Made by a program: the position numbers and the translations under genes. A stretch of DNA of 64,000 nt. It comes from Deltaproteobacteria bacterium HGW-Deltaproteobacteria-6 (GTDB taxonomy: Bacteria > Desulfobacterota > Syntrophia > Syntrophales > Smithellaceae). This document shows positions 1-64,000 of the stretch, piece by piece. Location of the stretch: contig PHAT01000005.1 in NCBI GenBank assembly GCA_002840435.1, forward strand, positions 796,460-860,459, in the 5' to 3' direction. Under the pieces are notes generated by a model. It was not told the DNA's origin, made no database searches, and was given only the letters and a program-made list of their open reading frames with translations. Position 1 is the stretch's first letter. Each line of letters begins with the position of its first letter.

Positions 1-1
1 T

Positions 2-499
2 CTGACCGGTGTTTTCAGCCGCAAGCCGGGGGACTTCGGCCATGAGGATAATCTTTATCTTCTATCCGCAATGCTCAATGACTGGGAGGCTTACAGCAAA
101 GTGGTCGCCCAGCGGATTTTAAACAAGTCATTGTACAATGAAAAAATGGAATTCAATGCCGTCGCCGTTTTCAAAGGAAAAGAGGATCTTCCCTGGCTTT
201 ACGAGGAAGCGAAAAAGAACAAAGCCACCGTGATCGCGGCTTTTTGGATTGCCATGGCCATGCAGGATTACCGGCCGCTTTTAAAGAAGATCACCGCGCC
301 TTGCCTTTTGACTTATGGAACGGAAAGTAATTATTATCCGCCTGAAAATTGCGACTACATGCAAAAGCAGATGCCTGATGCGAGAGTTGTCCCGTTTGAA
401 GGATGCGGCCATGCCCTGCACATTCAGGATCCGGAATCGTTCAACAATGTGGTGATGGAATTTCTACTGCCGGGCTTTTCTGCGGGACAGCGCCAGTAA
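2..499 (+). CDS. alpha/beta hydrolase, C-terminal part (5' end outside window)
   Basis: The reading frame is open from the first base, so the gene begins upstream and only about 165 C-terminal residues are visible. The end looks like an alpha/beta hydrolase: a strand and turn of the type LLTYGTES followed by GCGHALHIQDPESFN, where the His is the expected catalytic base and the following segment resembles the family's usual 'H..Q.P..F' ending. The nucleophile elbow lies in the missing part, so the substrate class cannot be given. The 3' end overlaps the convergent downstream gene by 36 bases. Confidence 0.7.
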   Translation: MTGVFSRKPGDFGHEDNLYLLSAMLNDWEAYSKVVAQRILNKSLYNEKMEFNAVAVFKGKEDLPWLYEEAKKNKATVIAAFWIAMAMQDYRPLLKKITAPCLLTYGTESNYYPPENCDYMQKQMPDARVVPFEGCGHALHIQDPESFNNVVMEFLLPGFSAGQRQ

Positions 500-1306
500 G
501 ACGCCACCCAGTCCGAAGGTAATGGCTAAAACTTTTATCACCATTCCGATATAGAAGGGTATCCAGCCCAGAAGCCACAGCAAGCTCAAGCCCACCAGCG
601 TTTCTTTAATCAGTGATTTCTTATAACCGGGGAAAATCTTTGTGATGACAAAATTACCCAGGAGTGAACCAAACGCGATGAACCCGATAATGGCCGCCAA
701 CAGCAGAGCGGTAAACGCCAGCGGTATTAAAAAGATGCCGATGATGGATATGGCCAGCAGCATGAAGAAGGGCACGATCATCAGGGTTACCAGAAAACCC
801 CACAGGAAGGATTTTAACATGTTGGTCTGAATCGCATTGCCAATGACGGCCAGAGACCTCGGGATCAGCAGGGTCATCATCAGGGCGATAATCAGGATAA
901 TGGCGAAAAAACACAGGGAAATGACGCTTAAAATTAACGCCCAGCCCTCCGATTCACCCCTCAGGGCCGAGGCGATGGATGAGGACAGTGTGGATGAATT
1001 TATTTCCGTAATATCGCCGAAAACCATGGAGCCGCTGCCCCGGGCCACGACACCGCCGATAACGATCACATTGCCCCGGACAACGGCTTTATTGGTCAAA
1101 ACCACAGAGCCGGCAACAGCCAGAACCGTTTGCTCAACCAGCCCGTTTACCGTGATCTGCCCGCCAACAGAGACAACATTGTCCACCGTTTGTTCCTCTG
1201 TTATCGTGATATCGCGGCCGGCTTTGAAAATATTATTGGCTTCCGCGGGCGGCGATAGAAAAAGGGTCAGTGTGATGGCCATGATGGCGGTTAATTTCAA
1301 TCTCAT
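464..1306 (-). CDS. polymer-forming (bactofilin-like) domain protein with membrane helices
   Basis: 280 residues. Residues 1-23 form a signal peptide. Residues about 25-110 are rich in short Val/Gly/Asn repeats (for example VVSVGGQITVNG, VLAVAGSVVL, VIVIGGVV), typical of the right-handed beta-helix of polymer-forming or bactofilin-like domains. About four hydrophobic helices follow from residue 120 to 270. Such proteins are usually envelope proteins of unknown function. It overlaps the upstream DedA gene by 4 bases (ATGA), so the two are probably cotranscribed and translationally coupled. Confidence 0.6.
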   Translation of the reverse strand: MRLKLTAIMAITLTLFLSPPAEANNIFKAGRDITITEEQTVDNVVSVGGQITVNGLVEQTVLAVAGSVVLTNKAVVRGNVIVIGGVVARGSGSMVFGDITEINSSTLSSSIASALRGESEGWALILSVISLCFFAIILIIALMMTLLIPRSLAVIGNAIQTNMLKSFLWGFLVTLMIVPFFMLLAISIIGIFLIPLAFTALLLAAIIGFIAFGSLLGNFVITKIFPGYKKSLIKETLVGLSLLWLLGWIPFYIGMVIKVLAITFGLGGVLLALSRRKARQ

Positions 1307-1968
1307 GGGTCAACCTTCGACGCCTTGTTCCGCGCCATGAATTTATGCCGGAGGTATGCGATAAAACCCGGCATGACGGAAATAATAATGATGGCCACAA
1401 TCACAATTGTAAAATTTCTTTTAACGGCCGGGATGTTTCCGAAAAAATAGCCGCCCAGCAGAAAGATGTTAACCCAGGCGACTCCGCCGATGACATTGTA
1501 TAAGATGAATTTCGGATAGGTCATTGCTCCGACACCCGCCACAAAAGGAGCAAAGGTGCGGATAAACGGCATGAACCTGGCGATGATGATCGTCTTTCCA
1601 CCGTGTCTTTCATAAAATTCATGCGTTTTGATGAGATATTTTTTCTTGAAAAACCGGCTGTCTTCGTAATGGAATACCTTGGGCCCGATGTAGTTGCCGA
1701 TCGCATAATTGACGGTGTCTCCGGCGATGGCGGCAATGCAAAGCAGAATCAACAGCGCTTCAATTTGCAGCGCCCCCAGTGCAGCCAGCGTGCCCAGGGC
1801 AAAAAGCAGGGAATCCCCCGGCAGAACCGGTGTGACCACAAGGCCGGTTTCGCAAAATATAACAAGAAACACGAGCACATAAGCCCATATGCCGAAACTG
1901 GAGATGATTAACGGCAGATACTTGTCCAGGTGAATAAAAAAATCTATGAAGTAGAGGATTATGTCCAT
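1303..1968 (-). CDS. DedA family membrane protein
   Basis: 221 residues, mostly hydrophobic. It carries the DedA/VTT signatures: an acidic and proline-rich segment near residues 40-60 (CETGLVVTPVLPGDSLLFALG begins within it) and the re-entrant motif FARFMPFIRTFAPFVAG near residues 130-150, with the two conserved arginines. DedA proteins are inner-membrane proteins linked to undecaprenyl-phosphate or phospholipid recycling and membrane potential. The 3' end overlaps the bactofilin-like gene by 4 bases. Confidence 0.85.
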   Translation of the reverse strand: MDIILYFIDFFIHLDKYLPLIISSFGIWAYVLVFLVIFCETGLVVTPVLPGDSLLFALGTLAALGALQIEALLILLCIAAIAGDTVNYAIGNYIGPKVFHYEDSRFFKKKYLIKTHEFYERHGGKTIIIARFMPFIRTFAPFVAGVGAMTYPKFILYNVIGGVAWVNIFLLGGYFFGNIPAVKRNFTIVIVAIIIISVMPGFIAYLRHKFMARNKASKVDP

Positions 1969-2019
1969 AATTATGCTATGCTCAAGCCGGAAAGAAGATA
2001 TTTTTAATTTGCGCGAAAC

Positions 2020-2033
2020 ACCCTATATAGGGT
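2020..2033. promoter_or_regulatory. 14-bp perfect palindrome upstream of the AbfD-like gene
   Basis: ACCCTATATAGGGT is a perfect palindrome about 60 bases upstream of the AbfD-like gene. Its TATA centre overlaps a plausible -10 region, with TTGCGC just upstream as a weak -35. It could be an operator for a dimeric repressor. The regulator is unknown and no second copy was seen in the window. Confidence 0.35.
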
Positions 2034-2052
2034 TAATAGGGGGAGTGTCAAC

Positions 2053-2094
2053 ATGAAAAAAATCGTCAATAAAAAAGGGAGGACGGCAGCATGA
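2053..2094 (+). CDS. possible 13-residue leader peptide
   Basis: A short frame, ATG to TGA, encodes MKKIVNKKGRTAA and is preceded by the purine-rich GGGGAG. Its TGA overlaps the ATG of the AbfD-like gene (ATGA), and the strong GGGAGG ribosome site of that gene lies inside it. The geometry suggests translational coupling, but such a short frame can occur by chance. Confidence 0.25.
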   Translation: MKKIVNKKGRTAA

Positions 2095-3596
2095 GATCAA
2101 AAAAAGATTATATCAACGGGCTTTCCACAATGAAGCGCAACCTTTATTATGACGGTCAGTTGATCGACCGCACCGATGAACTGCAGATGCGGTGTCTCAA
2201 CACCATCGGCACCACCTACGACGAAGCGGAAAAACCGGAAAACCAGGATTTGATGACGGCCGTTTCGCATCTGACGGGGGAACGCATCAACCGTTTTACC
2301 CATATCCACCAAAACAAGGAAGACCTGCATCGCAAGCAGGATATGACGCGCATGCTCTGCCAGAAGGTCGGAGGCTGTATTCAGCGCTGCATGGGTATCG
2401 ATGCCTCCAATGCGATCTATAATGTCTCGTATGAGGCGGACAAAATGAACAATGGCGCGACGCAATATCACGAAAACTTCAAAAAATGGCTGACCCGTTT
2501 CCAGCAGGAAGATCTGATTGCCTGCTGTGCGCAGACTGATGTCAAAGGCGACCGGATGCTGCGTCCGGCGGATCAGCCCAATCCCGGTTCTTATGTTTAC
2601 ATCAAAGAGCGGCTGAAGGACGGGATTGTTGTAGAAGGCTGTAAAGTCCATATCTCCGAAGCCTCCGTGGCGGACGAAGTTTTGGTTGTGCCGACCCGCG
2701 CGCTCCGGGCAGAAGATAAAAACTATGCGGTGGCTTTTGCCATTCCCGGTGACTGGGATGGTTTGAAACAGGTGCTGACCATCCATACCCTGCGGGAACG
2801 GGAACATTTCCAGCGCGGATTTATGGAGGGTTCAACGGATTCTTACATGATTTTTGAAAACTGCTTCATTCCCTGGGAGCGGGTTTTCCTGGCCGGCGAA
2901 TGGCAGCAAGGCGGCATCAATGCATTGCTCTTCGCCTTGTTTCACCGCCATTCCTACTCGGGCTGCAAACCGGCCATCGGCGATATCATTCTGGGCATGG
3001 CGGCGCTTGCCGCGGAGGCGAATAACATCCAGAAAGCTGAACACGTGCGGGAAAAACTGGCGGAGATCATTATGGTGACGGAACTCGGCTATGCCGCGGG
3101 CTACACGGCATCCGATCTGGGCGGCCCGAAGGTTTTCATGCCCGGCAGGGGCTTTGTTCCCTACGGCCCGGGTTCATACATTCCGCATTCCATTTATTGC
3201 AACGTCGGCCGGTGCCTTTCCGGCGAAGCGGTCTGGCGCGAATCGGAAATCCTCTGCGACATATCCGGCGGTGTCACGGCCACCTTCCCGCATGAGAAGG
3301 ATTTCCTCAATCCCGAAACCGGTCCCGAGCTTCTGAAATATACCAAACGCAGTCCCAAAATGTCGGCCGAGGATCAGGCCCAGTTCTGGAGATACCTGGG
3401 GGACAAGCTATGCTCGGCCACGGGCGGTGTCCGTAATATCGGCGCGTATCATGGCGGTGGTTCGCCCATCATGGAGCAGATTGCCATTACAACACAATAC
3501 GATATTGCATCGCGTAAGAAACTGGTGAAATACATTGCCGGGATGAGCGGAGGAGACCGCGAAGCACTCAGTCAAAGCGTCATGAAAGCAAAGTAA
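2091..3596 (+). CDS. abfD: 4-hydroxybutyryl-CoA dehydratase / vinylacetyl-CoA isomerase family protein
   Basis: 501 residues, the usual length of the 4-hydroxyphenylacetate 3-hydroxylase/AbfD flavoprotein family. AbfD differs from the hydroxylases by a [4Fe-4S] cluster held by three Cys and one His. All four are visible here in the right spacing: C96 and C100 in GGCIQRCMGID, and H285 with C292 in HRHSYSGCKP (seven apart). Tyr289 and Lys293 in the same segment also match known AbfD. The enzyme would dehydrate 4-hydroxybutyryl-CoA to crotonyl-CoA using FAD and the cluster, in the cytoplasm. The start is set by GGGAGG nine bases upstream. No partner CoA transferase or 4-hydroxybutyrate dehydrogenase is adjacent, so the true substrate may be a related hydroxyacyl-CoA. 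Confidence 0.85.
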   Translation: MRSKKDYINGLSTMKRNLYYDGQLIDRTDELQMRCLNTIGTTYDEAEKPENQDLMTAVSHLTGERINRFTHIHQNKEDLHRKQDMTRMLCQKVGGCIQRCMGIDASNAIYNVSYEADKMNNGATQYHENFKKWLTRFQQEDLIACCAQTDVKGDRMLRPADQPNPGSYVYIKERLKDGIVVEGCKVHISEASVADEVLVVPTRALRAEDKNYAVAFAIPGDWDGLKQVLTIHTLREREHFQRGFMEGSTDSYMIFENCFIPWERVFLAGEWQQGGINALLFALFHRHSYSGCKPAIGDIILGMAALAAEANNIQKAEHVREKLAEIIMVTELGYAAGYTASDLGGPKVFMPGRGFVPYGPGSYIPHSIYCNVGRCLSGEAVWRESEILCDISGGVTATFPHEKDFLNPETGPELLKYTKRSPKMSAEDQAQFWRYLGDKLCSATGGVRNIGAYHGGGSPIMEQIAITTQYDIASRKKLVKYIAGMSGGDREALSQSVMKAK

Positions 3597-3602
3597 ACGG
3601 AT

Positions 3603-4124
3603 TTACCCGGATGGGGCGGATCCATTACCTCGTCCGGGTAAAAAATAGTAAGACATAAAGGTAACCAGGAAAGCAAGCTGGGGGAATTTTTTGCTCTCCA
3701 TATCTTCAAACCCCAGCTTTTCGTACCAGTCGTGCAATTCCTGATGCTCGGCAATAATGCCAATTTGCACGCGATGGGCATGAAGAAGCCGGGCATTGGT
3801 CAGGACATGCTTCACCAGCGCTTCGCCAAACCCTTTTCTACGCTCCTTGGGCAGTACGGCAAGGCGCTCCAGATAACAGACCTCATCATTTATTTTTTCC
3901 AGAGCGGCACAGCCGACCGGCTGGCCGTCGTTTTCCAGAATATAAAATGTAACGCCGCGATTGATTTCGCGGAGCAGCCATTCGGGGCGGCAATTGGAAG
4001 GATGAGTCGGGCTGTTTTGCGGCGTCAGTCCGAATCGTTCGGCTACATCCAGAAAAGAATCCTGGATGAGCAAAACGAGAAGATCGATGTCCGCTTTCGT
4101 ACCGGTGCGAATAGGATATGCCAT
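3603..4124 (-). CDS. GNAT family N-acetyltransferase
   Basis: 173 residues with a GNAT fold. The acetyl-CoA pyrophosphate-binding loop is at VLPKERRKGFGEALVKHVL (R/Q-x-x-G-x-G/A type), preceded by the beta-strand segment CYLERLAVLP. The C-terminal WYEKLGFED is the usual closing motif. The acceptor is not predictable. It converges on the AbfD-like gene with only six bases between the stops. Confidence 0.8.
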   Translation of the reverse strand: MAYPIRTGTKADIDLLVLLIQDSFLDVAERFGLTPQNSPTHPSNCRPEWLLREINRGVTFYILENDGQPVGCAALEKINDEVCYLERLAVLPKERRKGFGEALVKHVLTNARLLHAHRVQIGIIAEHQELHDWYEKLGFEDMESKKFPQLAFLVTFMSYYFLPGRGNGSAPSG

Positions 4125-4188
4125 TGTTCAATCTCTCTTGCCGTGGATTGGGGAATGATCCTTTCGGGGTGATCATACCTTAATCATC

Positions 4189-4228
4189 AAACACCTCGAT
4201 GTCTTCCGCTTTCGCCGGAGGTGTTTTT
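4189..4228 (+). terminator. hairpin with T-run
   Basis: AAACACCTC (4189-4197) pairs perfectly with GAGGTGTTT (4218-4226), with a 20-base loop and a five-T run on the plus strand. It lies between two minus-strand genes. On the minus strand the hairpin follows the stop of the exported-protein gene but lacks a good T-run, so direction is uncertain. Confidence 0.4.
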
Positions 4229-4263
4229 ATAGGTTGCTCCGGAGGCCGGATTATCCCATCAGC

Positions 4264-5247
4264 CTATTTCGTCAGAGTAAAATCAAGGCCTCCAATCGGC
4301 ACCCAGGATGATTCTTCCCATGAAGGTTTGTCGCGCTCCCGCAGCAGGAATTCCATGCGGTAACGTCCCGGTTTTCTGACATCAAAGGGAAAGAGAACGG
4401 TTCCCGGATTGTTGCAATATGAACTGGTTCGGTATTGCGGTTTCTGTCCGTCGCTTTCCCCGCCGGGATGCTTCAGAATATAGCCGAAAACATAAAGGGG
4501 CATGTTATTGCTGTTGACGTAAGTATTAACGGGGGGGCCCGTGAGGATTGCGCCGAACTTGCGCTTCATGCTCCAGGCATCCTGGGCTTCTTTGACGGAA
4601 AAAGTGTCGCGGACATCAAGCGCTTTAATCTCCTTGTCATAGGTATTCGGGCCTGTGGGAATTTCTTCAAAGACACCGATGCCCCAGTTTTGCAGACGCC
4701 ACTGCTTGTATTGAAAAGAAGGAACGGGGAAGGGATTGCCGCTTTTCCCCGGCGCGCTGACTTGCGGTGACGATGGCTGTTGCTTTCCATCTGTGAAAGC
4801 AATGGCATGCTCATTGACGGAAACTTCTTTTTTGGAATTCCTGTCCACAACCGCCGTTCTGACTTTCCATATGCCGAAGGACGGGGATAATTTGTTGGGA
4901 CTATAATTGTAGAAGAAAATCGGGAAGGTCAGCTTCTCAGCGGCATACCCTTCCGTGTCGAATCCGTAAGTCACATTCCAGACCTCCGAGCCGTCCGGAC
5001 GGAAAATTTGTGCTTTAAAGTAATAATCATAGATGCTCTGTTTTTGTATGCGAATCCAGAATGTCACCTTTTGATCAGCCCCGTAGGTATTCCGGTCAAA
5101 TGCCCAGACGGTTTGGTTGGGATCCATGCCGGAATCGAGCATGACCGGTTGGGCAAAGGCCGCCGGTACCGCCGTTAAAAAACAAGAGAAAAACAACAAA
5201 AGGATTGCCGTCTGTTTGAAAAGTTTTCCGGGAAAGTTACTGTTCAT
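4264..5247 (-). CDS. exported protein of unknown function
   Basis: 327 residues. A signal peptide covers about residues 1-32 with an AFA-Q type cleavage site. The mature part is beta-rich (YGADQKVTFWIRIQ, IFRPDGSEVWNVTYGF, FGIWKVRTAVVDR), suggesting one or two immunoglobulin-like sandwich domains, followed by a Ser/Pro/Gly linker near residue 160 and a second domain. I do not recognise the family. The gene stands alone with 150 bases or more on its 5' side. Confidence 0.6.
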   Translation of the reverse strand: MNSNFPGKLFKQTAILLLFFSCFLTAVPAAFAQPVMLDSGMDPNQTVWAFDRNTYGADQKVTFWIRIQKQSIYDYYFKAQIFRPDGSEVWNVTYGFDTEGYAAEKLTFPIFFYNYSPNKLSPSFGIWKVRTAVVDRNSKKEVSVNEHAIAFTDGKQQPSSPQVSAPGKSGNPFPVPSFQYKQWRLQNWGIGVFEEIPTGPNTYDKEIKALDVRDTFSVKEAQDAWSMKRKFGAILTGPPVNTYVNSNNMPLYVFGYILKHPGGESDGQKPQYRTSSYCNNPGTVLFPFDVRKPGRYRMEFLLRERDKPSWEESSWVPIGGLDFTLTK

Positions 5248-5400
5248 CTTCCAACCCCCATTATTGCTATATTGCGCCTTTGATGATGCTTGCAGGTTAT
5301 CTCCTGCACGTCATTAATTCTAACATATCGTCCCGGTGCACGCAAATACTTCCAGGGAATGTTTATCAGGCTGCAAAGGAGTTGATAGGTTTAGCGGGGG

Positions 5401-5994
5401 TTACTTGGGAAAAAGTTTCTCAATATCCTTTTTGACATCATTCAACCAGATTTTGCGCCGGGCTTCCGAGCTGGTCGCCATGACATTGAACATCCGGCGG
5501 TGAAAGCCGGCAACGCCGCAAAGGCCGAAAATACAGTTTTTCCAGATCGTCTCCAGCGGATCGCCGAAAACGTTTTTCTCTCTTGCCGATTCCGTATTGG
5601 ATGTGTTGAAAACCAGTGCCGCTTTGGCCTTAAGCAAACCGTGGGGGATTCCTTCTCCCGAGTCACCTTCCAGAAACTCATAAGCAACACCGGGACGGAT
5701 CACGCGATCCACCCAGCCCTTGAGAATGGCCGGAGGCTGTCCCCACCAGTTGGGGTGCACAATGATAATGCCGTCCGCCATGGCAATTTCCTGACAGTGC
5801 TCACGGATAATTTCGGGTAAAGAGGAATCTTTTACTATTTCTTCCTGGCCCAGCAGCGGATCGAAGTTTTCCTGACAGAGATCGTGAAAGAAAACAGCAT
5901 GGCCGTTTGTCTGTAACGTCTCAACTGCCGTTTGTGCAATGGCGTGATTGAAACTGGCGGGATCGGGATGCGCGAGAATTACTGAGATCTTCAC
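5401..5994 (-). CDS. NAD(P)H-dependent quinone reductase, flavodoxin-like fold
   Basis: 197 residues. The N-terminal MKISVILAHPDPASFNHAI is the flavin phosphate loop of the NQO1/KefF/MdaB family. The motif HPNWWGQPPAILKGWVDRVIRPGVAYEF is the characteristic isoalloxazine-contacting segment. It probably performs two-electron reduction of quinones or similar electrophiles with FMN or FAD. Its start overlaps the stop of the upstream DUF1848 gene by 4 bases, so the two form an operon. Confidence 0.8.
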   Translation of the reverse strand: MKISVILAHPDPASFNHAIAQTAVETLQTNGHAVFFHDLCQENFDPLLGQEEIVKDSSLPEIIREHCQEIAMADGIIIVHPNWWGQPPAILKGWVDRVIRPGVAYEFLEGDSGEGIPHGLLKAKAALVFNTSNTESAREKNVFGDPLETIWKNCIFGLCGVAGFHRRMFNVMATSSEARRKIWLNDVKKDIEKLFPK

Positions 5995-6863
5995 GATGAA
6001 TGGTCTCCAATCAACAAGGGTGAATGAGTGTAATGCAGCGACTGGTTTTTTTCAATCTTCTTTTGACTGACATTGGCATAGCAGTAGCGGCAGCCATGCC
6101 GGCATGTATTATATTCGCCGATATCCACACTGGCAACACACCCGCAAAGGTCCCGCTGGTATTTATCTTTGGTTATGTTCAAATTTGTTCCGGTCAATTC
6201 TGCAACCAGCCGATCATCGATGCATCTGCCATGTTCGATATTCAGATCCGCAAGATTGATTTTCTCTGCGCATGTCGCCATGCTTATGTTGTAGCTTCCT
6301 GCAATCCGCATTAACTGTTCTGCCAACGTGCGCATTTCGGATTCATCGGGCGGTCGCACTGAATGATCCGCCATTCTGCCCTGAATGTGACGATACATAT
6401 CAAGGAAACTGATCATGCACTTTTCAGTATGTCCCGACAGTTGTCTTGCCAGATCATGAAAACATTCAATGTGATAGTCAATGTTTATGCTTGCCGACCA
6501 TAAAATCGGATCATAGCGCCAGATGATTCGTTTCTTCCCTATTCTATCGGATAGTCTGATAAACGTATCAGTGATTTCACCCTTCGGCGGCAGATGCGGT
6601 TCAATATCTTTTCCGTAGGGTGTCAGCGTAAACTGAAAATAGTAGCTGTATTTTTTGAGAAATTGCAGCTGATCCAGCATTGGTGCCGGGTCTTTTGTCC
6701 AGAAGACAATGCAGTCAACATCCGGAGGGGCAAGCGATACATTCCGGATCTGCCGGGGGTTCATCGGATTGCGCACCAGAACATATCCTTCGCGCAGCCG
6801 GTTAAAAAACCAGTCGCCGTAAAAAGCGGGAATATCCGTCCGTCTGCTGCAACTGATGATCAT
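5991..6863 (-). CDS. DUF1848 family protein with C-terminal CX3CX2C motif
   Basis: About 290 residues from the preferred start MIISCSRRTDIPAFYGDWF, which is the conserved beginning of DUF1848; an in-frame ATG 11 codons upstream (6896) is also possible. Conserved segments include IVFWTKDPAPML and the C-terminal cysteine cluster CGC...CRHGCRYCYAN. The last Cys triplet has the CX3CX2C spacing of radical SAM enzymes but at the C terminus, so an Fe-S cluster is likely. The biochemical function of the family is not known to me. It overlaps the quinone reductase gene by 4 bases. Confidence 0.75.
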   Translation of the reverse strand: MIISCSRRTDIPAFYGDWFFNRLREGYVLVRNPMNPRQIRNVSLAPPDVDCIVFWTKDPAPMLDQLQFLKKYSYYFQFTLTPYGKDIEPHLPPKGEITDTFIRLSDRIGKKRIIWRYDPILWSASINIDYHIECFHDLARQLSGHTEKCMISFLDMYRHIQGRMADHSVRPPDESEMRTLAEQLMRIAGSYNISMATCAEKINLADLNIEHGRCIDDRLVAELTGTNLNITKDKYQRDLCGCVASVDIGEYNTCRHGCRYCYANVSQKKIEKNQSLHYTHSPLLIGDHSS

Positions 6864-7011
6864 ATAAATTTCAACTATAATCCGGGTGTCCACCATAACT
6901 GATCATTATGATCAGAAAGAATGCTCGCGATGGACTTCTTTCGTCTCCCATCCAAAAGCATCACCGAATGATGCTCTTGCTTGGGATAGTACGCGGCCAA
7001 TCAGGGCAGTG

Positions 7012-7359
7012 TTATGGACCGATTGCCGTTTTATCTTCACAGTATGATTTGTAAAGGTTTCTATATTTCATGCATCCGATGCGACATCCGCTGGCATACA
7101 TGTTTTGTACATCCTGACTGTGACCATAACAACACTCGGAATAAGCATTCGCACACTGGTTCTGACACTCTATCATGACTGAATTAAAAGATTTAGAGCA
7201 CCAGTTTACAGCTTCGGCATCTTTGGGTAGAGAAAAAGTCACGATGGCTGGAGCCGTTCCGTCTTTTTGAGTAACACTGACGTGCAGTCCAATCACCATA
7301 AAAAGAGCAATTCCTGCAAATACGATAGCTATTAACATAACCAAGCCTTTTCTTGTCAT
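7012..7359 (-). CDS. small membrane-anchored cysteine-rich protein
   Basis: 115 residues. A single N-terminal hydrophobic helix (residues 7-27) is followed by a domain with nine cysteines between residues 54 and 107, including SECCYG, CRIGC and a C-terminal YCED. The topology suggests a periplasmic domain held by disulfides or binding metal. No family is recognised. It is monocistronic. Confidence 0.5.
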   Translation of the reverse strand: MTRKGLVMLIAIVFAGIALFMVIGLHVSVTQKDGTAPAIVTFSLPKDAEAVNWCSKSFNSVMIECQNQCANAYSECCYGHSQDVQNMYASGCRIGCMKYRNLYKSYCEDKTAIGP

Positions 7360-7757
7360 CGAACGCCTCCTGACATATTTTGTGTACCGAAAGATGTACC
7401 TGTTAAAGATATAATTAACTTTATCATCAACTTCGGCTGAATTCCAGCATGATCATGTAACCGCCTGATTAACCGGGTTTACTATACTATTCTTTGTTGA
7501 AAATGGCAGACTGAGGGATCACGTTGATGAACGATTGAAATCTCGTATGGTTGATGAAATATGATTTTTGTTTGTTGCCGGAAGAAATACTTTATTGTAA
7601 AAACCCTGAATACACACTTCCTGAAGTATATGCGCTGCGTCGGTTGTCATAAAATACGCATGGCCGCAGAACATGCCAACAAATTCGACAGCCGAAATGG
7701 AAGACGGCGGAAAACATTGGCTCCCTATACCTAAAGGGCACACATCGAGTCGGGAAT
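7360..7757. other. intergenic region without a supported gene
   Basis: About 400 bases between the cysteine-rich gene and the alaS terminator. Short frames exist on both strands (for example minus 7519-7743) but lack ribosome sites and recognisable features. The part next to 7360 presumably holds the promoter of the cysteine-rich gene. Confidence 0.5.
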
Positions 7758-7782
7758 AACAAAAGGAATATCTCCTTTTGTT
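7758..7782 (-). terminator. alaS terminator hairpin
   Basis: A perfect 10-bp stem (AACAAAAGGA with TCCTTTTGTT, 5-base loop) begins directly after the alaS stop codon. The distal arm is T-rich and acts as part of the U-tract, so this is a plausible intrinsic terminator for the minus-strand operon. Confidence 0.6.
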
Positions 7783-10417
<2,635 letters not shown>

Positions 10418-10425
<8 letters not shown>

Positions 10426-10903
10426 CTGTTTCTTCCTCCGCTGCCTTTCCCAATTTATTTAAGATCAAACCCGGCGGAAAACCCCGCCCCATCAGGCTTT
10501 GAAATATTCTCTGTTTTTCTTTAATGTCAAAAGCAGCCGTCTTTTTTCTGGCCGCTCTCTTTTTTATCAAAATTGCAATGGCGTCTTCTTCCGCGAGTTC
10601 ATACCGCGCATGCGCGACAGCGTCATCAATCAACCGGCCCGCCACACCTTTTTCCTGCAGACTGGCGATGATTTTCCGGTTGCCCCAGAGTTTATTGACT
10701 GCCAGATTGCGCGCCCACCCACCCGCAAAAGAAGCGTCATTCAGATACTTCAAATCGTGGAGTTTTTCCAGTGCTTCTTTAACGACAACTGCGGGAAAAC
10801 CTTTTTCCCGCAGCTTCTTTTCCAATTCTTTTTCCGAATGCGGCCGAAGCGACAAAAGGCGATATGCTTTTTGCTTGGCAGCCGTCAGATCCAGTGCTTT
10901 CAC
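10418..10903 (-). CDS. recX: RecX, RecA regulatory protein
   Basis: 161 residues with the three-helix repeats of RecX (AYRLLSLRPHSEKELEKKLREKGF and LKYLNDASFAGGWARNL are typical first and second repeats; RGFPPGLILNKL closes the third). RecX binds RecA filaments and limits their extension. It lies one base downstream of recA and overlaps alaS by 8 bases, both supporting the assignment. Confidence 0.92.
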
Positions 10904-10904
10904 G

Positions 10905-11921
10905 CTATTCTTCCTGATCCCTGGCTACAATGCCCAGTTTGTTACGGACATCGTTTTCGATAGCCGTCATAACATCGGGATTTTCTTTCAGGAAAACCCT
11001 TGAATTATCGCGTCCCTGTCCCAGCCGGTCGCCCTTGTAGGAATACCAGGCGCCGCTTTTTTCAATGATACCGTTTGATGCCGCCAGATCGAGCACATCG
11101 CCTTCGCGCGAGATGCCTTCGCCGAAGATGATGTCGAATTCCGCTTCCCGGAAAGGAGGAGCCATTTTGTTTTTCACGACCTTCACTTTGGTCCGGAAGC
11201 CGATGACATCCTGGCCATTTTTGATGGAGGTCATCTTGCGGATATCCAGGCGCTGCGACGAATAAAACTTCAGCGCGTTGCCGCCGGTGGTGGTTTCGGG
11301 ATTACCGAAGAAAACGCCGATTTTCATGCGCAGCTGATTGATGAAAATGACGGTTGTCTTGGATTTGCTGATGCTGCCGGTAAGCTTGCGCAGGGCCTGC
11401 GACATCAACCTGGCCTGAAGTCCCATCTGGGCGTCGCCCATTTCGCCTTCCAGCTCGGCCTTGGGAACCAGCGCTGCCACGGAGTCAACCACCAGAACAT
11501 CAAGGGCGCCGCTCCTCACCAGTGTCTCGGCGATTTCCAGGGCCTGTTCACCTGTGTCCGGCTGCGAAATCAGGAGTTCGTCGGTATTCACACCGATATT
11601 TTTGGCATAAGTGACATCCAGCGCATGTTCCGCGTCGATATAAGCGGCAATACCACCCTTTTTCTGGGCTTCCGCAACAACGTGCAATGCCAGCGTGGTT
11701 TTACCGCCGGATTCCGGTCCGTAAATTTCGATGACGCGGCCGCGCGGAACGCCGAACGTTCCCAGTGCTATATCAAGGCTCAGCGACCCGGTGGATATGG
11801 CCGGAACATCGGCCACCCGCTCCGAGCTGCCCAGCTTCATAATCGAACCCTTGCCGAACTGTCTTTCAATCTGCGTGATCGCCAAATCCACTGCTTTTGA
11901 TCTGTCCATATCTGCACACAT
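10905..11921 (-). CDS. recA: recombinase RecA
   Basis: 338 residues. The core is complete: Walker [10 protein letters not shown], the Walker B region [14 protein letters not shown], the L1/L2 loops ([15 protein letters not shown] and [22 protein letters not shown]) and a short C-terminal tail. It catalyses strand exchange and LexA co-cleavage. The start has AAGGAGG about ten bases upstream. A 30-bp perfect palindrome sits upstream, between thpR and recA. Confidence 0.98.
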
Positions 11922-11958
11922 AATAAGATGACCTCCTTCACCTTGTAATTTTATTAGT

Positions 11959-11988
11959 GGTAGGGAACAGTCGCGACTGTTCCCTACC
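11959..11988. repeat. 30-bp perfect palindrome upstream of recA
   Basis: GGTAGGGAACAGTCG is followed directly by its exact reverse complement. No T-run follows on either strand, so it is not a standard terminator. The core AGGGAAC-GTC is shared with hairpins at 40966-41003 and 44383, so it is probably a member of a dispersed hairpin family. It is not a standard LexA box. Confidence 0.6.
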
Positions 11989-11992
11989 TGTA

Positions 11993-12577
11993 TTATCCGG
12001 CTGGCGGAAATGCTGCCAGCCTGGTATAAATTGCTCCCTGCGGAGTCAGTTTGCTTTGAAACAGAATCAATTCATTGCAGGTAAATTCTCCGGCGGCAAA
12101 AGCGCTGTGTTTGGTTAAAGCCTCGCCTAGCCCCGTCAGCCCGTGTGGATCTTTAATGCGGGCCAGCGTCAGATGCGCCCGGAAAGGCCGGTCTTCCTCG
12201 GGAAACCCGATAGCCGCAAAATCACCATCCAGTTGCTTCCGGAGGGCGGAGAGCTTTTCCACATCGCCCGACGCGCCGCACCAGAGAACCCTGGGCTTTC
12301 GGGCATCCGGGAATACGCCCGGCTTTTCAATTTTCAGATGCAAGGACAATTTTGGCGCCACCCTGTTTTGCACGGCGGCAGAGATATTTTTTACATCTTC
12401 CGTTGAAATATCGCCGAAAAACTTTAACGTGAGATGCTGTCCCTGCGGCCTTGTCCAGCTCAGCTTGCCGCTGATCTCCCGCTTTAATTTTTCCTGCAGC
12501 CGAACCATCGCCTGCAAAATATCTTCCGGTGGTTCAATGGCCAGAAAAGCTCGAATGTTTTTTTCAGCGGGCATCAA
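11993..12577 (-). CDS. thpR: RNA 2',3'-cyclic phosphodiesterase (LigT family)
   Basis: 194 residues with the two HxT catalytic motifs of the 2H phosphoesterase superfamily: HLTLKFFGD (near residue 48) and HLTLARIKD (near 130). The start [13 protein letters not shown] is typical. It hydrolyses 2',3'-cyclic phosphate ends of RNA. It directly abuts cinA with no intergenic space, so they are cotranscribed. Confidence 0.92.
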
Positions 12578-13825
12578 CTATTTTTTCTCCTGTAAATAGT
12601 TTTTCAGCATCATGAGGGCCGTCTCGGAAGAAACCAGTTTGTTTCTTTTGCGGTCCCAGCGGAACCGGTAATGACGGCAAACGGTATCGTTTGCGTCAGC
12701 CAGCGCCAGATAAACCGTGCCGACCGGCTTTTCCTTGCTTCCGCCGGTGGGTCCCGCAATGCCGGTTGCGGCCAGGCCCAGATCGGTTCCCGCAAGCTTG
12801 CGGACGCCTTCGGCCATCAGGCGCGCCGTTTCTTCGCTCACGGCGCCATGCTTTTCAATGATGTAGGCGGGAACACCAAGCAGGCTGATTTTGGCTTCAT
12901 TGCTGTAAGTGATGAGGCCACGGTCAAAGTAAACGGAACTTCCGGAAACATCGGTGAGGCGATTGGCGATGATTCCTCCCGTGCAGGATTCGGCCACGGC
13001 AATGGTCAGCTTCTTCCGGGTGAGTGCCGCGGCGATAATTTCTTCGAGTGTCTGTTCGCTGTAAGAAAAAATACAATCGGAGAGGCGCGTCGTTACGCCA
13101 TTAATGGCCTCCTGCAAATTTTTGTTTGCTTGTTCTTCGGAGTCGGCACGCGCAATCAGCACCAGATGATTTTCAGGGAAGACGGGATAGAAACCGACGC
13201 TGATGCCGAGAGCTTCAAAATTAAAATCGGCCAGTTTTTCATCCACCGCCGCCTCGGAAAGGCCGAATGTTTTAATGGTCTGCTTGACGATGTGCCCGAC
13301 CGGCTGCGGGAAATGCCTCCGCAATAAGGGAATAACGCCTTCGGGCAGCATCCGGTGCGTTTCAGACGGAACGCCGGGAATGACAAAAACCAGTTTGTCC
13401 TTCACCGGGAGCGCGAATCCCGCGGCGGTGCCGACGGGATTGGGAATGACTTCCGCGCCCGCGGGAAACAGGGCCTGTTTGGCGTTGTTTTCCGTCCAGC
13501 ACAGGTTATACTGAACAAATATTTCTTTCAGCCTGGCCAGAACTTTTTCATCCGTGTGCAGCGGGAGGCCAAACGCTTTGGCGACCGCGGCCGTCGTGAT
13601 ATCATCGGCTGTCGGCCCCAGGCCTCCGGTGCAGATCACCGCGTCCGTAAAAGTTAAAAGATAATGCAAGCGGGTTTTGATAATTTCAAAATCGTCGCCG
13701 ACCGACATCATCGTTTCCACCTGCCAGCCCTGCAGGCTGATTTCCCGCGCGATGAAGGACGAGTTTGTGTCGGCGGTGCGCCCGTTCATTAATTCGTTGC
13801 CGATGGTTAGAATCCCGATTTTCAT
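12578..13825 (-). CDS. cinA: CinA family nicotinamide-nucleotide amidase / ADP-ribose pyrophosphatase
   Basis: 415 residues, full length. The N-terminal COG1058 (MoaB/MogA-like) domain starts IGILTIGNELMNGRTADTNS and has GGLGPTADDITTAAVAKAFG. The C-terminal PncC amidase domain has VAESCTGGIIANRLTDVSGSS and GIAGPTGGSKEKPVGTVY. It recycles pyridine nucleotides. It is the first gene of the cinA-thpR pair, with recA downstream. Confidence 0.95.
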   Translation of the reverse strand: MKIGILTIGNELMNGRTADTNSSFIAREISLQGWQVETMMSVGDDFEIIKTRLHYLLTFTDAVICTGGLGPTADDITTAAVAKAFGLPLHTDEKVLARLKEIFVQYNLCWTENNAKQALFPAGAEVIPNPVGTAAGFALPVKDKLVFVIPGVPSETHRMLPEGVIPLLRRHFPQPVGHIVKQTIKTFGLSEAAVDEKLADFNFEALGISVGFYPVFPENHLVLIARADSEEQANKNLQEAINGVTTRLSDCIFSYSEQTLEEIIAAALTRKKLTIAVAESCTGGIIANRLTDVSGSSVYFDRGLITYSNEAKISLLGVPAYIIEKHGAVSEETARLMAEGVRKLAGTDLGLAATGIAGPTGGSKEKPVGTVYLALADANDTVCRHYRFRWDRKRNKLVSSETALMMLKNYLQEKK

Positions 13826-14019
13826 AATACCCCTTCACTCTGCAAAAACCCTAAAGGGCATGCGTGTCCATATGCAGCGTTAGGCTGCTCCCCTCGTTGT
13901 TGCGGCGTATAACCTGATACCCTGAAGGGCGCTCGAGGTTACCCTTGAGAAAGTGCGCTTCACTCCTCATGGTTTTTGCGCCTTGCCGCGGCTCATTTTA
14001 CAAAGCTGCTCCATTGATA

Positions 14020-14487
14020 TTAAAATTTAAATAAATAGGTTAACAATAACAATATTGCTCCGCCGCAAACACCCGCGCCGAGATCATCGGCCACCACGCC
14101 CCAGCCACCGGGTAACTTATGAAGGCGATTTACCGGAAAAGGCTTCCAGATATCAAAAATCCGGAAAAGCACAAACGCCGCACAAAGATGCAATCCGGTA
14201 ATGGCCACGGGCAGCATGGTGACCTGCAAGCCGGCGATTTCATCAATCACGATCCGCTGATCGTCTTTTTTTCCGAAAAGAGTTTCCGCCTGCCCGGCTA
14301 CATAAATAGAGGCAGCCGATATGGCCACGACAAAGAGCAAGCGAAAAGGGTCGGACAGAGGGTAAGAGCAAAGACAAATCAAAATGCCGATCAGCGTGCC
14401 TGCCGTTCCCGGCGCGACAGGTGACAAGCCCGAACCGAAGCCCGTTGCCAGTATTTTAATAATTTGATCTTTTCTTGCGACCGCCAC
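14020..14487 (-). CDS. pgpA: phosphatidylglycerophosphatase A
   Basis: 155 residues. The signatures are ATGFGSGLSPVAPGTAGTL near the start, DDQRIVIDEIAGLQVTM in the middle and GGWGVVADDLGAG near the end, with four hydrophobic segments. It dephosphorylates phosphatidylglycerophosphate to phosphatidylglycerol at the inner membrane. A minus-strand promoter with a palindromic operator lies about 150 bases upstream. Confidence 0.93.
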   Translation of the reverse strand: MAVARKDQIIKILATGFGSGLSPVAPGTAGTLIGILICLCSYPLSDPFRLLFVVAISAASIYVAGQAETLFGKKDDQRIVIDEIAGLQVTMLPVAITGLHLCAAFVLFRIFDIWKPFPVNRLHKLPGGWGVVADDLGAGVCGGAILLLLTYLFKF

Positions 14488-14521
14488 GCTGATCCTTTTA
14501 TAATGTCATTTATTATCAATG

Positions 14522-14552
14522 AGTTAGGTTTTTGAAACCTAACTTCTTTTTT
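14522..14552 (+). terminator. strong hairpin with T-run
   Basis: AGTTAGGTTT pairs with AAACCTAACT (10 bp, 3-base loop) followed by TCTTTTTT on the plus strand. It has the form of an intrinsic terminator for plus-strand transcription, yet no plus-strand gene precedes it. On the minus strand it lies in the pgpA leader. It may stop antisense transcription into or out of the pgpA region. Confidence 0.5.
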
Positions 14553-14615
14553 ATGGCGTGTCAAATTATTTCAACTTAACGTACGCCATCCCGGACAAAA
14601 TGAGTCGTTTTACGA

Positions 14616-14658
14616 ATAGAACGCTCGTTCTATATCATACAGTTTTCAGTGATGTCAA
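14616..14658 (-). promoter_or_regulatory. promoter with TetR-like palindromic operator, toward pgpA
   Basis: On the minus strand TTGACA (14658-14653) is followed after 18 bases by TATAGA. The -10 is embedded in an 18-bp palindrome, ATAGAACG-CT-CGTTCTAT (14616-14633). Palindromes of the form AGAACG-N2-CGTTCT resemble operators of TetR/AcrR family repressors, so a repressor would block the -10. The nearest minus-strand gene is pgpA. No tetR-like gene is in the window. Confidence 0.45.
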
Positions 14659-14745
14659 GCAATCTTAACGGATGATCAGTTAAAAAATTGGCACGGTCAC
14701 TATAATATGGTATGTAACTGCCAAATAAAGGAATTTAAGGGAAAA

Positions 14746-15240
14746 ATGACTATACCTATCGTATCCATTGTCGGTAAGTCCAATTCCGGAAAGACGACTC
14801 TGCTGGAAAAAATAATTTCCGATCTGGTCGGCCGGGGCTATCGCGTGGCCACGATCAAGCACAACAAGCATGGTTTTAATATTGATCATGAAGGCAAGGA
14901 CAGTTACCGGCATAAAAAGGCCGGAGCGCATCTGACTGTCGTTTCATCGCCGCATCAACTGGCGCTTGTTTCGGACGTGGATCATGATCATACCTTTGAG
15001 GAAATCCGGGACACATTTATTCACGATGCGGATATCATTCTCACCGAAGGGTTCAAGGTGAATGACTATCCGAAGATCGAAGTTTTCCGTTCCGAACTCA
15101 AGCGCGAACTGATCAGCGCCAAAGAAGATAATCTGATGGCTGTGGCCTCGGATGTAAAGCTGGACGTGGATGTTCCCTGTCTTGATCTCAATAATCCCAA
15201 AGCGGTTGCGGATTTTATCGAAATCAATTTTTTAAAATAG
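14746..15240 (+). CDS. mobB: molybdopterin-guanine dinucleotide biosynthesis protein MobB
   Basis: 164 residues from MTIPIVSIVGKSNSGKTTLLEKII. An in-frame ATG 13 codons upstream (14707) is possible but lies within or next to the -10 TATAAT at 14701-14706, so the later start is preferred. Walker A is GKSNSGKTT; TIKHNKHGFNIDHEGKDSYRHKKAGA and ILTEGFK are MobB motifs. MobB is a GTP-binding partner of MobA in making the bis-MGD cofactor. It sits beside modABC, consistent with molybdoenzymes such as formate dehydrogenase. Confidence 0.92.
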   Translation: MTIPIVSIVGKSNSGKTTLLEKIISDLVGRGYRVATIKHNKHGFNIDHEGKDSYRHKKAGAHLTVVSSPHQLALVSDVDHDHTFEEIRDTFIHDADIILTEGFKVNDYPKIEVFRSELKRELISAKEDNLMAVASDVKLDVDVPCLDLNNPKAVADFIEINFLK

Positions 15241-15452
15241 CGTACCGGCAGCGGCTGCATCATGCCGATTTGTCACAGCGGTTCATTGCTTTTCAGCGCG
15301 AATCATTCACCCGCAATAGAAACAGTTGCCCGGGCTGTTAACGTTTGGCGCAGCACTCTGTATAAAATTTCATGAAAACCCGGTTACCCGGACCGCAAAG
15401 GCGCTCGACGTCTTCAAATGGCCGGCCCTTCCCCGATGCACCCCGTTGTTTC

Positions 15453-15908
15453 CTACCAGACCTCGGGGAAAGCCATGTTGGTATAGATATCCTCAAGCTT
15501 GTTCTTGTGTCCGCGTTCCATGGAGGCAAGTTCCAGAAAAGTATTTTTCTGCGCCTGGTCGGTGCTGGCATTGGCCAGTTGCGTATACATCTGCATCGCT
15601 TCCAGCTCGTTTTTAATCGCAATAACAAGGCCTTCGACAGGTTTAAGATCGGCCGTGAGCGGTGGCGTGGGAAGCGCATCCACGATTTTGTAATCGGCTG
15701 ATTCTGAAAAATGCATGGTATCCGGAGCTTCATTTAAAAATTCTTTTAACGTAATTTTATGCATCTGCTCTTCTTCAGCAAGAGAGTTGAAGATAGATTT
15801 AATAGCTTTATCCTGAGCCTTGTCTGCCACTGCATGGTAAAACGTGTAAGCTTCCACTTCCCGCTCTATGGCAAGGGAAATGATCTTCTTGTATTCATTT
15901 TTATTCAT
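15453..15908 (-). CDS. ferritin-like / rubrerythrin-type di-iron protein
   Basis: 151 residues. Two four-helix halves carry di-iron ligands: EREVEAYTFYHAVADKA with EEEQMHKITL in the first, and NELEAMQMYTQLA with ERGHKNKLE in the second (E...ExxH pairs). There is no C-terminal rubredoxin domain. Such proteins act in peroxide detoxification in anaerobes or in iron handling. GAGATC and AAGGAG lie upstream of the start. It is monocistronic. Confidence 0.8.
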   Translation of the reverse strand: MNKNEYKKIISLAIEREVEAYTFYHAVADKAQDKAIKSIFNSLAEEEQMHKITLKEFLNEAPDTMHFSESADYKIVDALPTPPLTADLKPVEGLVIAIKNELEAMQMYTQLANASTDQAQKNTFLELASMERGHKNKLEDIYTNMAFPEVW

Positions 15909-16314
15909 AATTTTGATCTCCTTGGCAAGATGCCTGTTTTAAATTACGGGTTCTGGGAAAACTTACCTTTTACTGATCATCTGTATCCGAATGAATTCGG
16001 CATCACAACAGACCATTACTTTCTTACGTATAACAAAGCGGGTTCTTGATGTCAAACGACTTCGAGCGGATTTATGATAACAAAGACCGAGATCGATGCC
16101 GCAGCCCGGGGTGAAACGACAACCATATGATCAAAAGTCTCAAAGCCTCACCTTACCGGCAATAGCTTAATATTATTTGTCCTATACCTTTTTATCCGGA
16201 CTATACCCATGAGTAATGACCGGAGATGTTTGCACGTTGACATGATGCCAATAGTATTGTGCCGGATATGCTCTGACGTGTTTATTTTATCGTCGGATAC
16301 GTAATGATGATGGC
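15909..16314. other. intergenic region without a supported gene
   Basis: About 400 bases between the start of the ferritin-like gene and the end of modC. It should hold the promoter of the former and the 3' end of the mod transcript. I found no clear terminator, RNA or convincing reading frame. Confidence 0.5.
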
Positions 16315-17367
16315 TCAGCCCAGTTCCCTGAAAGCCGTTGCTTTGACGGCGGCGTAGACTTCCACGCCTTCCCGGATTTCCAGATCGTCAACAGACTCCT
16401 TCACAACCACCGCGACAAGCTTTTCATTGCCGCACAAAAGCCCGATGCCCATTCTTCCGCCTGCTTCGAATATTTCGCCGACGCGGCATTTCAAAAGGTT
16501 GCGGGCGCTGATCGCTGCGGGGTGGCGCTTGAAAAGGATAATGTCCGTGGAGGAAAGCTCATAGAGGGCTTCATCCCGGCCGCCGCCGGAAATAAACAGT
16601 TCGCCGTCTCCGAAACGGTAGGCAACCATTCCGTCAATACGGCGCGGCCCCTTGAGCTGCAGAAGATTTGTATAGGGAAACGGACTTTTTCCCATTGCGC
16701 TTCGGGCCAGTTCCCCCGCCGTCATTTGTCCGGTAACGCACCCGTCGGTCATGCTCAGTACCCGCTCGGTCATGATCCTCATTTCCGTCAGGGAGTGGGA
16801 AATGAACAGATAAGGGATGGCAAATGCTTCGCAGGATTTCTTGAGAAAAGGAATGATCTGGAACTTGAGGCTGTCATCCAGAGCGGAAAGAGGCTCGTCC
16901 ATGATCAGCATGCGCGGATTGGAAAGCACGGCCCGGCCGATCGCCACCCGCTGCTGCTCGCCGCCGGACAGGTTGTTGACTCCCCGGTGAAGAAGATCGC
17001 CGATCTGCAGAACATCGACCAGATGCTCCAGGGTGATTTTGCGCTGATCCTCCGCACAACGCTTGTAGCCGTAAAGGAGGTTGGCCCTGACGCTCAGGTG
17101 CGGGAAGAGATGAGGTCGTTGAAAGACCATGCCGATCCGCCGGTGCTGGGCATGAATATTCACTTTTGATTCACGATCAAAAACGGGCTGTCCATTGATG
17201 AGAATGCGCCCCCGGTCCGGATCGGTCAACCCGGCAATAAGGCTCACCAGGGTGGACTTGCCGCATCCTGAGGGGCCGAAAATCCCGATCCGGTCGCCTT
17301 CAATGGTAAAATCCACATCCAGAAAAAACGGATTCAGTTTTTTTTGGGCATTGATGCGCAATTCCAT
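16315..17367 (-). CDS. modC: molybdate ABC transporter ATP-binding protein
   Basis: 350 residues from MELRINAQKKLNPFFLDVDF; a longer frame begins at 17415 but would overlap modB by 47 bases, whereas this ATG follows the modB stop by one base (TGACATG). Walker A is FGPSGCGKST, the signature LSGGEQQRV and Walker B MLIMDEPLSALDD. The C-terminal ~100 residues form a TOBE/MOP molybdate-binding domain. It energises ModB in the inner membrane. Confidence 0.95.
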   Translation of the reverse strand: MELRINAQKKLNPFFLDVDFTIEGDRIGIFGPSGCGKSTLVSLIAGLTDPDRGRILINGQPVFDRESKVNIHAQHRRIGMVFQRPHLFPHLSVRANLLYGYKRCAEDQRKITLEHLVDVLQIGDLLHRGVNNLSGGEQQRVAIGRAVLSNPRMLIMDEPLSALDDSLKFQIIPFLKKSCEAFAIPYLFISHSLTEMRIMTERVLSMTDGCVTGQMTAGELARSAMGKSPFPYTNLLQLKGPRRIDGMVAYRFGDGELFISGGGRDEALYELSSTDIILFKRHPAAISARNLLKCRVGEIFEAGGRMGIGLLCGNEKLVAVVVKESVDDLEIREGVEVYAAVKATAFRELG

Positions 17368-17368
17368 G

Positions 17369-18055
17369 TCAGTCCACCTTAACCATGCGTCTGCCCAGCC
17401 ACTCGTGGAAAACAAGCACAGCGACCGAAATGGTGACCGAAACGATGCACAGGGCTATAGCTATCGCATCCCCGCGGGGAGAACTGACATATTCATAAAT
17501 GGCGAGCGGAATGGTTTGTGTCACGCCGGGGATGTTGCCGGCCACGATGATTGTGGCGCCGAATTCACCCAGTCCCCGCGCAAACATGAGCAGAGATCCA
17601 GCGATCAGCCCGCGATAGGAAAGCGGCAGAATCACCGTGATAATGGTGTCCAGCGGTGCCGCGCCCAGGGTGCGGGACGCCTCGATGAGCCGTCCGTCAA
17701 TGGTTTCCATGCCCGTCCGGATCGATCGGACCATCAGCGGGAAGCCGACCACCGCCGTGGCGATGACCGCCGCCTTCCATGTGAAAATGATATTAATTCC
17801 CAGCGGCTGCAAGACCCACAGGCCGATCCACCCGTTTTTCCCCAGAAGCAGCAGCAGTAAATAGCCGATGACGACCGGTGGCAGCGTCAGCGGCAGATTG
17901 ACAAGTACATCCAGGGCAACCCGTCCCCGGAATTTTTTGTAGGTCATGAGATAGGCCACGATAAAGCCGAACGGCAGGGACAGGAAGGTTGCCACCGTGG
18001 CAACCTTCAGGGACAGCAGGATGGCGAGATAATCCGAATGACTGAAAGCAGGCAT
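17369..18055 (-). CDS. modB: molybdate ABC transporter permease
   Basis: 228 residues with about five to six transmembrane segments. The EAA-type loop (EASRTLGAAPLDTIITVILPLSYRGLIAG) that contacts ModC is present, followed by FARGLGEFGATIIVAGNIPG, a ModB hallmark. The gene lies six bases downstream of modA and one base upstream of modC. Confidence 0.95.
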   Translation of the reverse strand: MPAFSHSDYLAILLSLKVATVATFLSLPFGFIVAYLMTYKKFRGRVALDVLVNLPLTLPPVVIGYLLLLLLGKNGWIGLWVLQPLGINIIFTWKAAVIATAVVGFPLMVRSIRTGMETIDGRLIEASRTLGAAPLDTIITVILPLSYRGLIAGSLLMFARGLGEFGATIIVAGNIPGVTQTIPLAIYEYVSSPRGDAIAIALCIVSVTISVAVLVFHEWLGRRMVKVD

Positions 18056-18061
18056 ATGAAA

Positions 18062-18814
18062 TTACTTTGTCACAAATCCGTATTTTGTGAGGATTCCTTT
18101 CGCTTCAGTAGTCTGGAGATAGTTGTAAAATGCCGCCGCTGCTTTCTTTTTGCTTCCGGACACCGTGAGCGAGACGGGATAGGTCACCCGCGAATAAAGC
18201 TCCTGCGGAACATCAAAAAGAATTTTTACTTTCCTGGCCATTTGCAGGGCATCCGTTTTATAGACAAACGCGCCGGAAACCTCGCCTCTTTCAGCATACA
18301 TCAAACATTCCCGGACGTCTCTGGCCATGACCAGTTTGTTTTCGAGCTTTTTGTCAACACCGGCCCTGGTGAGCGCCTCCATGGCGTACTGTCCCGCCGG
18401 AACACTCTTCGGGCTTCCGATGGCGATTTTTTCCAGTGCGGGCAGATCCCGGATGGTCTTTACTTTCCAATCAGGCCTTCCGACAAAAACAAGAGAGTTG
18501 AACGCGAGAATATCCGTGTGATTTTCATCCAGCAGCTTTTTTGTTTTCAGAAAATCCATCCATTCCGAATTGGCGGAGAAAAAAAGATCCGCCGGAGCGC
18601 CGTTTGCGATCTGCTTGGCAAGCGCTCCTGATCCGGCAAAATTATAAATAAACTTTATGTCGGGATTATTCTTTGAAAAGCTCGCCGAAAGTTCCGTGAC
18701 AGCCTCCCGAAGGCTTGCCGCAATGGATAGACTGATGTCGGCAGCGTGGGCTGAAGCGGTGAACAATCCCAGTATGGCCAGAATATAAAAGATTTCTCTG
18801 ACGGTTTTTTTCAC
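18062..18814 (-). CDS. modA: molybdate-binding periplasmic protein
   Basis: 250 residues. A signal peptide ends near residue 24 (ASAHA-A). SLSIAASLREAVTELSASF and YNFAGSGALAKQIANGAPADLFFSAN are the oxyanion-contacting ModA segments. It is the first gene of modABC. I looked for a molybdenum cofactor riboswitch or a ModE palindrome upstream and saw neither. Confidence 0.93.
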   Translation of the reverse strand: MKKTVREIFYILAILGLFTASAHAADISLSIAASLREAVTELSASFSKNNPDIKFIYNFAGSGALAKQIANGAPADLFFSANSEWMDFLKTKKLLDENHTDILAFNSLVFVGRPDWKVKTIRDLPALEKIAIGSPKSVPAGQYAMEALTRAGVDKKLENKLVMARDVRECLMYAERGEVSGAFVYKTDALQMARKVKILFDVPQELYSRVTYPVSLTVSGSKKKAAAAFYNYLQTTEAKGILTKYGFVTK

Positions 18815-18839
18815 GGTCCGGGTGTCCTTCCTTTAAAAC

Positions 18840-18931
18840 CGCTCAAGCGGGACGAGCGTTCATTCGCCCCGGCTTACTGCGATATAAAAGCGTTCATTTC
18901 ATGCCTCGACGGCTTGCTGCGAGGGGGGCGA
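18840..18931. repeat. dispersed GC-rich repeat, copy 1
   Basis: The segment CGCTCAAGCGGGACGAGCGT is followed by TTCATTCGCCCCGGCTTACTGCG and later by GGCTTGCTGCGAGGGG. The same GCGGGACGAGCGT...TTCA.CC..G.TTGCTGC pattern recurs at 41811-41861. Both copies lie just upstream of operons, so this is a dispersed intergenic repeat of unknown role. Confidence 0.45.
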
Positions 18932-19021
18932 TCAATCGATATATTTTTCACGACGGGGATCATAAGAGAATTGTTTGCGTATGTCAAACAAAACATAGAA
19001 GGTGTGGCGTAATATTGATGA

Positions 19022-19119
19022 CAGGCCGGGTTCAGAATCGAACTGAACAGTGAACTTCTTTATCGTTCACCCATTGGATTTGAAGTCCAAAGGCCGGCTC
19101 CAGCCGACTAACCCGGTCA
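19022..19119 (-). tRNA. selC: selenocysteine tRNA (anticodon UCA)
   Basis: Read on the minus strand, the sequence folds as tRNA-Sec. A 6-bp D stem (GTCGGC/GCCGGC) has a 4-base loop. The anticodon arm is TTGGA-CTTCAAA-TCCAA with UCA at the anticodon position, reading UGA. A long variable arm has a 6-bp stem (GTGAAC/GTTCAC). The T arm is TTCAG-TTCGATT-CTGAA, and the acceptor GACCGGG pairs with CCCGGCC. There is one A-C mismatch in the acceptor, and CCA is not encoded. The long variable arm, 6-bp D stem and UCA anticodon together are diagnostic. Exact ends are uncertain by one or two bases. Confidence 0.9.
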
Positions 19120-19135
19120 CCAGAGAGGTTGGATA

Positions 19136-19303
19136 TTAATGCGTTAGCGGACGGACTTCTTCGAATTTGCCTTTGTCCGCCGGCGCCGTTTGAATTACGG
19201 TTTGCCATGATGGCTCAAAGCGCAGGCCGATGCCGCAATCCGGGCTGATCTGCCCGGGTGCGCCAAAAAGAGCTTGTGTAGAAGCCCTTGGGGTTTGCGG
19301 ATG
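19136..19303 (-). pseudogene. DUF3343 (Se/S carrier-like) C-terminal fragment after the mvhD stop
   Basis: Directly after the mvhD TAG, and in the same frame, 55 codons encode a segment matching the C-terminal two thirds of DUF3343. GQISPDCGIGLRFEPSW aligns with KQISSDCGICLRFEPAF of the intact homologue at 21355-21588, and KGKFEEVRPL with DKVEMVEIRAL. There is no start codon and the N-terminal third of the domain is missing. It is most simply a truncated remnant, or else an extension reached by readthrough of UAG. The second Cys of the motif is Gly here. Confidence 0.6.
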
Positions 19304-19771
19304 CTATCCGCGTTGTTCCTGAACTTTTTTGACCAGTTTGCTTGCAGGTCCCAGCGCCTTGACTTTTGCCGTGACGCCCCTGATAACCTGGGCAAAACGG
19401 TCGCCTTCAGAGGCGGAAACCCAGGTGAAGATGGTCCGGTTGCCTTCCACACCGATGTATGTCAGGAAACTCTTTAACGCGGCAAACTTGCGGCGTGCCA
19501 CTAAATTTCCGGATAGATAGTGGCATTCACCCGGATGACAACCGGAAACCAGAACGCCGTCAGCCCCTTCCTGAAGAGCCTTGACGATATAAAAAGGATT
19601 GATTCTTCCCGTGCAGGGAACGCGAATGATCCGGACATTCGGCGGATACTGAATCCTGCTGATGCCGGCCAGATCCGCTCCCGCGTATGTGCACCAGTTG
19701 CAGACGATCGCGGCGATCTTCGGTTCCCATTCTTTGTTTGCTGTATTTTCAGTCATATAGTTTCCTTCCAT
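19304..19771 (-). CDS. mvhD: MvhD / HdrF-type [2Fe-2S] electron-transfer subunit
   Basis: 155 residues; an in-frame ATG at 19756 with its own AAGGA is an alternative start. Motifs IVCNWCTYAGADLAG, RVPCTGRINP and VSGCHPGECHY are those of the delta subunit of methyl-viologen-reducing hydrogenase, which passes electrons from hydrogenase or formate dehydrogenase to heterodisulfide reductase (HdrA) using a [2Fe-2S] cluster. The Sec position seen in some homologues is Cys here. No hdr or hydrogenase gene is adjacent, so its partner lies elsewhere. Confidence 0.88.
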   Translation of the reverse strand: MEGNYMTENTANKEWEPKIAAIVCNWCTYAGADLAGISRIQYPPNVRIIRVPCTGRINPFYIVKALQEGADGVLVSGCHPGECHYLSGNLVARRKFAALKSFLTYIGVEGNRTIFTWVSASEGDRFAQVIRGVTAKVKALGPASKLVKKVQEQRG

Positions 19772-19797
19772 TGGATAATCAACCTCCTGCTGCGGTG

Positions 19798-19826
19798 CCT
19801 ATATATGACTATAAATAATATGTCAA
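19798..19826 (-). promoter_or_regulatory. sigma-70 type promoter of mvhD
   Basis: On the minus strand TTGACA (19826-19821), a 17-base spacer and TATAGG (19803-19798) precede the mvhD start by about 27 bases. The -35 is perfect and the spacing ideal. Confidence 0.6.
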
Positions 19827-20157
19827 ATTACTAAAGGGAATATAGTCCGATGCATTATTCCCTGTATCTATTGTCTGTGCTGCATGACAATCCGACCGGT
19901 TTCACCTTGGGGAAAAACATTTCATCCGGCGACACGTTTGCCGGAAATATCGGGAATAAATATCGGAGATCGTTTGCAGATAAATTTGTAAGGACAGTTA
20001 ATGAGGTGTGTCTGACGCACTCTTTACAAAAGTGTTGCAGGACATTCAATGGGCCGGACACAATGGCTTATCAACAGACATAACAGAAAATTTTTATTTT
20101 CAATTTGACTTATAAAGTCCGAAAGCCGGCGATGGCCGGCTGACCGGAAGGAATCCA
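19827..20157. other. intergenic region without a supported gene
   Basis: About 330 bases, A+T-richer than the flanks. A 77-codon plus frame at 19850 lacks a ribosome site and family resemblance. I see no RNA or repeat here. Confidence 0.45.
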
Positions 20158-20628
20158 TTAGTCCAATATTTCGACCGTCATGCCGAATACATTATTTTTT
20201 TCATCGACCAGCAATGTAAATAAGCACCAGTCTCTGACAAATTTATGCGGCGTATAGGACTGCGTAAATCCCAGCTGCGTGATTTTCTCCTTCGCCTGAA
20301 GAAAGGAATCCCCAGGGGCAATGCCGAACATGCTGGTTTTTTTATTGCGGGTGGTGATGCGGAAAACCCGGTTGTTATGGCGAAAGCTGACCACAACGTC
20401 AAGATCGTCATAGTAGAATTCATATCCGCTGATGCATGGTTCTCTGCGGGGCGAAACGCCGTTAATCGCGCTTTGGTCGGCTGGCGCAAAGAGGGCAATA
20501 TTAAATACTCTGATCTGTCTGTTGACGTCTTCGCTTCCCGGCTTTTTCATTACACAGCCGGTTAAACACAAGGCCGCGACACAAAAAGTGATCACAAAAA
20601 AAATGTGTAATCTGTGCATTATCCACAT
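20158..20628 (-). CDS. putative lipoprotein of unknown function
   Basis: 156 residues, or 152 from the second Met. A hydrophobic N terminus ends in LCLTGC, a lipobox, so the protein is probably anchored to a membrane. The rest is a small alpha/beta domain with a YYDDLDVVVSFRHNNRVFRI hairpin and GDSFLQAKEKITQLGF. No family is recognised. Confidence 0.5.
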   Translation of the reverse strand: MWIMHRLHIFFVITFCVAALCLTGCVMKKPGSEDVNRQIRVFNIALFAPADQSAINGVSPRREPCISGYEFYYDDLDVVVSFRHNNRVFRITTRNKKTSMFGIAPGDSFLQAKEKITQLGFTQSYTPHKFVRDWCLFTLLVDEKNNVFGMTVEILD

Positions 20629-20754
20629 AAGTTTACCTCAAAACATTAACCAAGCTTCCGTTGAAGACTTTTTCTCTCTGCCGCCTCGTCCTTTTGCCGG
20701 CGAAAAATACGATAGGGGCCGTTTAAGACCCCCTATCATATTTAATAAAATAAT

Positions 20755-21252
20755 TTACTTTACAATTGGATAGCCTGCTTCAATCCAAGCCGTGATTCCA
20801 CCGGGGTATTTGGAAACGTTTTTGTAACCTTCATCAACAAGAATTTTTGCCCCGATACTGCTTCTTCTGCAGGCGACAAAACCGCAGTAAACCACAATTT
20901 CTTTCTCCTTGTCGGAGCCGGCAACTTTCAGCAGGTTGATCTTGTCAGCCGGGGTAAGTTCCTTTTCCGTCTTGGGCAGGGGGGCACTTAGTGCGCCGGG
21001 AATTATGCCAAAAGCTTTATCTTCTTCAGCGGGAAGTGTGCTGATAATGGTAACTTTTTTACCGGCGTCGAGACTTTTTTTCAATTCAGAAGTCGTTACC
21101 AGCTTGTAACCACCAGCCTTCACATCCGATACAAGTTTAACAGCTGCATTTTCAATGGGGATTTCATTACCTTTAACCGAAGTGCCGTGCCCTGCGCAGG
21201 CCGCCAGAGCAAAAACAGACAGCAACGCGACGACTGTAAAACACTTTTTCAT
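20755..21252 (-). CDS. rhodanese-domain lipoprotein
   Basis: 165 residues. The lipobox ALAAC puts the lipidated Cys at residue 19. The rhodanese domain runs from about residue 50 to 163, with catalytic C123 in VVYCGFVACRRS and the closing GYPIVK. Rhodaneses move sulfane sulfur (or selenium). Its position next to the DUF3343-yedF pair suggests a link to S/Se handling, which is inference. AGGAGG lies before the start. Confidence 0.8.
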   Translation of the reverse strand: MKKCFTVVALLSVFALAACAGHGTSVKGNEIPIENAAVKLVSDVKAGGYKLVTTSELKKSLDAGKKVTIISTLPAEEDKAFGIIPGALSAPLPKTEKELTPADKINLLKVAGSDKEKEIVVYCGFVACRRSSIGAKILVDEGYKNVSKYPGGITAWIEAGYPIVK

Positions 21253-21354
21253 TTTTTATTCCTCCTTCTAACAGTTGATTTGACAATTTTAAACCGATAT
21301 GACCATCGTCTTCAGGTGTGAAATAACTGACAGGCATTTCGGTTCATGATTTGG

Positions 21355-21588
21355 CTACTTTTCCAGCGCTCTGATCTCTACCATTTCCACTTTGTCGGTC
21401 AGAGCGGCTTTGATTTTGTCCTGAAAAGCCGGTTCGAAGCGCAGACAGATCCCGCAGTCCGAACTGATCTGCTTGGGGACGGGAATCAGCTTGTGCGGGA
21501 TCTTTTCAGCCTTGAGAATCTTTTCCGCCTTTAAGGCGTAGCTCACCGACTTGAAGAGCATTACATGATATGATGTATGCGTATTCAT
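21355..21588 (-). CDS. DUF3343 putative Se/S carrier-like protein
   Basis: 77 residues. It has the family layout: VMLFKSVSYALKAEKILK helix, IPHKLIPVPKQISSDCGICLRFEP with C45 and C48, and a C-terminal MVEIRALE strand. Pfam describes this family as putative Se/S carrier-like proteins. The gene overlaps yedF by 4 bases, a recurrent pairing in selenium-using genomes. A damaged second copy lies after mvhD. Confidence 0.85.
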   Translation of the reverse strand: MNTHTSYHVMLFKSVSYALKAEKILKAEKIPHKLIPVPKQISSDCGICLRFEPAFQDKIKAALTDKVEMVEIRALEK

Positions 21589-22199
21589 GGCGTCAGTAAT
21601 CGCGAGGCCTTGCTCATGGTTCCGGCAATGTCATACATATTGGAGACCACGCCAACGCCCATTTTGTCTTTAAGTTCAAAATAGTTCAGGCATGTACCGC
21701 AAACCAGCATTTCCACGCCGGCTGCCGCCAGTTCTTTCAAATCATCCAGAACTTCTGATTCCTGGATGGTAAGTTTTACGCCGGTGTTGTAGAAGATCAT
21801 GACATCAGGTTTATCCTTCTGCAGGCAGATTGTGTGCAGGAAAGCCCTGATCAAAACGGCGCCGAGCTCATCGTTGCCCCGTCCCATTTTGTCCTCGGCG
21901 CAGACGATGACGAAAGGTCCGGAAGCGTCGGCGGAAGCGTTGCACGATACGGAAACATCCTGGGCCGGTAAAGGCGCGCCTGCTTTGCGCGCCAGATCGA
22001 TTTCGTAATTGCCGTCACTATTCTTTTCAACTTTCACGTCGCAGCCCAGCTTTGTTCCCAGACGCTGGACATTTTCCAGCGCCGTGTCGTTATCGACAAT
22101 CACTTTAACCTTGTCGTTTGTTTCAATTGCCTGTTTGGCCAGAACCACCGGCTGCGGGCAGGCAAGCCCTGTGGCGTTGACGATTTTAATATCACTCAT
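21585..22199 (-). CDS. yedF: YedF-type sulfurtransferase-like selenium metabolism protein
   Basis: 204 residues from MSDIKIVNATG. An N-terminal TusA-like domain carries C14 in LACPQPVVLAK, and a C-terminal DsrE-like domain (from about residue 95) ends with EMLVCGTCLNYFELKDKMGVG. The two-domain form is the YedF family found with selenophosphate synthetase and DUF3343 in selenium-using bacteria. It probably carries reduced sulfur or selenium as a persulfide/perselenide. The start lies just downstream of a CGAGATACG repeat element with no good ribosome site. Confidence 0.88.
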   Translation of the reverse strand: MSDIKIVNATGLACPQPVVLAKQAIETNDKVKVIVDNDTALENVQRLGTKLGCDVKVEKNSDGNYEIDLARKAGAPLPAQDVSVSCNASADASGPFVIVCAEDKMGRGNDELGAVLIRAFLHTICLQKDKPDVMIFYNTGVKLTIQESEVLDDLKELAAAGVEMLVCGTCLNYFELKDKMGVGVVSNMYDIAGTMSKASRLLTP

Positions 22200-22206
22200 T
22201 TTAGTA

Positions 22207-22237
22207 TCCCTCGTATCTCGTTGCTCGTATCTCGTGC
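22207..22237 (-). repeat. CGAGATACG repeat upstream of yedF
   Basis: On the minus strand this reads CACGAGATACGAGCAACGAGATACGAG and ends about eight bases before the yedF ATG. The same tandem CGAGATACG motif precedes the start codons at 40928 and 44473, in gene orientation in each case. Confidence 0.65.
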
Positions 22238-22281
22238 GGTGCATCTCAGGGTTTCCGTGCCCGATAGCCGACGTCCGTCGT

Positions 22282-23448
22282 TTACGATTTATGCACCATT
22301 TCCAGCAGGGCTTCCACGCGGGTGCGAATCTGCCCTGCATCGCTTTGCGAGTAATCCGTTTCGATTTTCAAAAACGGCATTTTATACTTTCCCGTAACAT
22401 GTTCTTTAATCTTGTGTGATTCAATATTGTAGGAATGGCAGGCATGAAGCACCACATCGACGACCACATCCGGCCTGAAGCGCTCGATCATTCTATCCAG
22501 CTCCGTCAGACGGCGGGTGTTGGGCGTCATACAGGAGCAGGGGAGGTCCAGATACCGGCGCGCCAGCGCCGCGTATGGGTCCGGCGTGTTTTCAGCAATC
22601 AGACTGGCATAAGGCTTCATGCCGGTGCAGGAATCCAGAACCACAATCACGCCTCCGGCGTCTTCGATGATCTTAAAAACTTTCGTGGCGTCGCCGCCTA
22701 CCGGGCAGCCGGTGACCAGAACGCGGGGAGAATTCTTTTCCCCGTGATAAATACCATCGGCTACGCGCTTTTCGAGTCTGGCGACGCAATCCTTGAGCAG
22801 TGGCAGCATGTCCTGCGTGTTTGAGGCCTGTCCCAGGTAAGTCAGATCATAAAACTCCAGCCAGCTGACCGGCGTCGGGGTGAGTGCGGCAAAATCAAAT
22901 ATTTTATTCATCAGGCGATTTTTTTCATTGGTTGCCTGAATTTCTTTCTCCACGTCTTTGTCGTCAATTTTACGGTCAAAGGTTGTCTCCAGAAAGCCTT
23001 TGAGTTTTTTGACCATGGCCGTCCAGCTGTTCAGGGCTTCCTCCTGGTCGGGAAGCTGCGGCAGATCCATGACATGCATCGGTTTAATCTGCGAGATTAA
23101 CTCAAACATTTTTTTCTTGCCGTCGCAGGTGGTCTCGGCAATGACCGCTTCCGAGATGGCAAAGAAAGGACAGGTATCTGTTTTGATGAAGCCGTAACTG
23201 GATTTAATGAGCGGACAGAGATTGGCCGGAAGAACCGTTTCCGCCGCTTCGATGGTTTTATTGGCAAAGGCGCACAACATCGCCGGCGCGGCGCCTGCGG
23301 CCCGAATGAGTTCCAGGGGAGCATAACTGCAGTAGGTGCCGACAATGTTCTTTCCCTGTTCCCGCTGTTTTTGCAGATAGGCCAATGTCCGTTTTGTAGC
23401 TTCACCGGCAAAGCCGTCATTTACTAATGGTTCAACGCCTGCTTTCAT
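22282..23448 (-). CDS. double-cubane-cluster anaerobic reductase (2-hydroxyacyl-CoA dehydratase family)
   Basis: 388 residues, HgdB/FldC superfamily. Cluster-binding cysteines sit in IVGTYCSYAPLELI, ANLCPLIKSSYGF, TDTCPF, ETTCDGKKK, VTGCPVGGDA and VLHACHSYN. This pattern, and the neighbourhood of yedF and DUF3343, match the single-subunit double-cubane proteins rather than the heterodimeric dehydratases. Such enzymes couple ATP hydrolysis (through a separate activase) to low-potential reductions. Substrate unknown. It is the first gene of the minus-strand set dccp-yedF-DUF3343. Confidence 0.85.
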   Translation of the reverse strand: MKAGVEPLVNDGFAGEATKRTLAYLQKQREQGKNIVGTYCSYAPLELIRAAGAAPAMLCAFANKTIEAAETVLPANLCPLIKSSYGFIKTDTCPFFAISEAVIAETTCDGKKKMFELISQIKPMHVMDLPQLPDQEEALNSWTAMVKKLKGFLETTFDRKIDDKDVEKEIQATNEKNRLMNKIFDFAALTPTPVSWLEFYDLTYLGQASNTQDMLPLLKDCVARLEKRVADGIYHGEKNSPRVLVTGCPVGGDATKVFKIIEDAGGVIVVLDSCTGMKPYASLIAENTPDPYAALARRYLDLPCSCMTPNTRRLTELDRMIERFRPDVVVDVVLHACHSYNIESHKIKEHVTGKYKMPFLKIETDYSQSDAGQIRTRVEALLEMVHKS

Positions 23449-23523
23449 TAATGATTACTCCTTCTCGTATTGCTTTATTTGCCGGGACTAGGGATATATT
23501 ATTCCGCAGCCTATATCCAATAG

Positions 23524-23560
23524 ATAATAGTTATAAATATTGGCGGTTTATAACTATTAT
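23524..23560. repeat. 14-bp inverted repeat in the divergent intergenic region
   Basis: ATAATAGTTATAAA (23524-23537) and its perfect complement TTTATAACTATTAT (23547-23560) flank a 9-base centre, TATTGGCGG. It lies 76 bases upstream of the double-cubane gene and about 290 bases upstream of the AhpD-like gene, which is divergent. The A+T-rich arms suit an operator or a cruciform. The rest of this 400-base region (23449-23849) holds no gene I can support. Confidence 0.55.
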
Positions 23561-23849
23561 TCATTTGCAGAGATGTGCCTTCCCTAATAGAGTGCATACT
23601 CCCGCATGACGATGAGCAGGGAGGTTGAAGGCGCAAGCTCGGGAAAACATGAGAATTATTGATAAACCAACAAATAATTACCGCTTTTTCTTTCTTCGGG
23701 GGAGGCATATCATGATATTACCCGCAACGATGATCAGGACTGAATCCGGAAAAAGCAGGGTGCCCATTTTATCTGTCTGATGTTATATGACGATCATAAT
23801 ATTTGTATGTTATGTGTTCAGGGATCAATAATCTTTTGAGGAGGCGGGT

Positions 23850-24179
23850 ATGAATTACTATGAGCCGAAAGATCTGGCCGACTTTCCGGATATTACCGAA
23901 TGGGCGGCTGACCAGGGAAATAAATTTTTTGAATATTACGGCGCGGCCACCGGGGCGGGCCTGCTCACGGAGCGGGAGAAATCACTCATTGCACTGACCG
24001 TGGCGATGACGCAGAACTGTCCGTATTGCATCGATGCCTTTACCACGAAGTGCATGTCGCTGGGCATTTCCAGCGAGGAGATGATGGAAGCCGCGCATGT
24101 GGGTGCGGCCATGATGGCGGGCGTCACACTGGCGCATACCACGCAGATGCGAAAAATCATCAAAAAGAAGGAAATGTAG
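23850..24179 (+). CDS. AhpD-like peroxidase-type protein of arsenosugar/selenodomain clusters
   Basis: 109 residues of the carboxymuconolactone decarboxylase/AhpD fold. The redox pair is C57 and C60 in MTQNCPYCIDAF, followed by EMMEAAHVGAAMMAG. Members next to ArsS-type radical SAM genes are described as arsenosugar biosynthesis-associated peroxidase-like proteins. GAGGAGG precedes the ATG at good distance. Its stop overlaps the GTG start of the next gene by one base. Confidence 0.85.
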   Translation: MNYYEPKDLADFPDITEWAADQGNKFFEYYGAATGAGLLTEREKSLIALTVAMTQNCPYCIDAFTTKCMSLGISSEEMMEAAHVGAAMMAGVTLAHTTQMRKIIKKKEM

Positions 24180-25186
24180 TGGACGCTTGCGAACAGCTTC
24201 ATATGCTTGGCCGGATTGGCGACAGTCCTTCGTTTGCCCGCAGGATCCGCGCCATCAACAAATTCCCGCTTACGGCCAAGGGCATTGATATTTTGCAGAT
24301 CAACCTGGGCAGTATTTGCAATCTCTCCTGCCGGCACTGTCACGTTAATGCGGGGCCTGCGCGTTCCGAGATCATGTCCCGGCCAATTCTTGCAAAATGC
24401 CTGGAGGTTCTCTCCTCATTGCCGATCGCAACGATTGACATAACCGGCGGCTCGCCCGAAATGAACCCGCATCTCGAATGGTTTATTCATGAGGCGGCAG
24501 GGCTGAACCGGCGTTTGATTGTCCGCTCCAACCTGACCCTGCTTCTGGATGCGCCGTATCGCCATTTCATGGATGTTTTTACGCAAAACAAAGTCGAGAT
24601 TGTGACATCGCTTCCGGATTATATGGAGGTCAAATCCGACCGCCAGCGCGGCGCCGGTGTTTTCAGCAGGGTTATTGAATCGCTTCATGAACTTAATTTG
24701 CGGGGCTACGGCGTGGCGGGAAGCGGCATGTTTATCGACATCGTCCACAACCCGGTGGGCGCCTATCTTCCGGGATCACAGGCGGCTCTCGAGCGCGAAT
24801 ATCATGCGCGGCTTCTGGCTGAGCATGGCGTCCATTTTAACCGGCTTTTCTGCCTCACGAATCTTCCGGTCGGGCGCTATCTGGATTACCTGATTGAATC
24901 CGACAATCTTGACGATTATCTCTCCACACTGTGCCGCTCATTCAACCCGGCTGCGGTTGATAACGTGATGTGCCGGACCACCCTTTCCGTGGGATGGGAC
25001 GGATCGCTCTATGACTGCGACTTCAACCAGATGCTGGGGCTTACCGTCAATCACGGTGCGCCGAAAAATATCATGACTTTTGATCTTGAAAAGCTCAAAA
25101 ACCGCGAGATCGTCATCAATAATCATTGTTATGGATGTGTCGCGGGCAGTGGATCATCCTGCCAGGGGACGACGACAGGGATATAG
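24179..25186 (+). CDS. arsS: ArsS-type radical SAM protein (DUF3641 C-terminus)
   Basis: 335 residues from a GTG overlapping the previous stop; an internal ATG at 24206 is an alternative. The radical SAM cluster is C48-x3-C52-x2-C55 in CNLSCRHCHVNAGP, followed by TIDITGGSPEMNP. The C-terminal Cys-rich tail HCYGCVAGSGSSCQG is the DUF3641 signature. Characterised ArsS forms the 5'-deoxyadenosyl-arsenic bond of arsenosugars. In this family some positions are Sec, but here they are Cys. No arsM methyltransferase is present in the window, so the arsenic role is by homology only. Confidence 0.88.
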   Translation: MDACEQLHMLGRIGDSPSFARRIRAINKFPLTAKGIDILQINLGSICNLSCRHCHVNAGPARSEIMSRPILAKCLEVLSSLPIATIDITGGSPEMNPHLEWFIHEAAGLNRRLIVRSNLTLLLDAPYRHFMDVFTQNKVEIVTSLPDYMEVKSDRQRGAGVFSRVIESLHELNLRGYGVAGSGMFIDIVHNPVGAYLPGSQAALEREYHARLLAEHGVHFNRLFCLTNLPVGRYLDYLIESDNLDDYLSTLCRSFNPAAVDNVMCRTTLSVGWDGSLYDCDFNQMLGLTVNHGAPKNIMTFDLEKLKNREIVINNHCYGCVAGSGSSCQGTTTGI

Positions 25187-25190
25187 CCGC

Positions 25191-25892
25191 ATGAAAATAT
25201 CGATCATCATTCCGGCTCTCCATGAAGGCGCACAAATCAATGAAGCGCTGAATTCACTGAAAGTCGCTGCCGCCGGGATTCCATACGAAGTGATTGTCGC
25301 AGACGGCGACCCATCGGGCGGCACCATCAGGCAGATTGCGGATTCCCGCGTTATCACTCTGATCGCACCCGCAGGCCGGGCAAAACAGATGAATGCGGGC
25401 GCCGCCCGGGCAGCCGGAGATATTCTTCTTTTTCTGCATGCCGATACGCACCTGCCGCAAAATGTATTTTTTAAAATCATGGCGGCGCTTTCCGATGGAC
25501 GTTTTATCGGCGGCGCTTTTGATCTGGGCATCCGGAACGGCCGCCGGATATTTCAGATCATCGGCCGCTGCGCTTCCTGGAAGCACCGTCTGACGCGTGT
25601 GCCCTACGGCGACCAGGCGATTTTCATGCTGCGGAATTATTTTGAGGAGATGGGCGGCTATCCGGAGATTCCTTTAATGGAAGACGTGGAACTGATGAAG
25701 CGCGTGAAACGGCGGGGAGGGCGCATCATCATCCTGCCTCAGACCGTGATGACCTCTTCGCGAAAATGGGAAAAAGACGGCGTGGCCTATACCATTGCCA
25801 GGAACTGGGTGATTCAGACACTCTATCTTCTGGGCGTACCGGCAGAGCGGCTGGTGAAATATTATTACCAAGAGCAACGGGAATTAAGATGA
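25191..25892 (+). CDS. family 2 glycosyltransferase, selenodomain-associated type 2
   Basis: 233 residues from MKISIIIPALHEG. It is a GT-A fold protein: VIVADGDPSGGT (a D-x-S-x-D-G-T variant), GRAKQMNAGAARAAGDILLFLHADT with the DxD-like HADT, and VPYGDQAIFMLRNYFEEMGGYPEIPLMEDVEL. These motifs define the transferase group co-occurring with selenodomain radical SAM genes. It starts four bases after arsS and overlaps the next gene by 4 bases. Confidence 0.87.
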   Translation: MKISIIIPALHEGAQINEALNSLKVAAAGIPYEVIVADGDPSGGTIRQIADSRVITLIAPAGRAKQMNAGAARAAGDILLFLHADTHLPQNVFFKIMAALSDGRFIGGAFDLGIRNGRRIFQIIGRCASWKHRLTRVPYGDQAIFMLRNYFEEMGGYPEIPLMEDVELMKRVKRRGGRIIILPQTVMTSSRKWEKDGVAYTIARNWVIQTLYLLGVPAERLVKYYYQEQRELR

Positions 25893-26602
25893 ACAAATTT
25901 CTGATTATTCTGGCGGCGGTTTCGATGTTAAGTGCCGCACCTCTTTCAGCGCAGATGATGGAGCAGGGGTTTCGCGAGGAGTTCAATTCGCTTACTAACT
26001 GGAAGCCGCTGACCTTTCCTAAAATACCACGCCACAGCACCTATCGTATTCAGAAGGACGACTCGAAAAGTTTTCTTGTCGCGGTGGCGGACCGCTCCGC
26101 GTCGGGCATCATCCATGCCGGGAGTTTTAATATTTATAAAACGCCGATCATCCAATGGAGATGGAAGATTTCCAATGTCTACCAGGCAGGCGATGAAAAG
26201 AAGAAGTCCGGCGACGACTACCCCTTGCGCATCTACGTGGTGTTTAAATATGATCCGGAAAAGGCAGGTGCGTGGGAAAAGGCGCAGTATAAAACCCTGA
26301 AGCTTTTTTACGGCGACTATCCGCCGCACAGCAGCCTCAACTACATCTGGGCCAATAAGAAATATCCCGACCGCATTTTACCGAACCCTTATACGGCCAA
26401 GGCGCAGATGATTCTCCTGCAGAAAGGCCCGGATCGCGCAGGACAATGGGTCGATGAACAGGTGAACGCTCTGGAAGATTACCGCAAGGCCTTCGGAGCC
26501 GATCCTCCCCGGGAGGCAACTATCGCGATTATGAGCGATGCGGATAACACCGGAGAGAAGGCAACCGGATATGTGGATTATATCGAGGTGTCGCCTCAAT
26601 GA
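25889..26602 (+). CDS. DUF3047 exported protein
   Basis: 237 residues. A signal peptide covers residues 1-21 (LSAAPLSA-Q). The mature part has DUF3047 features: FNIYKTPIIQWRWKISNVY, DDYPLRIYVVFKYDP, SSLNYIWANK and AIAIMSDADNTGEKATGYVDYI near the end (part shown). The fold is probably a periplasmic beta-sandwich; function unknown. It overlaps both neighbours by 4 bases. Confidence 0.82.
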   Translation: MNKFLIILAAVSMLSAAPLSAQMMEQGFREEFNSLTNWKPLTFPKIPRHSTYRIQKDDSKSFLVAVADRSASGIIHAGSFNIYKTPIIQWRWKISNVYQAGDEKKKSGDDYPLRIYVVFKYDPEKAGAWEKAQYKTLKLFYGDYPPHSSLNYIWANKKYPDRILPNPYTAKAQMILLQKGPDRAGQWVDEQVNALEDYRKAFGADPPREATIAIMSDADNTGEKATGYVDYIEVSPQ

Positions 26603-27261
26603 ACGGAAACGCTTTTATCCTGTTTCTGAAATATCCCGAACGGGGCGCGGTAAAAACGCGTCTGGCCCGAACGCTTGGCGATGATGTGGCGTACGAACTC
26701 TATGCGTGCTTTCTTTCGGATATCGCGGCCATGACTCATCAGGTGAACGCCGAAACGATTATTGTGTATGCGGGACCCGCAGGCATTATGTTTCCTGACT
26801 TTCCGGGAGTGCGTTTGATGCAGCAGCGGGGGAGTGGCATCGGTTGTCGAATGTATTTTGCTCTGGAGGATGTCTTTGCGCTGGGCTTTGAAAGATGCGT
26901 GCTGGTGGGAAGTGACATCCCCGATCTGCCTGCCCGGCTGGTGAATGATGCCCTTAATAAACTTGAGGTGGTTGACGTTGTGCTCGGGCCAAGCCGGGAC
27001 GGCGGCTATTATCTGGTTGGCTGCAACCGGGCCAGCCTGTGCCGCCCGATGTTTTCCGGCATTCCCTGGAGTACGTCCGGTGTCTTATCGGAAACGCTCC
27101 GGCGTATTGCCGAAGCCGGACTTGTAACGGCGCAAGTTGAAGAGTGGTGGGATATCGATGAGCCCGATGATCTGCGGCAATTTTATGCAAGAAACAGCGA
27201 CGCGGCAGGAGCATCAAAGGTCATGAAATTTTTAGAAGCAAAGGGAATCATCAACCGGTGA
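26599..27261 (+). CDS. DUF2064 nucleotidyltransferase-like, selenodomain-associated transferase 1
   Basis: 220 residues. FLKYPERGAVKTRLARTLG is the N-terminal loop of this GT-A-like family; CVLVGSDIPDLP supplies the D-x-P metal-site segment, with LGPSRDGGYYLVG after it. The family occurs next to the type 2 transferase and radical SAM protein, as here. Donor and acceptor are unknown. It overlaps neighbours by 4 bases on each side. Confidence 0.87.
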   Translation: MNGNAFILFLKYPERGAVKTRLARTLGDDVAYELYACFLSDIAAMTHQVNAETIIVYAGPAGIMFPDFPGVRLMQQRGSGIGCRMYFALEDVFALGFERCVLVGSDIPDLPARLVNDALNKLEVVDVVLGPSRDGGYYLVGCNRASLCRPMFSGIPWSTSGVLSETLRRIAEAGLVTAQVEEWWDIDEPDDLRQFYARNSDAAGASKVMKFLEAKGIINR

Positions 27262-28964
27262 ATGATTTTAAAGAAAAATGCGCGGCTTGCGGCATCTGCA
27301 GGAAAGTATGCCCGTTCCTGTCGGAATTCGGAACACCGGAAGAAATTCTGGCCGGATGTCCGGAGGTGTCTTTTTACTGCACCTCCTGCGGGCGGTGTGA
27401 GACGGTATGCCCCCTGCACCTGTCGCCGTCTGATGCTTTTTTTGCGGCAAAAGAAAGGCTTGTTCGTGAGCGGCAGATGCCGCTGCCGGTCGGGACGGCG
27501 TTGGAAGGCGCCAGGGCGTTTGCGAAAGCCGGCCATGGGTTTCCCTTTTCTTTTTATGGAAGCGCGGAGACGGTTTTCTGGCCGGGTTGCACGCTGGCCG
27601 GAAGCGAACCGGGACTGGTCCGGGAGCTTTGCGCAATCCTCGGCGGCCGGTTGCACCGGAAGGTCGGTCTGGCGCTGGATTGCTGTTACGATCCGGTTTA
27701 CGGACTGGGCGATCTGCAAACAGCCTATGCCGCTTTGCAGAACATCAACCAGCGTCTTCACGATCACGGCGTCAGGCAGGTGATCACCGGTTGTCTGAAT
27801 TGCCACAAGCTCCTGACGCGCCATTTGAAGGACATCGAGGTTATTTTTATTATGGAGCTGCTGCCGACGGAGCTTTTTGAAAAAAAATGGGCAGGAGCGG
27901 CTTATCTTCATCATCCCTGTGCGTCCGCGCGCCGGGAAGACATCAGGATTAATGCGCAAGAGATATTCAGTCATCTGCAGCCGCCGCCGGAAGATAAAAA
28001 ATCCGCTTCTTCCGGGCCGTCCGAAGCCCGGTGCTGCGGCGCAGGCGGCGGGCTTAGCGCCACATGGCCTATACTTGCCGACTGCTTTCTGGATCAGATC
28101 GTCAGGGAGGCAAAAGGTGCGACGCTGGTTACCTATTGCGCCGGTTGCCGGAACCGCTTTCTTACGCGGGGGGCAAAAGCGGTCCACCTTCTGGAGGGCC
28201 TGAGCCGAAAGGTCCCGCGCGGAAAGGTTCTTTCCAGCCCGGTCCAATGGGCCAATCGTTTTCTGCTGTCGATGACGGCCAGACTTAAAACGTTAAAATT
28301 CTTAATGGCTATCCTGATGGTTCTGCTGATTTCAGGCGGCGTGTATCTGACGCAGCAGAATGTCTTTTCAGCGGCAGCTTTGACGGCTCTCCTCGGGCGT
28401 TATCCGGTGGCGGCTCCCCTTATTTTTTTATGCATCTATGCCGTTGCGCCTTCGTTGTTTCTGCCCGCTATCCCCCTCACTCTGGCGGCAGGGTTCTTCT
28501 GGGGGCCGGTCTGGGGCGTGATATTCGCCATTTCCGGGGCGACGATCGGTTCCTGTCTGCCTTTTTTCCTGTCCCGCTATTTGCTCCAGGACACCGTTAA
28601 ATCCCGGGTTGCGGAAGAACGATGGAACTGGCTTCAGGATAAAGTGACCGAGCACGGCTGGAAGGCCGTTGCCTTTACCCGTCTGATTCCCGTCTTTCCC
28701 TTCAACCTCTTGAATTATCTTTTCGGTCTGACGCCCATTCCTTTTCGTCATTACCTGTGGAGCACTTTCGTTTTCATGCTTCCGGCCTGCATCGCTTTTG
28801 TGGCGTTCGGCAGCTCTCTGGGAGAGTTGATCCTCAGGGGGAATGTCCGGGGGCTAGTGATCGGCATTGCCGTTGCCGTCTGTGCTTTTCTGATTCCTGT
28901 CCTGATCCGGCCGTTTTTCAGAAAAATCGGGGAAAGCAAGGATCAAACTCCCGGCGGGAATTGA
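27258..28964 (+). CDS. fusion of Fe-S/CCG oxidoreductase domain and TVP38/TMEM64 membrane domain
   Basis: 568 residues, GTG start overlapping the preceding stop by 4 bases. The N terminus has two [4Fe-4S] motifs: C8, C11, C14, C18 and C41, C44, C47, C51. CCG-type segments (DCCYDPVYG, CLNCHK, RCCGAGGG, CAGCRNR), as in heterodisulfide reductase HdrD/GlpC, extend to about residue 320. From about residue 340 a TVP38/VTT domain begins, with several helices and FTRLIPVFPFNLLNYLFGLTPI. A soluble redox domain thus seems tied to a DedA-like membrane domain. The fusion has no frame break. Last gene of the six-gene operon. Confidence 0.8.
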   Translation: MNDFKEKCAACGICRKVCPFLSEFGTPEEILAGCPEVSFYCTSCGRCETVCPLHLSPSDAFFAAKERLVRERQMPLPVGTALEGARAFAKAGHGFPFSFYGSAETVFWPGCTLAGSEPGLVRELCAILGGRLHRKVGLALDCCYDPVYGLGDLQTAYAALQNINQRLHDHGVRQVITGCLNCHKLLTRHLKDIEVIFIMELLPTELFEKKWAGAAYLHHPCASARREDIRINAQEIFSHLQPPPEDKKSASSGPSEARCCGAGGGLSATWPILADCFLDQIVREAKGATLVTYCAGCRNRFLTRGAKAVHLLEGLSRKVPRGKVLSSPVQWANRFLLSMTARLKTLKFLMAILMVLLISGGVYLTQQNVFSAAALTALLGRYPVAAPLIFLCIYAVAPSLFLPAIPLTLAAGFFWGPVWGVIFAISGATIGSCLPFFLSRYLLQDTVKSRVAEERWNWLQDKVTEHGWKAVAFTRLIPVFPFNLLNYLFGLTPIPFRHYLWSTFVFMLPACIAFVAFGSSLGELILRGNVRGLVIGIAVAVCAFLIPVLIRPFFRKIGESKDQTPGGN

Positions 28965-29009
28965 GTCGGGTTTGCGTCTTGATGAAAGGCTGAGCCGGGG
29001 AAATTTATT

Positions 29010-29303
29010 TCAGCATGGTTCGGACAACGGGGAGCAGACCGTAAATCCCTCACCGTACCAGGAGTCTTTATAGTCGATCAAAGTCTGATGAAACAAATCT
29101 TTTTCCTCTTTGTCATAAGCAAACTTGATGCCTTCCAGGTGCACAATTTCATCTTCATCTTTTGGTTCATCCAGAACCATTGCCAGCCTGGGTCCGATTC
29201 AGCCAAAGCCCTGTTGAACCAACCGGACGGATCGGGCATTAAAACGTTCAAGCACTTTGAAAAGTTCAATTTTCGCTGTTTCCGTTATCTTGATTTCAAT
29301 CAT
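29010..29303 (-). CDS. HesB-like selenoprotein (in-frame UGA = Sec35)
   Basis: A 97-codon frame with one internal TGA (29199-29201). Read as Sec, the protein is MIEIKITETAKIELFKVL at the start, then VRLVQQGFGUIGPRLAMVLD around residue 35, and ends FTVCSPLSEPC. This matches the HesB/IscA-like selenoprotein family, in which a GFGU-xGP motif is followed by a LxLDEP strand. The coding pattern continues smoothly on both sides of the TGA, ending at a second TGA. A tRNA-Sec gene lies 10 kb away. A small stem-loop follows the UGA. The role is unknown; a scaffold-like Fe-S or redox function is inferred. It converges on the Fe-S/TVP38 fusion gene. Confidence 0.85.
29171..29191 (-). promoter_or_regulatory. 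candidate bacterial SECIS element
   Basis: Seven bases downstream of the Sec UGA, CCAGG (29191-29187) pairs with UCUGG (29175-29171) around an 11-base loop, CUGGCAAUGGU, which has G residues as in SelB-binding loops. Position and size are acceptable for a bacterial SECIS, but the stem is short. Confidence 0.4.
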
Positions 29304-29442
29304 GACCTGTTCCCTTTCATCTCTCATCACTAACATATGTCCGCCTCAGAAAAAATCAAGCGCGGCACCTGAATTTCATCGATCCCCCCCCCGTAAAAAA
29401 TCCGCTTGCCCGCTCCAATCGACTATGACATGGTCCGTTTCT

Positions 29443-31344
29443 ATGGCTTTACTTTGGATCAATAACATTTCCATCAGCTTTGGCGGGCCGCAGCTTATTG
29501 ACAGGGCATCGCTCCAGATCGAAGCGGGCGAACGCATCGGGCTTCTGGGACGAAACGGCTCGGGCAAGTCCACGCTGATGAAACTGCTGAACAGGGATCT
29601 GGTTCCCGATGCGGGGGAAATCAGCGGCAGCGGCGATGTGCGCGTGGCGCTCATGCCCCAGGACATTGAGGATCTGCCGGGCACGGTCTATGATGTGGTT
29701 GCCGCGGGCGATCAGCAGCACCTGGATTTGCTGCATGAATATCACGATCTCTCCGTGCAGTTAACCCGGAGCAATGATCAGAATCTTCTGAAAAAAATGG
29801 AACGGGTTCACCACCAACTGGAAGCGGCAGGCGCCTGGCAGTATTCCCAGAAAGTCGAGGCCGTGATTTCCCGCACATCGCTTGACGCAGATGCCGAATT
29901 TCGTCTGCTTTCGGCAGGCATGAAGCGGCGGGTGCTGCTGGCCCGCGCGCTGGTGAGTGAGCCGGATATTCTGCTTTTGGATGAACCCACCAACCATCTG
30001 GATATCCATTCCATTCTCTGGCTGGAAGAGTTTCTGCAAAATTACGACAAGACCATTTTGTTTGTCACGCACGACCGGACATTTCTGCAGAAAATCGCCA
30101 CGCGCATTGTGGAAATAGACCGCGGCAAGCTGTTTTCCTTTGCCTGCAATTATTCGACTTACCTGGAACGGCGTCAGGCTATGCAGGAGGCGGAGGAAAG
30201 CCAGTGGCAGACATTCGATAAAAAACTGGCCAAAGAAGAAGTCTGGGTGCGTCAGGGCATTAAAGCACGGCGCACGCGCAATGAAGGCCGGGTGAGGGCG
30301 CTTATGGTGCTGCGCGAGGAGCGTGCCCGCAGGCGCGAGCGCGAAGGCAGCGTGAAACTGGCCATTCAGGAAGCCGAGCGCAGCGGCAAGCTGGTTGTGG
30401 AAGCCGACAAAATCAGCTTTGCCTATGACAATAGAAAAATCATCGATTCTTTTTCCACCACGATTATTCGCGGCGATAAAATCGGCATCATCGGGCCCAA
30501 CGGCTCCGGAAAGACCACGCTGCTCAAAGTACTGCTCGGTGAACTTCCCGTATCAGGCGGGAAAATCAGACTGGGCACGGGGATTGCGATTGCCTACTTT
30601 GATCAACTGCGCGCGCAGTTTGACGATAGTAAATCCCTGCGGGATAATATTGCCGGCGGCAACGACACCGTCTTCATCAACGGTATGCCCCGCCATATTG
30701 TCGGCTATCTGCAGGATTTTCTTTTTCCGCCCGAGCAGATTAAGTCGCCGGTGGCCTCTCTTTCCGGCGGCGAGCGCAACCGGCTGCTTCTGGCCCGGCT
30801 TTTTGCCACGCCATCCAATGTGCTGGTGCTGGATGAACCCACCAATGATCTCGATGCGGAAACACTGGAGCTTCTGGAGGATCGCCTGCTGGAATACACA
30901 GGCACCATATTACTGGTCAGCCATGACCGAACGTTTCTCAACAATGTCGTCACCTCCACAATCGTTCTGGAGGGCGAAGGGCGCCTGCAGGAATATGTCG
31001 GCGGCTATGACGACTGGCTCAGACAGCGCGCCTGCGTGAACACACAGTCGAAACCGGCGGCAAAAGAAACGAAGGCTAAAAAAGAAAAACAGCCGAAAGA
31101 AAAATCAAAGCTGTCTTTCAAGGAAACAAAAGAACTGGAAGAACTGCCGCAAAAAATCGAAAAGATGGAAAAAGAAAAAGAGCAGCTTGTGGAATTACTG
31201 AATTCCGCTGATTTATATAAAACCAACAATCCCTCCCGCGTGCTGGATGTCAACAATCAGCTTGCCGCGCTGGAGGCAAATCTGGAAAAGGCATACGCCC
31301 GCTGGGATGAGTTGGAAGAAATGGCAGCAAAGTTTTCCACTTAG
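29443..31344 (+). CDS. uup: ABC-F ATPase, Uup-like
   Basis: 633 residues from MALLWINNISISFGGPQL; the frame extends 62 codons upstream but that part has no family resemblance. Two ATPase cassettes: Walker A GLLGRNGSGKST and GIIGPNGSGKTT; signatures LSAGMKRRV and LSGGERNRL; Walker B DILLLDEPTNHLD and VLVLDEPTNDLD. A charged linker and a C-terminal coiled coil (about 560-630) match Uup, which binds DNA or ribosomes. ABC-F proteins act on ribosomes rather than in transport. Confidence 0.9.
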   Translation: MALLWINNISISFGGPQLIDRASLQIEAGERIGLLGRNGSGKSTLMKLLNRDLVPDAGEISGSGDVRVALMPQDIEDLPGTVYDVVAAGDQQHLDLLHEYHDLSVQLTRSNDQNLLKKMERVHHQLEAAGAWQYSQKVEAVISRTSLDADAEFRLLSAGMKRRVLLARALVSEPDILLLDEPTNHLDIHSILWLEEFLQNYDKTILFVTHDRTFLQKIATRIVEIDRGKLFSFACNYSTYLERRQAMQEAEESQWQTFDKKLAKEEVWVRQGIKARRTRNEGRVRALMVLREERARRREREGSVKLAIQEAERSGKLVVEADKISFAYDNRKIIDSFSTTIIRGDKIGIIGPNGSGKTTLLKVLLGELPVSGGKIRLGTGIAIAYFDQLRAQFDDSKSLRDNIAGGNDTVFINGMPRHIVGYLQDFLFPPEQIKSPVASLSGGERNRLLLARLFATPSNVLVLDEPTNDLDAETLELLEDRLLEYTGTILLVSHDRTFLNNVVTSTIVLEGEGRLQEYVGGYDDWLRQRACVNTQSKPAAKETKAKKEKQPKEKSKLSFKETKELEELPQKIEKMEKEKEQLVELLNSADLYKTNNPSRVLDVNNQLAALEANLEKAYARWDELEEMAAKFST

Positions 31345-31547
31345 AAAGTATAAAATGCGGTTCATTCGGTTGATGCGGACTTCCTGTAGTTGAGCATGTA
31401 AATTCTTCACAGACGTATTATATTTCAAGTGATAATCATTGATCTTATTTAAAATTTTATCTTTCAAATCTACCTTAATTAGAGTAGATTTGAACTGAAA
31501 ATCAAAACAACTAAATCAATTATATTAGTTCTTGGCTTTAAACAATT

Positions 31548-32207
31548 ATGACGAAAAATACTTTGATTTGGATAGGGGCAATATGGATACTCTCCAATTT
31601 ATTACTTCCTCTTTTTCTTAAATCATTTGAGCGCCTCTATCAAAGTAAAATAGACTTGACTGTTCATAAATTACTGAAGGTTATTAGCTGGTTATTTCTC
31701 ACCGCATTTCAATTAATCCTTATTGTTTTTTTTGCGCCTTTAATGCTGATCCTTAAATTTCTTCAAATAATAAATTCAAACATTATAGAAAACGAATCAA
31801 TTAGGGCCTCAGCTATTTATGAAATATTCAATATCTTGTCACCAAAATTCTGGCAATATGCGCATGATCAAATGCATCTAATGAAAAAGAAAGATAAAGA
31901 AGAAATAATTTGTAATAAACTGGATTTTAATACGAGGCCAATTGACGCTCTACTTATCAGCGAAGAGGCGATATGGAGAGCAAAATCCTATGAGGAAATT
32001 GAAGCTATCCTCGACGATGTTCAATATTATGAAATTGTACGAGACAAGGTCAATTGCGAAATCGAAGTACACACAAAAAAAGGAAAAAAACAGAACGAAA
32101 TAATTGTTATGATCGAGTGTTCAAGATTGAGTTTTGGCAAAGCTAAGTATTTTGTATGTTCTAAAGAATCTGGAGTAAGGGACATTGAAAGCGATGAGGC
32201 ATTTTAA
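31548..32207 (+). CDS. membrane protein of unknown function, A+T-rich
   Basis: 219 residues. One hydrophobic segment at residues 6-22 and a longer one at about 45-75 suggest two membrane helices, followed by a soluble C-terminal domain (ALLISEEAIWRAKSYEEIEA, NEIIVMIECSRLSFGKAKYF). No family is recognised. The gene and its flanks (about 31345-32220) are much richer in A+T than both neighbours, with AAA/AAT/TTA codons preferred. This suggests acquisition by transfer. I saw no integrase or flanking repeat. Confidence 0.55.
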   Translation: MTKNTLIWIGAIWILSNLLLPLFLKSFERLYQSKIDLTVHKLLKVISWLFLTAFQLILIVFFAPLMLILKFLQIINSNIIENESIRASAIYEIFNILSPKFWQYAHDQMHLMKKKDKEEIICNKLDFNTRPIDALLISEEAIWRAKSYEEIEAILDDVQYYEIVRDKVNCEIEVHTKKGKKQNEIIVMIECSRLSFGKAKYFVCSKESGVRDIESDEAF

Positions 32208-32336
32208 TGCTAACAAGACGCTTCGGCTCAGCTTTCCCTTGCATCTTTTAAATTGTAACTCACACCGTCAGGACTTTTAAAAGTTGTTTGATAGTAGGTG
32301 TATGAGAAAAATACGCACCAACCGGATAAAATCAAT

Positions 32337-32849
32337 ATGAATCTAAAAAATATGAACTTCCCCCGTCAATTGGAGGCCGAAGGCAGCGCGGAAAAAATCC
32401 GCGAGGCGCTTGGTGCGCGGCAAACCAGGCTTGGGGCGGAAGGCAAAATGGAAGTGCCGGTGCTGAATGCCAGCAAAGCGCTTGTCGAGGCGATTAAGAG
32501 GGCCAGGATGCAAAGACGCGTCCGCTTCGGGTTTGATGATATTTTCGACAAGCTCGCCTCAGAAAAAAAAGGCATCGATGAGATGCTGCAAAAAACAAAA
32601 TCGCCGCAGCAGGATCGCATCTCCCGCCTGCTGTTGTTTTCCAATGACGGCGTGGAGCGCCTTTACCGCCATATCGAGCAGACCCTCACCGAGCACCATC
32701 TCCGGATCCTGGGCTGCCAGCTGGACATCGACAGCAAGAAACTGGGACAATTAATCACCGGCAGAAGCGCCGCCATTAAAGTCATTCTGGTGGAGCACAA
32801 GGACGCGGTCTCCGATGTTTTGCGTGCGGCGCTTTCCGACAGCAAATAG
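32337..32849 (+). CDS. conserved hypothetical protein
   Basis: 170 residues from MNLKNMNFPRQLEAEG; a GTG 13 codons upstream (32298) is an alternative. Largely helical and charged, with KALVEAIKRARMQRRVRFGFDDIFDKL and GCQLDIDSKKLGQLITGRSA segments; cytoplasmic. The family is not recognised. Codon use returns to that of the main genome. No convincing ribosome site. Confidence 0.5.
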   Translation: MNLKNMNFPRQLEAEGSAEKIREALGARQTRLGAEGKMEVPVLNASKALVEAIKRARMQRRVRFGFDDIFDKLASEKKGIDEMLQKTKSPQQDRISRLLLFSNDGVERLYRHIEQTLTEHHLRILGCQLDIDSKKLGQLITGRSAAIKVILVEHKDAVSDVLRAALSDSK

Positions 32850-32999
32850 CCGGTTTGCCATTTAAAGTCGAAATAGCAACAATTCTGCATTGTTTTTGCG
32901 CACATATTTGTAAGTTGCATAATTTACATCTTTTGAGTATACAAACACCGTCTAGTAAAAAACAGACAGATCAAAGTATTCGATAAAACAAGGTAAATC

Positions 33000-35981
33000 A
33001 TGGCAGATAGAATTGAAGTGGGTTTTAAAGTCGGCATTCGCGACGCTCTGGGCGAAAAGACCAAAAAGCGTATCATCGATAATCTGGCGCTGGCCGTGGC
33101 CCGTGTGGCTACGATTGAAGTTTATACCATCGCCGGAGAGCTCAGCGCCGCCGAGTTGCAGGAAGCGGCCAAAGGGCCTCTTTCCGATCCGGTCATTCAG
33201 GAGTTTTCCATTAACCGGCCGCTGGCGAAAAATTTCGACTGGCTCATCGAAGTCGGCTTTCGCCCCGGCGTGACCGACAACGTCGGCAAAACCGCGCGCG
33301 AAGCCGTCACGCTATTGCTTGGCGACAATCTTGGCGAGCGGAAGGTCAGTGTTTATACTTCCCGCCAGTATTTGATCAGCGGAAAAATTTCTCAGGCGGA
33401 TGCGGAAAAAATCGGCTCCGGTTTATTGGCTAATGACCTCATCGAGCGCCATCAGGTGATTTCCGCAAGCGACTTCGATTTTAAAGCAGGCCTCCCGGCC
33501 TTCGTTCCGCAGGTGATGGGCAAAGACGAACCGCAGGTGGCTGAAATCAATCTGGCGGCAGTCGACGCGCAGGGCCTTTTGAAAATCAGCCAGGAAAAAC
33601 TGCTGGCCCTGAATCTGGAAGAGATGCAGAAGATTCAGGCTTATTATCAGAATCCCGCCGTAATCAAAGCCCGCAAAAAATTCGGACTGGATGAAAACAC
33701 CACCGATGTGGAACTGGAATGCCTGGCGCAAACCTGGTCGGAACACTGCAAACATAAAATATTTAACAGCCGGATCGATTATACCGACGGCCGCAATCAA
33801 TTGAAGATTGATTCGCTTTTCAAAAAATATATTAAAGGTTCGACCGCTAAAATCCGCAAGGCCAAGGGCAAGAAGGATTTCTGCCTTTCCGTGTTTGTGG
33901 ATAATGCGGGCATCATTAAATTCAACGACGATCATAATCTGGTTTTTAAAGTGGAGACGCACAATTCGCCTTCCGCGCTTGATCCATACGGCGGCGCGCT
34001 GACCGGCATTGTCGGCGTCAACCGCGACCCGTTCGGGACGGGCCTGGGCGCAAAGTTGATTTTCAACACGGATGTGTTTTGCTTTGCCTCGCCCTTTCAC
34101 AAGAAGAAGCTGCCGCCCCGCATTCTGCATCCCCGCCGCATTTACGAAGGCGTCCGCGAAGGCGTGGAGCACGGCGGCAACAAGAGCGGCATCCCCACAG
34201 TCAACGGCAGCCTGGTTTTTGATGAACGGTATTTAGGCAAACCCCTGGTGTATTGCGGCACCGCCGGCATCATGCCCGCGAAGCTGAACGGCAAACCGAC
34301 GCACGGCAAGGAAATCAAACCCGGCGATGTCATCATCATGACCGGCGGCAGAATCGGCAAAGACGGCATTCACGGCGCGACGTTTTCCTCCGAGGAACTC
34401 CACGAAGGATCACCCGTCACAGCCGTGCAGATCGGCGATCCGATCACCCAAAAGAAAATGACGGACTTTCTGCTCGTCGCCCGCAACCGCGGCCTGTATC
34501 GTGCGCTGACTGATAACGGCGCGGGCGGTCTTTCTTCGTCAATCGGGGAGATGGCCACTTATTCTGGCGGCTGCGAAATTGATTTGTCGCTGGCTCCCCT
34601 GAAATACGCGGGCCTTCAGCCCTGGGAAATTCTGGTATCGGAGGCGCAGGAGCGCATGTCCCTGGCTGTCGATCCCAAAAAAGTCGACAAGTTCATGGAA
34701 CTGGCCCGCAAGATGGGCGTGGAAGCCACGGCCATGGGTAAGTTTACCAAATCCGGGAAATTTCATTGCCGCTATGGTGCAAAGACCGTAGCGTATCTGG
34801 ATATGGAATTTATGCATGACGGCGTTCCGCAGCTGAAGCTGCAGGCCAAATGGATTGCGCCGAAAAATGCCGAACCGAAATTTGCCGAACCGGCCAACAT
34901 GAACAAAGCGCTGATGCAGATGCTGACGCGTCTGAATATCTGTTCCAAAGAATCCGTTGTCCGTCAGTATGATCATGAGGTTCAGGGCGGTTCCGTGGTG
35001 AAACCCATGGTGGGCGCGCAAAACGACGGCCCGTCGGACGCGGGCATTGTGCGGCCGCTCCTGGATTCGATGGAAGGCGTGGTTGTGGCGCACGGCATCT
35101 GCCCGCGTTACAGCGATATCGACGCCTATCACATGACGGCCTGTGCGATTGATGAAGCCATCCGCAATGCCGTGGCGGTCGGCGCTGATCTGGATCATCT
35201 GGCGGGGCTGGATAACTTCTGCTGGTGCGATCCCGTGCAATCGGCCAAGACGCCTGACGGCGAATACAAGCTCGCCCAGCTGGTGCGCGCCAATATGGCG
35301 ATTTATGATTACACCACCGCCTATGGCGTGCCCTGTATTTCCGGCAAAGACAGCATGAAAAACGACTACTCTATCGGCAAAACGAAAATTTCCGTTCCGC
35401 CGACGCTGCTTTATTCCGTCATCGGCAAAATCAAGGATGTCCGCAAAGCCGTGACGATGGACGCCAAGCGCCCTCAGGATCTGGTTTACGTGATCGGTGA
35501 AACGCAAGATGAACTGGGCGGCTCCGAATGGTTTGCGCAAAATGGCGCCGTCGGCAACAAAGTGCCGCAGGTGGATGTCAAGAAGGCCATTAAAAAATAC
35601 CGCGCCCTGCACAAAGCGATCGGGGCGGGGCTTGTTGCCTCCTGTCATGATTGCTCCGACGGGGGCCTGGGCATTGCGCTCATCGAAACCGCGTTTGCGG
35701 GCGGTCTGGGGATGAATATCGATTTGCGGGATGTCCCTTACAACGGGAAAAAGCGCAACGACTATATCTTATTTTCAGAGACGGCCAGCCGCTTTGTGGT
35801 TACCATTCATCCGCAAGATCAAAGCCGGTTTGAAAAGATCATGGCCGGAAACGTACTGAATGAAATCGGCTTTGTCGCGGGCGACGGACTCTTTCAGGTG
35901 ACGGGACTTAACGGCAAGCTGATCATCAGGGAAAAAATCAGCAAACTCAAAGATGCGTGGCAGAAGCCGCTTAATTTTTAG
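33000..35981 (+). CDS. purL: phosphoribosylformylglycinamidine synthase, fused PurS-PurL
   Basis: 993 residues. Two PurS-like units appear in tandem at the N terminus (about residues 5-75, IEVGFKVGIRDALGEKTKK, and 80-155, IEVGFRPGVTDNVGKTARE). The PurL synthetase then follows: ECLAQTWSEHCKHKIF, FKVETHNSPSALDPYGGALTG, GGRIGKDGIHGATFSS and ASCHDCSDGGLGIALIE. There is no C-terminal glutaminase; that is the separate purQ 14 bases downstream. Together they make FGAM from FGAR, glutamine and ATP. AAGG-type ribosome site; no purine riboswitch was seen upstream. Confidence 0.93.
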   Translation: MADRIEVGFKVGIRDALGEKTKKRIIDNLALAVARVATIEVYTIAGELSAAELQEAAKGPLSDPVIQEFSINRPLAKNFDWLIEVGFRPGVTDNVGKTAREAVTLLLGDNLGERKVSVYTSRQYLISGKISQADAEKIGSGLLANDLIERHQVISASDFDFKAGLPAFVPQVMGKDEPQVAEINLAAVDAQGLLKISQEKLLALNLEEMQKIQAYYQNPAVIKARKKFGLDENTTDVELECLAQTWSEHCKHKIFNSRIDYTDGRNQLKIDSLFKKYIKGSTAKIRKAKGKKDFCLSVFVDNAGIIKFNDDHNLVFKVETHNSPSALDPYGGALTGIVGVNRDPFGTGLGAKLIFNTDVFCFASPFHKKKLPPRILHPRRIYEGVREGVEHGGNKSGIPTVNGSLVFDERYLGKPLVYCGTAGIMPAKLNGKPTHGKEIKPGDVIIMTGGRIGKDGIHGATFSSEELHEGSPVTAVQIGDPITQKKMTDFLLVARNRGLYRALTDNGAGGLSSSIGEMATYSGGCEIDLSLAPLKYAGLQPWEILVSEAQERMSLAVDPKKVDKFMELARKMGVEATAMGKFTKSGKFHCRYGAKTVAYLDMEFMHDGVPQLKLQAKWIAPKNAEPKFAEPANMNKALMQMLTRLNICSKESVVRQYDHEVQGGSVVKPMVGAQNDGPSDAGIVRPLLDSMEGVVVAHGICPRYSDIDAYHMTACAIDEAIRNAVAVGADLDHLAGLDNFCWCDPVQSAKTPDGEYKLAQLVRANMAIYDYTTAYGVPCISGKDSMKNDYSIGKTKISVPPTLLYSVIGKIKDVRKAVTMDAKRPQDLVYVIGETQDELGGSEWFAQNGAVGNKVPQVDVKKAIKKYRALHKAIGAGLVASCHDCSDGGLGIALIETAFAGGLGMNIDLRDVPYNGKKRNDYILFSETASRFVVTIHPQDQSRFEKIMAGNVLNEIGFVAGDGLFQVTGLNGKLIIREKISKLKDAWQKPLNF

Positions 35982-35995
35982 ACAGGATTTATACA

Positions 35996-36820
35996 ATGGC
36001 CAACAAAGTAAAAGCGATCGTCCTTACCGGCAACGGCACCAACTGTGAAATGGAAATGGCGCATGCCTGCAAACTGGCGGGAGCCGACAAAATCGACATC
36101 GTGCATATCAGTGAACTGCTCTTCGGCGAAAAGCGTTTGTCGGATTACAACTTTTTGAACCTGCCGGGCGGATTCCTCGACGGCGACGACCTGGGGTCGG
36201 CCAAGGCCGGCGCCAACCGCTTTCTGCACGCGCCTATTGCCGGCGCAAACGAAATGCTGATCGAAGAACTGCTCAAATTCATCAACGCGGGCGGCCTGAT
36301 TCTGGGCGTCTGCAATGGCTTCCAACTGATGGTAAAGCTGGGATTGCTGCCGGCGCTTGGCGGCAACTTTACAAAACAAAGCACAACGCTTACCCATAAT
36401 GATTCGGGACGATTTGAAGACCGCTGGGTATATCTGAAAGCCAACGCGCAAAGCCCCTGCGTCTTCACACGCAGTATTGACAAGGTGTATTATCCCGTCC
36501 GGCACGGCGAAGGAAAATTTGTGCCGGAAAGCGACGCCGTTCTGGAAGCAATCGAAAAGAAAAATCTTGTCGCGTTTCAGTATTGCGACGCGAAGGGTTC
36601 CATGACGATGGATTACCCGGCGAATCCCAACGGCTCAGTCCGGGCCATTGCCGCCGTCTGCAATGAATCAGGCAGGCTTTTCGGTTTGATGCCGCATCCC
36701 GAAGCTTTTCTGCACCGCACCAACCATCCCCGCTGGACAAGAGAAGATCTGCCGGAAGAAGGCCAGGGCTTGGCCATCTTTAAAAACGCTGTTCAATTTA
36801 TCAGGGGAAAAGCATTCTAA
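35996..36820 (+). CDS. purQ: phosphoribosylformylglycinamidine synthase glutaminase subunit
   Basis: 274 residues, class I glutamine amidotransferase. The nucleophile Cys is in LILGVCNGFQLMVKLGLLP, the oxyanion region in NLPGGFLDGDDLGSAKAGANR, and the His/Glu pair in LMPHPEAFLHR. It is longer than the short PurQ of Bacillus and resembles the glutaminase of the fused large PurL. It supplies ammonia to PurSL, encoded immediately upstream. Confidence 0.93.
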   Translation: MANKVKAIVLTGNGTNCEMEMAHACKLAGADKIDIVHISELLFGEKRLSDYNFLNLPGGFLDGDDLGSAKAGANRFLHAPIAGANEMLIEELLKFINAGGLILGVCNGFQLMVKLGLLPALGGNFTKQSTTLTHNDSGRFEDRWVYLKANAQSPCVFTRSIDKVYYPVRHGEGKFVPESDAVLEAIEKKNLVAFQYCDAKGSMTMDYPANPNGSVRAIAAVCNESGRLFGLMPHPEAFLHRTNHPRWTREDLPEEGQGLAIFKNAVQFIRGKAF

Positions 36821-36960
36821 TATCCCGGACGGACAAGAGCACTTTACTCAGAGAGAACCCGTCCGGTGTCCCCTGGTGGCCTGATGCTATCCCGGCACGC
36901 GATGTGGTGCAGCCATATTCATCCGCCGTAAAAAAATAGATTATCCTATCGCTGTTTTTG

Positions 36961-37036
36961 TTATTTCGACCCTGGGGAGAAATCTTTTTAAAGATATATA
37001 AGATTTCTCAGTCACTTCGTTTCTTCGAAATGACAA
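36961..37036. repeat. dispersed GAGAAATC hairpin repeat, copy 1
   Basis: The element reads TTTCGACCCTGGGGAGAAAT, then ...AAGATTTCTC...TTCGAAATGACAA. The inner arms GAGAAATCTT/AAGATTTCTC and outer TTTCGA/TCGAAA make a long imperfect hairpin. The same design recurs at 43071-43180. Similar elements are widespread intergenic repeats in many bacteria. Confidence 0.6.
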
Positions 37037-37056
37037 CTAATTTTCGCAGGCAGGCA

Positions 37057-37569
37057 CTAGTTTTTGTAAGGCAGGTTGAATTTATCCATGACCTGATCCG
37101 CGAATTCTCCGGCTATCCCGTCTTCCATTTCCGAAGAAGATAAATACGGCCAAAGATTGGGGCAGGTAGCGGATACCTGATGTTTGTCTATCGGCGCCCC
37201 CTCGTAATAAACAATGACTTCCCCCGACATTTTACTGGCGGAAACGAATGGAGACCGGATATTTGCTTGCGCAATGTCATAAATCGAGGGTGTTTCAACC
37301 TGGGTAATTGTAATGGACAGCTTTACTTTTTTCCGGTCAGGACTCGCTGCCGCAAGCTTGTCAATCTGCTCCTGCAATTTTTGTTTGACCAGACGATTCA
37401 GGTTTTCATATACGGCAACATTTTGAGCATAGACAACATCGTAGGCAGCCGGTCTGTATCTTTCGGGCTGCGCTGAGGACGGGGAAAAGTTCAGGATTCC
37501 CTTAATGGGGGCGCAGGCAAAGCATAAACTGATAAAAATAAGGGCTGATACGATGGCTGTTTTTCTCAT
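37057..37569 (-). CDS. putative lipoprotein
   Basis: 170 residues from MRKTAIVSALIFISL; a longer frame starts at 37674 but the signal sequence begins here. The lipobox is LCFAC (C19). The mature part contains YDVVYAQNVAVYENLNRLVKQ and KVKLSITITQVETPS, a mixed alpha/beta domain. No family is recognised. Confidence 0.55.
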   Translation of the reverse strand: MRKTAIVSALIFISLCFACAPIKGILNFSPSSAQPERYRPAAYDVVYAQNVAVYENLNRLVKQKLQEQIDKLAAASPDRKKVKLSITITQVETPSIYDIAQANIRSPFVSASKMSGEVIVYYEGAPIDKHQVSATCPNLWPYLSSSEMEDGIAGEFADQVMDKFNLPYKN

Positions 37570-37789
37570 GATCGGTACCTTCGGCAGATGGTTAAACGAA
37601 AGAAAAAGTAGTTTCCTGACAAGCAAGTCGTTCTCATTTCCGCAAATATAAAGGAATAGACATTTGCCTGTCAAGGTAAAGTTGGCCGCCGTTACAAGTC
37701 CAGCGGATGAATACTCTTAAAATATCCGGCTGATTTGAACCCGGGCCTTTTCCGCTTCACCGCCGGGGAGGCGGAATCCGGATTTCTGT

Positions 37790-39178
37790 TTACCAGCGCT
37801 CCAGAATTTCCTTGGTGAGCTCCGAACGGATCGCCTGGTCCAGGTGTACGCTTCCGAACAGGCGGCTCCCGGTCATTTTGGCATTGAGTACGGAAAGCCC
37901 GTTGGAGCGCTCGTCGAGCCACGGCACGTCAATCTGGTCATAGGAGAAATCTCCGGTGAAGACCATCTTGGTGCCTTCGCCGCCGCGCGTCGCGATGGCT
38001 TTAACATGCGACGGCGGAAGATTCTGAATCTCATCGACAATCACAAAACATTTCTGAATGGAACGGCCCCGGATTTTGTCCAGATCCATGATTTCGATCT
38101 TCCCGTTGGTCAGCCATTCGTTGATCTTGTCCTTCATTTTTGCGTCGACCAGTTCCTTAATGGCGTTGATGTTGTCGTCAATCGGGTGCATCCAGGGTTT
38201 CATCTTCGCGTCAATATCGCCCGGAGAATAACCCAGCCGGTCTTTGTTGCCCAGCTGTATGGTGGCACGGCTGACGAGGATCTGGCGATAGTGCGACGCC
38301 TGTTCAAAAGCGGCCAGGAGCGCCAGAAAAGTCTTGGCGGTGCCGGCCTTGCCGGTCAGCGCAACCAGGGGGACGGCCGCGTCGCGCAGCAAATCCATCG
38401 CGATGAACTGGCCCCAGTTGATGTCCCCGTTGTTGGATCTGGGCCTCACGCCCAGCAGATGAATATCTCTTTCGACGATGCGGAAATAATCGCCCTTCCG
38501 CACGGCGGCAAAGGCGGGCCCCCAGACGCCGTCGATGTCGCAGTAGCAGACGATTCCCTCGTTTAACCGGACCTGGTCCAGCTGTAAGGCCAGTTTGGTT
38601 TCGGGAAGTTTCAGCGGAAACGTTTTGTCGGAAATCCACTCGCGCTGAAGGTTGATGGTGGTGCGGGCGGTGTGATGCTGTTTGACATCCGTCTGATCCA
38701 TTTTGACGGACTGGACATCAAGGCCGAAATTCAGCGCCAGCGTTTCGAGCGCCGCGTCCTGAGTGACGAGAATGACTTTTGATTTATGTAATTTCTTTTT
38801 GGCGTTGAGCGCGGTGGCGATAATGCAGTGATCGTTGTTGTCGATCTGGAGATCGGCGTCTTTGATCAGATTAAAATCGTAATGAAAGAAGCGGACGGAA
38901 TGGTCTTTTGCCCGAAAAAGATTGCGCACGTTCCGGATGACGTTGCGCGCGATGTCTGCCTTGAAATCGTTGCCGGTTTTGTGGCTGTCCAGTTCCTCCC
39001 ATGTCGCGTAAGGAAACAACACGCAGTTGCGGCCTCCCTGACGCAATTTTTCAAATACATCCATGCCGTATTCCAGAGCGCTGGTATCCACCACAAAATA
39101 TTTCTCCGGAACTTTACCCGACGCTTTTACCGTTTCTTCCGCGATAGCCTGTGCTTTAGCTTTTTTCCCGTTCGTCAT
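37790..39178 (-). CDS. PhoH family ATPase with N-terminal PIN domain
   Basis: 462 residues. The PIN domain (about 20-165) starts KYFVVDTSALEYGMDVFEKL, with further acids in the EELDSHK and DNDHCIIATA segments. The PhoH helicase-like domain (about 230-460) has Walker A ALTGKAGTAKT and Walker B CFVIVDEIQNLPPSHV. PIN-PhoH proteins (PhoH2/YlaK type) are RNA helicase-ribonucleases. Monocistronic. Confidence 0.92.
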   Translation of the reverse strand: MTNGKKAKAQAIAEETVKASGKVPEKYFVVDTSALEYGMDVFEKLRQGGRNCVLFPYATWEELDSHKTGNDFKADIARNVIRNVRNLFRAKDHSVRFFHYDFNLIKDADLQIDNNDHCIIATALNAKKKLHKSKVILVTQDAALETLALNFGLDVQSVKMDQTDVKQHHTARTTINLQREWISDKTFPLKLPETKLALQLDQVRLNEGIVCYCDIDGVWGPAFAAVRKGDYFRIVERDIHLLGVRPRSNNGDINWGQFIAMDLLRDAAVPLVALTGKAGTAKTFLALLAAFEQASHYRQILVSRATIQLGNKDRLGYSPGDIDAKMKPWMHPIDDNINAIKELVDAKMKDKINEWLTNGKIEIMDLDKIRGRSIQKCFVIVDEIQNLPPSHVKAIATRGGEGTKMVFTGDFSYDQIDVPWLDERSNGLSVLNAKMTGSRLFGSVHLDQAIRSELTKEILERW

Positions 39179-39361
39179 GAGATCGCTCCTCGGCTGAAGT
39201 TTTGAGTTATGGAATTGAGAATTTGGGTAAGGGCACCTCCTTTTCCGGCAGCGGCTAATTTATTTACGGCCATTTTATCAAATTCTTAAAATCAGACAAG
39301 GGGAAAGTTGCAGGAGCGGCCGGATGTCGGACGGAAGGATAACGATTGGAAAGGCGCAATG

Positions 39362-39394
39362 AAAAAATCAGCCGGAGCGTGGTGAGCGGCTGAT
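39362..39394 (-). terminator. intrinsic terminator of the lytic transglycosylase gene
   Basis: On the minus strand ATCAGCCG and CGGCTGAT form an 8-bp stem with a 12-base loop, followed by TTTTTT (39367-39362). It starts four bases past the stop codon of the gene. Confidence 0.75.
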
Positions 39395-39397
39395 CTT

Positions 39398-40318
39398 TCA
39401 AATGCTCTCGGCGTAAGCAAAGACGGCGTTGACGTAAGCTTTTTCATGGTTGTAACTATAAACCGCCCGCCGCATTTTCCTCTCATTGCCTGTTTTCCAG
39501 CCCACGCGATGCAGGTAATTGGCGATGCTGGCAAAAGCATCGGGATAGTCATGCAGATCGATTATTCCGTCGCCATTATTATCCACGGCAAAGATGATAT
39601 ACGAGGACGGCATGAACTGGGGAATGCCGAAGGCGCCTGCCCAGGAACCTTTCATGGCAAAGGGATCCATGCCCTTTCGCTTGCACATCTTTACCCAGAC
39701 GACAAGTTCTCTGTTGGCCATTTGAACGCGTTTGGCTCTTTTGCTGAGCATGGACATCGTGTACAGGGAATTGAAAACGCCGTACTTCCCGAGATGCTCT
39801 TTGAAAGCGGTTTCTATTCTGATAATGGACACGATATAGCTGGCCGGAACGCCGTAGAGACTTTCGATCTTCTCAAAGAGCTCTTTGTTGGCCGCTATTA
39901 ATTTTTTACCGGATTCAATGGACTCCGGTTTGAGCAGGCCGAATTCCTCATCGAAGTAACTCAGTTTCTTTTTTTTCGTCCCGCCCCCATTGGCCACCGG
40001 CGGCGGATAAATATTGTGGTATAGCTCGATCCGCTCGTCGGAAAAAATTTCATCTATATCCGCCTGGCTGATTCCGGCCCGAAGAAAGGATGCCTTCAGA
40101 GTGGCTTCCCTTTTTTCAATGCTATCCGTGATGACCGGCTTTTGCTTTTTCCCTCTTCTCTTCTTTTTCCCCTCAGCCCTTTTGCCGGTTTTATCTTTTG
40201 TGATTTCTTTGCCGGTCAGTTCCCTTTCTCCGGCAGCCTTACTTTCCGCTATGGCCATGTGATTGAAAAAACAGGTGGCGATAAACAGTGCCGCGATGGC
40301 AATACTGACTATTTTCAT
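39398..40318 (-). CDS. lytic murein transglycosylase (MltB-like)
   Basis: 306 residues. Signal peptide 1-24 (MAIAES), then a Lys/Arg-rich linker to about residue 60. The catalytic domain carries the likely catalytic Glu in SIIRIETAFKEHLGKYGVFNSL and the MltB motifs GSWAGAFGIPQFMPSSY and DLHDYPDAFASIANYLHRVGW. It cleaves peptidoglycan with 1,6-anhydro-MurNAc formation. No C-terminal peptidoglycan-binding domain. Confidence 0.88.
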   Translation of the reverse strand: MKIVSIAIAALFIATCFFNHMAIAESKAAGERELTGKEITKDKTGKRAEGKKKRRGKKQKPVITDSIEKREATLKASFLRAGISQADIDEIFSDERIELYHNIYPPPVANGGGTKKKKLSYFDEEFGLLKPESIESGKKLIAANKELFEKIESLYGVPASYIVSIIRIETAFKEHLGKYGVFNSLYTMSMLSKRAKRVQMANRELVVWVKMCKRKGMDPFAMKGSWAGAFGIPQFMPSSYIIFAVDNNGDGIIDLHDYPDAFASIANYLHRVGWKTGNERKMRRAVYSYNHEKAYVNAVFAYAESI

Positions 40319-40472
40319 AATGGCTGCTTTCCTTATACCGTTTCTCAGGCGGTATTGTACAACATCTGCAAGGAAAAAAGAAATGCTTAAATGAAATTAT
40401 ATCATACGGGTGCCGAAGTGATAAAAACTTTTGCTTTGACTTGAGATGAGTGCTGTTGGAAGCAGAACATTT

Positions 40473-40928
40473 TCAGTAGATTCCCATCGCGCAGCCGCCG
40501 GCGAGCGTCCCGCCCAGTTCACGGCATTGTTCCAGGATTTCTTCGGTGATTTTTCCTTTGGCGATAACGGGTGTAAAGACGGGTTTGAACTTGTAGCCCA
40601 GGGCGATGCGTTCAATGGCTCTCTGCGCACCCGATCCGTCGTTGCCCGCACTGATGAAGATCACAAAAGGCTTGCGGAAAACCTTGTCCTGGGCATCCGT
40701 GTAGGTCCGGTCAAAGAAATCCTTGATCATGCCGGACATATAGCCGAAGTTTTCCGGTGTGCCGCAAGCAAATCCGTCACAGGCAAGCAGGTCTTCGAGC
40801 GTGGCGTCGGCGGCCTTTTTAAAAATCACTTCGACCCCGTCAATGGCTTTCGCGCCTTCAGCTACGGCATCGGCCATCTGTCTGGTGTGGCCTGTCTGGG
40901 AGTGATAAACGATTAATATTTTAGTCAT
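40473..40928 (-). CDS. flavodoxin family protein (FMN reductase-like)
   Basis: 151 residues. MTKILIVYHSQTGHTRQMADAV is the FMN phosphate loop (TxxTxxxA type), and FACGTPENFGYMSGMIKDFFDRTY matches the WrbA/multimeric flavodoxin group. It probably transfers electrons through FMN. Its start codon follows a composite repeat (40933-41003) directly, without a recognisable ribosome site. Confidence 0.82.
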   Translation of the reverse strand: MTKILIVYHSQTGHTRQMADAVAEGAKAIDGVEVIFKKAADATLEDLLACDGFACGTPENFGYMSGMIKDFFDRTYTDAQDKVFRKPFVIFISAGNDGSGAQRAIERIALGYKFKPVFTPVIAKGKITEEILEQCRELGGTLAGGCAMGIY

Positions 40929-40932
40929 GAAA

Positions 40933-41003
40933 CACGTATCTCGCCGCTCGTGAAGCGTATCTCGTGCAGGGAACGATGGCCGGACGGGCTGACCGTTCCC
41001 TGC
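40933..41003 (-). repeat. composite repeat: GGGAACGGTC hairpin plus CGAGATACG units
   Basis: Read on the minus strand, GCAGGGAACG (41003-40994) pairs with CGTTCCCTGC (40975-40966). This is followed by ACGAGATACGCTTCACGAGC and GGCGAGATACGTG, ending five bases before the ATG at 40928. The same order of parts occurs at 44383-44470. Confidence 0.65.
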
Positions 41004-41039
41004 AAAAAAGACGATGCCTCAATAGCAGATGCAAATTGG

Positions 41040-41792
41040 TTAAGGCATTTTATTGATAATGCCCAAAAAGCCTTCCGCGTTCAACGATGCGCCGCCAACC
41101 AGCGCGCCGTCGATGTCTTCCATCGCGATCAACTCGGCGATACTGTCCTGCGTCACGCTGCCGCCGTAAAGAATACGGGTGTCAGCCGCCATGCAGCCAT
41201 AGATTTCAACGAGAAGGCGGCGAATGAAATCGTGAACATCCTCGGCCTGTTCCGGGGTGGCCACTCGGCCTGTTCCGATTGCCCAGACCGGTTCATAGGC
41301 GATGACCAGATGATTTATCTTTTCAACACCGACGCCATCGAGTGCTTTGCTGACCTGGCGGTTGACAACCGCCTCGGTGATGCCTTTGTTCCTTTCACCA
41401 TCCGTTTCGCCTGCGCAAACTATCGGCGTTAATCCGACGGACAGCGCTTTTTTTACTTTCAGATTAACCTGCTCATCGCTTTCGTTAAAGTATTTACGGC
41501 GCTCGGAGTGGCCGATGATCACGTATGTGCATCCGGCATCTTTCAGCATCAGAGGCGAAATTTCGCCGGTGAATGCGCCCTTGCTCTCGTAGTACATGTT
41601 TTGCGCGGCCAGTGTTACTGCGGAACCCCTGATGGATTCGCTTACGGCAGAAAGCGCGGTAAAAGGCGGGGCCAAAACGACCTCGCCGCGCGTTAAGCCG
41701 GTTGTGCCTTCTTTAATTGCCTGTGCCAGGGCAACGGATTCACTGATTGTGTTGTGCATTTTCCAGTTGCCGGCAACAATCCACTTTCTCAT
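41040..41792 (-). CDS. tpiA: triosephosphate isomerase
   Basis: 250 residues, standard length. GNWKMHNT has the N-terminal Lys, VIIGHSERRKYF the electrophilic His, VIAYEPVWAIGTGRVATPEQ the catalytic Glu, and LYGGSVTQDS the phosphate loop. It interconverts DHAP and glyceraldehyde-3-phosphate. Order gap-pgk-tpiA on one strand. Confidence 0.97.
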   Translation of the reverse strand: MRKWIVAGNWKMHNTISESVALAQAIKEGTTGLTRGEVVLAPPFTALSAVSESIRGSAVTLAAQNMYYESKGAFTGEISPLMLKDAGCTYVIIGHSERRKYFNESDEQVNLKVKKALSVGLTPIVCAGETDGERNKGITEAVVNRQVSKALDGVGVEKINHLVIAYEPVWAIGTGRVATPEQAEDVHDFIRRLLVEIYGCMAADTRILYGGSVTQDSIAELIAMEDIDGALVGGASLNAEGFLGIINKMP

Positions 41793-41810
41793 TTGTGTCC
41801 TCCGATTTCA

Positions 41811-41861
41811 TCCCGCTTCGGCGGGACGAGCGTCAATTCACCGCAGTTTGCTGCAAGGTGG
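41811..41861. repeat. dispersed GC-rich repeat, copy 2
   Basis: CCCGCTTCGGCGGGACGAGC is followed by GTCAATTCACCGCAGTTTGC and TGCAAGGTGG. It shares GCGGGACGAGCGT and the TTGCTGC hairpin with the copy at 18840-18931. It fills the gap between pgk and tpiA. Confidence 0.45.
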
Positions 41862-43037
41862 TTATCCGAGCGCGGCCACTGCCGGCAGAATTTTGCCTTC
41901 CAAAAGCTCCAGAAACGCGCCGCCGCCGGTGGAAATGTAGGATATTTTATCGCTCTTTCCGGTCTTGTGAATGGCGGTATCGGTATCGCCGCCGCCGACA
42001 ATCGTCAGCGCGCCGGATGCGACCGCCGCATCGACCAGTTTAAAGGTGCCCGCGGAAAACGGGGCGAGTTCAAACATGCCCAGAGGGCCGTTCCAGACAA
42101 TCGTTTTGGCCGTTTTGACCGCATCCGAAAAAGCCGCGATTGTGGCGGGGCCCAGATCCAGCCCCATCCAGTCATCCGGGATATCGGCAACGGCGACCAC
42201 TTTTGTTGGCGCGTCCGCCGCCGGAGCCTGCGCGATGACGGCATCTACCGGCAGGAGAAACTGCACGTTTTTAGCTTTGGCTTTGTCCATGATCTTTACG
42301 GCCAGGTCCAGCATCTCTGTTTCACACAGGGACTTGCCGACATTGAAGCCCTGAGCTTTCAGGAAGGTAAAGGCCATGCCGCCGCCCACGATGAGGCGGT
42401 CCACTTTATCAATGACATTTTCCAGAACCTTGATCTTATCGGATACCTTGGCCCCGCCAATGATGGCGACCAGTGGCCGCGCGGGATTGCCCATGGCCTG
42501 ATTGAAATATTCGATTTCATTTTTCAAGAGAAAGCCCGCGGCGCACACGGGCACAAATTTGGTGATGGCGGTATTGGATGCAGCCGCGCGATGGGATACG
42601 GCAAACGCGTCATTAATATAGACATCGCAAAGTTTGGCGAGTTCCTCGGCAAACGCATCGTCGTTTTTGTCTTCACCCGGGTGAAACCGCAGGTTTTCGA
42701 GAAGGATGACATCGCCTGCCTTCATCGCGGCCGCGGCCTGCCGGGCTTTTTCACCGATGCAATCATCAATGAAGGGAACATCTGTTTTTAAAAGCGAGGC
42801 CAGAATCGGGGCGACAGGCGAAAGCGAAAATTCGGGAACCGGCTTGCCCTTGGGGCGTCCGAGATGAGAGGTGACAATGACTCTGGCGCCTTTTTCCCGG
42901 ATATAGTTGATTGTGGCTAAACTTGCCCGGACGCGGGTATCGTCCGTAACTTTGCCTGTTTTGTCCATCGGTACGTTGAAATCCACCCGCACCAATACCT
43001 TCTTTCCGCTGACATCAATCTGATCCAAGTACTTCAT
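41862..43037 (-). CDS. pgk: phosphoglycerate kinase
   Basis: 391 residues. KVLVRVDFNVPMD, VIVTSHLGRPKGK, AIIGGAKVSDKIKVLENVID, GPLGMFELAPFSAGT and GGGDTDTAI are the full set of PGK motifs. It makes ATP from 1,3-bisphosphoglycerate, or runs in reverse for gluconeogenesis, which is likely in a syntrophic anaerobe. Confidence 0.97.
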   Translation of the reverse strand: MKYLDQIDVSGKKVLVRVDFNVPMDKTGKVTDDTRVRASLATINYIREKGARVIVTSHLGRPKGKPVPEFSLSPVAPILASLLKTDVPFIDDCIGEKARQAAAAMKAGDVILLENLRFHPGEDKNDDAFAEELAKLCDVYINDAFAVSHRAAASNTAITKFVPVCAAGFLLKNEIEYFNQAMGNPARPLVAIIGGAKVSDKIKVLENVIDKVDRLIVGGGMAFTFLKAQGFNVGKSLCETEMLDLAVKIMDKAKAKNVQFLLPVDAVIAQAPAADAPTKVVAVADIPDDWMGLDLGPATIAAFSDAVKTAKTIVWNGPLGMFELAPFSAGTFKLVDAAVASGALTIVGGGDTDTAIHKTGKSDKISYISTGGGAFLELLEGKILPAVAALG

Positions 43038-43070
43038 GTCTATTACCTCTCTAAAATATTTTGAATGGCC

Positions 43071-43180
43071 ATTTCGACCCTCATTGCCGGTGGCAGGACC
43101 GGGGGGAGAAATCCAAGTCCCGGGTATGGCGCGGGACCTTAAGATTCCTCATCCCGGTCAATCAGGATTCGGAATGACAA
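43071..43180. repeat. dispersed GAGAAATC hairpin repeat, copy 2
   Basis: ATTTCGACCCTCATTGCCGG, GGGGGGAGAAATCC, AAGATTCCTC and TCGGAATGACAA follow the pattern of the repeat at 36961-37036, here with a central CCGGTCAATCAGG/CCGGTGGCAGG insertion. It lies between gap and pgk. Confidence 0.55.
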
Positions 43181-43218
43181 AAACTATTTAAATTTATATC
43201 CAGAGTTGTGCAGGTTTC

Positions 43219-44217
43219 TTACTTCATGATGAACGACAGAAGCTCCAGCATGCGATTGGAGAAGCCCCACTCATTGTCATACCATGAAAGTATTTTTACC
43301 GTTTTGCCTCCGATGACGATCGTATTGGGCAAATCCACAATCGATGAATGCGGATTGCCGTTAAAATCGCGGGATACCAGTTCTTCCTCCGAGTAAGACA
43401 GAATGCCCTTCATCGATTTCTGTGAATACTCTTTGAGCTTTTCGTTGATTTCCTGCTTGCTGGTTTCGCGCGACAAAGTCGCTACAAAATCGACGAGTGA
43501 TACATTGGGCGTAGGAACGCGAATGGCCAGGCCGTCGAGCCTGCCTTTCATTTCGGGAATGACTTCCGCAATAGCCCGGGCCGCGCCTGTTGTGGTCGGG
43601 ATCATGGAAAGAGCGGCGGCGCGCGACCGCCGCAAATCCTTATGCGCCTCGTCGAGCACCACCTGATCGTTGGTAAAGGAATGAATTGTTGTCATCAAGC
43701 CATATTCCAGACCGAATTCTTCGTTCAGAATTTTCACGATCGGCGCCAGGCAATTGGTGGTGCAGGAACCCATGGAGATGATGTGATGTTTGCTTTTGTC
43801 GTAATCTTCGGAGTTGACGCCGAATACAAACGTTACGTCCGGCCCTTTGGCGGGCGCGGAAATCACGACTTTTTTCGCTCCGGCTTTAAGGTGTTTTTCC
43901 GCGTCGGCGCGGTCGGTGAATCTTCCCGTGCTTTCCAGAACGACATCGACGCCTAAATCTCTCCAGGGCAGTGTCTCCGGGTCACGAATGGCAAAGGCCT
44001 TTATTTCCCTGCCGTCAACAATGATGGAATTGGCCGTCGACTGGACGCCGGCGTTCAGGGTGCCGTGCACGGAGTCGTATTTGAGCAGGTGGGCCATCGT
44101 TTTCGGGTCCGTTAGGTCGTTGATCGCGACAAACTCGACATCTTTTGATTGATAACCGGCCCGGAATACGAGCCTGCCGATTCTTCCGAATCCGTTAATT
44201 GCAACTTTTACGGCCAT
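43219..44217 (-). CDS. gap: glyceraldehyde-3-phosphate dehydrogenase
   Basis: 332 residues from MAVKVAINGFGRIGRLVF, preceded by GAGGAG; a longer frame to 44295 has no resemblance to the family. The NAD loop is NGFGRIG. The active site is MGSCTTNCLAPIV with the nucleophile Cys; Gly-Ser-Cys replaces the common Ala-Ser-Cys. WYDNEWGFSNRM closes the protein. First gene of the gap-pgk-tpiA series. Confidence 0.97.
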   Translation of the reverse strand: MAVKVAINGFGRIGRLVFRAGYQSKDVEFVAINDLTDPKTMAHLLKYDSVHGTLNAGVQSTANSIIVDGREIKAFAIRDPETLPWRDLGVDVVLESTGRFTDRADAEKHLKAGAKKVVISAPAKGPDVTFVFGVNSEDYDKSKHHIISMGSCTTNCLAPIVKILNEEFGLEYGLMTTIHSFTNDQVVLDEAHKDLRRSRAAALSMIPTTTGAARAIAEVIPEMKGRLDGLAIRVPTPNVSLVDFVATLSRETSKQEINEKLKEYSQKSMKGILSYSEEELVSRDFNGNPHSSIVDLPNTIVIGGKTVKILSWYDNEWGFSNRMLELLSFIMK

Positions 44218-44382
44218 ATTCCTCTCCTCATTAATTAATGGGAAAAGATTAAACAAAAGCCTGTGGGATGTCAACCCATTTCTCTTTAACGACAATAGTT
44301 TAGCACAGATAGAGCCTGTATTGGCCGTGTAATAAAAATTTGAACACCTTGAAGTTCGGTTATGAATCTGTTAGAAAAAATA

Positions 44383-44470
44383 CAGGGAACGGTCCTGCCA
44401 CCAGCCGGTGCGGCCGCAACCGTTTCTTACGAGTCACAAGTCACGAACGACGAGATACGAGATACGAATT
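44383..44470 (+). repeat. composite repeat upstream of the PFK-2-like gene
   Basis: CAGGGAACGGTC (44383-44394) and a degenerate complement ACCGTTTC (44419-44426) are followed by ACGAGTCACAAGTCACGAAC and GACGAGATACGAGATACGAA, ending at the ATG at 44473. Parts and order match the element at 40933-41003. Confidence 0.6.
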
Positions 44471-44472
44471 CA

Positions 44473-45690
44473 ATGAGCGATGAAAAATTATACATTGTCC
44501 TGATGGGACTGCCCGCCCGCGGAAAATCCACGCTGGGTATCCGCCTGCGGGAGGCTTTCCACAAAGATCATATTCACACCCGAATATTCAACAACGGCAA
44601 TCTGCGCCGGATTTACCGGCCGCTTGCCGAAACGTCATGCGCTGAATTTTATTCTCCGAACAATCCGGCCGCCGTGGAACTCAGGAATAAATTCGCCCGC
44701 ATGAACATGGAAAGGGCAAAAGCCTATCTGCGCAATTCCGGGCAGGTGGCCATCCTGGATGCGACCAACGCGGGCCGCAGCCGCCGGATGATGATTGAAA
44801 ACTATCTTAACAATCATCCTCTTCTCTTTATTGAGTGCGTCAATGAGGATGAGGATATTCTGAATCTCAGCATTCTGGAAAAAACGAAACTGCCGGAATT
44901 CAATCATCTGGAATGTCAAAAAGCTGAGGCGGAGTTTCTGAAACGAATTGAATACTATAAGATGATCTATACCCCTTTGAAGACGGAAAGGAATTATGTC
45001 CGCCTGGATTCCCTGCAAAACAGGATTATCGAAGAGAAGCATACGGATGCAATTTCCCTTTATGCACGCCTGCGTGATTACCTGGTCACCGACGAAGTCA
45101 AAAATCTCTTTCTGATCCGGCATACGCAAACGGAATATAATATCGAGGACCGGATCGGCGGTGATCCCGGTCTGACCCGGAAGGGAAAAGAGCAGGCGGA
45201 GGCCCTGGGGCATTTCTTTGCCAAAAAAAGAATTTCCTATATTTTTACCAGCAGCAAATTAAGAACGAAAAGAACGGCGGAAGCCATCGCGCGAATGCAG
45301 GAGGCCTGCCGGATTATCGCGCTAAAGGAGTTTGATGAAATCAATGCCGGCGTGTGTGAAGAAATGACCTATGCTGAAATTGAAAAAAAGATGCCGCAGA
45401 TTTTCCGGGACAGGGAAGCCAATAAATACGCTTACGCGTATCCCGAAGGGGAAAGCTATGCGATGATGAAACCGAGAATTGAGGAGGGAATTAAAAAGTC
45501 ATTTTTCCTCAACCGGCGGGCGGATAATATTATGATTGTCGGCCACCAGGCGGTCAACCGTCTGATTCTGTCGCATTTTCTTTACCGGCGCGACGTGGAT
45601 GTTCCTTATATTTATATTCCCCAGGACCGTTTCTACAATATCGTTTCCACGCAAAATAAAAAACTTTTCGAGCTCAGAAAATATGATTGA
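44473..45690 (+). CDS. bifunctional 6-phosphofructo-2-kinase/fructose-2,6-bisphosphatase-like protein
   Basis: 405 residues from MSDEKLYIVLMGLPARGKST; the frame is open 37 codons further but that part is repeat sequence. The N-terminal kinase has Walker A GLPARGKST (12-20), RIFNNGNLRRIY and VAILDATNAGRSRR. The C-terminal histidine phosphatase has LIRHTQTEYN (H217), EINAGVCEEMTYAEIE and IVGHQAVNR (H358). Domain order and motifs match eukaryotic PFKFB enzymes, which control fructose-2,6-bisphosphate. It faces gap-pgk-tpiA, fitting a role in glycolysis/gluconeogenesis, but substrate use in bacteria is not established. Confidence 0.8.
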   Translation: MSDEKLYIVLMGLPARGKSTLGIRLREAFHKDHIHTRIFNNGNLRRIYRPLAETSCAEFYSPNNPAAVELRNKFARMNMERAKAYLRNSGQVAILDATNAGRSRRMMIENYLNNHPLLFIECVNEDEDILNLSILEKTKLPEFNHLECQKAEAEFLKRIEYYKMIYTPLKTERNYVRLDSLQNRIIEEKHTDAISLYARLRDYLVTDEVKNLFLIRHTQTEYNIEDRIGGDPGLTRKGKEQAEALGHFFAKKRISYIFTSSKLRTKRTAEAIARMQEACRIIALKEFDEINAGVCEEMTYAEIEKKMPQIFRDREANKYAYAYPEGESYAMMKPRIEEGIKKSFFLNRRADNIMIVGHQAVNRLILSHFLYRRDVDVPYIYIPQDRFYNIVSTQNKKLFELRKYD

Positions 45691-45787
45691 TCAGCCACAT
45701 TTCCTCTTGCGCTGAAGAAGGTATTATTCATATACTCGACGGAACAAAATCAGGCGTTTTGCGGGATCATCTGACATTCAGGAGGAC

Positions 45788-46234
45788 ATGATGAAAAAAA
45801 TATTTATTTCTATTATAACGGTTTTTACACTGTTTGCCTTTTCCGGTTTGCTGCAGGCGGCCGATCCGTCGATTGCCGGCGTATGGTCTGTGCCGATTCT
45901 GAAAGGGAAGGATAAGGGGAAGGAAAGGTCAAATATTGAAATATTTGAAAAAGACGGCACTTATTACGGCAAGATCGTCAAACTCTCGAACGCCCCGGCG
46001 AATGCCGTGTGCACGAAATGCAAGGACGATAAAAAAGACAAACCTCTGCTGGGAATGCTGGTGCTTCGGAACCTTAAAAAAGAATCAGGCCGGTATGCCG
46101 GCGGAAAGATTTATGATGTTGACGAAGGCAGAGAATATAAATGCAGTCTGGTGCTGATATCGCCGGATAAGTTGCAGGTGACGGCCAGCCTGCTGTTTAT
46201 CAGCGAGAGCCACTACTGGACGCGTGTGAAGTAG
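45788..46234 (+). CDS. DUF2147 exported protein
   Basis: 148 residues. Signal peptide 1-22 (GLLQAA). The mature part is a lipocalin-like small beta barrel with IAGVWSVPI, YYGKIVKL, a CTKCKDDKKDKP insert and GGKIYDVDEGREYKCSL. GGAGG precedes the ATG. A paralogue follows. Function unknown. Confidence 0.8.
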   Translation: MMKKIFISIITVFTLFAFSGLLQAADPSIAGVWSVPILKGKDKGKERSNIEIFEKDGTYYGKIVKLSNAPANAVCTKCKDDKKDKPLLGMLVLRNLKKESGRYAGGKIYDVDEGREYKCSLVLISPDKLQVTASLLFISESHYWTRVK

Positions 46235-46338
46235 TCGCTCCTGATGTTTTCTGCATCGGAAGATCTTTGGACCTCCGAGACTTGACACGGAGGCTTAATT
46301 TGTGTAGTTTTCAATACCAAAATAAGAAATGGAGGATT

Positions 46339-46779
46339 ATGGAAATGAGGATGAAATTCGGATTTATATTAGGGATCATTGCTGTTGCCATTTTTACTAC
46401 CAGTAGTCTCTGGGCCGCCGACCCGATCGTAGGCAAATGGAAGACCATCGATGATGAGACAAAGCAGACGAAATCCATCGTAGAAATTTATGCTCAGAAC
46501 GGCATGGTTTTCGGCAAGATTGCACAGCTCCTGCGTCCCGAAGATAAAGGCAAACTCTGCACCAAGTGCACAGGAGCTGACAAGGATAAACCGACTGAAG
46601 GCCTGGTTATTGTAAAAAATATGAAGGATGACGGAGATGAATGGACCGGTGGAACGATTTTAGACCCAGCCAAGGGCAAAGAATACAAATGCAAGATGAA
46701 GGCCATTGAGGGTGGAAAAAAACTGCAGGTCAAAGGTTGCATTTCCTTTTTATGCCGCACCCAGATATGGGTCAAATAG
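46339..46779 (+). CDS. DUF2147 exported protein, paralogue
   Basis: 146 residues; GGAGG lies three bases before the ATG chosen, and a Met four codons later is also possible. Signal peptide ends near SLWA-A. Features are PIVGKWKTIDDETKQTKSIV, VFGKIAQL, LCTKCTGADKDKPTEGLVI and GGTILDPAKGKEYKCKM. The Cys pair in the CTKC loop is shared with the upstream copy. A terminator follows about 90 bases after the stop. Confidence 0.83.
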   Translation: MEMRMKFGFILGIIAVAIFTTSSLWAADPIVGKWKTIDDETKQTKSIVEIYAQNGMVFGKIAQLLRPEDKGKLCTKCTGADKDKPTEGLVIVKNMKDDGDEWTGGTILDPAKGKEYKCKMKAIEGGKKLQVKGCISFLCRTQIWVK

Positions 46780-46870
46780 CCTTCCGTGCAACAAAGCCGA
46801 GATTGACAAGGTTTTTGCTTTGATGGACGAATTAATTTTGAAAAAAGCAAGTCTGAATTAAACCATACAG

Positions 46871-46911
46871 ACCCTCAGCAGTCCTATGCATGACGGCTGA
46901 GGGTTTTTTTT
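46871..46911 (+). terminator. intrinsic terminator after the DUF2147 pair
   Basis: ACCCTCAGC and GCTGAGGGT form a 9-bp stem with a 16-base loop, followed by a T-run ending at 46911. This is a textbook intrinsic terminator. Confidence 0.85.
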
Positions 46912-47049
46912 GCCATCGTCTGTGTCCGATGTAAACTATCCTATATGAATCCCTCAATGTCGTCTTGATAAGTTCAGGAAAATGAGGTACTTTTGCGAAA
47001 AAGGCTGTTAACCCATCGACGATCGGGTCCGCAGGAAAGGACGCAAAGG

Positions 47050-47382
47050 ATGTTTTATAAGAAAAACGATGACGGTTATCATTCCCGGATTAAAGGCATA
47101 GATCAGAAAACGCTGATCTACGGGGACCGAACGCTGCTGGCGGAGTTTCGGCTGGCAAAGGGCAGCATTCTTCCCAAACATTCCCATCCCAATGAACAGA
47201 CGGGTTATCTGATCAGCGGCCACATGATTTTCATGGTGGGTAACGATCGATACGAAACGAAAGCCGGTGATAGTTGGTGCATTCCCATGAATGTTGAACA
47301 CAGCGCGGAAATCATCGAGGATTCGGTGGCCGTGGAAGTGTTTTCTCCATTAAGGGAAGATTATCTGCCGGATAAAAAATAA
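47050..47382 (+). CDS. cupin domain protein
   Basis: 110 residues from MFYKKNDDGYHSRI; a longer frame from 46993 is possible but less likely. The two cupin motifs are KGSILPKHSHPNEQTGYLISG (metal His, His, Glu) and GDSWCIPMNVEHSAEI (last His). It is a small metal-binding beta-barrel, enzymatic or sensory; substrate unknown. It is followed 15 bases later by the next gene. Confidence 0.82.
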   Translation: MFYKKNDDGYHSRIKGIDQKTLIYGDRTLLAEFRLAKGSILPKHSHPNEQTGYLISGHMIFMVGNDRYETKAGDSWCIPMNVEHSAEIIEDSVAVEVFSPLREDYLPDKK

Positions 47383-47397
47383 GGGAGGACATCATCC

Positions 47398-48165
47398 ATG
47401 AGACAATTTTCATTGACGCCGGCGGCGGGAAAACGTTTGATCGGCAAGGGTATTGCCAAACATCCGGAAGTGCTCACCGCGCTGAAAGGCGGAACGGTTG
47501 TCATTATTGCCGGAACGACCAACGGCTATGCAGCCGAGGAATTGCTTGCCACGATTGGCCAGGCGAATGATTTCCGGCGCAACCGGTTTTTCCGCGGCAT
47601 TGTGCTGCCGCCCGTGCATACGACCGCGGAAACAGGGAGGCTTCCCGATGAAGGCCTTTTCCCGGGAGATGTCGTGATTCAAGACGGTATCTGGCAAAAA
47701 GGTAAAACCATTTTTGATGTAGCCTCCGAATTAAAGGAAGGCGATGTCATCATGAAAGGCGCCAATGCAGTTGACTTGGAGACAAGACGCGCGGCCATTT
47801 TGATCGGCCATCCGCAGGCGGGGACCATCGGCGCATCGCTTCCCGCCTATTTCGGCAGACGCGTGAGATTAATCATTCCGGTGGGGCTGGAGAAGCGCAT
47901 TACCGGCAATCTGGATGCGCTTGCGGCCGGACTCAATGAGCCGGGGGCGCACGGACCAAGATTGCTGCCCGTGCCCGGTGAAGTATTTACCGAGCTTGAT
48001 GCCATTGCCATGCTGACAGGCGCGCAAGCGCAGCTGGTCGCAGCAGGCGGCGTAGCCGGCGCGGAAGGAAGCGTCTGGCTGGCAATCAGCGGTCAGGCTT
48101 CACAGGAAAACGGCGCGATGGCGCTTTTACAGTCGGTGGCGGGAGAACCCGCGTTTGAGCTATAA
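47398..48165 (+). CDS. conserved hypothetical protein
   Basis: 255 residues with AGGGAGG upstream of the ATG. The sequence looks like an alpha/beta cytoplasmic protein: [20 protein letters not shown] near the start, [20 protein letters not shown] in the middle and Ala/Gly-rich [20 protein letters not shown] near the end. I do not recognise a family with known function. It probably shares a transcript with the cupin gene. Confidence 0.6.
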
Positions 48166-48181
48166 TCCTGAAAACAGGTCG

Positions 48182-50671
48182 ATGATGAGCTCCGAACAAA
48201 TCCATGAAACCGGACCATCTGCCCGCACCCCGGGAAGCAATAGAATGGGTATTGCCGAACGGGAAAATATGGAGCAGATGATCAAGATGCAGCGCGATCT
48301 GGGGATGGCTCTGGACAGGGCGTCTTCGCTGCAGGAGTCGCTGCAATTGTGCATTGAAGCGGCGCTGGACGTGTCCGGCCTTGATGCAGGCGGCATTTAT
48401 ATGCTGGATCAAACAACCGGGGATTTGAATCTGATTTCCACAGTGGGCATTTCCGAAAATTTTACGATCAGGGTCGGAAAATCAACGGCCGGTTCTGAAA
48501 GAACAAGGATGGTGCTGACCGGTCATCCCATTTATTTCAATAAAAAAGCCATAGAGGAGATGCGGGCAGATGAATTAATCGATGAACGGATATCTTCCGT
48601 CGCCGCGATTCCCTTCGGCAACAAGGGGCGGATCATCGGTTGTCTCAATGTCGCATCAAGGATTTATCACGATATTCCCGCCCGGAGCCGTAACGCTCTG
48701 GAATCCATTGCGGTGCAGATTGGCGCAGCCGTCATGCGGGCGCAGCTGGAACAGAGTCTGCGGCAGAGCGAGGAAAAATACCGGGCCATGTTTGAGAATG
48801 CCGTCGAAGGAATATTTCAAACCACGCCGGAGGGTAAAATTCTCAGTGTCAACCCGGCCATGGCCGGAATCTTCGGCTATGAAACGCCCGCCGACTTCAT
48901 GAAAAATGTGTCGAACATCGTTCAGCTGTATGCCCACCCGGCCGACCGGCTGTCTTTCCGCCGGGCATTAGAAGCCAAAGGAACCGTCCACAAATTTGAA
49001 GTCCCCTGCGTCCGGAAAGACGGGAAGGAAATTCTGATTGCCGTCAGTGCCAGAGTTACCCGGGACGAAGAAGGGCGCGTTATCTGTTATGACGGTTTTT
49101 ATGAAGATTATACCGAACGGAAAAAAATGGAGAACGATCTTCGTCAAAGCGAGGAGAGGTTCCGCAGTATTGTCGACACATCCAGCGCCGGCATCATCGT
49201 AATGACCATTGAAGGGCGGATTCTGTTTGCCAACCGGGCCATGGCTGCCATGCTGGGATACGGCGTGGAAGAGCTGACGGGCACGGACTATCAGGATTAT
49301 GTTGCGCAGGAAGACAGGGACAGTGTTGCAGAAAATATCAAAAGACTGAAGGTCGAGCCTTTCAATCGTTTATATATTCAGCGCCGGTTTATTTGCCGGG
49401 ATGGTGTTTTGCGGTGGGGGTACGTAGGCGGCGGTTATATCGATGTTGACCGGGGGCATCATCATGTGGTGCTGGTCATTTCCGACATTACCGAACTTAA
49501 AAAGGTTGCGGAGGAAAACAAGCGTCTGGAAGATCACTTAAGACAAGCCCAGAAAATGGAAGCCATCGGCACGCTGGCCGGCGGCATTGCCCATGATTTC
49601 AACAATATCCTCGCATCCATGATGGGTTTCACGGAGATGGCCGCCAAAGAAACCCGCAAAGCCGTCCGGCAGACTTATCTTGATGAGGTTCTTCAGGCGT
49701 CCGAACGGGCAAAGCATCTGGTCAACCAGATTCTGGCCTTCAGCCGCCAGCGTGAACAGGAAAGCAAGCCGATGGATATCAGGCCCATCGTCAAAGAAGC
49801 ATTAACGTTGCTTCGCGCCACACTGCCCTCGACGATCAATATGAAGCAGGACATTACCGGCGAGCAGGCTGTCGTGCAGGCTGATCCGACGCAAATGCAC
49901 CAGATTGTGATGAATCTGTGCGCGAACGCCGCGCAGGCCATGACGGGACAGAGCGGCTTGCTGGAGGTTCGCTTATCCAATATATCCATCGATGCGGCCG
50001 GACCTTCCCCGCATCCGGATTTACAGCCCGGACCTTATGTTCAATTGTTTGTGCGGGATACCGGTTGCGGGATTGATCCGGCAATCCGCGACAGGATATT
50101 TGAGCCTTTCTTCACGACAAAAAATGCCAGGGAGGGAACCGGCCTCGGCTTGTCTGTTGTTTACGGCATTGTAAAGAGCTGCGGCGGCGGGATTGGCATT
50201 CAAAGCAATGCGGGACAGGGAACAACCTTTATGATCTATCTGCCGCGCCTTCTTTTGGAACGGCAGTCTGCCGGAGAAAATCAGGAAGACATCAATCTGC
50301 GGGGAGATGAGAGAATTCTTTTTGTCGATGATGAAGCCATGCTGGTGAAGATGGCGAAAAATTTTTTTCAGGACCTGGGATATCAGATTACAGCGACAAC
50401 CAGCAGCCCTGAAGCGCTGCGGCTGTTTCAGGAAAATCAGGAAAAATTTGATCTGGTCATTACGGATATGACGATGCCGCAGTTGACCGGCGCTGATTTG
50501 AGCCGGGCGCTTCTGAAGATTCGTCCGGAGCTCCCGATTATTTTGTGCACAGGCTACAGCGATTCCATATCTGCGGGGGAGGCGAAAAAACTCAATATCC
50601 GGGAGTTTGTTATGAAACCGCTTCTTTTGAAGGATTTAGGGTTGCGGGTTAGACGGCTGTTGGACAACTAA
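48182..50671 (+). CDS. GAF-PAS-PAS hybrid histidine kinase with receiver (module A)
   Basis: About 829 residues. Two adjacent ATGs (48182, 48185) and an upstream TTG (48155) are possible starts. Domains, numbered from the TTG: GAF about 50-195, PAS 203-325, PAS 331-450, HisKA with H480 in GTLAGGIAHDFNNIL, HATPase with DTGCGI and GTGLGLSVVYGI, and a C-terminal receiver (720-838) with ILFVDDE and phosphoacceptor D771 in VITDMTMP. No transmembrane segment, so a cytoplasmic sensor. It is followed by a sigma-54 activator, its likely partner. The catalytic core and receiver closely resemble those of the kinase at 55930. Confidence 0.9.
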   Translation: MMSSEQIHETGPSARTPGSNRMGIAERENMEQMIKMQRDLGMALDRASSLQESLQLCIEAALDVSGLDAGGIYMLDQTTGDLNLISTVGISENFTIRVGKSTAGSERTRMVLTGHPIYFNKKAIEEMRADELIDERISSVAAIPFGNKGRIIGCLNVASRIYHDIPARSRNALESIAVQIGAAVMRAQLEQSLRQSEEKYRAMFENAVEGIFQTTPEGKILSVNPAMAGIFGYETPADFMKNVSNIVQLYAHPADRLSFRRALEAKGTVHKFEVPCVRKDGKEILIAVSARVTRDEEGRVICYDGFYEDYTERKKMENDLRQSEERFRSIVDTSSAGIIVMTIEGRILFANRAMAAMLGYGVEELTGTDYQDYVAQEDRDSVAENIKRLKVEPFNRLYIQRRFICRDGVLRWGYVGGGYIDVDRGHHHVVLVISDITELKKVAEENKRLEDHLRQAQKMEAIGTLAGGIAHDFNNILASMMGFTEMAAKETRKAVRQTYLDEVLQASERAKHLVNQILAFSRQREQESKPMDIRPIVKEALTLLRATLPSTINMKQDITGEQAVVQADPTQMHQIVMNLCANAAQAMTGQSGLLEVRLSNISIDAAGPSPHPDLQPGPYVQLFVRDTGCGIDPAIRDRIFEPFFTTKNAREGTGLGLSVVYGIVKSCGGGIGIQSNAGQGTTFMIYLPRLLLERQSAGENQEDINLRGDERILFVDDEAMLVKMAKNFFQDLGYQITATTSSPEALRLFQENQEKFDLVITDMTMPQLTGADLSRALLKIRPELPIILCTGYSDSISAGEAKKLNIREFVMKPLLLKDLGLRVRRLLDN

Positions 50672-50734
50672 TGGATACCAGCCGCATATCATTGCCCCAT
50701 TACAAGTGGTAATATCAGTGAGAGGTTTAAGTGC

Positions 50735-52129
50735 ATGGTGAAAGTTTTAATTATCGACGATGATGAAATGTTCTGCCGGTTATTGTCCAGCGCCCTGAAG
50801 GCGGACGGATATGCCATCTCCTGCGCGTATTGCCTTGAGGAAGGCCTGAGACTTGTTGCTAACGATTCATTCGATGTTGTTTTTCTTGATGTCCGGTTGC
50901 CGGACGGCAACGGACTGGACAAATTGTCGGAGATTCGTGAATCGCCATCCGAGCCGGAAGTGATTATTCTGACCGGCGCCGGAACGGCGAATGGCGCGGA
51001 ACTGGCTATTCACAGCGGCGCCTGGGATTATATTCAAAAGCCATCTTCGATCAGTTCAATGACGCTTCCCTTGATCAGGGCGCTGCAATACCGGGAGGAA
51101 AAGTTAAAAAAACGGCCGGTTGCCAATCTGAAGCTGGGCGGTCTTGTCGGTAGAAGTTCACAGATGAAGGCCTGCTACAGCCTGATTGCCGAGGCGGCGT
51201 CCTGTGACGCCAATGTTTTAATCACCGGTGAAACAGGGACGGGCAAGGAACTCTTCGCGAAGGCGATTCACGAAAACAGTGCCCGCGCCGGTCGCAGCTT
51301 TGTTATCGTCGATTGCGCGGCCCTTACGCAGAACCTGACGGAAAGCGCTCTTTTCGGTTATGAAAAAGGCGCTTTCACCGGGGCTGATCAGCGCCGCGAA
51401 GGCCTCATCAGGCAGGCCCATGGCGGAACACTTTTTTTGGATGAGATCGGCGAGCTTCCTCTGACCCTCCAGAAAAGCTTCCTGAGGGTCCTTCAGGAGC
51501 ATCGTTTCCGCCCGCTGGGCGGCTCCAAGGAAATAGAAAGCGATTTTCGTTTGATTGCGGCCACAAACCGCAATCTGGAACAATTGGTGGAAAAAGGGCT
51601 TTTTCGGGAAGATCTTCTTTTTCGTCTTCGCTCCGTTACGCTTACAGCGCCGCCGCTTCGGGAGCATATCGATGATCTGTTTGAAATCGCGATTTACCAC
51701 ACGGCCAGGATTTGCCAGCGCAGCCGGATTGAGCCCAAGAAACTTTCACCGGACTTTCAGGAAGCATTGCTTGCCTATACCTGGCCGGGAAATGTGCGGG
51801 AACTGGTCAATGCCATTGAAAGGGCCATCGCCGCAGCCTTGTCCGCGCCGACGCTTTTCCAAAAGCATCTGCCCAGCACGATTCGCATAAAGCTGGCACA
51901 GGGCGGCAATTTGCCGGATAATCAAAAGCCGGAGATTGTCACGCAGGCTCCTTTTCCCACACTTAAAGATTTGCGCGAATCCACTTATGCCCGGGTCGAA
52001 AAAAAGTACATGGAAGACCTGCTGGCGTCAACCGGCGGCGACATTGAAAAGGCCTGCCGGATTTCCGGTCTGAGTCGGACACGGCTCTATGAAATCTTAC
52101 GGAAACATCATATTCCGATAAAAAGCTAA
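50735..52129 (+). CDS. NtrC-family sigma-54 response regulator (module A)
   Basis: 464 residues. Receiver 1-120 with acids D8-D10, phosphoacceptor D52 (FLDVRLPDG) and K102. AAA+ domain about 140-370 with Walker A GETGTGKE (165-172), the sigma-54 contact loop GAFTGA (212-217) and Walker B GGTLFLDEIGE. A Fis-type helix-turn-helix at the C terminus has ISGLSRTRLYEILRKH. It activates sigma-54 promoters when phosphorylated. Direct repeats and a sigma-54-like promoter lie just downstream, ahead of the chemoreceptor genes, the probable target. Confidence 0.93.
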   Translation: MVKVLIIDDDEMFCRLLSSALKADGYAISCAYCLEEGLRLVANDSFDVVFLDVRLPDGNGLDKLSEIRESPSEPEVIILTGAGTANGAELAIHSGAWDYIQKPSSISSMTLPLIRALQYREEKLKKRPVANLKLGGLVGRSSQMKACYSLIAEAASCDANVLITGETGTGKELFAKAIHENSARAGRSFVIVDCAALTQNLTESALFGYEKGAFTGADQRREGLIRQAHGGTLFLDEIGELPLTLQKSFLRVLQEHRFRPLGGSKEIESDFRLIAATNRNLEQLVEKGLFREDLLFRLRSVTLTAPPLREHIDDLFEIAIYHTARICQRSRIEPKKLSPDFQEALLAYTWPGNVRELVNAIERAIAAALSAPTLFQKHLPSTIRIKLAQGGNLPDNQKPEIVTQAPFPTLKDLRESTYARVEKKYMEDLLASTGGDIEKACRISGLSRTRLYEILRKHHIPIKS

Positions 52130-52174
52130 ACCGCATTTTATCATTTTTTTCAGTGTTTGAGTTTTGCGGAAAAA

Positions 52175-52220
52175 CCGTACGGTGAACGGTTTTCCCGTAC
52201 TAATCAGCTTTCTTCCGTAC
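52175..52220 (+). promoter_or_regulatory. three CCGTAC direct repeats at 20-bp spacing (candidate UAS)
   Basis: CCGTAC occurs at 52175, 52195 and 52215, exactly 20 bp apart, thus on one face of the helix. The first copy also forms an inverted repeat (AAAACCGT, 52171-52178, with ACGGTTTT, 52186-52193). They lie about 90-130 bp upstream of the sigma-54-like promoter, where enhancer sites of NtrC-type activators normally are. Confidence 0.6.
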
Positions 52221-52306
52221 ATATTTTTCCTTCCGATACATGCATTTTTTAACCTATCTTATTGTAATAACAGTGATATGCTATTTGTTTGGTTTTTGGC
52301 ATATTT

Positions 52307-52322
52307 GTTGGATTAACAAACA
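52307..52322 (+). promoter_or_regulatory. sigma-54-like promoter (module A)
   Basis: TGGCATATTTGTTGGA matches TGGCAC-N5-TTGCW except at the second base of the -12 GC (G instead of C) and one other position. It is 48 bases upstream of the small receiver-like gene. It is weaker than the module B promoter, and the GC mismatch leaves doubt. Confidence 0.45.
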
Positions 52323-52370
52323 ATAGCCTGAAAATCAGTCACTCGATCGGGCATATGGGAGATCTTACAA

Positions 52371-52751
52371 ATGGGCTTAATTTTATATTCGCAGGCAACA
52401 GAGGGATCAGGAAAACGGCTGCTGGAGATTATCAAGGGCGTCGCTTCCAATCATAAGCTGGAGATATATTCTTCGATTGATGAGCTTACCGAGCGGCTGC
52501 ATCAGCCACTGATGGATGTCGGCGTTGCCGTTCTTCATGCTGCCACTCATTCCGAATTGATGGACATGATTTATCTGGGAAATATTTTAAGTGAGCTCAG
52601 GGTGGTGCTGGTCCTGCCGGACAACGAGCCCGAAGCTATTGAAAAAGCGCACATTCTGCACCCCCGATTTATTGCTTCGGCAGAGAATGACTATAAGCAC
52701 CTGGGCAGCGTTTTAAAAAGGATGATGGAACTATACGGCAAGACATGTTGA
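52371..52751 (+). CDS. small receiver-fold protein without phosphoacceptor (module A)
   Basis: 126 residues with GGGAG before the ATG. Hydrophobic strands alternate with helices as in a response-regulator receiver (LILYSQ, LEIYSS, VGVAVLHA, RVVLVLPD, RFIASA). However, the acidic pair after strand 1, the Asp after strand 3 and the Lys after strand 5 are all absent. A pseudo-receiver is inferred from this pattern only. It is paralogous to the protein at 61907. It lies between the sigma-54 activator and the chemoreceptor in both modules. Confidence 0.65.
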   Translation: MGLILYSQATEGSGKRLLEIIKGVASNHKLEIYSSIDELTERLHQPLMDVGVAVLHAATHSELMDMIYLGNILSELRVVLVLPDNEPEAIEKAHILHPRFIASAENDYKHLGSVLKRMMELYGKTC

Positions 52752-52811
52752 ACACGGAAAAAAGAAAGAAGGGAAAAATTTTAACAATCAGCTGAGAAGC
52801 AAGGAGGATAT

Positions 52812-54728
52812 ATGAAACATCGATCTTTACGATTTAAAATGATGGTAGGGGGTGCGCTGATTGCGCTTCTGCCTTTGATGGTGGTTGGAACTTTTTCCGT
52901 TCTAAAAGCAAGGTGGGCGCTCGAAGACGCGGCAAAGCTGCAATCGATGGAAATATCCAAAGGACTGGCCCACATGGCCAGTCTGGCTGTTCAGGAAGAA
53001 CTGAAAATCGTTGCCCAGACGGCGCAGCGGGATGTCGTGATTAACGCGGTCGCCCAGCCTACAGACGATGCCCTCGTTGCCAAAGTTTCCGAGGAGCTGA
53101 AGGCCTTCGTACAGAGAAGCGGCAATGATTATGAAATAGTTTTCATTACTGGCACCGACGGGAAAGTCATTACCGGAAGCCGGGGTCTTGCCAATAAGGG
53201 ACTCGACCTTTCCGATAGAGATTATATCAAGGAGGCCATTGCCGGCAAGGCCAACATCGGTCCCGTTGTTCGGTCGAAAGCCACAGGCAATGTGGTGTTG
53301 ACTTTTGCCGCACCGGTTTATTCCGCATCCAATCAGGTTATTGGTGTTGTCGGTTCCACCATGAGCATCGGCTTTCTGGCGGATAAGGTTGCTTCGACCA
53401 AATTGGGGCAAACAGGCTACGGTTACATCATCAATAACAAAGGCGTCCTTATTGCTCATCCGAAAAAGGAGCTCATTCTGGAAGTGGATATTTCCAAAGA
53501 GGAAGGCATGAAAGCCGTTTATCAGCGCATGATCAAGGGAGAAACAGGATCGCAGGATTATGTATTTAAGGGAACCAGTAAAATGGCCGGTTTTACCCCT
53601 GTCCCGCTGACCGGCTGGAGTGTCTGTGTGACACAGGACTATAACGAGTTTCTGGCGCCGGTCCACCGAATTACATTATTTGTCGTTATTCTGGATTTCA
53701 TTTTCCTGATCCTTGCCCTGGTGTGTGTGTATTTCTTCGCCCGGGGGATTGCCCTGCCCATCGGTCAGATCGCCAACGATCTTAACGATGCCTCCGGGCA
53801 GGTTGCAGCGGCATCATCGCAGGTCGCATCGGCCAGCCAGAGCCTGGCGGAAGGGGCATCCGAACAGGCTTCCGCTCTGGAGGAGACGTCTTCTTCACTG
53901 GAGGAGATGTCCTCCATGACCAAACAAAACGCGGATAACGCCGCTCAGGCGAAGGCGCTGACGATTGAGGCCAAACATATTGTGGATAAAGTCGGTGATC
54001 AGATGCACCGCATGGTGACGGCGATTCAGGAAGTAACCAAGTCAAGCGAAGAGACGGGTAAGATCATTAAAACCATCGATGAAATCGCTTTTCAGACCAA
54101 TCTGCTGGCGCTGAATGCCGCCGTGGAAGCAGCCCGGGCAGGCGAAGCAGGCGCCGGTTTTGCGGTCGTGGCGGATGAAGTCCGTAATCTGGCCATGCGG
54201 TCGGCCGAGGCGGCCAAAAGCACATCCGCGCTTATCGAAAAAACAATTGTCACGGTGAAGAACAGCCGTGATTTGACCGAGCAGACTCAGGAAGGCTTCA
54301 AGGAAAATGTGGAAATTTCCATCAAGATCGGTCAGCTGATTGATGAGATTGCCGCGGCATCCAGCGAGCAGGCACAGGGCATCGGTCAGATCGGGAAGGC
54401 CGTGGCGGAGATGGACAAAGTGGTGCAGGGTACGGCGGCCAGCGCCGAGGAATCGGCTAGCGCTTCCGAGGAGATGAATGCCCAGGCCGTGCAAATGAAC
54501 AGTTATGTGGAAAAGCTGGGGATGATTATCGATGGCAGCCGGAGCACCGGTATCAACCCGGTATCCCATAAACCGTCGGACAGTGAAGAGACGCCTGCCG
54601 CACCAAAGCCCGGCAAGCCGGCCACCAGGAAGAAGTTGATCAGTGCGGTCCGTAACGTGTCTAAAGGGAAGGCGGTTCGTCCGGAGGATGTGATTCCTTT
54701 TGAAAAAGACGGATTCAAGGATTTCTAG
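52812..54728 (+). CDS. methyl-accepting chemotaxis protein with Cache sensor domain (module A)
   Basis: 638 residues; AAGGAGG before the ATG. TM1 about 11-31, a periplasmic dCache-type domain about 35-275 ([52 protein letters not shown]), TM2 about 282-306, then a short linker with no clear complete HAMP. The signalling domain has the hairpin tip [21 protein letters not shown] and [17 protein letters not shown]. The C terminus ends FEKDGFKDF. It senses small ligands and controls a CheA/CheW complex. It lies downstream of the sigma-54 region. Confidence 0.93.
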
Positions 54729-54743
54729 AGATTAATCCGTCGG

Positions 54744-54777
54744 AGGAGGCAGAGAGCTCCCCCCCTCTCTGCCTCCT
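54744..54777 (+). other. intercistronic 13-bp hairpin
   Basis: AGGAGGCAGAGAG and CTCTCTGCCTCCT pair perfectly around an 8-base loop, just after the MCP stop. No T-run follows. A related, weaker hairpin (GAAAGGCAG/CTGCCTTTC, 55014-55054) follows the next gene. The two share GGCAGAGAGCTCCC, so the segments are duplicated. They may stabilise the transcript or attenuate it. Confidence 0.6.
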
Positions 54778-54808
54778 ACAATAGTTTAATTGAGGAGGTT
54801 ACAATAAA

Positions 54809-55000
54809 ATGCAGGCCAGATTAGATAAATTGGATATCGATGATTTCGATGATTTCGATGAACAGGCAAGCCGCGAAGGAAAGTACCTGATCTATGCGCT
54901 GGCGGGTGAAAAGCACGGTTTCAGGATTCTCAGGGCGAAAGAGGTTATCAGAGTAATGATGACCATTCCGGTTGAGCAGGACGGATTTAAAGGTTTTTGA
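54809..55000 (+). pseudogene. chimeric stub: CheW N terminus joined to an MCP C-terminal tail
   Basis: 63 codons with an intact GAGGAGG ribosome site. Residues about 20-55 (REGKYLIYALAGEKHGFRIL, RAKEVIRVMMTIPV) match the start of the CheW encoded at 55075 (REGKYLTFALAGEEYGIGIL). The last eight residues, EQDGFKGF, match the end of the MCP upstream (EKDGFKDF). The intergenic sequence that follows also copies the post-MCP segment. It is best explained as a deletion between a cheW and a following MCP gene in a former tandem array. The product would lack most of the CheW fold. Confidence 0.7.
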
Positions 55001-55074
55001 CGGCATCGGTCGGGAAAGGCAGAGAGCTCCCCTCCTTGCCGCTCCCTGCCTTTCAGCAAAGGAGGTTATGACAA

Positions 55075-55581
55075 ATGCAGACTACAGCTAAAATAGCAGC
55101 AGATGTTTCCGAGAAAAAAGCCGGTCGCGAAGGAAAGTATCTGACCTTTGCCCTGGCGGGCGAGGAATACGGCATCGGGATTTTAAAGGTCAAAGAGATT
55201 ATCGGATTAATGCCGATTACACCGGTGCCGCAGACGCCGGAGCACATCAAAGGCGTGATCAATTTGCGCGGCAAGGTGATTCCGGTTGTGGATCTGCGAC
55301 TGAAGTTCGGCATGGAGCGCGCGGAAGCCACGGAACGCACCTGCATTATCGTGACCGAAATCGCCGCCGGCGGCAATAAAATATTCATGGGGCTCGTGGT
55401 GGATTCCGTATCGGAAGTGCTGAATATCAAAATGGCGGAGATTGAAGATACGCCGCATTTCGGATCGGCGCTGGACACGGCTTACATTCTCGGTATGGCT
55501 AAAATAGGCCAGTCGGTCAAAATCCTTCTGGATATTGACAAGGTCATGAGCGACGAGGAAATCCGTGATTTGGATATATGA
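55075..55581 (+). CDS. cheW: chemotaxis adaptor CheW
   Basis: 168 residues with AAAGGAGG before the ATG. The whole CheW fold is present: YLTFALAGEEYGIGILKVKE, ITPVPQTPEHIKGVINLRGK, VIPVVDLRLKFGME, GLVVDSVSEVLNI and ILLDIDKVM. It links receptors to CheA; no cheA is in the window. It follows the MCP and the CheW stub and is presumably cotranscribed with them from the sigma-54 promoter. Confidence 0.93.
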   Translation: MQTTAKIAADVSEKKAGREGKYLTFALAGEEYGIGILKVKEIIGLMPITPVPQTPEHIKGVINLRGKVIPVVDLRLKFGMERAEATERTCIIVTEIAAGGNKIFMGLVVDSVSEVLNIKMAEIEDTPHFGSALDTAYILGMAKIGQSVKILLDIDKVMSDEEIRDLDI

Positions 55582-55641
55582 TGTTTGCAGTTAATGATTT
55601 CCTGACAGAAATAATGGATTTGATTGAAAGGGAGGACCAAG

Positions 55642-55755
55642 ATTATTGCTTTTCTTAATAATTCAAAATTGCGCCGCAAGATCCTCTTAGCGCCCCTCGC
55701 CGCTTTTGACTTTCCTTTTGTTCTTTTCCGTAAAACGGGGCATTCGTTCGGGTAG
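55642..55755 (+). pseudogene. possible MCP N-terminal remnant
   Basis: After GGGAGG, an in-frame stretch with no ATG (ATT at the expected position) encodes IAFLNNSKLRRKILLAPLAA, resembling the cytoplasmic start and TM1 of many chemoreceptors, then runs out at a TAG. It fits the idea of a degraded tandem MCP gene. The remaining 170 bases up to the next kinase contain no other feature I can support. Confidence 0.35.
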
Positions 55756-55929
55756 TGAAATCCGGTGAATCAATCATTCTTTTTTTCGATATTGATTAGT
55801 GTGCGGATTGATCTGCCTGAAACTCCTGAACGATGACGGGTCGATGTTTTCTTTCGAAGTCTTAAGAATGAATATTTATGCAAACATTGCATATTGCAGC
55901 TGTCCATCACTATTGGCCATGGTATTAGA

Positions 55930-58900
55930 ATGAATGATAACAGCAAAACAAAGCAACAACTTATCCAAGAACTGGCCGCTATGCGCCGGCGCGTCAGTCA
56001 ATTGGAAGAATCGGAAGCAAGTTGTATACACAGAGAGGATGCGCTGCGGGAAAACGAAGAGCTATACCGCAGCATGATCGAAACATCCCCTGATCCAATC
56101 ATTATGTACAATTTAAGAGGGGAATTGCTTGCCGCCAATACACAGGCGGCCATGACCTATGGCGTATCGAGCGTTGCCGAGTTATTGAAGGAGGTAAGGA
56201 CGGTCTTTGATTTTCTCACTGAGGATGGCAAGGTTTACGCTGCGGCTAACTTCCGCGACACGCTTGCTGAAGGCGCGGCGCAACCAAGGGAATACAAGTT
56301 AAAGATGCGAGGAGGGAGGGCCATTACTGCTGAGTTGCACTCATCAATAGTGCGGACGGCAACGGGTAAGCCGCGGGGATTCATTAGTGTCGTCAGAGAT
56401 ATCACCAAACGCAAGCAGGCCGAAGATGCGTTGTGGGAGAATGAAAGGCTCCAGAATACCATCTTGAACAATGTTGGCGCTTATATATATCTTAAAGACA
56501 CGCAGTATCGTTACACGTATGTGAACGGCAAAGTGTGTCATTTGTTCGGCGTAAAAGAGGATGAAATTATCGGCAAAGATGATTCCAGCTTTTTCAACGC
56601 TGCCTCCGTTTTGGAAATCATGAAAAGCGATCATCGTGTCATTGAATATGGAGAAACGGTTACGCGTGAAGAGACCGATCTTACCTCATCGGATAAATTG
56701 CCTCGTACATACTGGGCGGTTAAACTTCCTCTCAAAGACAAAATGGGAAATATTTGCGGCCTGTGCGGCATATCCACGGATATTACGGAACTCAAACGCA
56801 CGGAAGAGGAATTGCGACGTCTTAACCATGTTCAGTCTTTGATATTGGATAACAGTATTATGGGAATCGCCTTTGTGCGTCACCGTATCTTTGAATGGGT
56901 GAATTCAAGGCTGTCCGATATGCTTGGCCTGCCTATGGACCGGGTCCAGGGCTTTAGTGTTCGACTCATGTATGCGTCAGATAAAGATTACGACGATCGA
57001 GAGCATGAAATCTATCTGGCTTTAAGCAGAGGAGAATGGTTCGAGAACGAGCTTGTCGTGCATCGCCCCGATGGAAACACCTTTAAGGGACGGATTATCG
57101 GGAAAGCCCTTAATCCATCCGTCCCCAATGAGGGGTCAATCTGGATTCTGGAAGACATCACCGATCGCAAACGGATGGAAAAAAATCTGCGCGAAAGTGA
57201 AGAAAAATACCGTACGGTGGTCGAGAAGGCCAATGAGGGGATTGCCATTTTACAGGACGGCTGCTTTGCCTATGTGAACCCTAAAATTTCCGAAGATATT
57301 CTCGGCGTGCCGGCCGGGGAACTGATCGGAAAGCCTATCCGCGATTTCATTCATCCGGAAGATCGGGACATTGTGGTCAGTCGCCACCAGAAGAGGTTGG
57401 CAGGCGAAAATGTTCCGGATTCCTATGAATTCAGGGCTGTCGACAAGAATAAAACGCTGAGGTGGCTGTATGTTTCAGCAAAGCGGATTCAATGGAAAGG
57501 GCGGCCTGCCACCCTTAATCTGTATACGGATGTCACCGAGCGCAAACAGATGGAAACAGCGCTCGAAGAGAGCGAAGCAAAGTACCGGCTGCTCGTGGAC
57601 AACTCGTATGATTTGATCTGGACTTTAAATGCGGATGGCGTGTTCACTTATGTTTCTCCTTCCTGGAAAAGAACCCTCGGGTATGAGCCATCCTCCATGA
57701 TTGGAAAGTCGTTCCAGCCGCTCGTTCATCCCGATGATGTTGATCTTTGCACCAAAGCCCTTCTGCATACAATACAACACAGAAAACAAATGCCGGGACC
57801 GACCTACCGGGTCTTGCGGGCCGACGGCGCCTGGCGGTGGCATGAAGCAAGCGGCACCCCTGTCTTTGGCCCGGATGGTGCTTTTATTTCTTTTGTTGGT
57901 GTTTCCCGGGACATCAATGACCGCAAGCAGATGGAAGAGGCATTGAAACGATCGGAAAGTCAGCTTTTCAGCATTATTGAGTTTTTGCCGGATGCAACTT
58001 TTGTCATTGATCTGGAAGGCAAGGTCATTGCCTGGAACCTGGCTATTGAAAAAATGACCGGGGTAAGCAAAGAAGACATGCTTGGCCGGCAGGACCGTGC
58101 CTATATGATTCCCTTCTATGGTGACAGACGGCGGCACCTGATGGATCTCATCGATGCAGACGATCGGGATATCGAATCCCGGTATCGCGATGTGCAGAGA
58201 AAAGGAAACACGCTTTATGCAGAAGCGTTTGCACCGGCTTTGTATCAGGGTAAAGGGGCTTATATTTTTGTAACGGCGGCGCCGATTTTTGATAATCGGG
58301 GAAATCGTGTCGGAACGATCGAATCGATTCGCGATGTCACCGGTATCAGGCGTGCCGAGGAAGAATTACGGGAAGCGCACAGGCGTCTGGATGAGATTAT
58401 TGAGTATCTGCCGGATGCTACGTTGGTCATTGATACCGAAGGAAAGGTCATCGCCTGGAACAAGGCTATGGAACAGATGACGGAGATTCAGGCCACGGAT
58501 ATGCTGGGCAAAGGCAACTATGAGTATGCCCTGCCTTTTTATGGCGAACGGCGGCCCATTTTGATCGATCTTGTTCTGAAATCCCAGGAAGAGTTTGAAG
58601 CAAGGTATGTCAGTACGGAAAGAAGATATATGGCGCTGGATGGAGAGGCCTATATGCCCGCCCTCAGGGGAGGCGAGGTTTATCTTTTCGGAAGAGCCAG
58701 CGCCCTGCGCGATTCGCAGGGGAATATTGTCGGCGCCATTGAATCGATCCGCGACATTACCGACCGCAGGAAAGCCGAGGAAAAATACAGAGGCATCTTC
58801 GAGAACGCCGTCATGGGCATATTTCAGACCACTCCCGAGGGGCGTATCATCGATGCCAATTCTTCGTTTGCCCGCATTCTTGGTTATGAATCTCCGGAGG

Positions 58901-60282
58901 AGGTTGTCAGTATGATCAACGATATGGAACGGCAGGTTTATGCAAATCCCCAAAACCGTCTTGATTTAATCCGGCTGATCAATGAACATGACACATTTAT
59001 GGGGCAGGAAGTTCAGCTTTTGAAGAAAGACGGGAGCCCCGTTTTTGTTTATGCCTCGGGGCGCGCCGTCCGTGACGGCACGGGAAATCTGCTGTATTAC
59101 GAGGGGACCATTCAGGACATCACGGATCGCAGGCGTCTTGAATCGCAGCTCCGGCAGGCGCAAAAGATGGAGGCGATCGGTACACTGGCCGGAGGCGTCG
59201 CTCATGATTTCAATAATATTCTGGCGTCCATGATGGGCTTTACGGAAATGGCCGCAAAAGAAACCCGCCAGGATGTCCGCCGGAAATATCATGATCGGGT
59301 GTTACAGGCATGTGCCCGGGCGAAAAACCTGGTCAATCAGATTCTGGCTTTCAGCCGCAGGCGGGAGCAGGAAAGCAGACCGTTGGACATCAAACTGATT
59401 TTGACGGAAGCCTTGAGTTTATTGCGGGCCACTCTGCCTGCTACCATTGAGATCAAACAGCAAATTACCCGTGAAGAGACCTATGTTCTGGCTGATCCCA
59501 CACAGATTCATCAGATTATGATGAATCTGTGCACCAATGCCGCGCATGCGATGCGGGAAAAAGGCGGGTTGCTGGATATTCAGCTGTCCGATATCGAGAT
59601 TCTTAATCCGGAGCAATTCTCGCACCTCGATTTACCGGTCGGGTCTTATGTGCAGTTGTTCGTCCGGGATACCGGCCACGGCATAGACGCCGCCATTCAG
59701 GACAAGATATTCGATCCGTTCTTCACCACGAAGAAAACCAAAGAGGGCACCGGTCTGGGGCTGTCCGTTGTTTACGGCATCGTGAAGAGTTGCGGCGGCG
59801 CAATCGATGTTCAAAGCACGGTGGGGCAAGGCACAACCTTTACAATTTATCTGCCGGGTGTCCATCCTGCAAACCATACCGAAGAAACGGACCGGGAGGA
59901 AGCTGATTTGCCGGGGAATGAGAGGATCCTTTTTGTCGATGATGAAGAAGCGCTGGTCAGCATGGCGGAGGCCTTTTTTGAATCTTTGGGCTATTCGATT
60001 ACGGCGACCGTCAGCAGCGCTGAAGCGCTTCGTCTGTTCCGGGAAAAACCTGACCAGTTCGATCTGGTGATTACCGACATGACCATGCCGGAAATCACTG
60101 GCGCGGAACTCGCCAGGGCATTGTTGAAAATCCATCCGGGCCTGCCGATTATTTTATGCACGGGTTACAGCGATTCCATTAATATGGATCAGGTTCGGAA
60201 ACTGAATATCCGGGAATTTGTTTTGAAACCGGTCCCCCTGCATGATCTGGGATTGCTGGTGCGGCGCGTATTGAAAGGTTAA
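55930..60282 (+). CDS. hybrid histidine kinase with eight PAS domains and a receiver (module B)
   Basis: 1450 residues from MNDNSKTKQQLIQELAAMRR; a TTG 12 codons upstream is less likely. An N-terminal coiled coil is followed by eight successive PAS domains (from the TTG: about 55-175, 185-300, 308-425, 433-550, 560-678, 687-815, 828-955, 962-1078). PAS 6 and 7 are recent duplicates (LPDATFVIDLEGKVIAWN versus LPDATLVIDTEGKVIAWN). HisKA has GTLAGGVAHDFNNIL with H1104, then HATPase and a receiver with D1395. No membrane segment. The part from PAS 8 to the end is closely similar to the module A kinase. Confidence 0.9.
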   Translation: MNDNSKTKQQLIQELAAMRRRVSQLEESEASCIHREDALRENEELYRSMIETSPDPIIMYNLRGELLAANTQAAMTYGVSSVAELLKEVRTVFDFLTEDGKVYAAANFRDTLAEGAAQPREYKLKMRGGRAITAELHSSIVRTATGKPRGFISVVRDITKRKQAEDALWENERLQNTILNNVGAYIYLKDTQYRYTYVNGKVCHLFGVKEDEIIGKDDSSFFNAASVLEIMKSDHRVIEYGETVTREETDLTSSDKLPRTYWAVKLPLKDKMGNICGLCGISTDITELKRTEEELRRLNHVQSLILDNSIMGIAFVRHRIFEWVNSRLSDMLGLPMDRVQGFSVRLMYASDKDYDDREHEIYLALSRGEWFENELVVHRPDGNTFKGRIIGKALNPSVPNEGSIWILEDITDRKRMEKNLRESEEKYRTVVEKANEGIAILQDGCFAYVNPKISEDILGVPAGELIGKPIRDFIHPEDRDIVVSRHQKRLAGENVPDSYEFRAVDKNKTLRWLYVSAKRIQWKGRPATLNLYTDVTERKQMETALEESEAKYRLLVDNSYDLIWTLNADGVFTYVSPSWKRTLGYEPSSMIGKSFQPLVHPDDVDLCTKALLHTIQHRKQMPGPTYRVLRADGAWRWHEASGTPVFGPDGAFISFVGVSRDINDRKQMEEALKRSESQLFSIIEFLPDATFVIDLEGKVIAWNLAIEKMTGVSKEDMLGRQDRAYMIPFYGDRRRHLMDLIDADDRDIESRYRDVQRKGNTLYAEAFAPALYQGKGAYIFVTAAPIFDNRGNRVGTIESIRDVTGIRRAEEELREAHRRLDEIIEYLPDATLVIDTEGKVIAWNKAMEQMTEIQATDMLGKGNYEYALPFYGERRPILIDLVLKSQEEFEARYVSTERRYMALDGEAYMPALRGGEVYLFGRASALRDSQGNIVGAIESIRDITDRRKAEEKYRGIFENAVMGIFQTTPEGRIIDANSSFARILGYESPEEVVSMINDMERQVYANPQNRLDLIRLINEHDTFMGQEVQLLKKDGSPVFVYASGRAVRDGTGNLLYYEGTIQDITDRRRLESQLRQAQKMEAIGTLAGGVAHDFNNILASMMGFTEMAAKETRQDVRRKYHDRVLQACARAKNLVNQILAFSRRREQESRPLDIKLILTEALSLLRATLPATIEIKQQITREETYVLADPTQIHQIMMNLCTNAAHAMREKGGLLDIQLSDIEILNPEQFSHLDLPVGSYVQLFVRDTGHGIDAAIQDKIFDPFFTTKKTKEGTGLGLSVVYGIVKSCGGAIDVQSTVGQGTTFTIYLPGVHPANHTEETDREEADLPGNERILFVDDEEALVSMAEAFFESLGYSITATVSSAEALRLFREKPDQFDLVITDMTMPEITGAELARALLKIHPGLPIILCTGYSDSINMDQVRKLNIREFVLKPVPLHDLGLLVRRVLKG

Positions 60283-60292
60283 GCTTATCATT

Positions 60293-61696
60293 ATGGCGAA
60301 AATATTGATCATTGACGACGATGAATTGTTTTGTGAACTATTATCCAGTGCCTTCACCGATGATGGGCATGAAGTTGATTGTGCCTATAGTCTGAAGTCG
60401 GGGCTGCTGCTTGCTTCCAGGCGTTTTTTTGATATTGTTTTTCTGGATGTCCGGCTGCCGGACGGCAATGGACTGGATAAATTGTCCGAGATTCGCGACG
60501 CGGCCTCAACGCCGGAAGTGATTATTCTAACCGGCGCCGGCACGCCCAACGCCGCGGAATTAGCCATTAAGTGCGGCGCGTGGGATTATATCCAGAAACC
60601 GTCAACCATCAGCGCCATGACGCTTCCTTTGCTTCGGGCGCTGCAATACCGTGAAGAAAAATTAAAGAAAAAACCGTCCGCCATCCTGAAGATGGAGGGC
60701 ATTATCGGCGGCAGCTCCAGAATGAAAACCTGTCATGATCTGGTGTCGGAGGCGGCATCGTGCGACGCCAATGTCTTAATCACCGGCGAAACAGGCACCG
60801 GCAAGGAGCTTTTCGCGAAGGCCGTTCATGAAAACAGTCCTCGCGCCTCCCGCAACTTTGTGATTGTCGATTGTGCCTCCCTGACGCCGAGCCTTACCGA
60901 AAGCACGCTTTTCGGATATGAGAAAGGCGCCTACACGGGCGCCGATTACAGCCGCGACGGACTCATCAAGCAGGCCAATGGTGGAACTTTGTTTCTGGAT
61001 GAAATCGGAGAACTTCCTCTGTCGATACAAAAGAGTTTTCTCCGGGTCCTTCAGGAGCACCGTTTCCGTTCCTTAGGTGGCGGAAAAGAAATAGAAAGTG
61101 ATTTTCGTTTGATCGCAGCCACGAACCGCAATCTTGACCAAATGGTCAAGGAAGGTTTGTTTCGTGAAGATCTTTTTTTCCGCATTCGTTCTATTACGCT
61201 GGAGGTCCCGCCATTGCGGGAACATCGCGATGATCTGATCGAGATTGCCGCTTATCATACGGCGAGAATCTGTAAGCGCAGCCACATGGAACCTAAAAAA
61301 CTATCATCGGATTTTGCGGAAGCTCTGCTTTCCTATACATGGCCGGGCAATGTCCGGGAACTGGTCAATGCTGTTGAGCGGGCAATTGCCGCCGCCCTGT
61401 CCGCGCCGACGCTTTTCAGCAAGCATCTGCCCAGTGCCATTCGGGTAAAACTGGCGCAGCTCAAAGCGTTTGGAGAGTTGAGTGGCGAAGATGAGCCTGA
61501 TGCCGCTATGCCGGCTACGCTGCCGCGGCTGAAGGTTTTTCGTGAAGAGATGTATGCAAAAGCAGAAGAAAAATATCTGCAGCAATTGATAAAGTCCAGC
61601 CAGGGCAATATTTCCGAAGCCTGCGGGATTAGTGGTCTTGGCCGCGCTCGTCTTTATGAGATTCTAACAAAGCATCATCTGAAATTATCAAATTAA
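60293..61696 (+). CDS. NtrC-family sigma-54 response regulator (module B)
   Basis: 467 residues, ten bases after the kinase. Receiver with D8-D10 and D52 (FLDVRLPDG), AAA+ domain with GETGTGKE, sigma-54 loop GAYTGA (Tyr for Phe) and GGTLFLDEIGE, and a C-terminal Fis helix-turn-helix with ISGLGRARLYEILTKHH. It is a close paralogue of the regulator at 50735. The recognition helix differs at several residues, in parallel with different direct repeats downstream. Confidence 0.93.
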   Translation: MAKILIIDDDELFCELLSSAFTDDGHEVDCAYSLKSGLLLASRRFFDIVFLDVRLPDGNGLDKLSEIRDAASTPEVIILTGAGTPNAAELAIKCGAWDYIQKPSTISAMTLPLLRALQYREEKLKKKPSAILKMEGIIGGSSRMKTCHDLVSEAASCDANVLITGETGTGKELFAKAVHENSPRASRNFVIVDCASLTPSLTESTLFGYEKGAYTGADYSRDGLIKQANGGTLFLDEIGELPLSIQKSFLRVLQEHRFRSLGGGKEIESDFRLIAATNRNLDQMVKEGLFREDLFFRIRSITLEVPPLREHRDDLIEIAAYHTARICKRSHMEPKKLSSDFAEALLSYTWPGNVRELVNAVERAIAAALSAPTLFSKHLPSAIRVKLAQLKAFGELSGEDEPDAAMPATLPRLKVFREEMYAKAEEKYLQQLIKSSQGNISEACGISGLGRARLYEILTKHHLKLSN

Positions 61697-61732
61697 AATC
61701 AGTCTTCGCTAGCTTAGTCTGATGATCAAGCT

Positions 61733-61790
61733 GTCTGGAGAAACCAGACAAACTCTGCTTTTTCCAGACGGATTCTCTTTTCATCCAGTC
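61733..61790 (+). promoter_or_regulatory. CCAGAC direct repeats at ~20-bp spacing (candidate UAS)
   Basis: CCAGAC at 61744 and 61764, and CCAGTC at 61785, are spaced by 20 and 21 bp. The first forms an inverted repeat with GTCTGG at 61733-61738. The arrangement copies that of the CCGTAC repeats in module A but with another core sequence. They lie about 55-100 bp upstream of the sigma-54 promoter. Confidence 0.55.
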
Positions 61791-61844
61791 ACCTCGTTTA
61801 ACCCAACTATCCGTAATCATATCGATAGGCATGAATTATCTTTT

Positions 61845-61860
61845 TGGCACATATACTGCT
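61845..61860 (+). promoter_or_regulatory. sigma-54 promoter (module B)
   Basis: TGGCACATATACTGCT matches the -24/-12 consensus (TGGCAC-N5-TTGCW) with correct GG and GC elements ten bases apart and only minor deviation. The small receiver-like gene starts about 47 bases downstream. Confidence 0.75.
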
Positions 61861-61906
61861 CTAACATCTTTCCGTGTGAACAATATCAAGATGCGAGATG
61901 ATCATC

Positions 61907-62320
61907 ATGTCCGTTATTTTATATTTACCGCAAAAAGAAAGATCAGAAGAGCAGTTGCTTCAAATTATCATCGAAGCAATTCCGGATCAGAAGATTGAAA
62001 TATATTCTTCGCTTGATGAACTGTCTGACAGGTTACACCAACCTATGCCGGATATCGGCGTAGCGGTTCTCTATGTCGCAAACCGCTCGGAGTTGATGGA
62101 GATTATTTACCTCGGAGATTATTTAGACGAACTTAAGGTTGTGCTGGTCCTGCCGGACAGTGATCCGGAGTTTCTTGAGAAAGCGTACATTTTGTGTCCG
62201 CGTTTTATTGCGGCGACGGAGAGCGATTTCAAACATTTAGGCAGCGTTCTAAAAAAGATGACGGATCTGTATGGCAAGACGCATTGGACCCAACAAGAAA
62301 AGTATTTCATGAAAACATAA
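61907..62320 (+). CDS. small receiver-fold protein without phosphoacceptor (module B)
   Basis: 137 residues from [16 protein letters not shown]; an ATG three codons upstream (61898) is possible. Paralogue of the protein at 52371: [44 protein letters not shown] and [16 protein letters not shown] align throughout, and again no phosphorylation-site acids are present. It has 13 extra C-terminal residues. It is the first gene after the sigma-54 promoter and precedes the MCP by 25 bases. Confidence 0.65.
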
Positions 62321-62345
62321 ATTCATAGGTAAGGAGGTAGATGAT

Positions 62346-64000
62346 ATGAAAAAGTCTTTACGTTTTAAAATGATGGCGGGCGGCATTATTGCTGTGTTTG
62401 TGCCTTTGCTGGTGGTTGGAGGATTTTCCGCCTACAAGTCGATGAGCGCACTGGAAGAGTCAGCACAGTCGCAATCGATGGAAGTGGCAAAAGGTCTGGC
62501 CAACATGGCGAATCTGGTCGTGCAGGAAGAAATGAAAATCGCTGCGCAAATCGCCGTGAATGATTCGGTGATCCAGGCCGCCGTCGCTAATAACCAGGGC
62601 AGAAAAGACAGTGCGGAAGCCGCGAAAGCCGCGGCGGAACTGACGGCTTTGATCCGGCAAAGCGGTAATGAATATGAAACAATTTACATTGCCGGAACGG
62701 ACGGGAAAATTTTTGCGGATGGTGTCGAAGGCAAATATAAAGGCATTGATGTTTCCGATAGAAATTACATCCAGACGGCAAAATCCGGCAAAGTAAACAG
62801 CGGAGCGGTTATGCTATCCAAACTCACCGGCAAACCCGTGCTGATGTCCGGCGCGCCCGTCTATTCGAAATCAAAGGAGTTGATCGGTGTTGTCGGAACT
62901 GCCGTCAACGCTGATTTTCTGGTAGATAAAGTGGCCGGCACCAAACTGGGGAAAACCGGCTACGGCTTTGCTGTTGACAAAACCGGTTCGGTCATTGCTC
63001 ATCCGAAAAAAGAGTTCATTCTCGCCCTCAATGCCCTGGAACAGGAGGGGATGAAGGAATTTAGTAAAAAAATGGTTGCCGGAGAAACCGGTTCGGAGCC
63101 TTATACGTTCAAGGGTGTAAAAAAAATGGCCGGATTTGCTCCGGTGCCCCTGGCCGGCTGGGGCATTTGCATCACCCAGGATTATAATGAATTCATGGCG
63201 CCGGCTTATCACCTCATGGGGGTTATTCTGGTTATCGGCATTATTTTCCTGGTGATTGCTGTGGTGAGCGTTTCTTTTTTTGCCCGGGGAATTGCGTTGC
63301 CGATTGGGCATGTTGCCAATGATCTGGGCGACGCCTCCGAACAGGTAGCCGCGGCATCGTCGCAGGTGGCAGCCGCCAGTCAGAGTCTGGCAGAAGGAGC
63401 ATCCGAGCAGGCCTCCGCGCTGGAAGAAACCTCTTCTTCCCTGGAAGAGATGTCCTCCATGACCAAACAAAACGCGGACAACGCCGCTCAGGCGAGGGCG
63501 TTGATGGGCGAAGCCAAGCAGATTGTGGAAAGAGTCGATGGACAGATGAAAAACATGGTAACGGCGATTCAGGAAGTGACCAGATCCAGCGAAGAAACAG
63601 GGAAGATTATCAAGACGATCGATGAGATTGCCTTCCAGACCAACCTGCTGGCGCTGAATGCCGCCGTGGAAGCGGCACGTGCCGGCGAGGCCGGCGCAGG
63701 CTTTGCGGTGGTGGCGGATGAAGTCCGGAATCTGGCCTTGCGGGCGGCGGACGCGGCGAAAAATACATCCAATCTGATTGAGAATACCATCGTGACGGTG
63801 AAGAACAGCCGGGATCTGACTCAGAAGACACAGGATGCCTTCAAGGAAAATATGGAAATTGCCGGTAAGATCAGCCAACTGGTGGATGAGATTGCGGCAG
63901 CGTCTTCCGAGCAGGCTGTGGGCATCGGCCAGATCGGCAAGGCCGTGGCGGAGATGGACAAAGTGGTTCAGCAAACAGCGGCCAATGCTGAAGAATCAGC
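62346..64000 (+). CDS. methyl-accepting chemotaxis protein with Cache sensor domain (module B, 3' end outside window)
   Basis: 551 codons are visible and the frame is still open at the window edge. TAAGGAGG precedes the ATG. The start [20 protein letters not shown] gives TM1; the periplasmic Cache domain has [34 protein letters not shown] and [21 protein letters not shown]2 follows near residue 290, then [20 protein letters not shown] and the tip [20 protein letters not shown]. It is a paralogue of the MCP at 52812; sensor domains differ more than signalling domains, suggesting different ligands. Confidence 0.92.

Follow-up and report, generated by a model that had tools for sequence, protein, structure and literature searches.

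HesB-like selenoproteins are a long-known family. Eleven of them are listed in Table 1 of one survey (PMC1794560), and PMC13188914 quotes for them the model TIGR01911 and the motif UxGP. According to PMC11097638 it is unclear what HesB-like selenoproteins do; the same paper cites an unpublished observation that disruption in Methanococcus maripaludis left nitrogen fixation unimpaired. For E. coli IscA, replacement of Cys35, Cys99 and Cys101 by serine is described in PMC6495748, the conserved cysteines reportedly being required for zinc binding. A literature search for selenoproteins in Syntrophales found no paper.

The DNA analyzed here (the window, 64,000 nucleotides in all) is from a Syntrophales genome and contains a short minus-strand frame interrupted by one UGA (Table 1). 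This frame is very probably a selenoprotein gene, and it merits annotation. It is a new, divergent member of the HesB-like family and represents a second lineage of it.

Table 1. Features of the HesB-like locus and its decoding machinery (positions in the window)
Feature	Position	Strand	Remarks
CDS, divergent HesB-like selenoprotein (predicted)	29010..29303	(-)	97 aa, ATG start, TGA stop at 29012-29010
In-frame UGA, putative Sec35, GFG-U-IGP (UxGP)	29199..29201	(-)	UGA in 4/4 full-length sequences; aligned to IscA Cys35
Putative bSECIS GGUUC-UGGAU-GAACC, 5-nt loop with GG	29164..29178	(-)	Comparison and four bSECIS constraints
Cys97 codon, last residue, proposed second ligand	29013..29015	(-)	4/4 full-length sequences and fragments L034, L035
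Possible Shine-Dalgarno AAAGGGAA, 5' of ATG	29310..29317	(-)	Putative; read by eye
tRNA-Sec, anticodon UCA, decoding machinery	19023..19118	(-)	ARAGORN, Rfam

The reading frame and its family

The frame is as the initial annotation had described it, with 97 codons and a single internal TGA within GFGUIGP. Its M1 is common to all four full-length sequences (the window gene and three orthologues), and A/G-rich stretches also lie 5' of M1 in the three orthologues. The terminal TGA is regarded as a genuine stop because the orthologue L005 has TAG at the same place; for the same reason a Cys-Sec tail formed by the final codon pair was rejected. When the segment is read without recoding, the listed ORFs of at least 60 aa over it are out of frame or antisense, so that ordinary gene calling would probably miss the selenoprotein frame. 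Scanning of TGA extensions and gaps by eye gave no convincing further selenoprotein gene in the window.

The family profile scores were computed with Cys in place of U35. Nearly the whole protein, including both sides of the UGA, matches NF038090 (IscA_HesB_Se; 51.7 bits, E 8.2e-14, cut-off 85) and TIGR01911 (HesB_rel_seleno; 43.3 bits, E 4.1e-11, cut-off 66.35), which bears out the HesB/IscA-like character proposed earlier. The match to TIGR00049 reaches 38 bits (cut-off 58.8). PF01521 (Fe-S_biosyn) also covers nearly the whole protein (25.5 bits, E 1.6e-5, gathering cut-off 26.3); in the genome search the window protein scored 21.3 with this model. The PF01521 cut-off is passed by the orthologues in the genomes G010 (32.5) and G006 (26.6, with frame neighbours) and failed by that in G015 (25.1). 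The NCBIfam cut-offs are failed by the window protein, by the two orthologues scanned and shown (L004 and L005) and by four short-tailed relatives considered below. Since the window protein reaches neither the Pfam nor the NCBIfam cut-offs, the gene would probably escape routine annotation, as had been expected from the sequence.

With the HesB-like selenoproteins of TIGR01911 and NF038090 the protein shares Sec at the same place in UxGP, an IscA-like domain and a similar length, as well as a SECIS hairpin with a UGGA loop over the same V/A-L-D-E codons. Unlike the usual members, which have a GGCGSCSC-type tail, the window lineage ends in S-P-x-S-E-P-C with one conserved Cys and stands as a clade of its own, its branch measuring 2.13 changes per column. 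It resembles four short-tailed HesB-like selenoproteins of the same phylum (L106, L110, L111 and L113), which are UGA-coded and have one Cys at or next to the C-terminus, three of the four with the motif GFGUGGPRL. In a tree of a chosen set of 37 rows the window lineage groups with these four at 96/88 support, a grouping that may reflect long-branch attraction because the branches on both sides are long (a warning of the tree program). Being themselves below the NCBIfam cut-offs, the four short-tailed proteins are further selenoproteins that annotation may miss.

The same genome has another HesB-like selenoprotein (L002, C3:32479-32745) of the same superfamily, which is UGA-coded too and has the same SECIS design. 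Unlike the window protein, with which it is 41% identical over residues 7-95, it belongs to another clade and has the tail GCGSCSCH; it passes NF038090 (105.4 bits) and fails TIGR01911 (56.6 of 66.35). The possibility that the window gene is a recent duplicate of this gene was considered and rejected in view of the separate clades.

Predicted fold and putative ligands

The AlphaFold2 model of the window protein (Cys at 35, 22 sequences) has a mean pLDDT of 91.3 and a pTM of 0.80. Searched with Foldseek, it gives nine matches with E ≤0.001, which are chains of HI1723, IscA, AQ_1857, SufA and DsrR. The fold predicted by this confident model is of the IscA/SufA type. The best chains of E. coli IscA and SufA (1r94, 1x0g, 2d2a and 1s98) are matched with E of 5.8e-6 to 1.4e-5, the identity in the Foldseek alignments being 20-24%.

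When the protein is aligned with E. coli IscA by phmmer (PDB 1s98, there named yfhF), U35 falls on Cys35, so that the ligand position is shared and Sec stands in place of Cys. This alignment stops at residue 93, and the correspondence of Cys97 to IscA Cys99 is therefore extrapolated. The initial annotation had pointed to a C-terminal pair, C90 and C97. The second of these stood up, being found in each of the four full-length sequences as well as in the two C-terminal fragments described below; the first is variable, with W in the orthologue L005 and G in the fragment L035. Thus one conserved C-terminal Cys is found, unlike the Cys99/Cys101 pair of E. coli IscA (PMC6495748), and instead of the three conserved cysteines by which A-type carriers are recognized the window lineage has Sec35 and one terminal Cys.

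The product is predicted to adopt the IscA fold, with Sec at the site of the first metal-ligand Cys of IscA (Cys35) and with the single Cys97 close to the position of IscA Cys99. Such a protein would most likely act as a dimeric carrier, in which an Fe-S cluster or a metal would be held through Sec35 and Cys97. We lean, if slightly, towards this A-type carrier reading, in which the cluster or metal is bound by Sec35 and Cys97, perhaps across the dimer.

Alternatively, a Sec protein of the IscA fold could be a thiol/selenol redox protein, with a reversible selenenylsulfide between Sec35 and Cys97 and no role as an Fe-S carrier. PMC13188914 notes that redox motifs, or homology to thiol oxidoreductases, are found in many selenoproteins, and the retention of just Sec35 and one conserved C-terminal Cys, with no tail of the GGCGSCSC type, is in line with such a function. 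However, the predicted fold and the position of Sec match IscA and its ligand Cys, and neither CxxC nor UxxC occurs in the 97-residue sequence. A redox role is thus rather unlikely, and the carrier function is kept below as the preferred one.

Conservation of the UGA and the SECIS hairpin

Three further genomes of the genus have full-length orthologues, with 84, 76 and 63% identity and one UGA each. With a four-sequence profile at E ≤1e-12 the gene is detected in 4 of the 20 genomes of the genus (own genome included). No further full-length orthologue was recognized by score among 155 genomes of the class, where a fragment at 4.9e-15 and a match at 2.8e-13 came next, or among 395 genomes drawn from the phylum, where a fragment at 8.9e-32 was followed by a match at 2.9e-15; beyond the phylum, the search for orthologues was a single peptide-pattern scan of genome contigs. 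All three orthologues start upstream of the UGA, and none of the four sequences has another internal stop. In all six pairwise comparisons dN is lower than dS both 5' and 3' of the UGA, with few differences, especially upstream, so that the protein-like character noted earlier on both sides of the codon is upheld.

A search of 59 genomes (own included) gave matches at E 0.001 in 48 of them. In-frame TGA is single in 54 of the 61 matches and absent from the other seven. The protein motif by which rows were chosen is present in 99 of the 114 loci collected, with UGA in 96 and Cys in three (L036, L082 and L085); the 15 loci that lack it comprise ten from the searches for Sec machinery, four fragments and L092. 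Some loci repeat a gene, and the 99 reduce to 82 distinct sequences, of which 79 have Sec and three Cys. Homologues aligned to the UGA thus have either Sec or, in the three non-UGA homologues that were read, Cys at position 35 (the 7/61 matches without TGA, G149 and G382 lie outside this count). Together with the UGA kept by the three orthologues of the genus and the alignment to Cys35 of IscA, this agrees with the assignment of Sec made in the initial annotation.

The UGA could instead be a true stop, the locus being a gene in decay or consisting of two short frames that have nothing to do with each other. UGA is the stop codon of 14 of the 56 non-overlapping window ORFs of at least 110 aa, including those of YedF and two glycosyltransferases. 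Moreover, two distant genomes have C-terminal fragments without the UGA, upstream of which the reading is unrelated; their existence indicates that loss of the first part of the gene may happen. One fragment covers residues 39-97 (L034 5001-5177; also reached as G235/L105) and the other residues 64-97 (L035 5001-5102; also reached as G067/L070). Their DNA is about 87% identical to the G015 copy and their break points differ, which suggests truncated or transferred copies; transfer followed by decay, or assembly faults, could have produced them. Against a stop stands the whole frame, kept in four genomes with its UGA and with dN below dS on either side, and the hairpin adds to this.

For bacterial SECIS elements, a figure legend in PMC13188914 lists constraints that include a loop of 3-9 nt, an upper stem of 4-16 bp and a spacing of 16-37 nt; further constraints in the same source are a G in the first two loop positions and an MFE of -7.5 kcal/mol or lower. 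The hairpin of the window gene lies within these limits, with a loop of 5 nt (UGGAU), a stem of 5-6 bp, 25 nt between the UGA and the loop, and -8.9 kcal/mol. A hairpin had been anticipated 3' of the UGA, and one is present; its position had been given as 29171-29191, and the conserved structure is that of Table 1. Fold energy was rejected as evidence for SECIS, the UGA with the following 45 nt having a z of -0.03 (85 of 200 shuffles are as good). Since the energy is like that of shuffles, which would also fit a true stop, the SECIS case rests on comparison.

Every one of the 79 distinct Sec rows can form all five pairs of the hairpin, 11 rows by using a G-U pair. At pair 25-35, 47 rows have C-G, 31 have U-A and one has U-G. 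Val codons GTT (32 rows) are paired with GAA except in one row, and Ala or Ser codons (GCT in 40 rows, TCT in 7) with GAG, which makes this pair U-A or C-G. All 79 Sec rows have T as the last base of codon 43 and CTG as codon 44, while codon 40, also for Leu, varies (CTG 29, TTG 24 and CTT 1 in 54 distinct rows). The same two codon features are unchanged in the three Cys rows, and their constancy alone is therefore no mark of Sec. The hairpin is broken in one Cys row and has U-G at pair 25-35 in the other two; remnant SECIS-like structures in Cys homologues, a HesB-like one included, are reported in PMC1794560. A tree of 37 rows provides three independent, well-supported contrasts for pair 25-35, of which typically two agree, none opposes and one is one-sided, and with so small a number a sign test of covariation cannot come near significance. 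A shuffle control gave 0 of 20000 for the covarying pair; it ignores relatedness and is not relied on. The pairing of the hairpin throughout the 79 Sec rows, with compensatory changes, argues against a true stop, which is very improbable.

Decoding of UGA as Sec could be provided by the genome itself. The tRNA-Sec gene, which had been noted in the window, is found by both ARAGORN and Rfam (19024-19118 in Rfam, 50.5 bits, gathering cut-off 47). SelA (602.4 bits, cut-off 267.9), SelB (364.8 bits, cut-off 242.25) and SelD (373 bits, cut-off 125; with one in-frame TGA within it) are present in the same genome. Reading of the UGA as another amino acid (e.g., Trp) or by chance read-through is hardly credible, given UGA stops elsewhere in the window (14 of 56 ORFs), this machinery and Cys at the position in three non-UGA homologues.

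Very probably, then, the locus is a functional gene of a HesB/IscA (A-type carrier) selenoprotein, in which UGA35 would be decoded as Sec by SelB and tRNA-Sec under the direction of the hairpin, and whose product would likely be an Fe-S or metal carrier. For this explanation the frame, its conservation, selection, SECIS, machinery and predicted fold were computed; we infer that Sec is actually inserted, that Cys97 is equivalent to IscA Cys99, and that the protein dimerises, binds a cluster and serves client proteins.

Genomic context and the place of the lineage

In G015, as in the window, the gene adjoins the ABC-F gene, and purL lies on its other side there, and the contig ends about 2 kb past the gene on the ABC-F side; by tblastn, these two are the only ones of the 18 other window proteins near the gene there. 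None of the 18 was found by tblastn in the 20 kb around the gene in G010 and G006. No neighbour common to all four genomes was found in the 18-20 kb around the gene, and the proposed function therefore rests on the fold and the ligand positions only. A hint of function had been drawn from the neighbouring Fe-S/TVP38 fusion gene. It had to be abandoned, since this gene was not found in the 18-20 kb around the selenoprotein gene in the other three genomes.

The plus-strand region 23850-28964 holds an arsenosugar-type cluster, which comprises a peroxidase-like protein (TIGR04169), radical SAM ArsS (TIGR04167; no in-frame TGA in the gene) and glycosyltransferases (TIGR04283 and TIGR04282). The same region encodes one protein with no NCBIfam match and the Fe-S/VTT-domain fusion protein, which has a partial match, below the cut-off, to NF045663 ('diclust_near_Sec'). 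As the neighbours are not conserved, neither this cluster nor the fusion gene defines the function of the selenoprotein.

Other genes of the window touch on selenium or lie next to the tRNA. Selenium-related YedF (TIGR03527, 201 bits) and a double-cubane-cluster reductase (NF040772, 473.7 bits) are encoded at 21253-23448 (-). Within 21253-21584 lies a small frame that presumably resembles DUF3343. A stand-alone MvhD/FlpD-like protein (PF02662, 172.3 bits; 19304-19771, minus strand) adjoins the tRNA-Sec gene and has no in-frame TGA.

A PF01521 search of the window's genome at E 0.1 gave only two matches, both UGA-coded, and detected no ordinary IscA, SufA or ErpA. At E 0.001, 32 of the 35 matches in 59 genomes (own included) are UGA-coded; this search matched 28 genomes, vs. 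48 in the search described above with its 7/61 non-UGA matches, two of which are in G017 of the same genus. It is conceivable, as a tentative and rather doubtful proposal, that the A-type Fe-S carrier role of the lineage lies largely or wholly with selenoproteins and that the window gene represents a second, reduced carrier (Sec35 and Cys97) with clients of its own and horizontal spread.

The window gene extends by a divergent lineage a selenoprotein family for which PMC11097638 calls the function unclear, and it illustrates that lineages of this kind can escape curated models. With Sec35 and a single conserved C-terminal Cys occurring naturally, it would offer a minimal test case for Sec as an Fe-S ligand.
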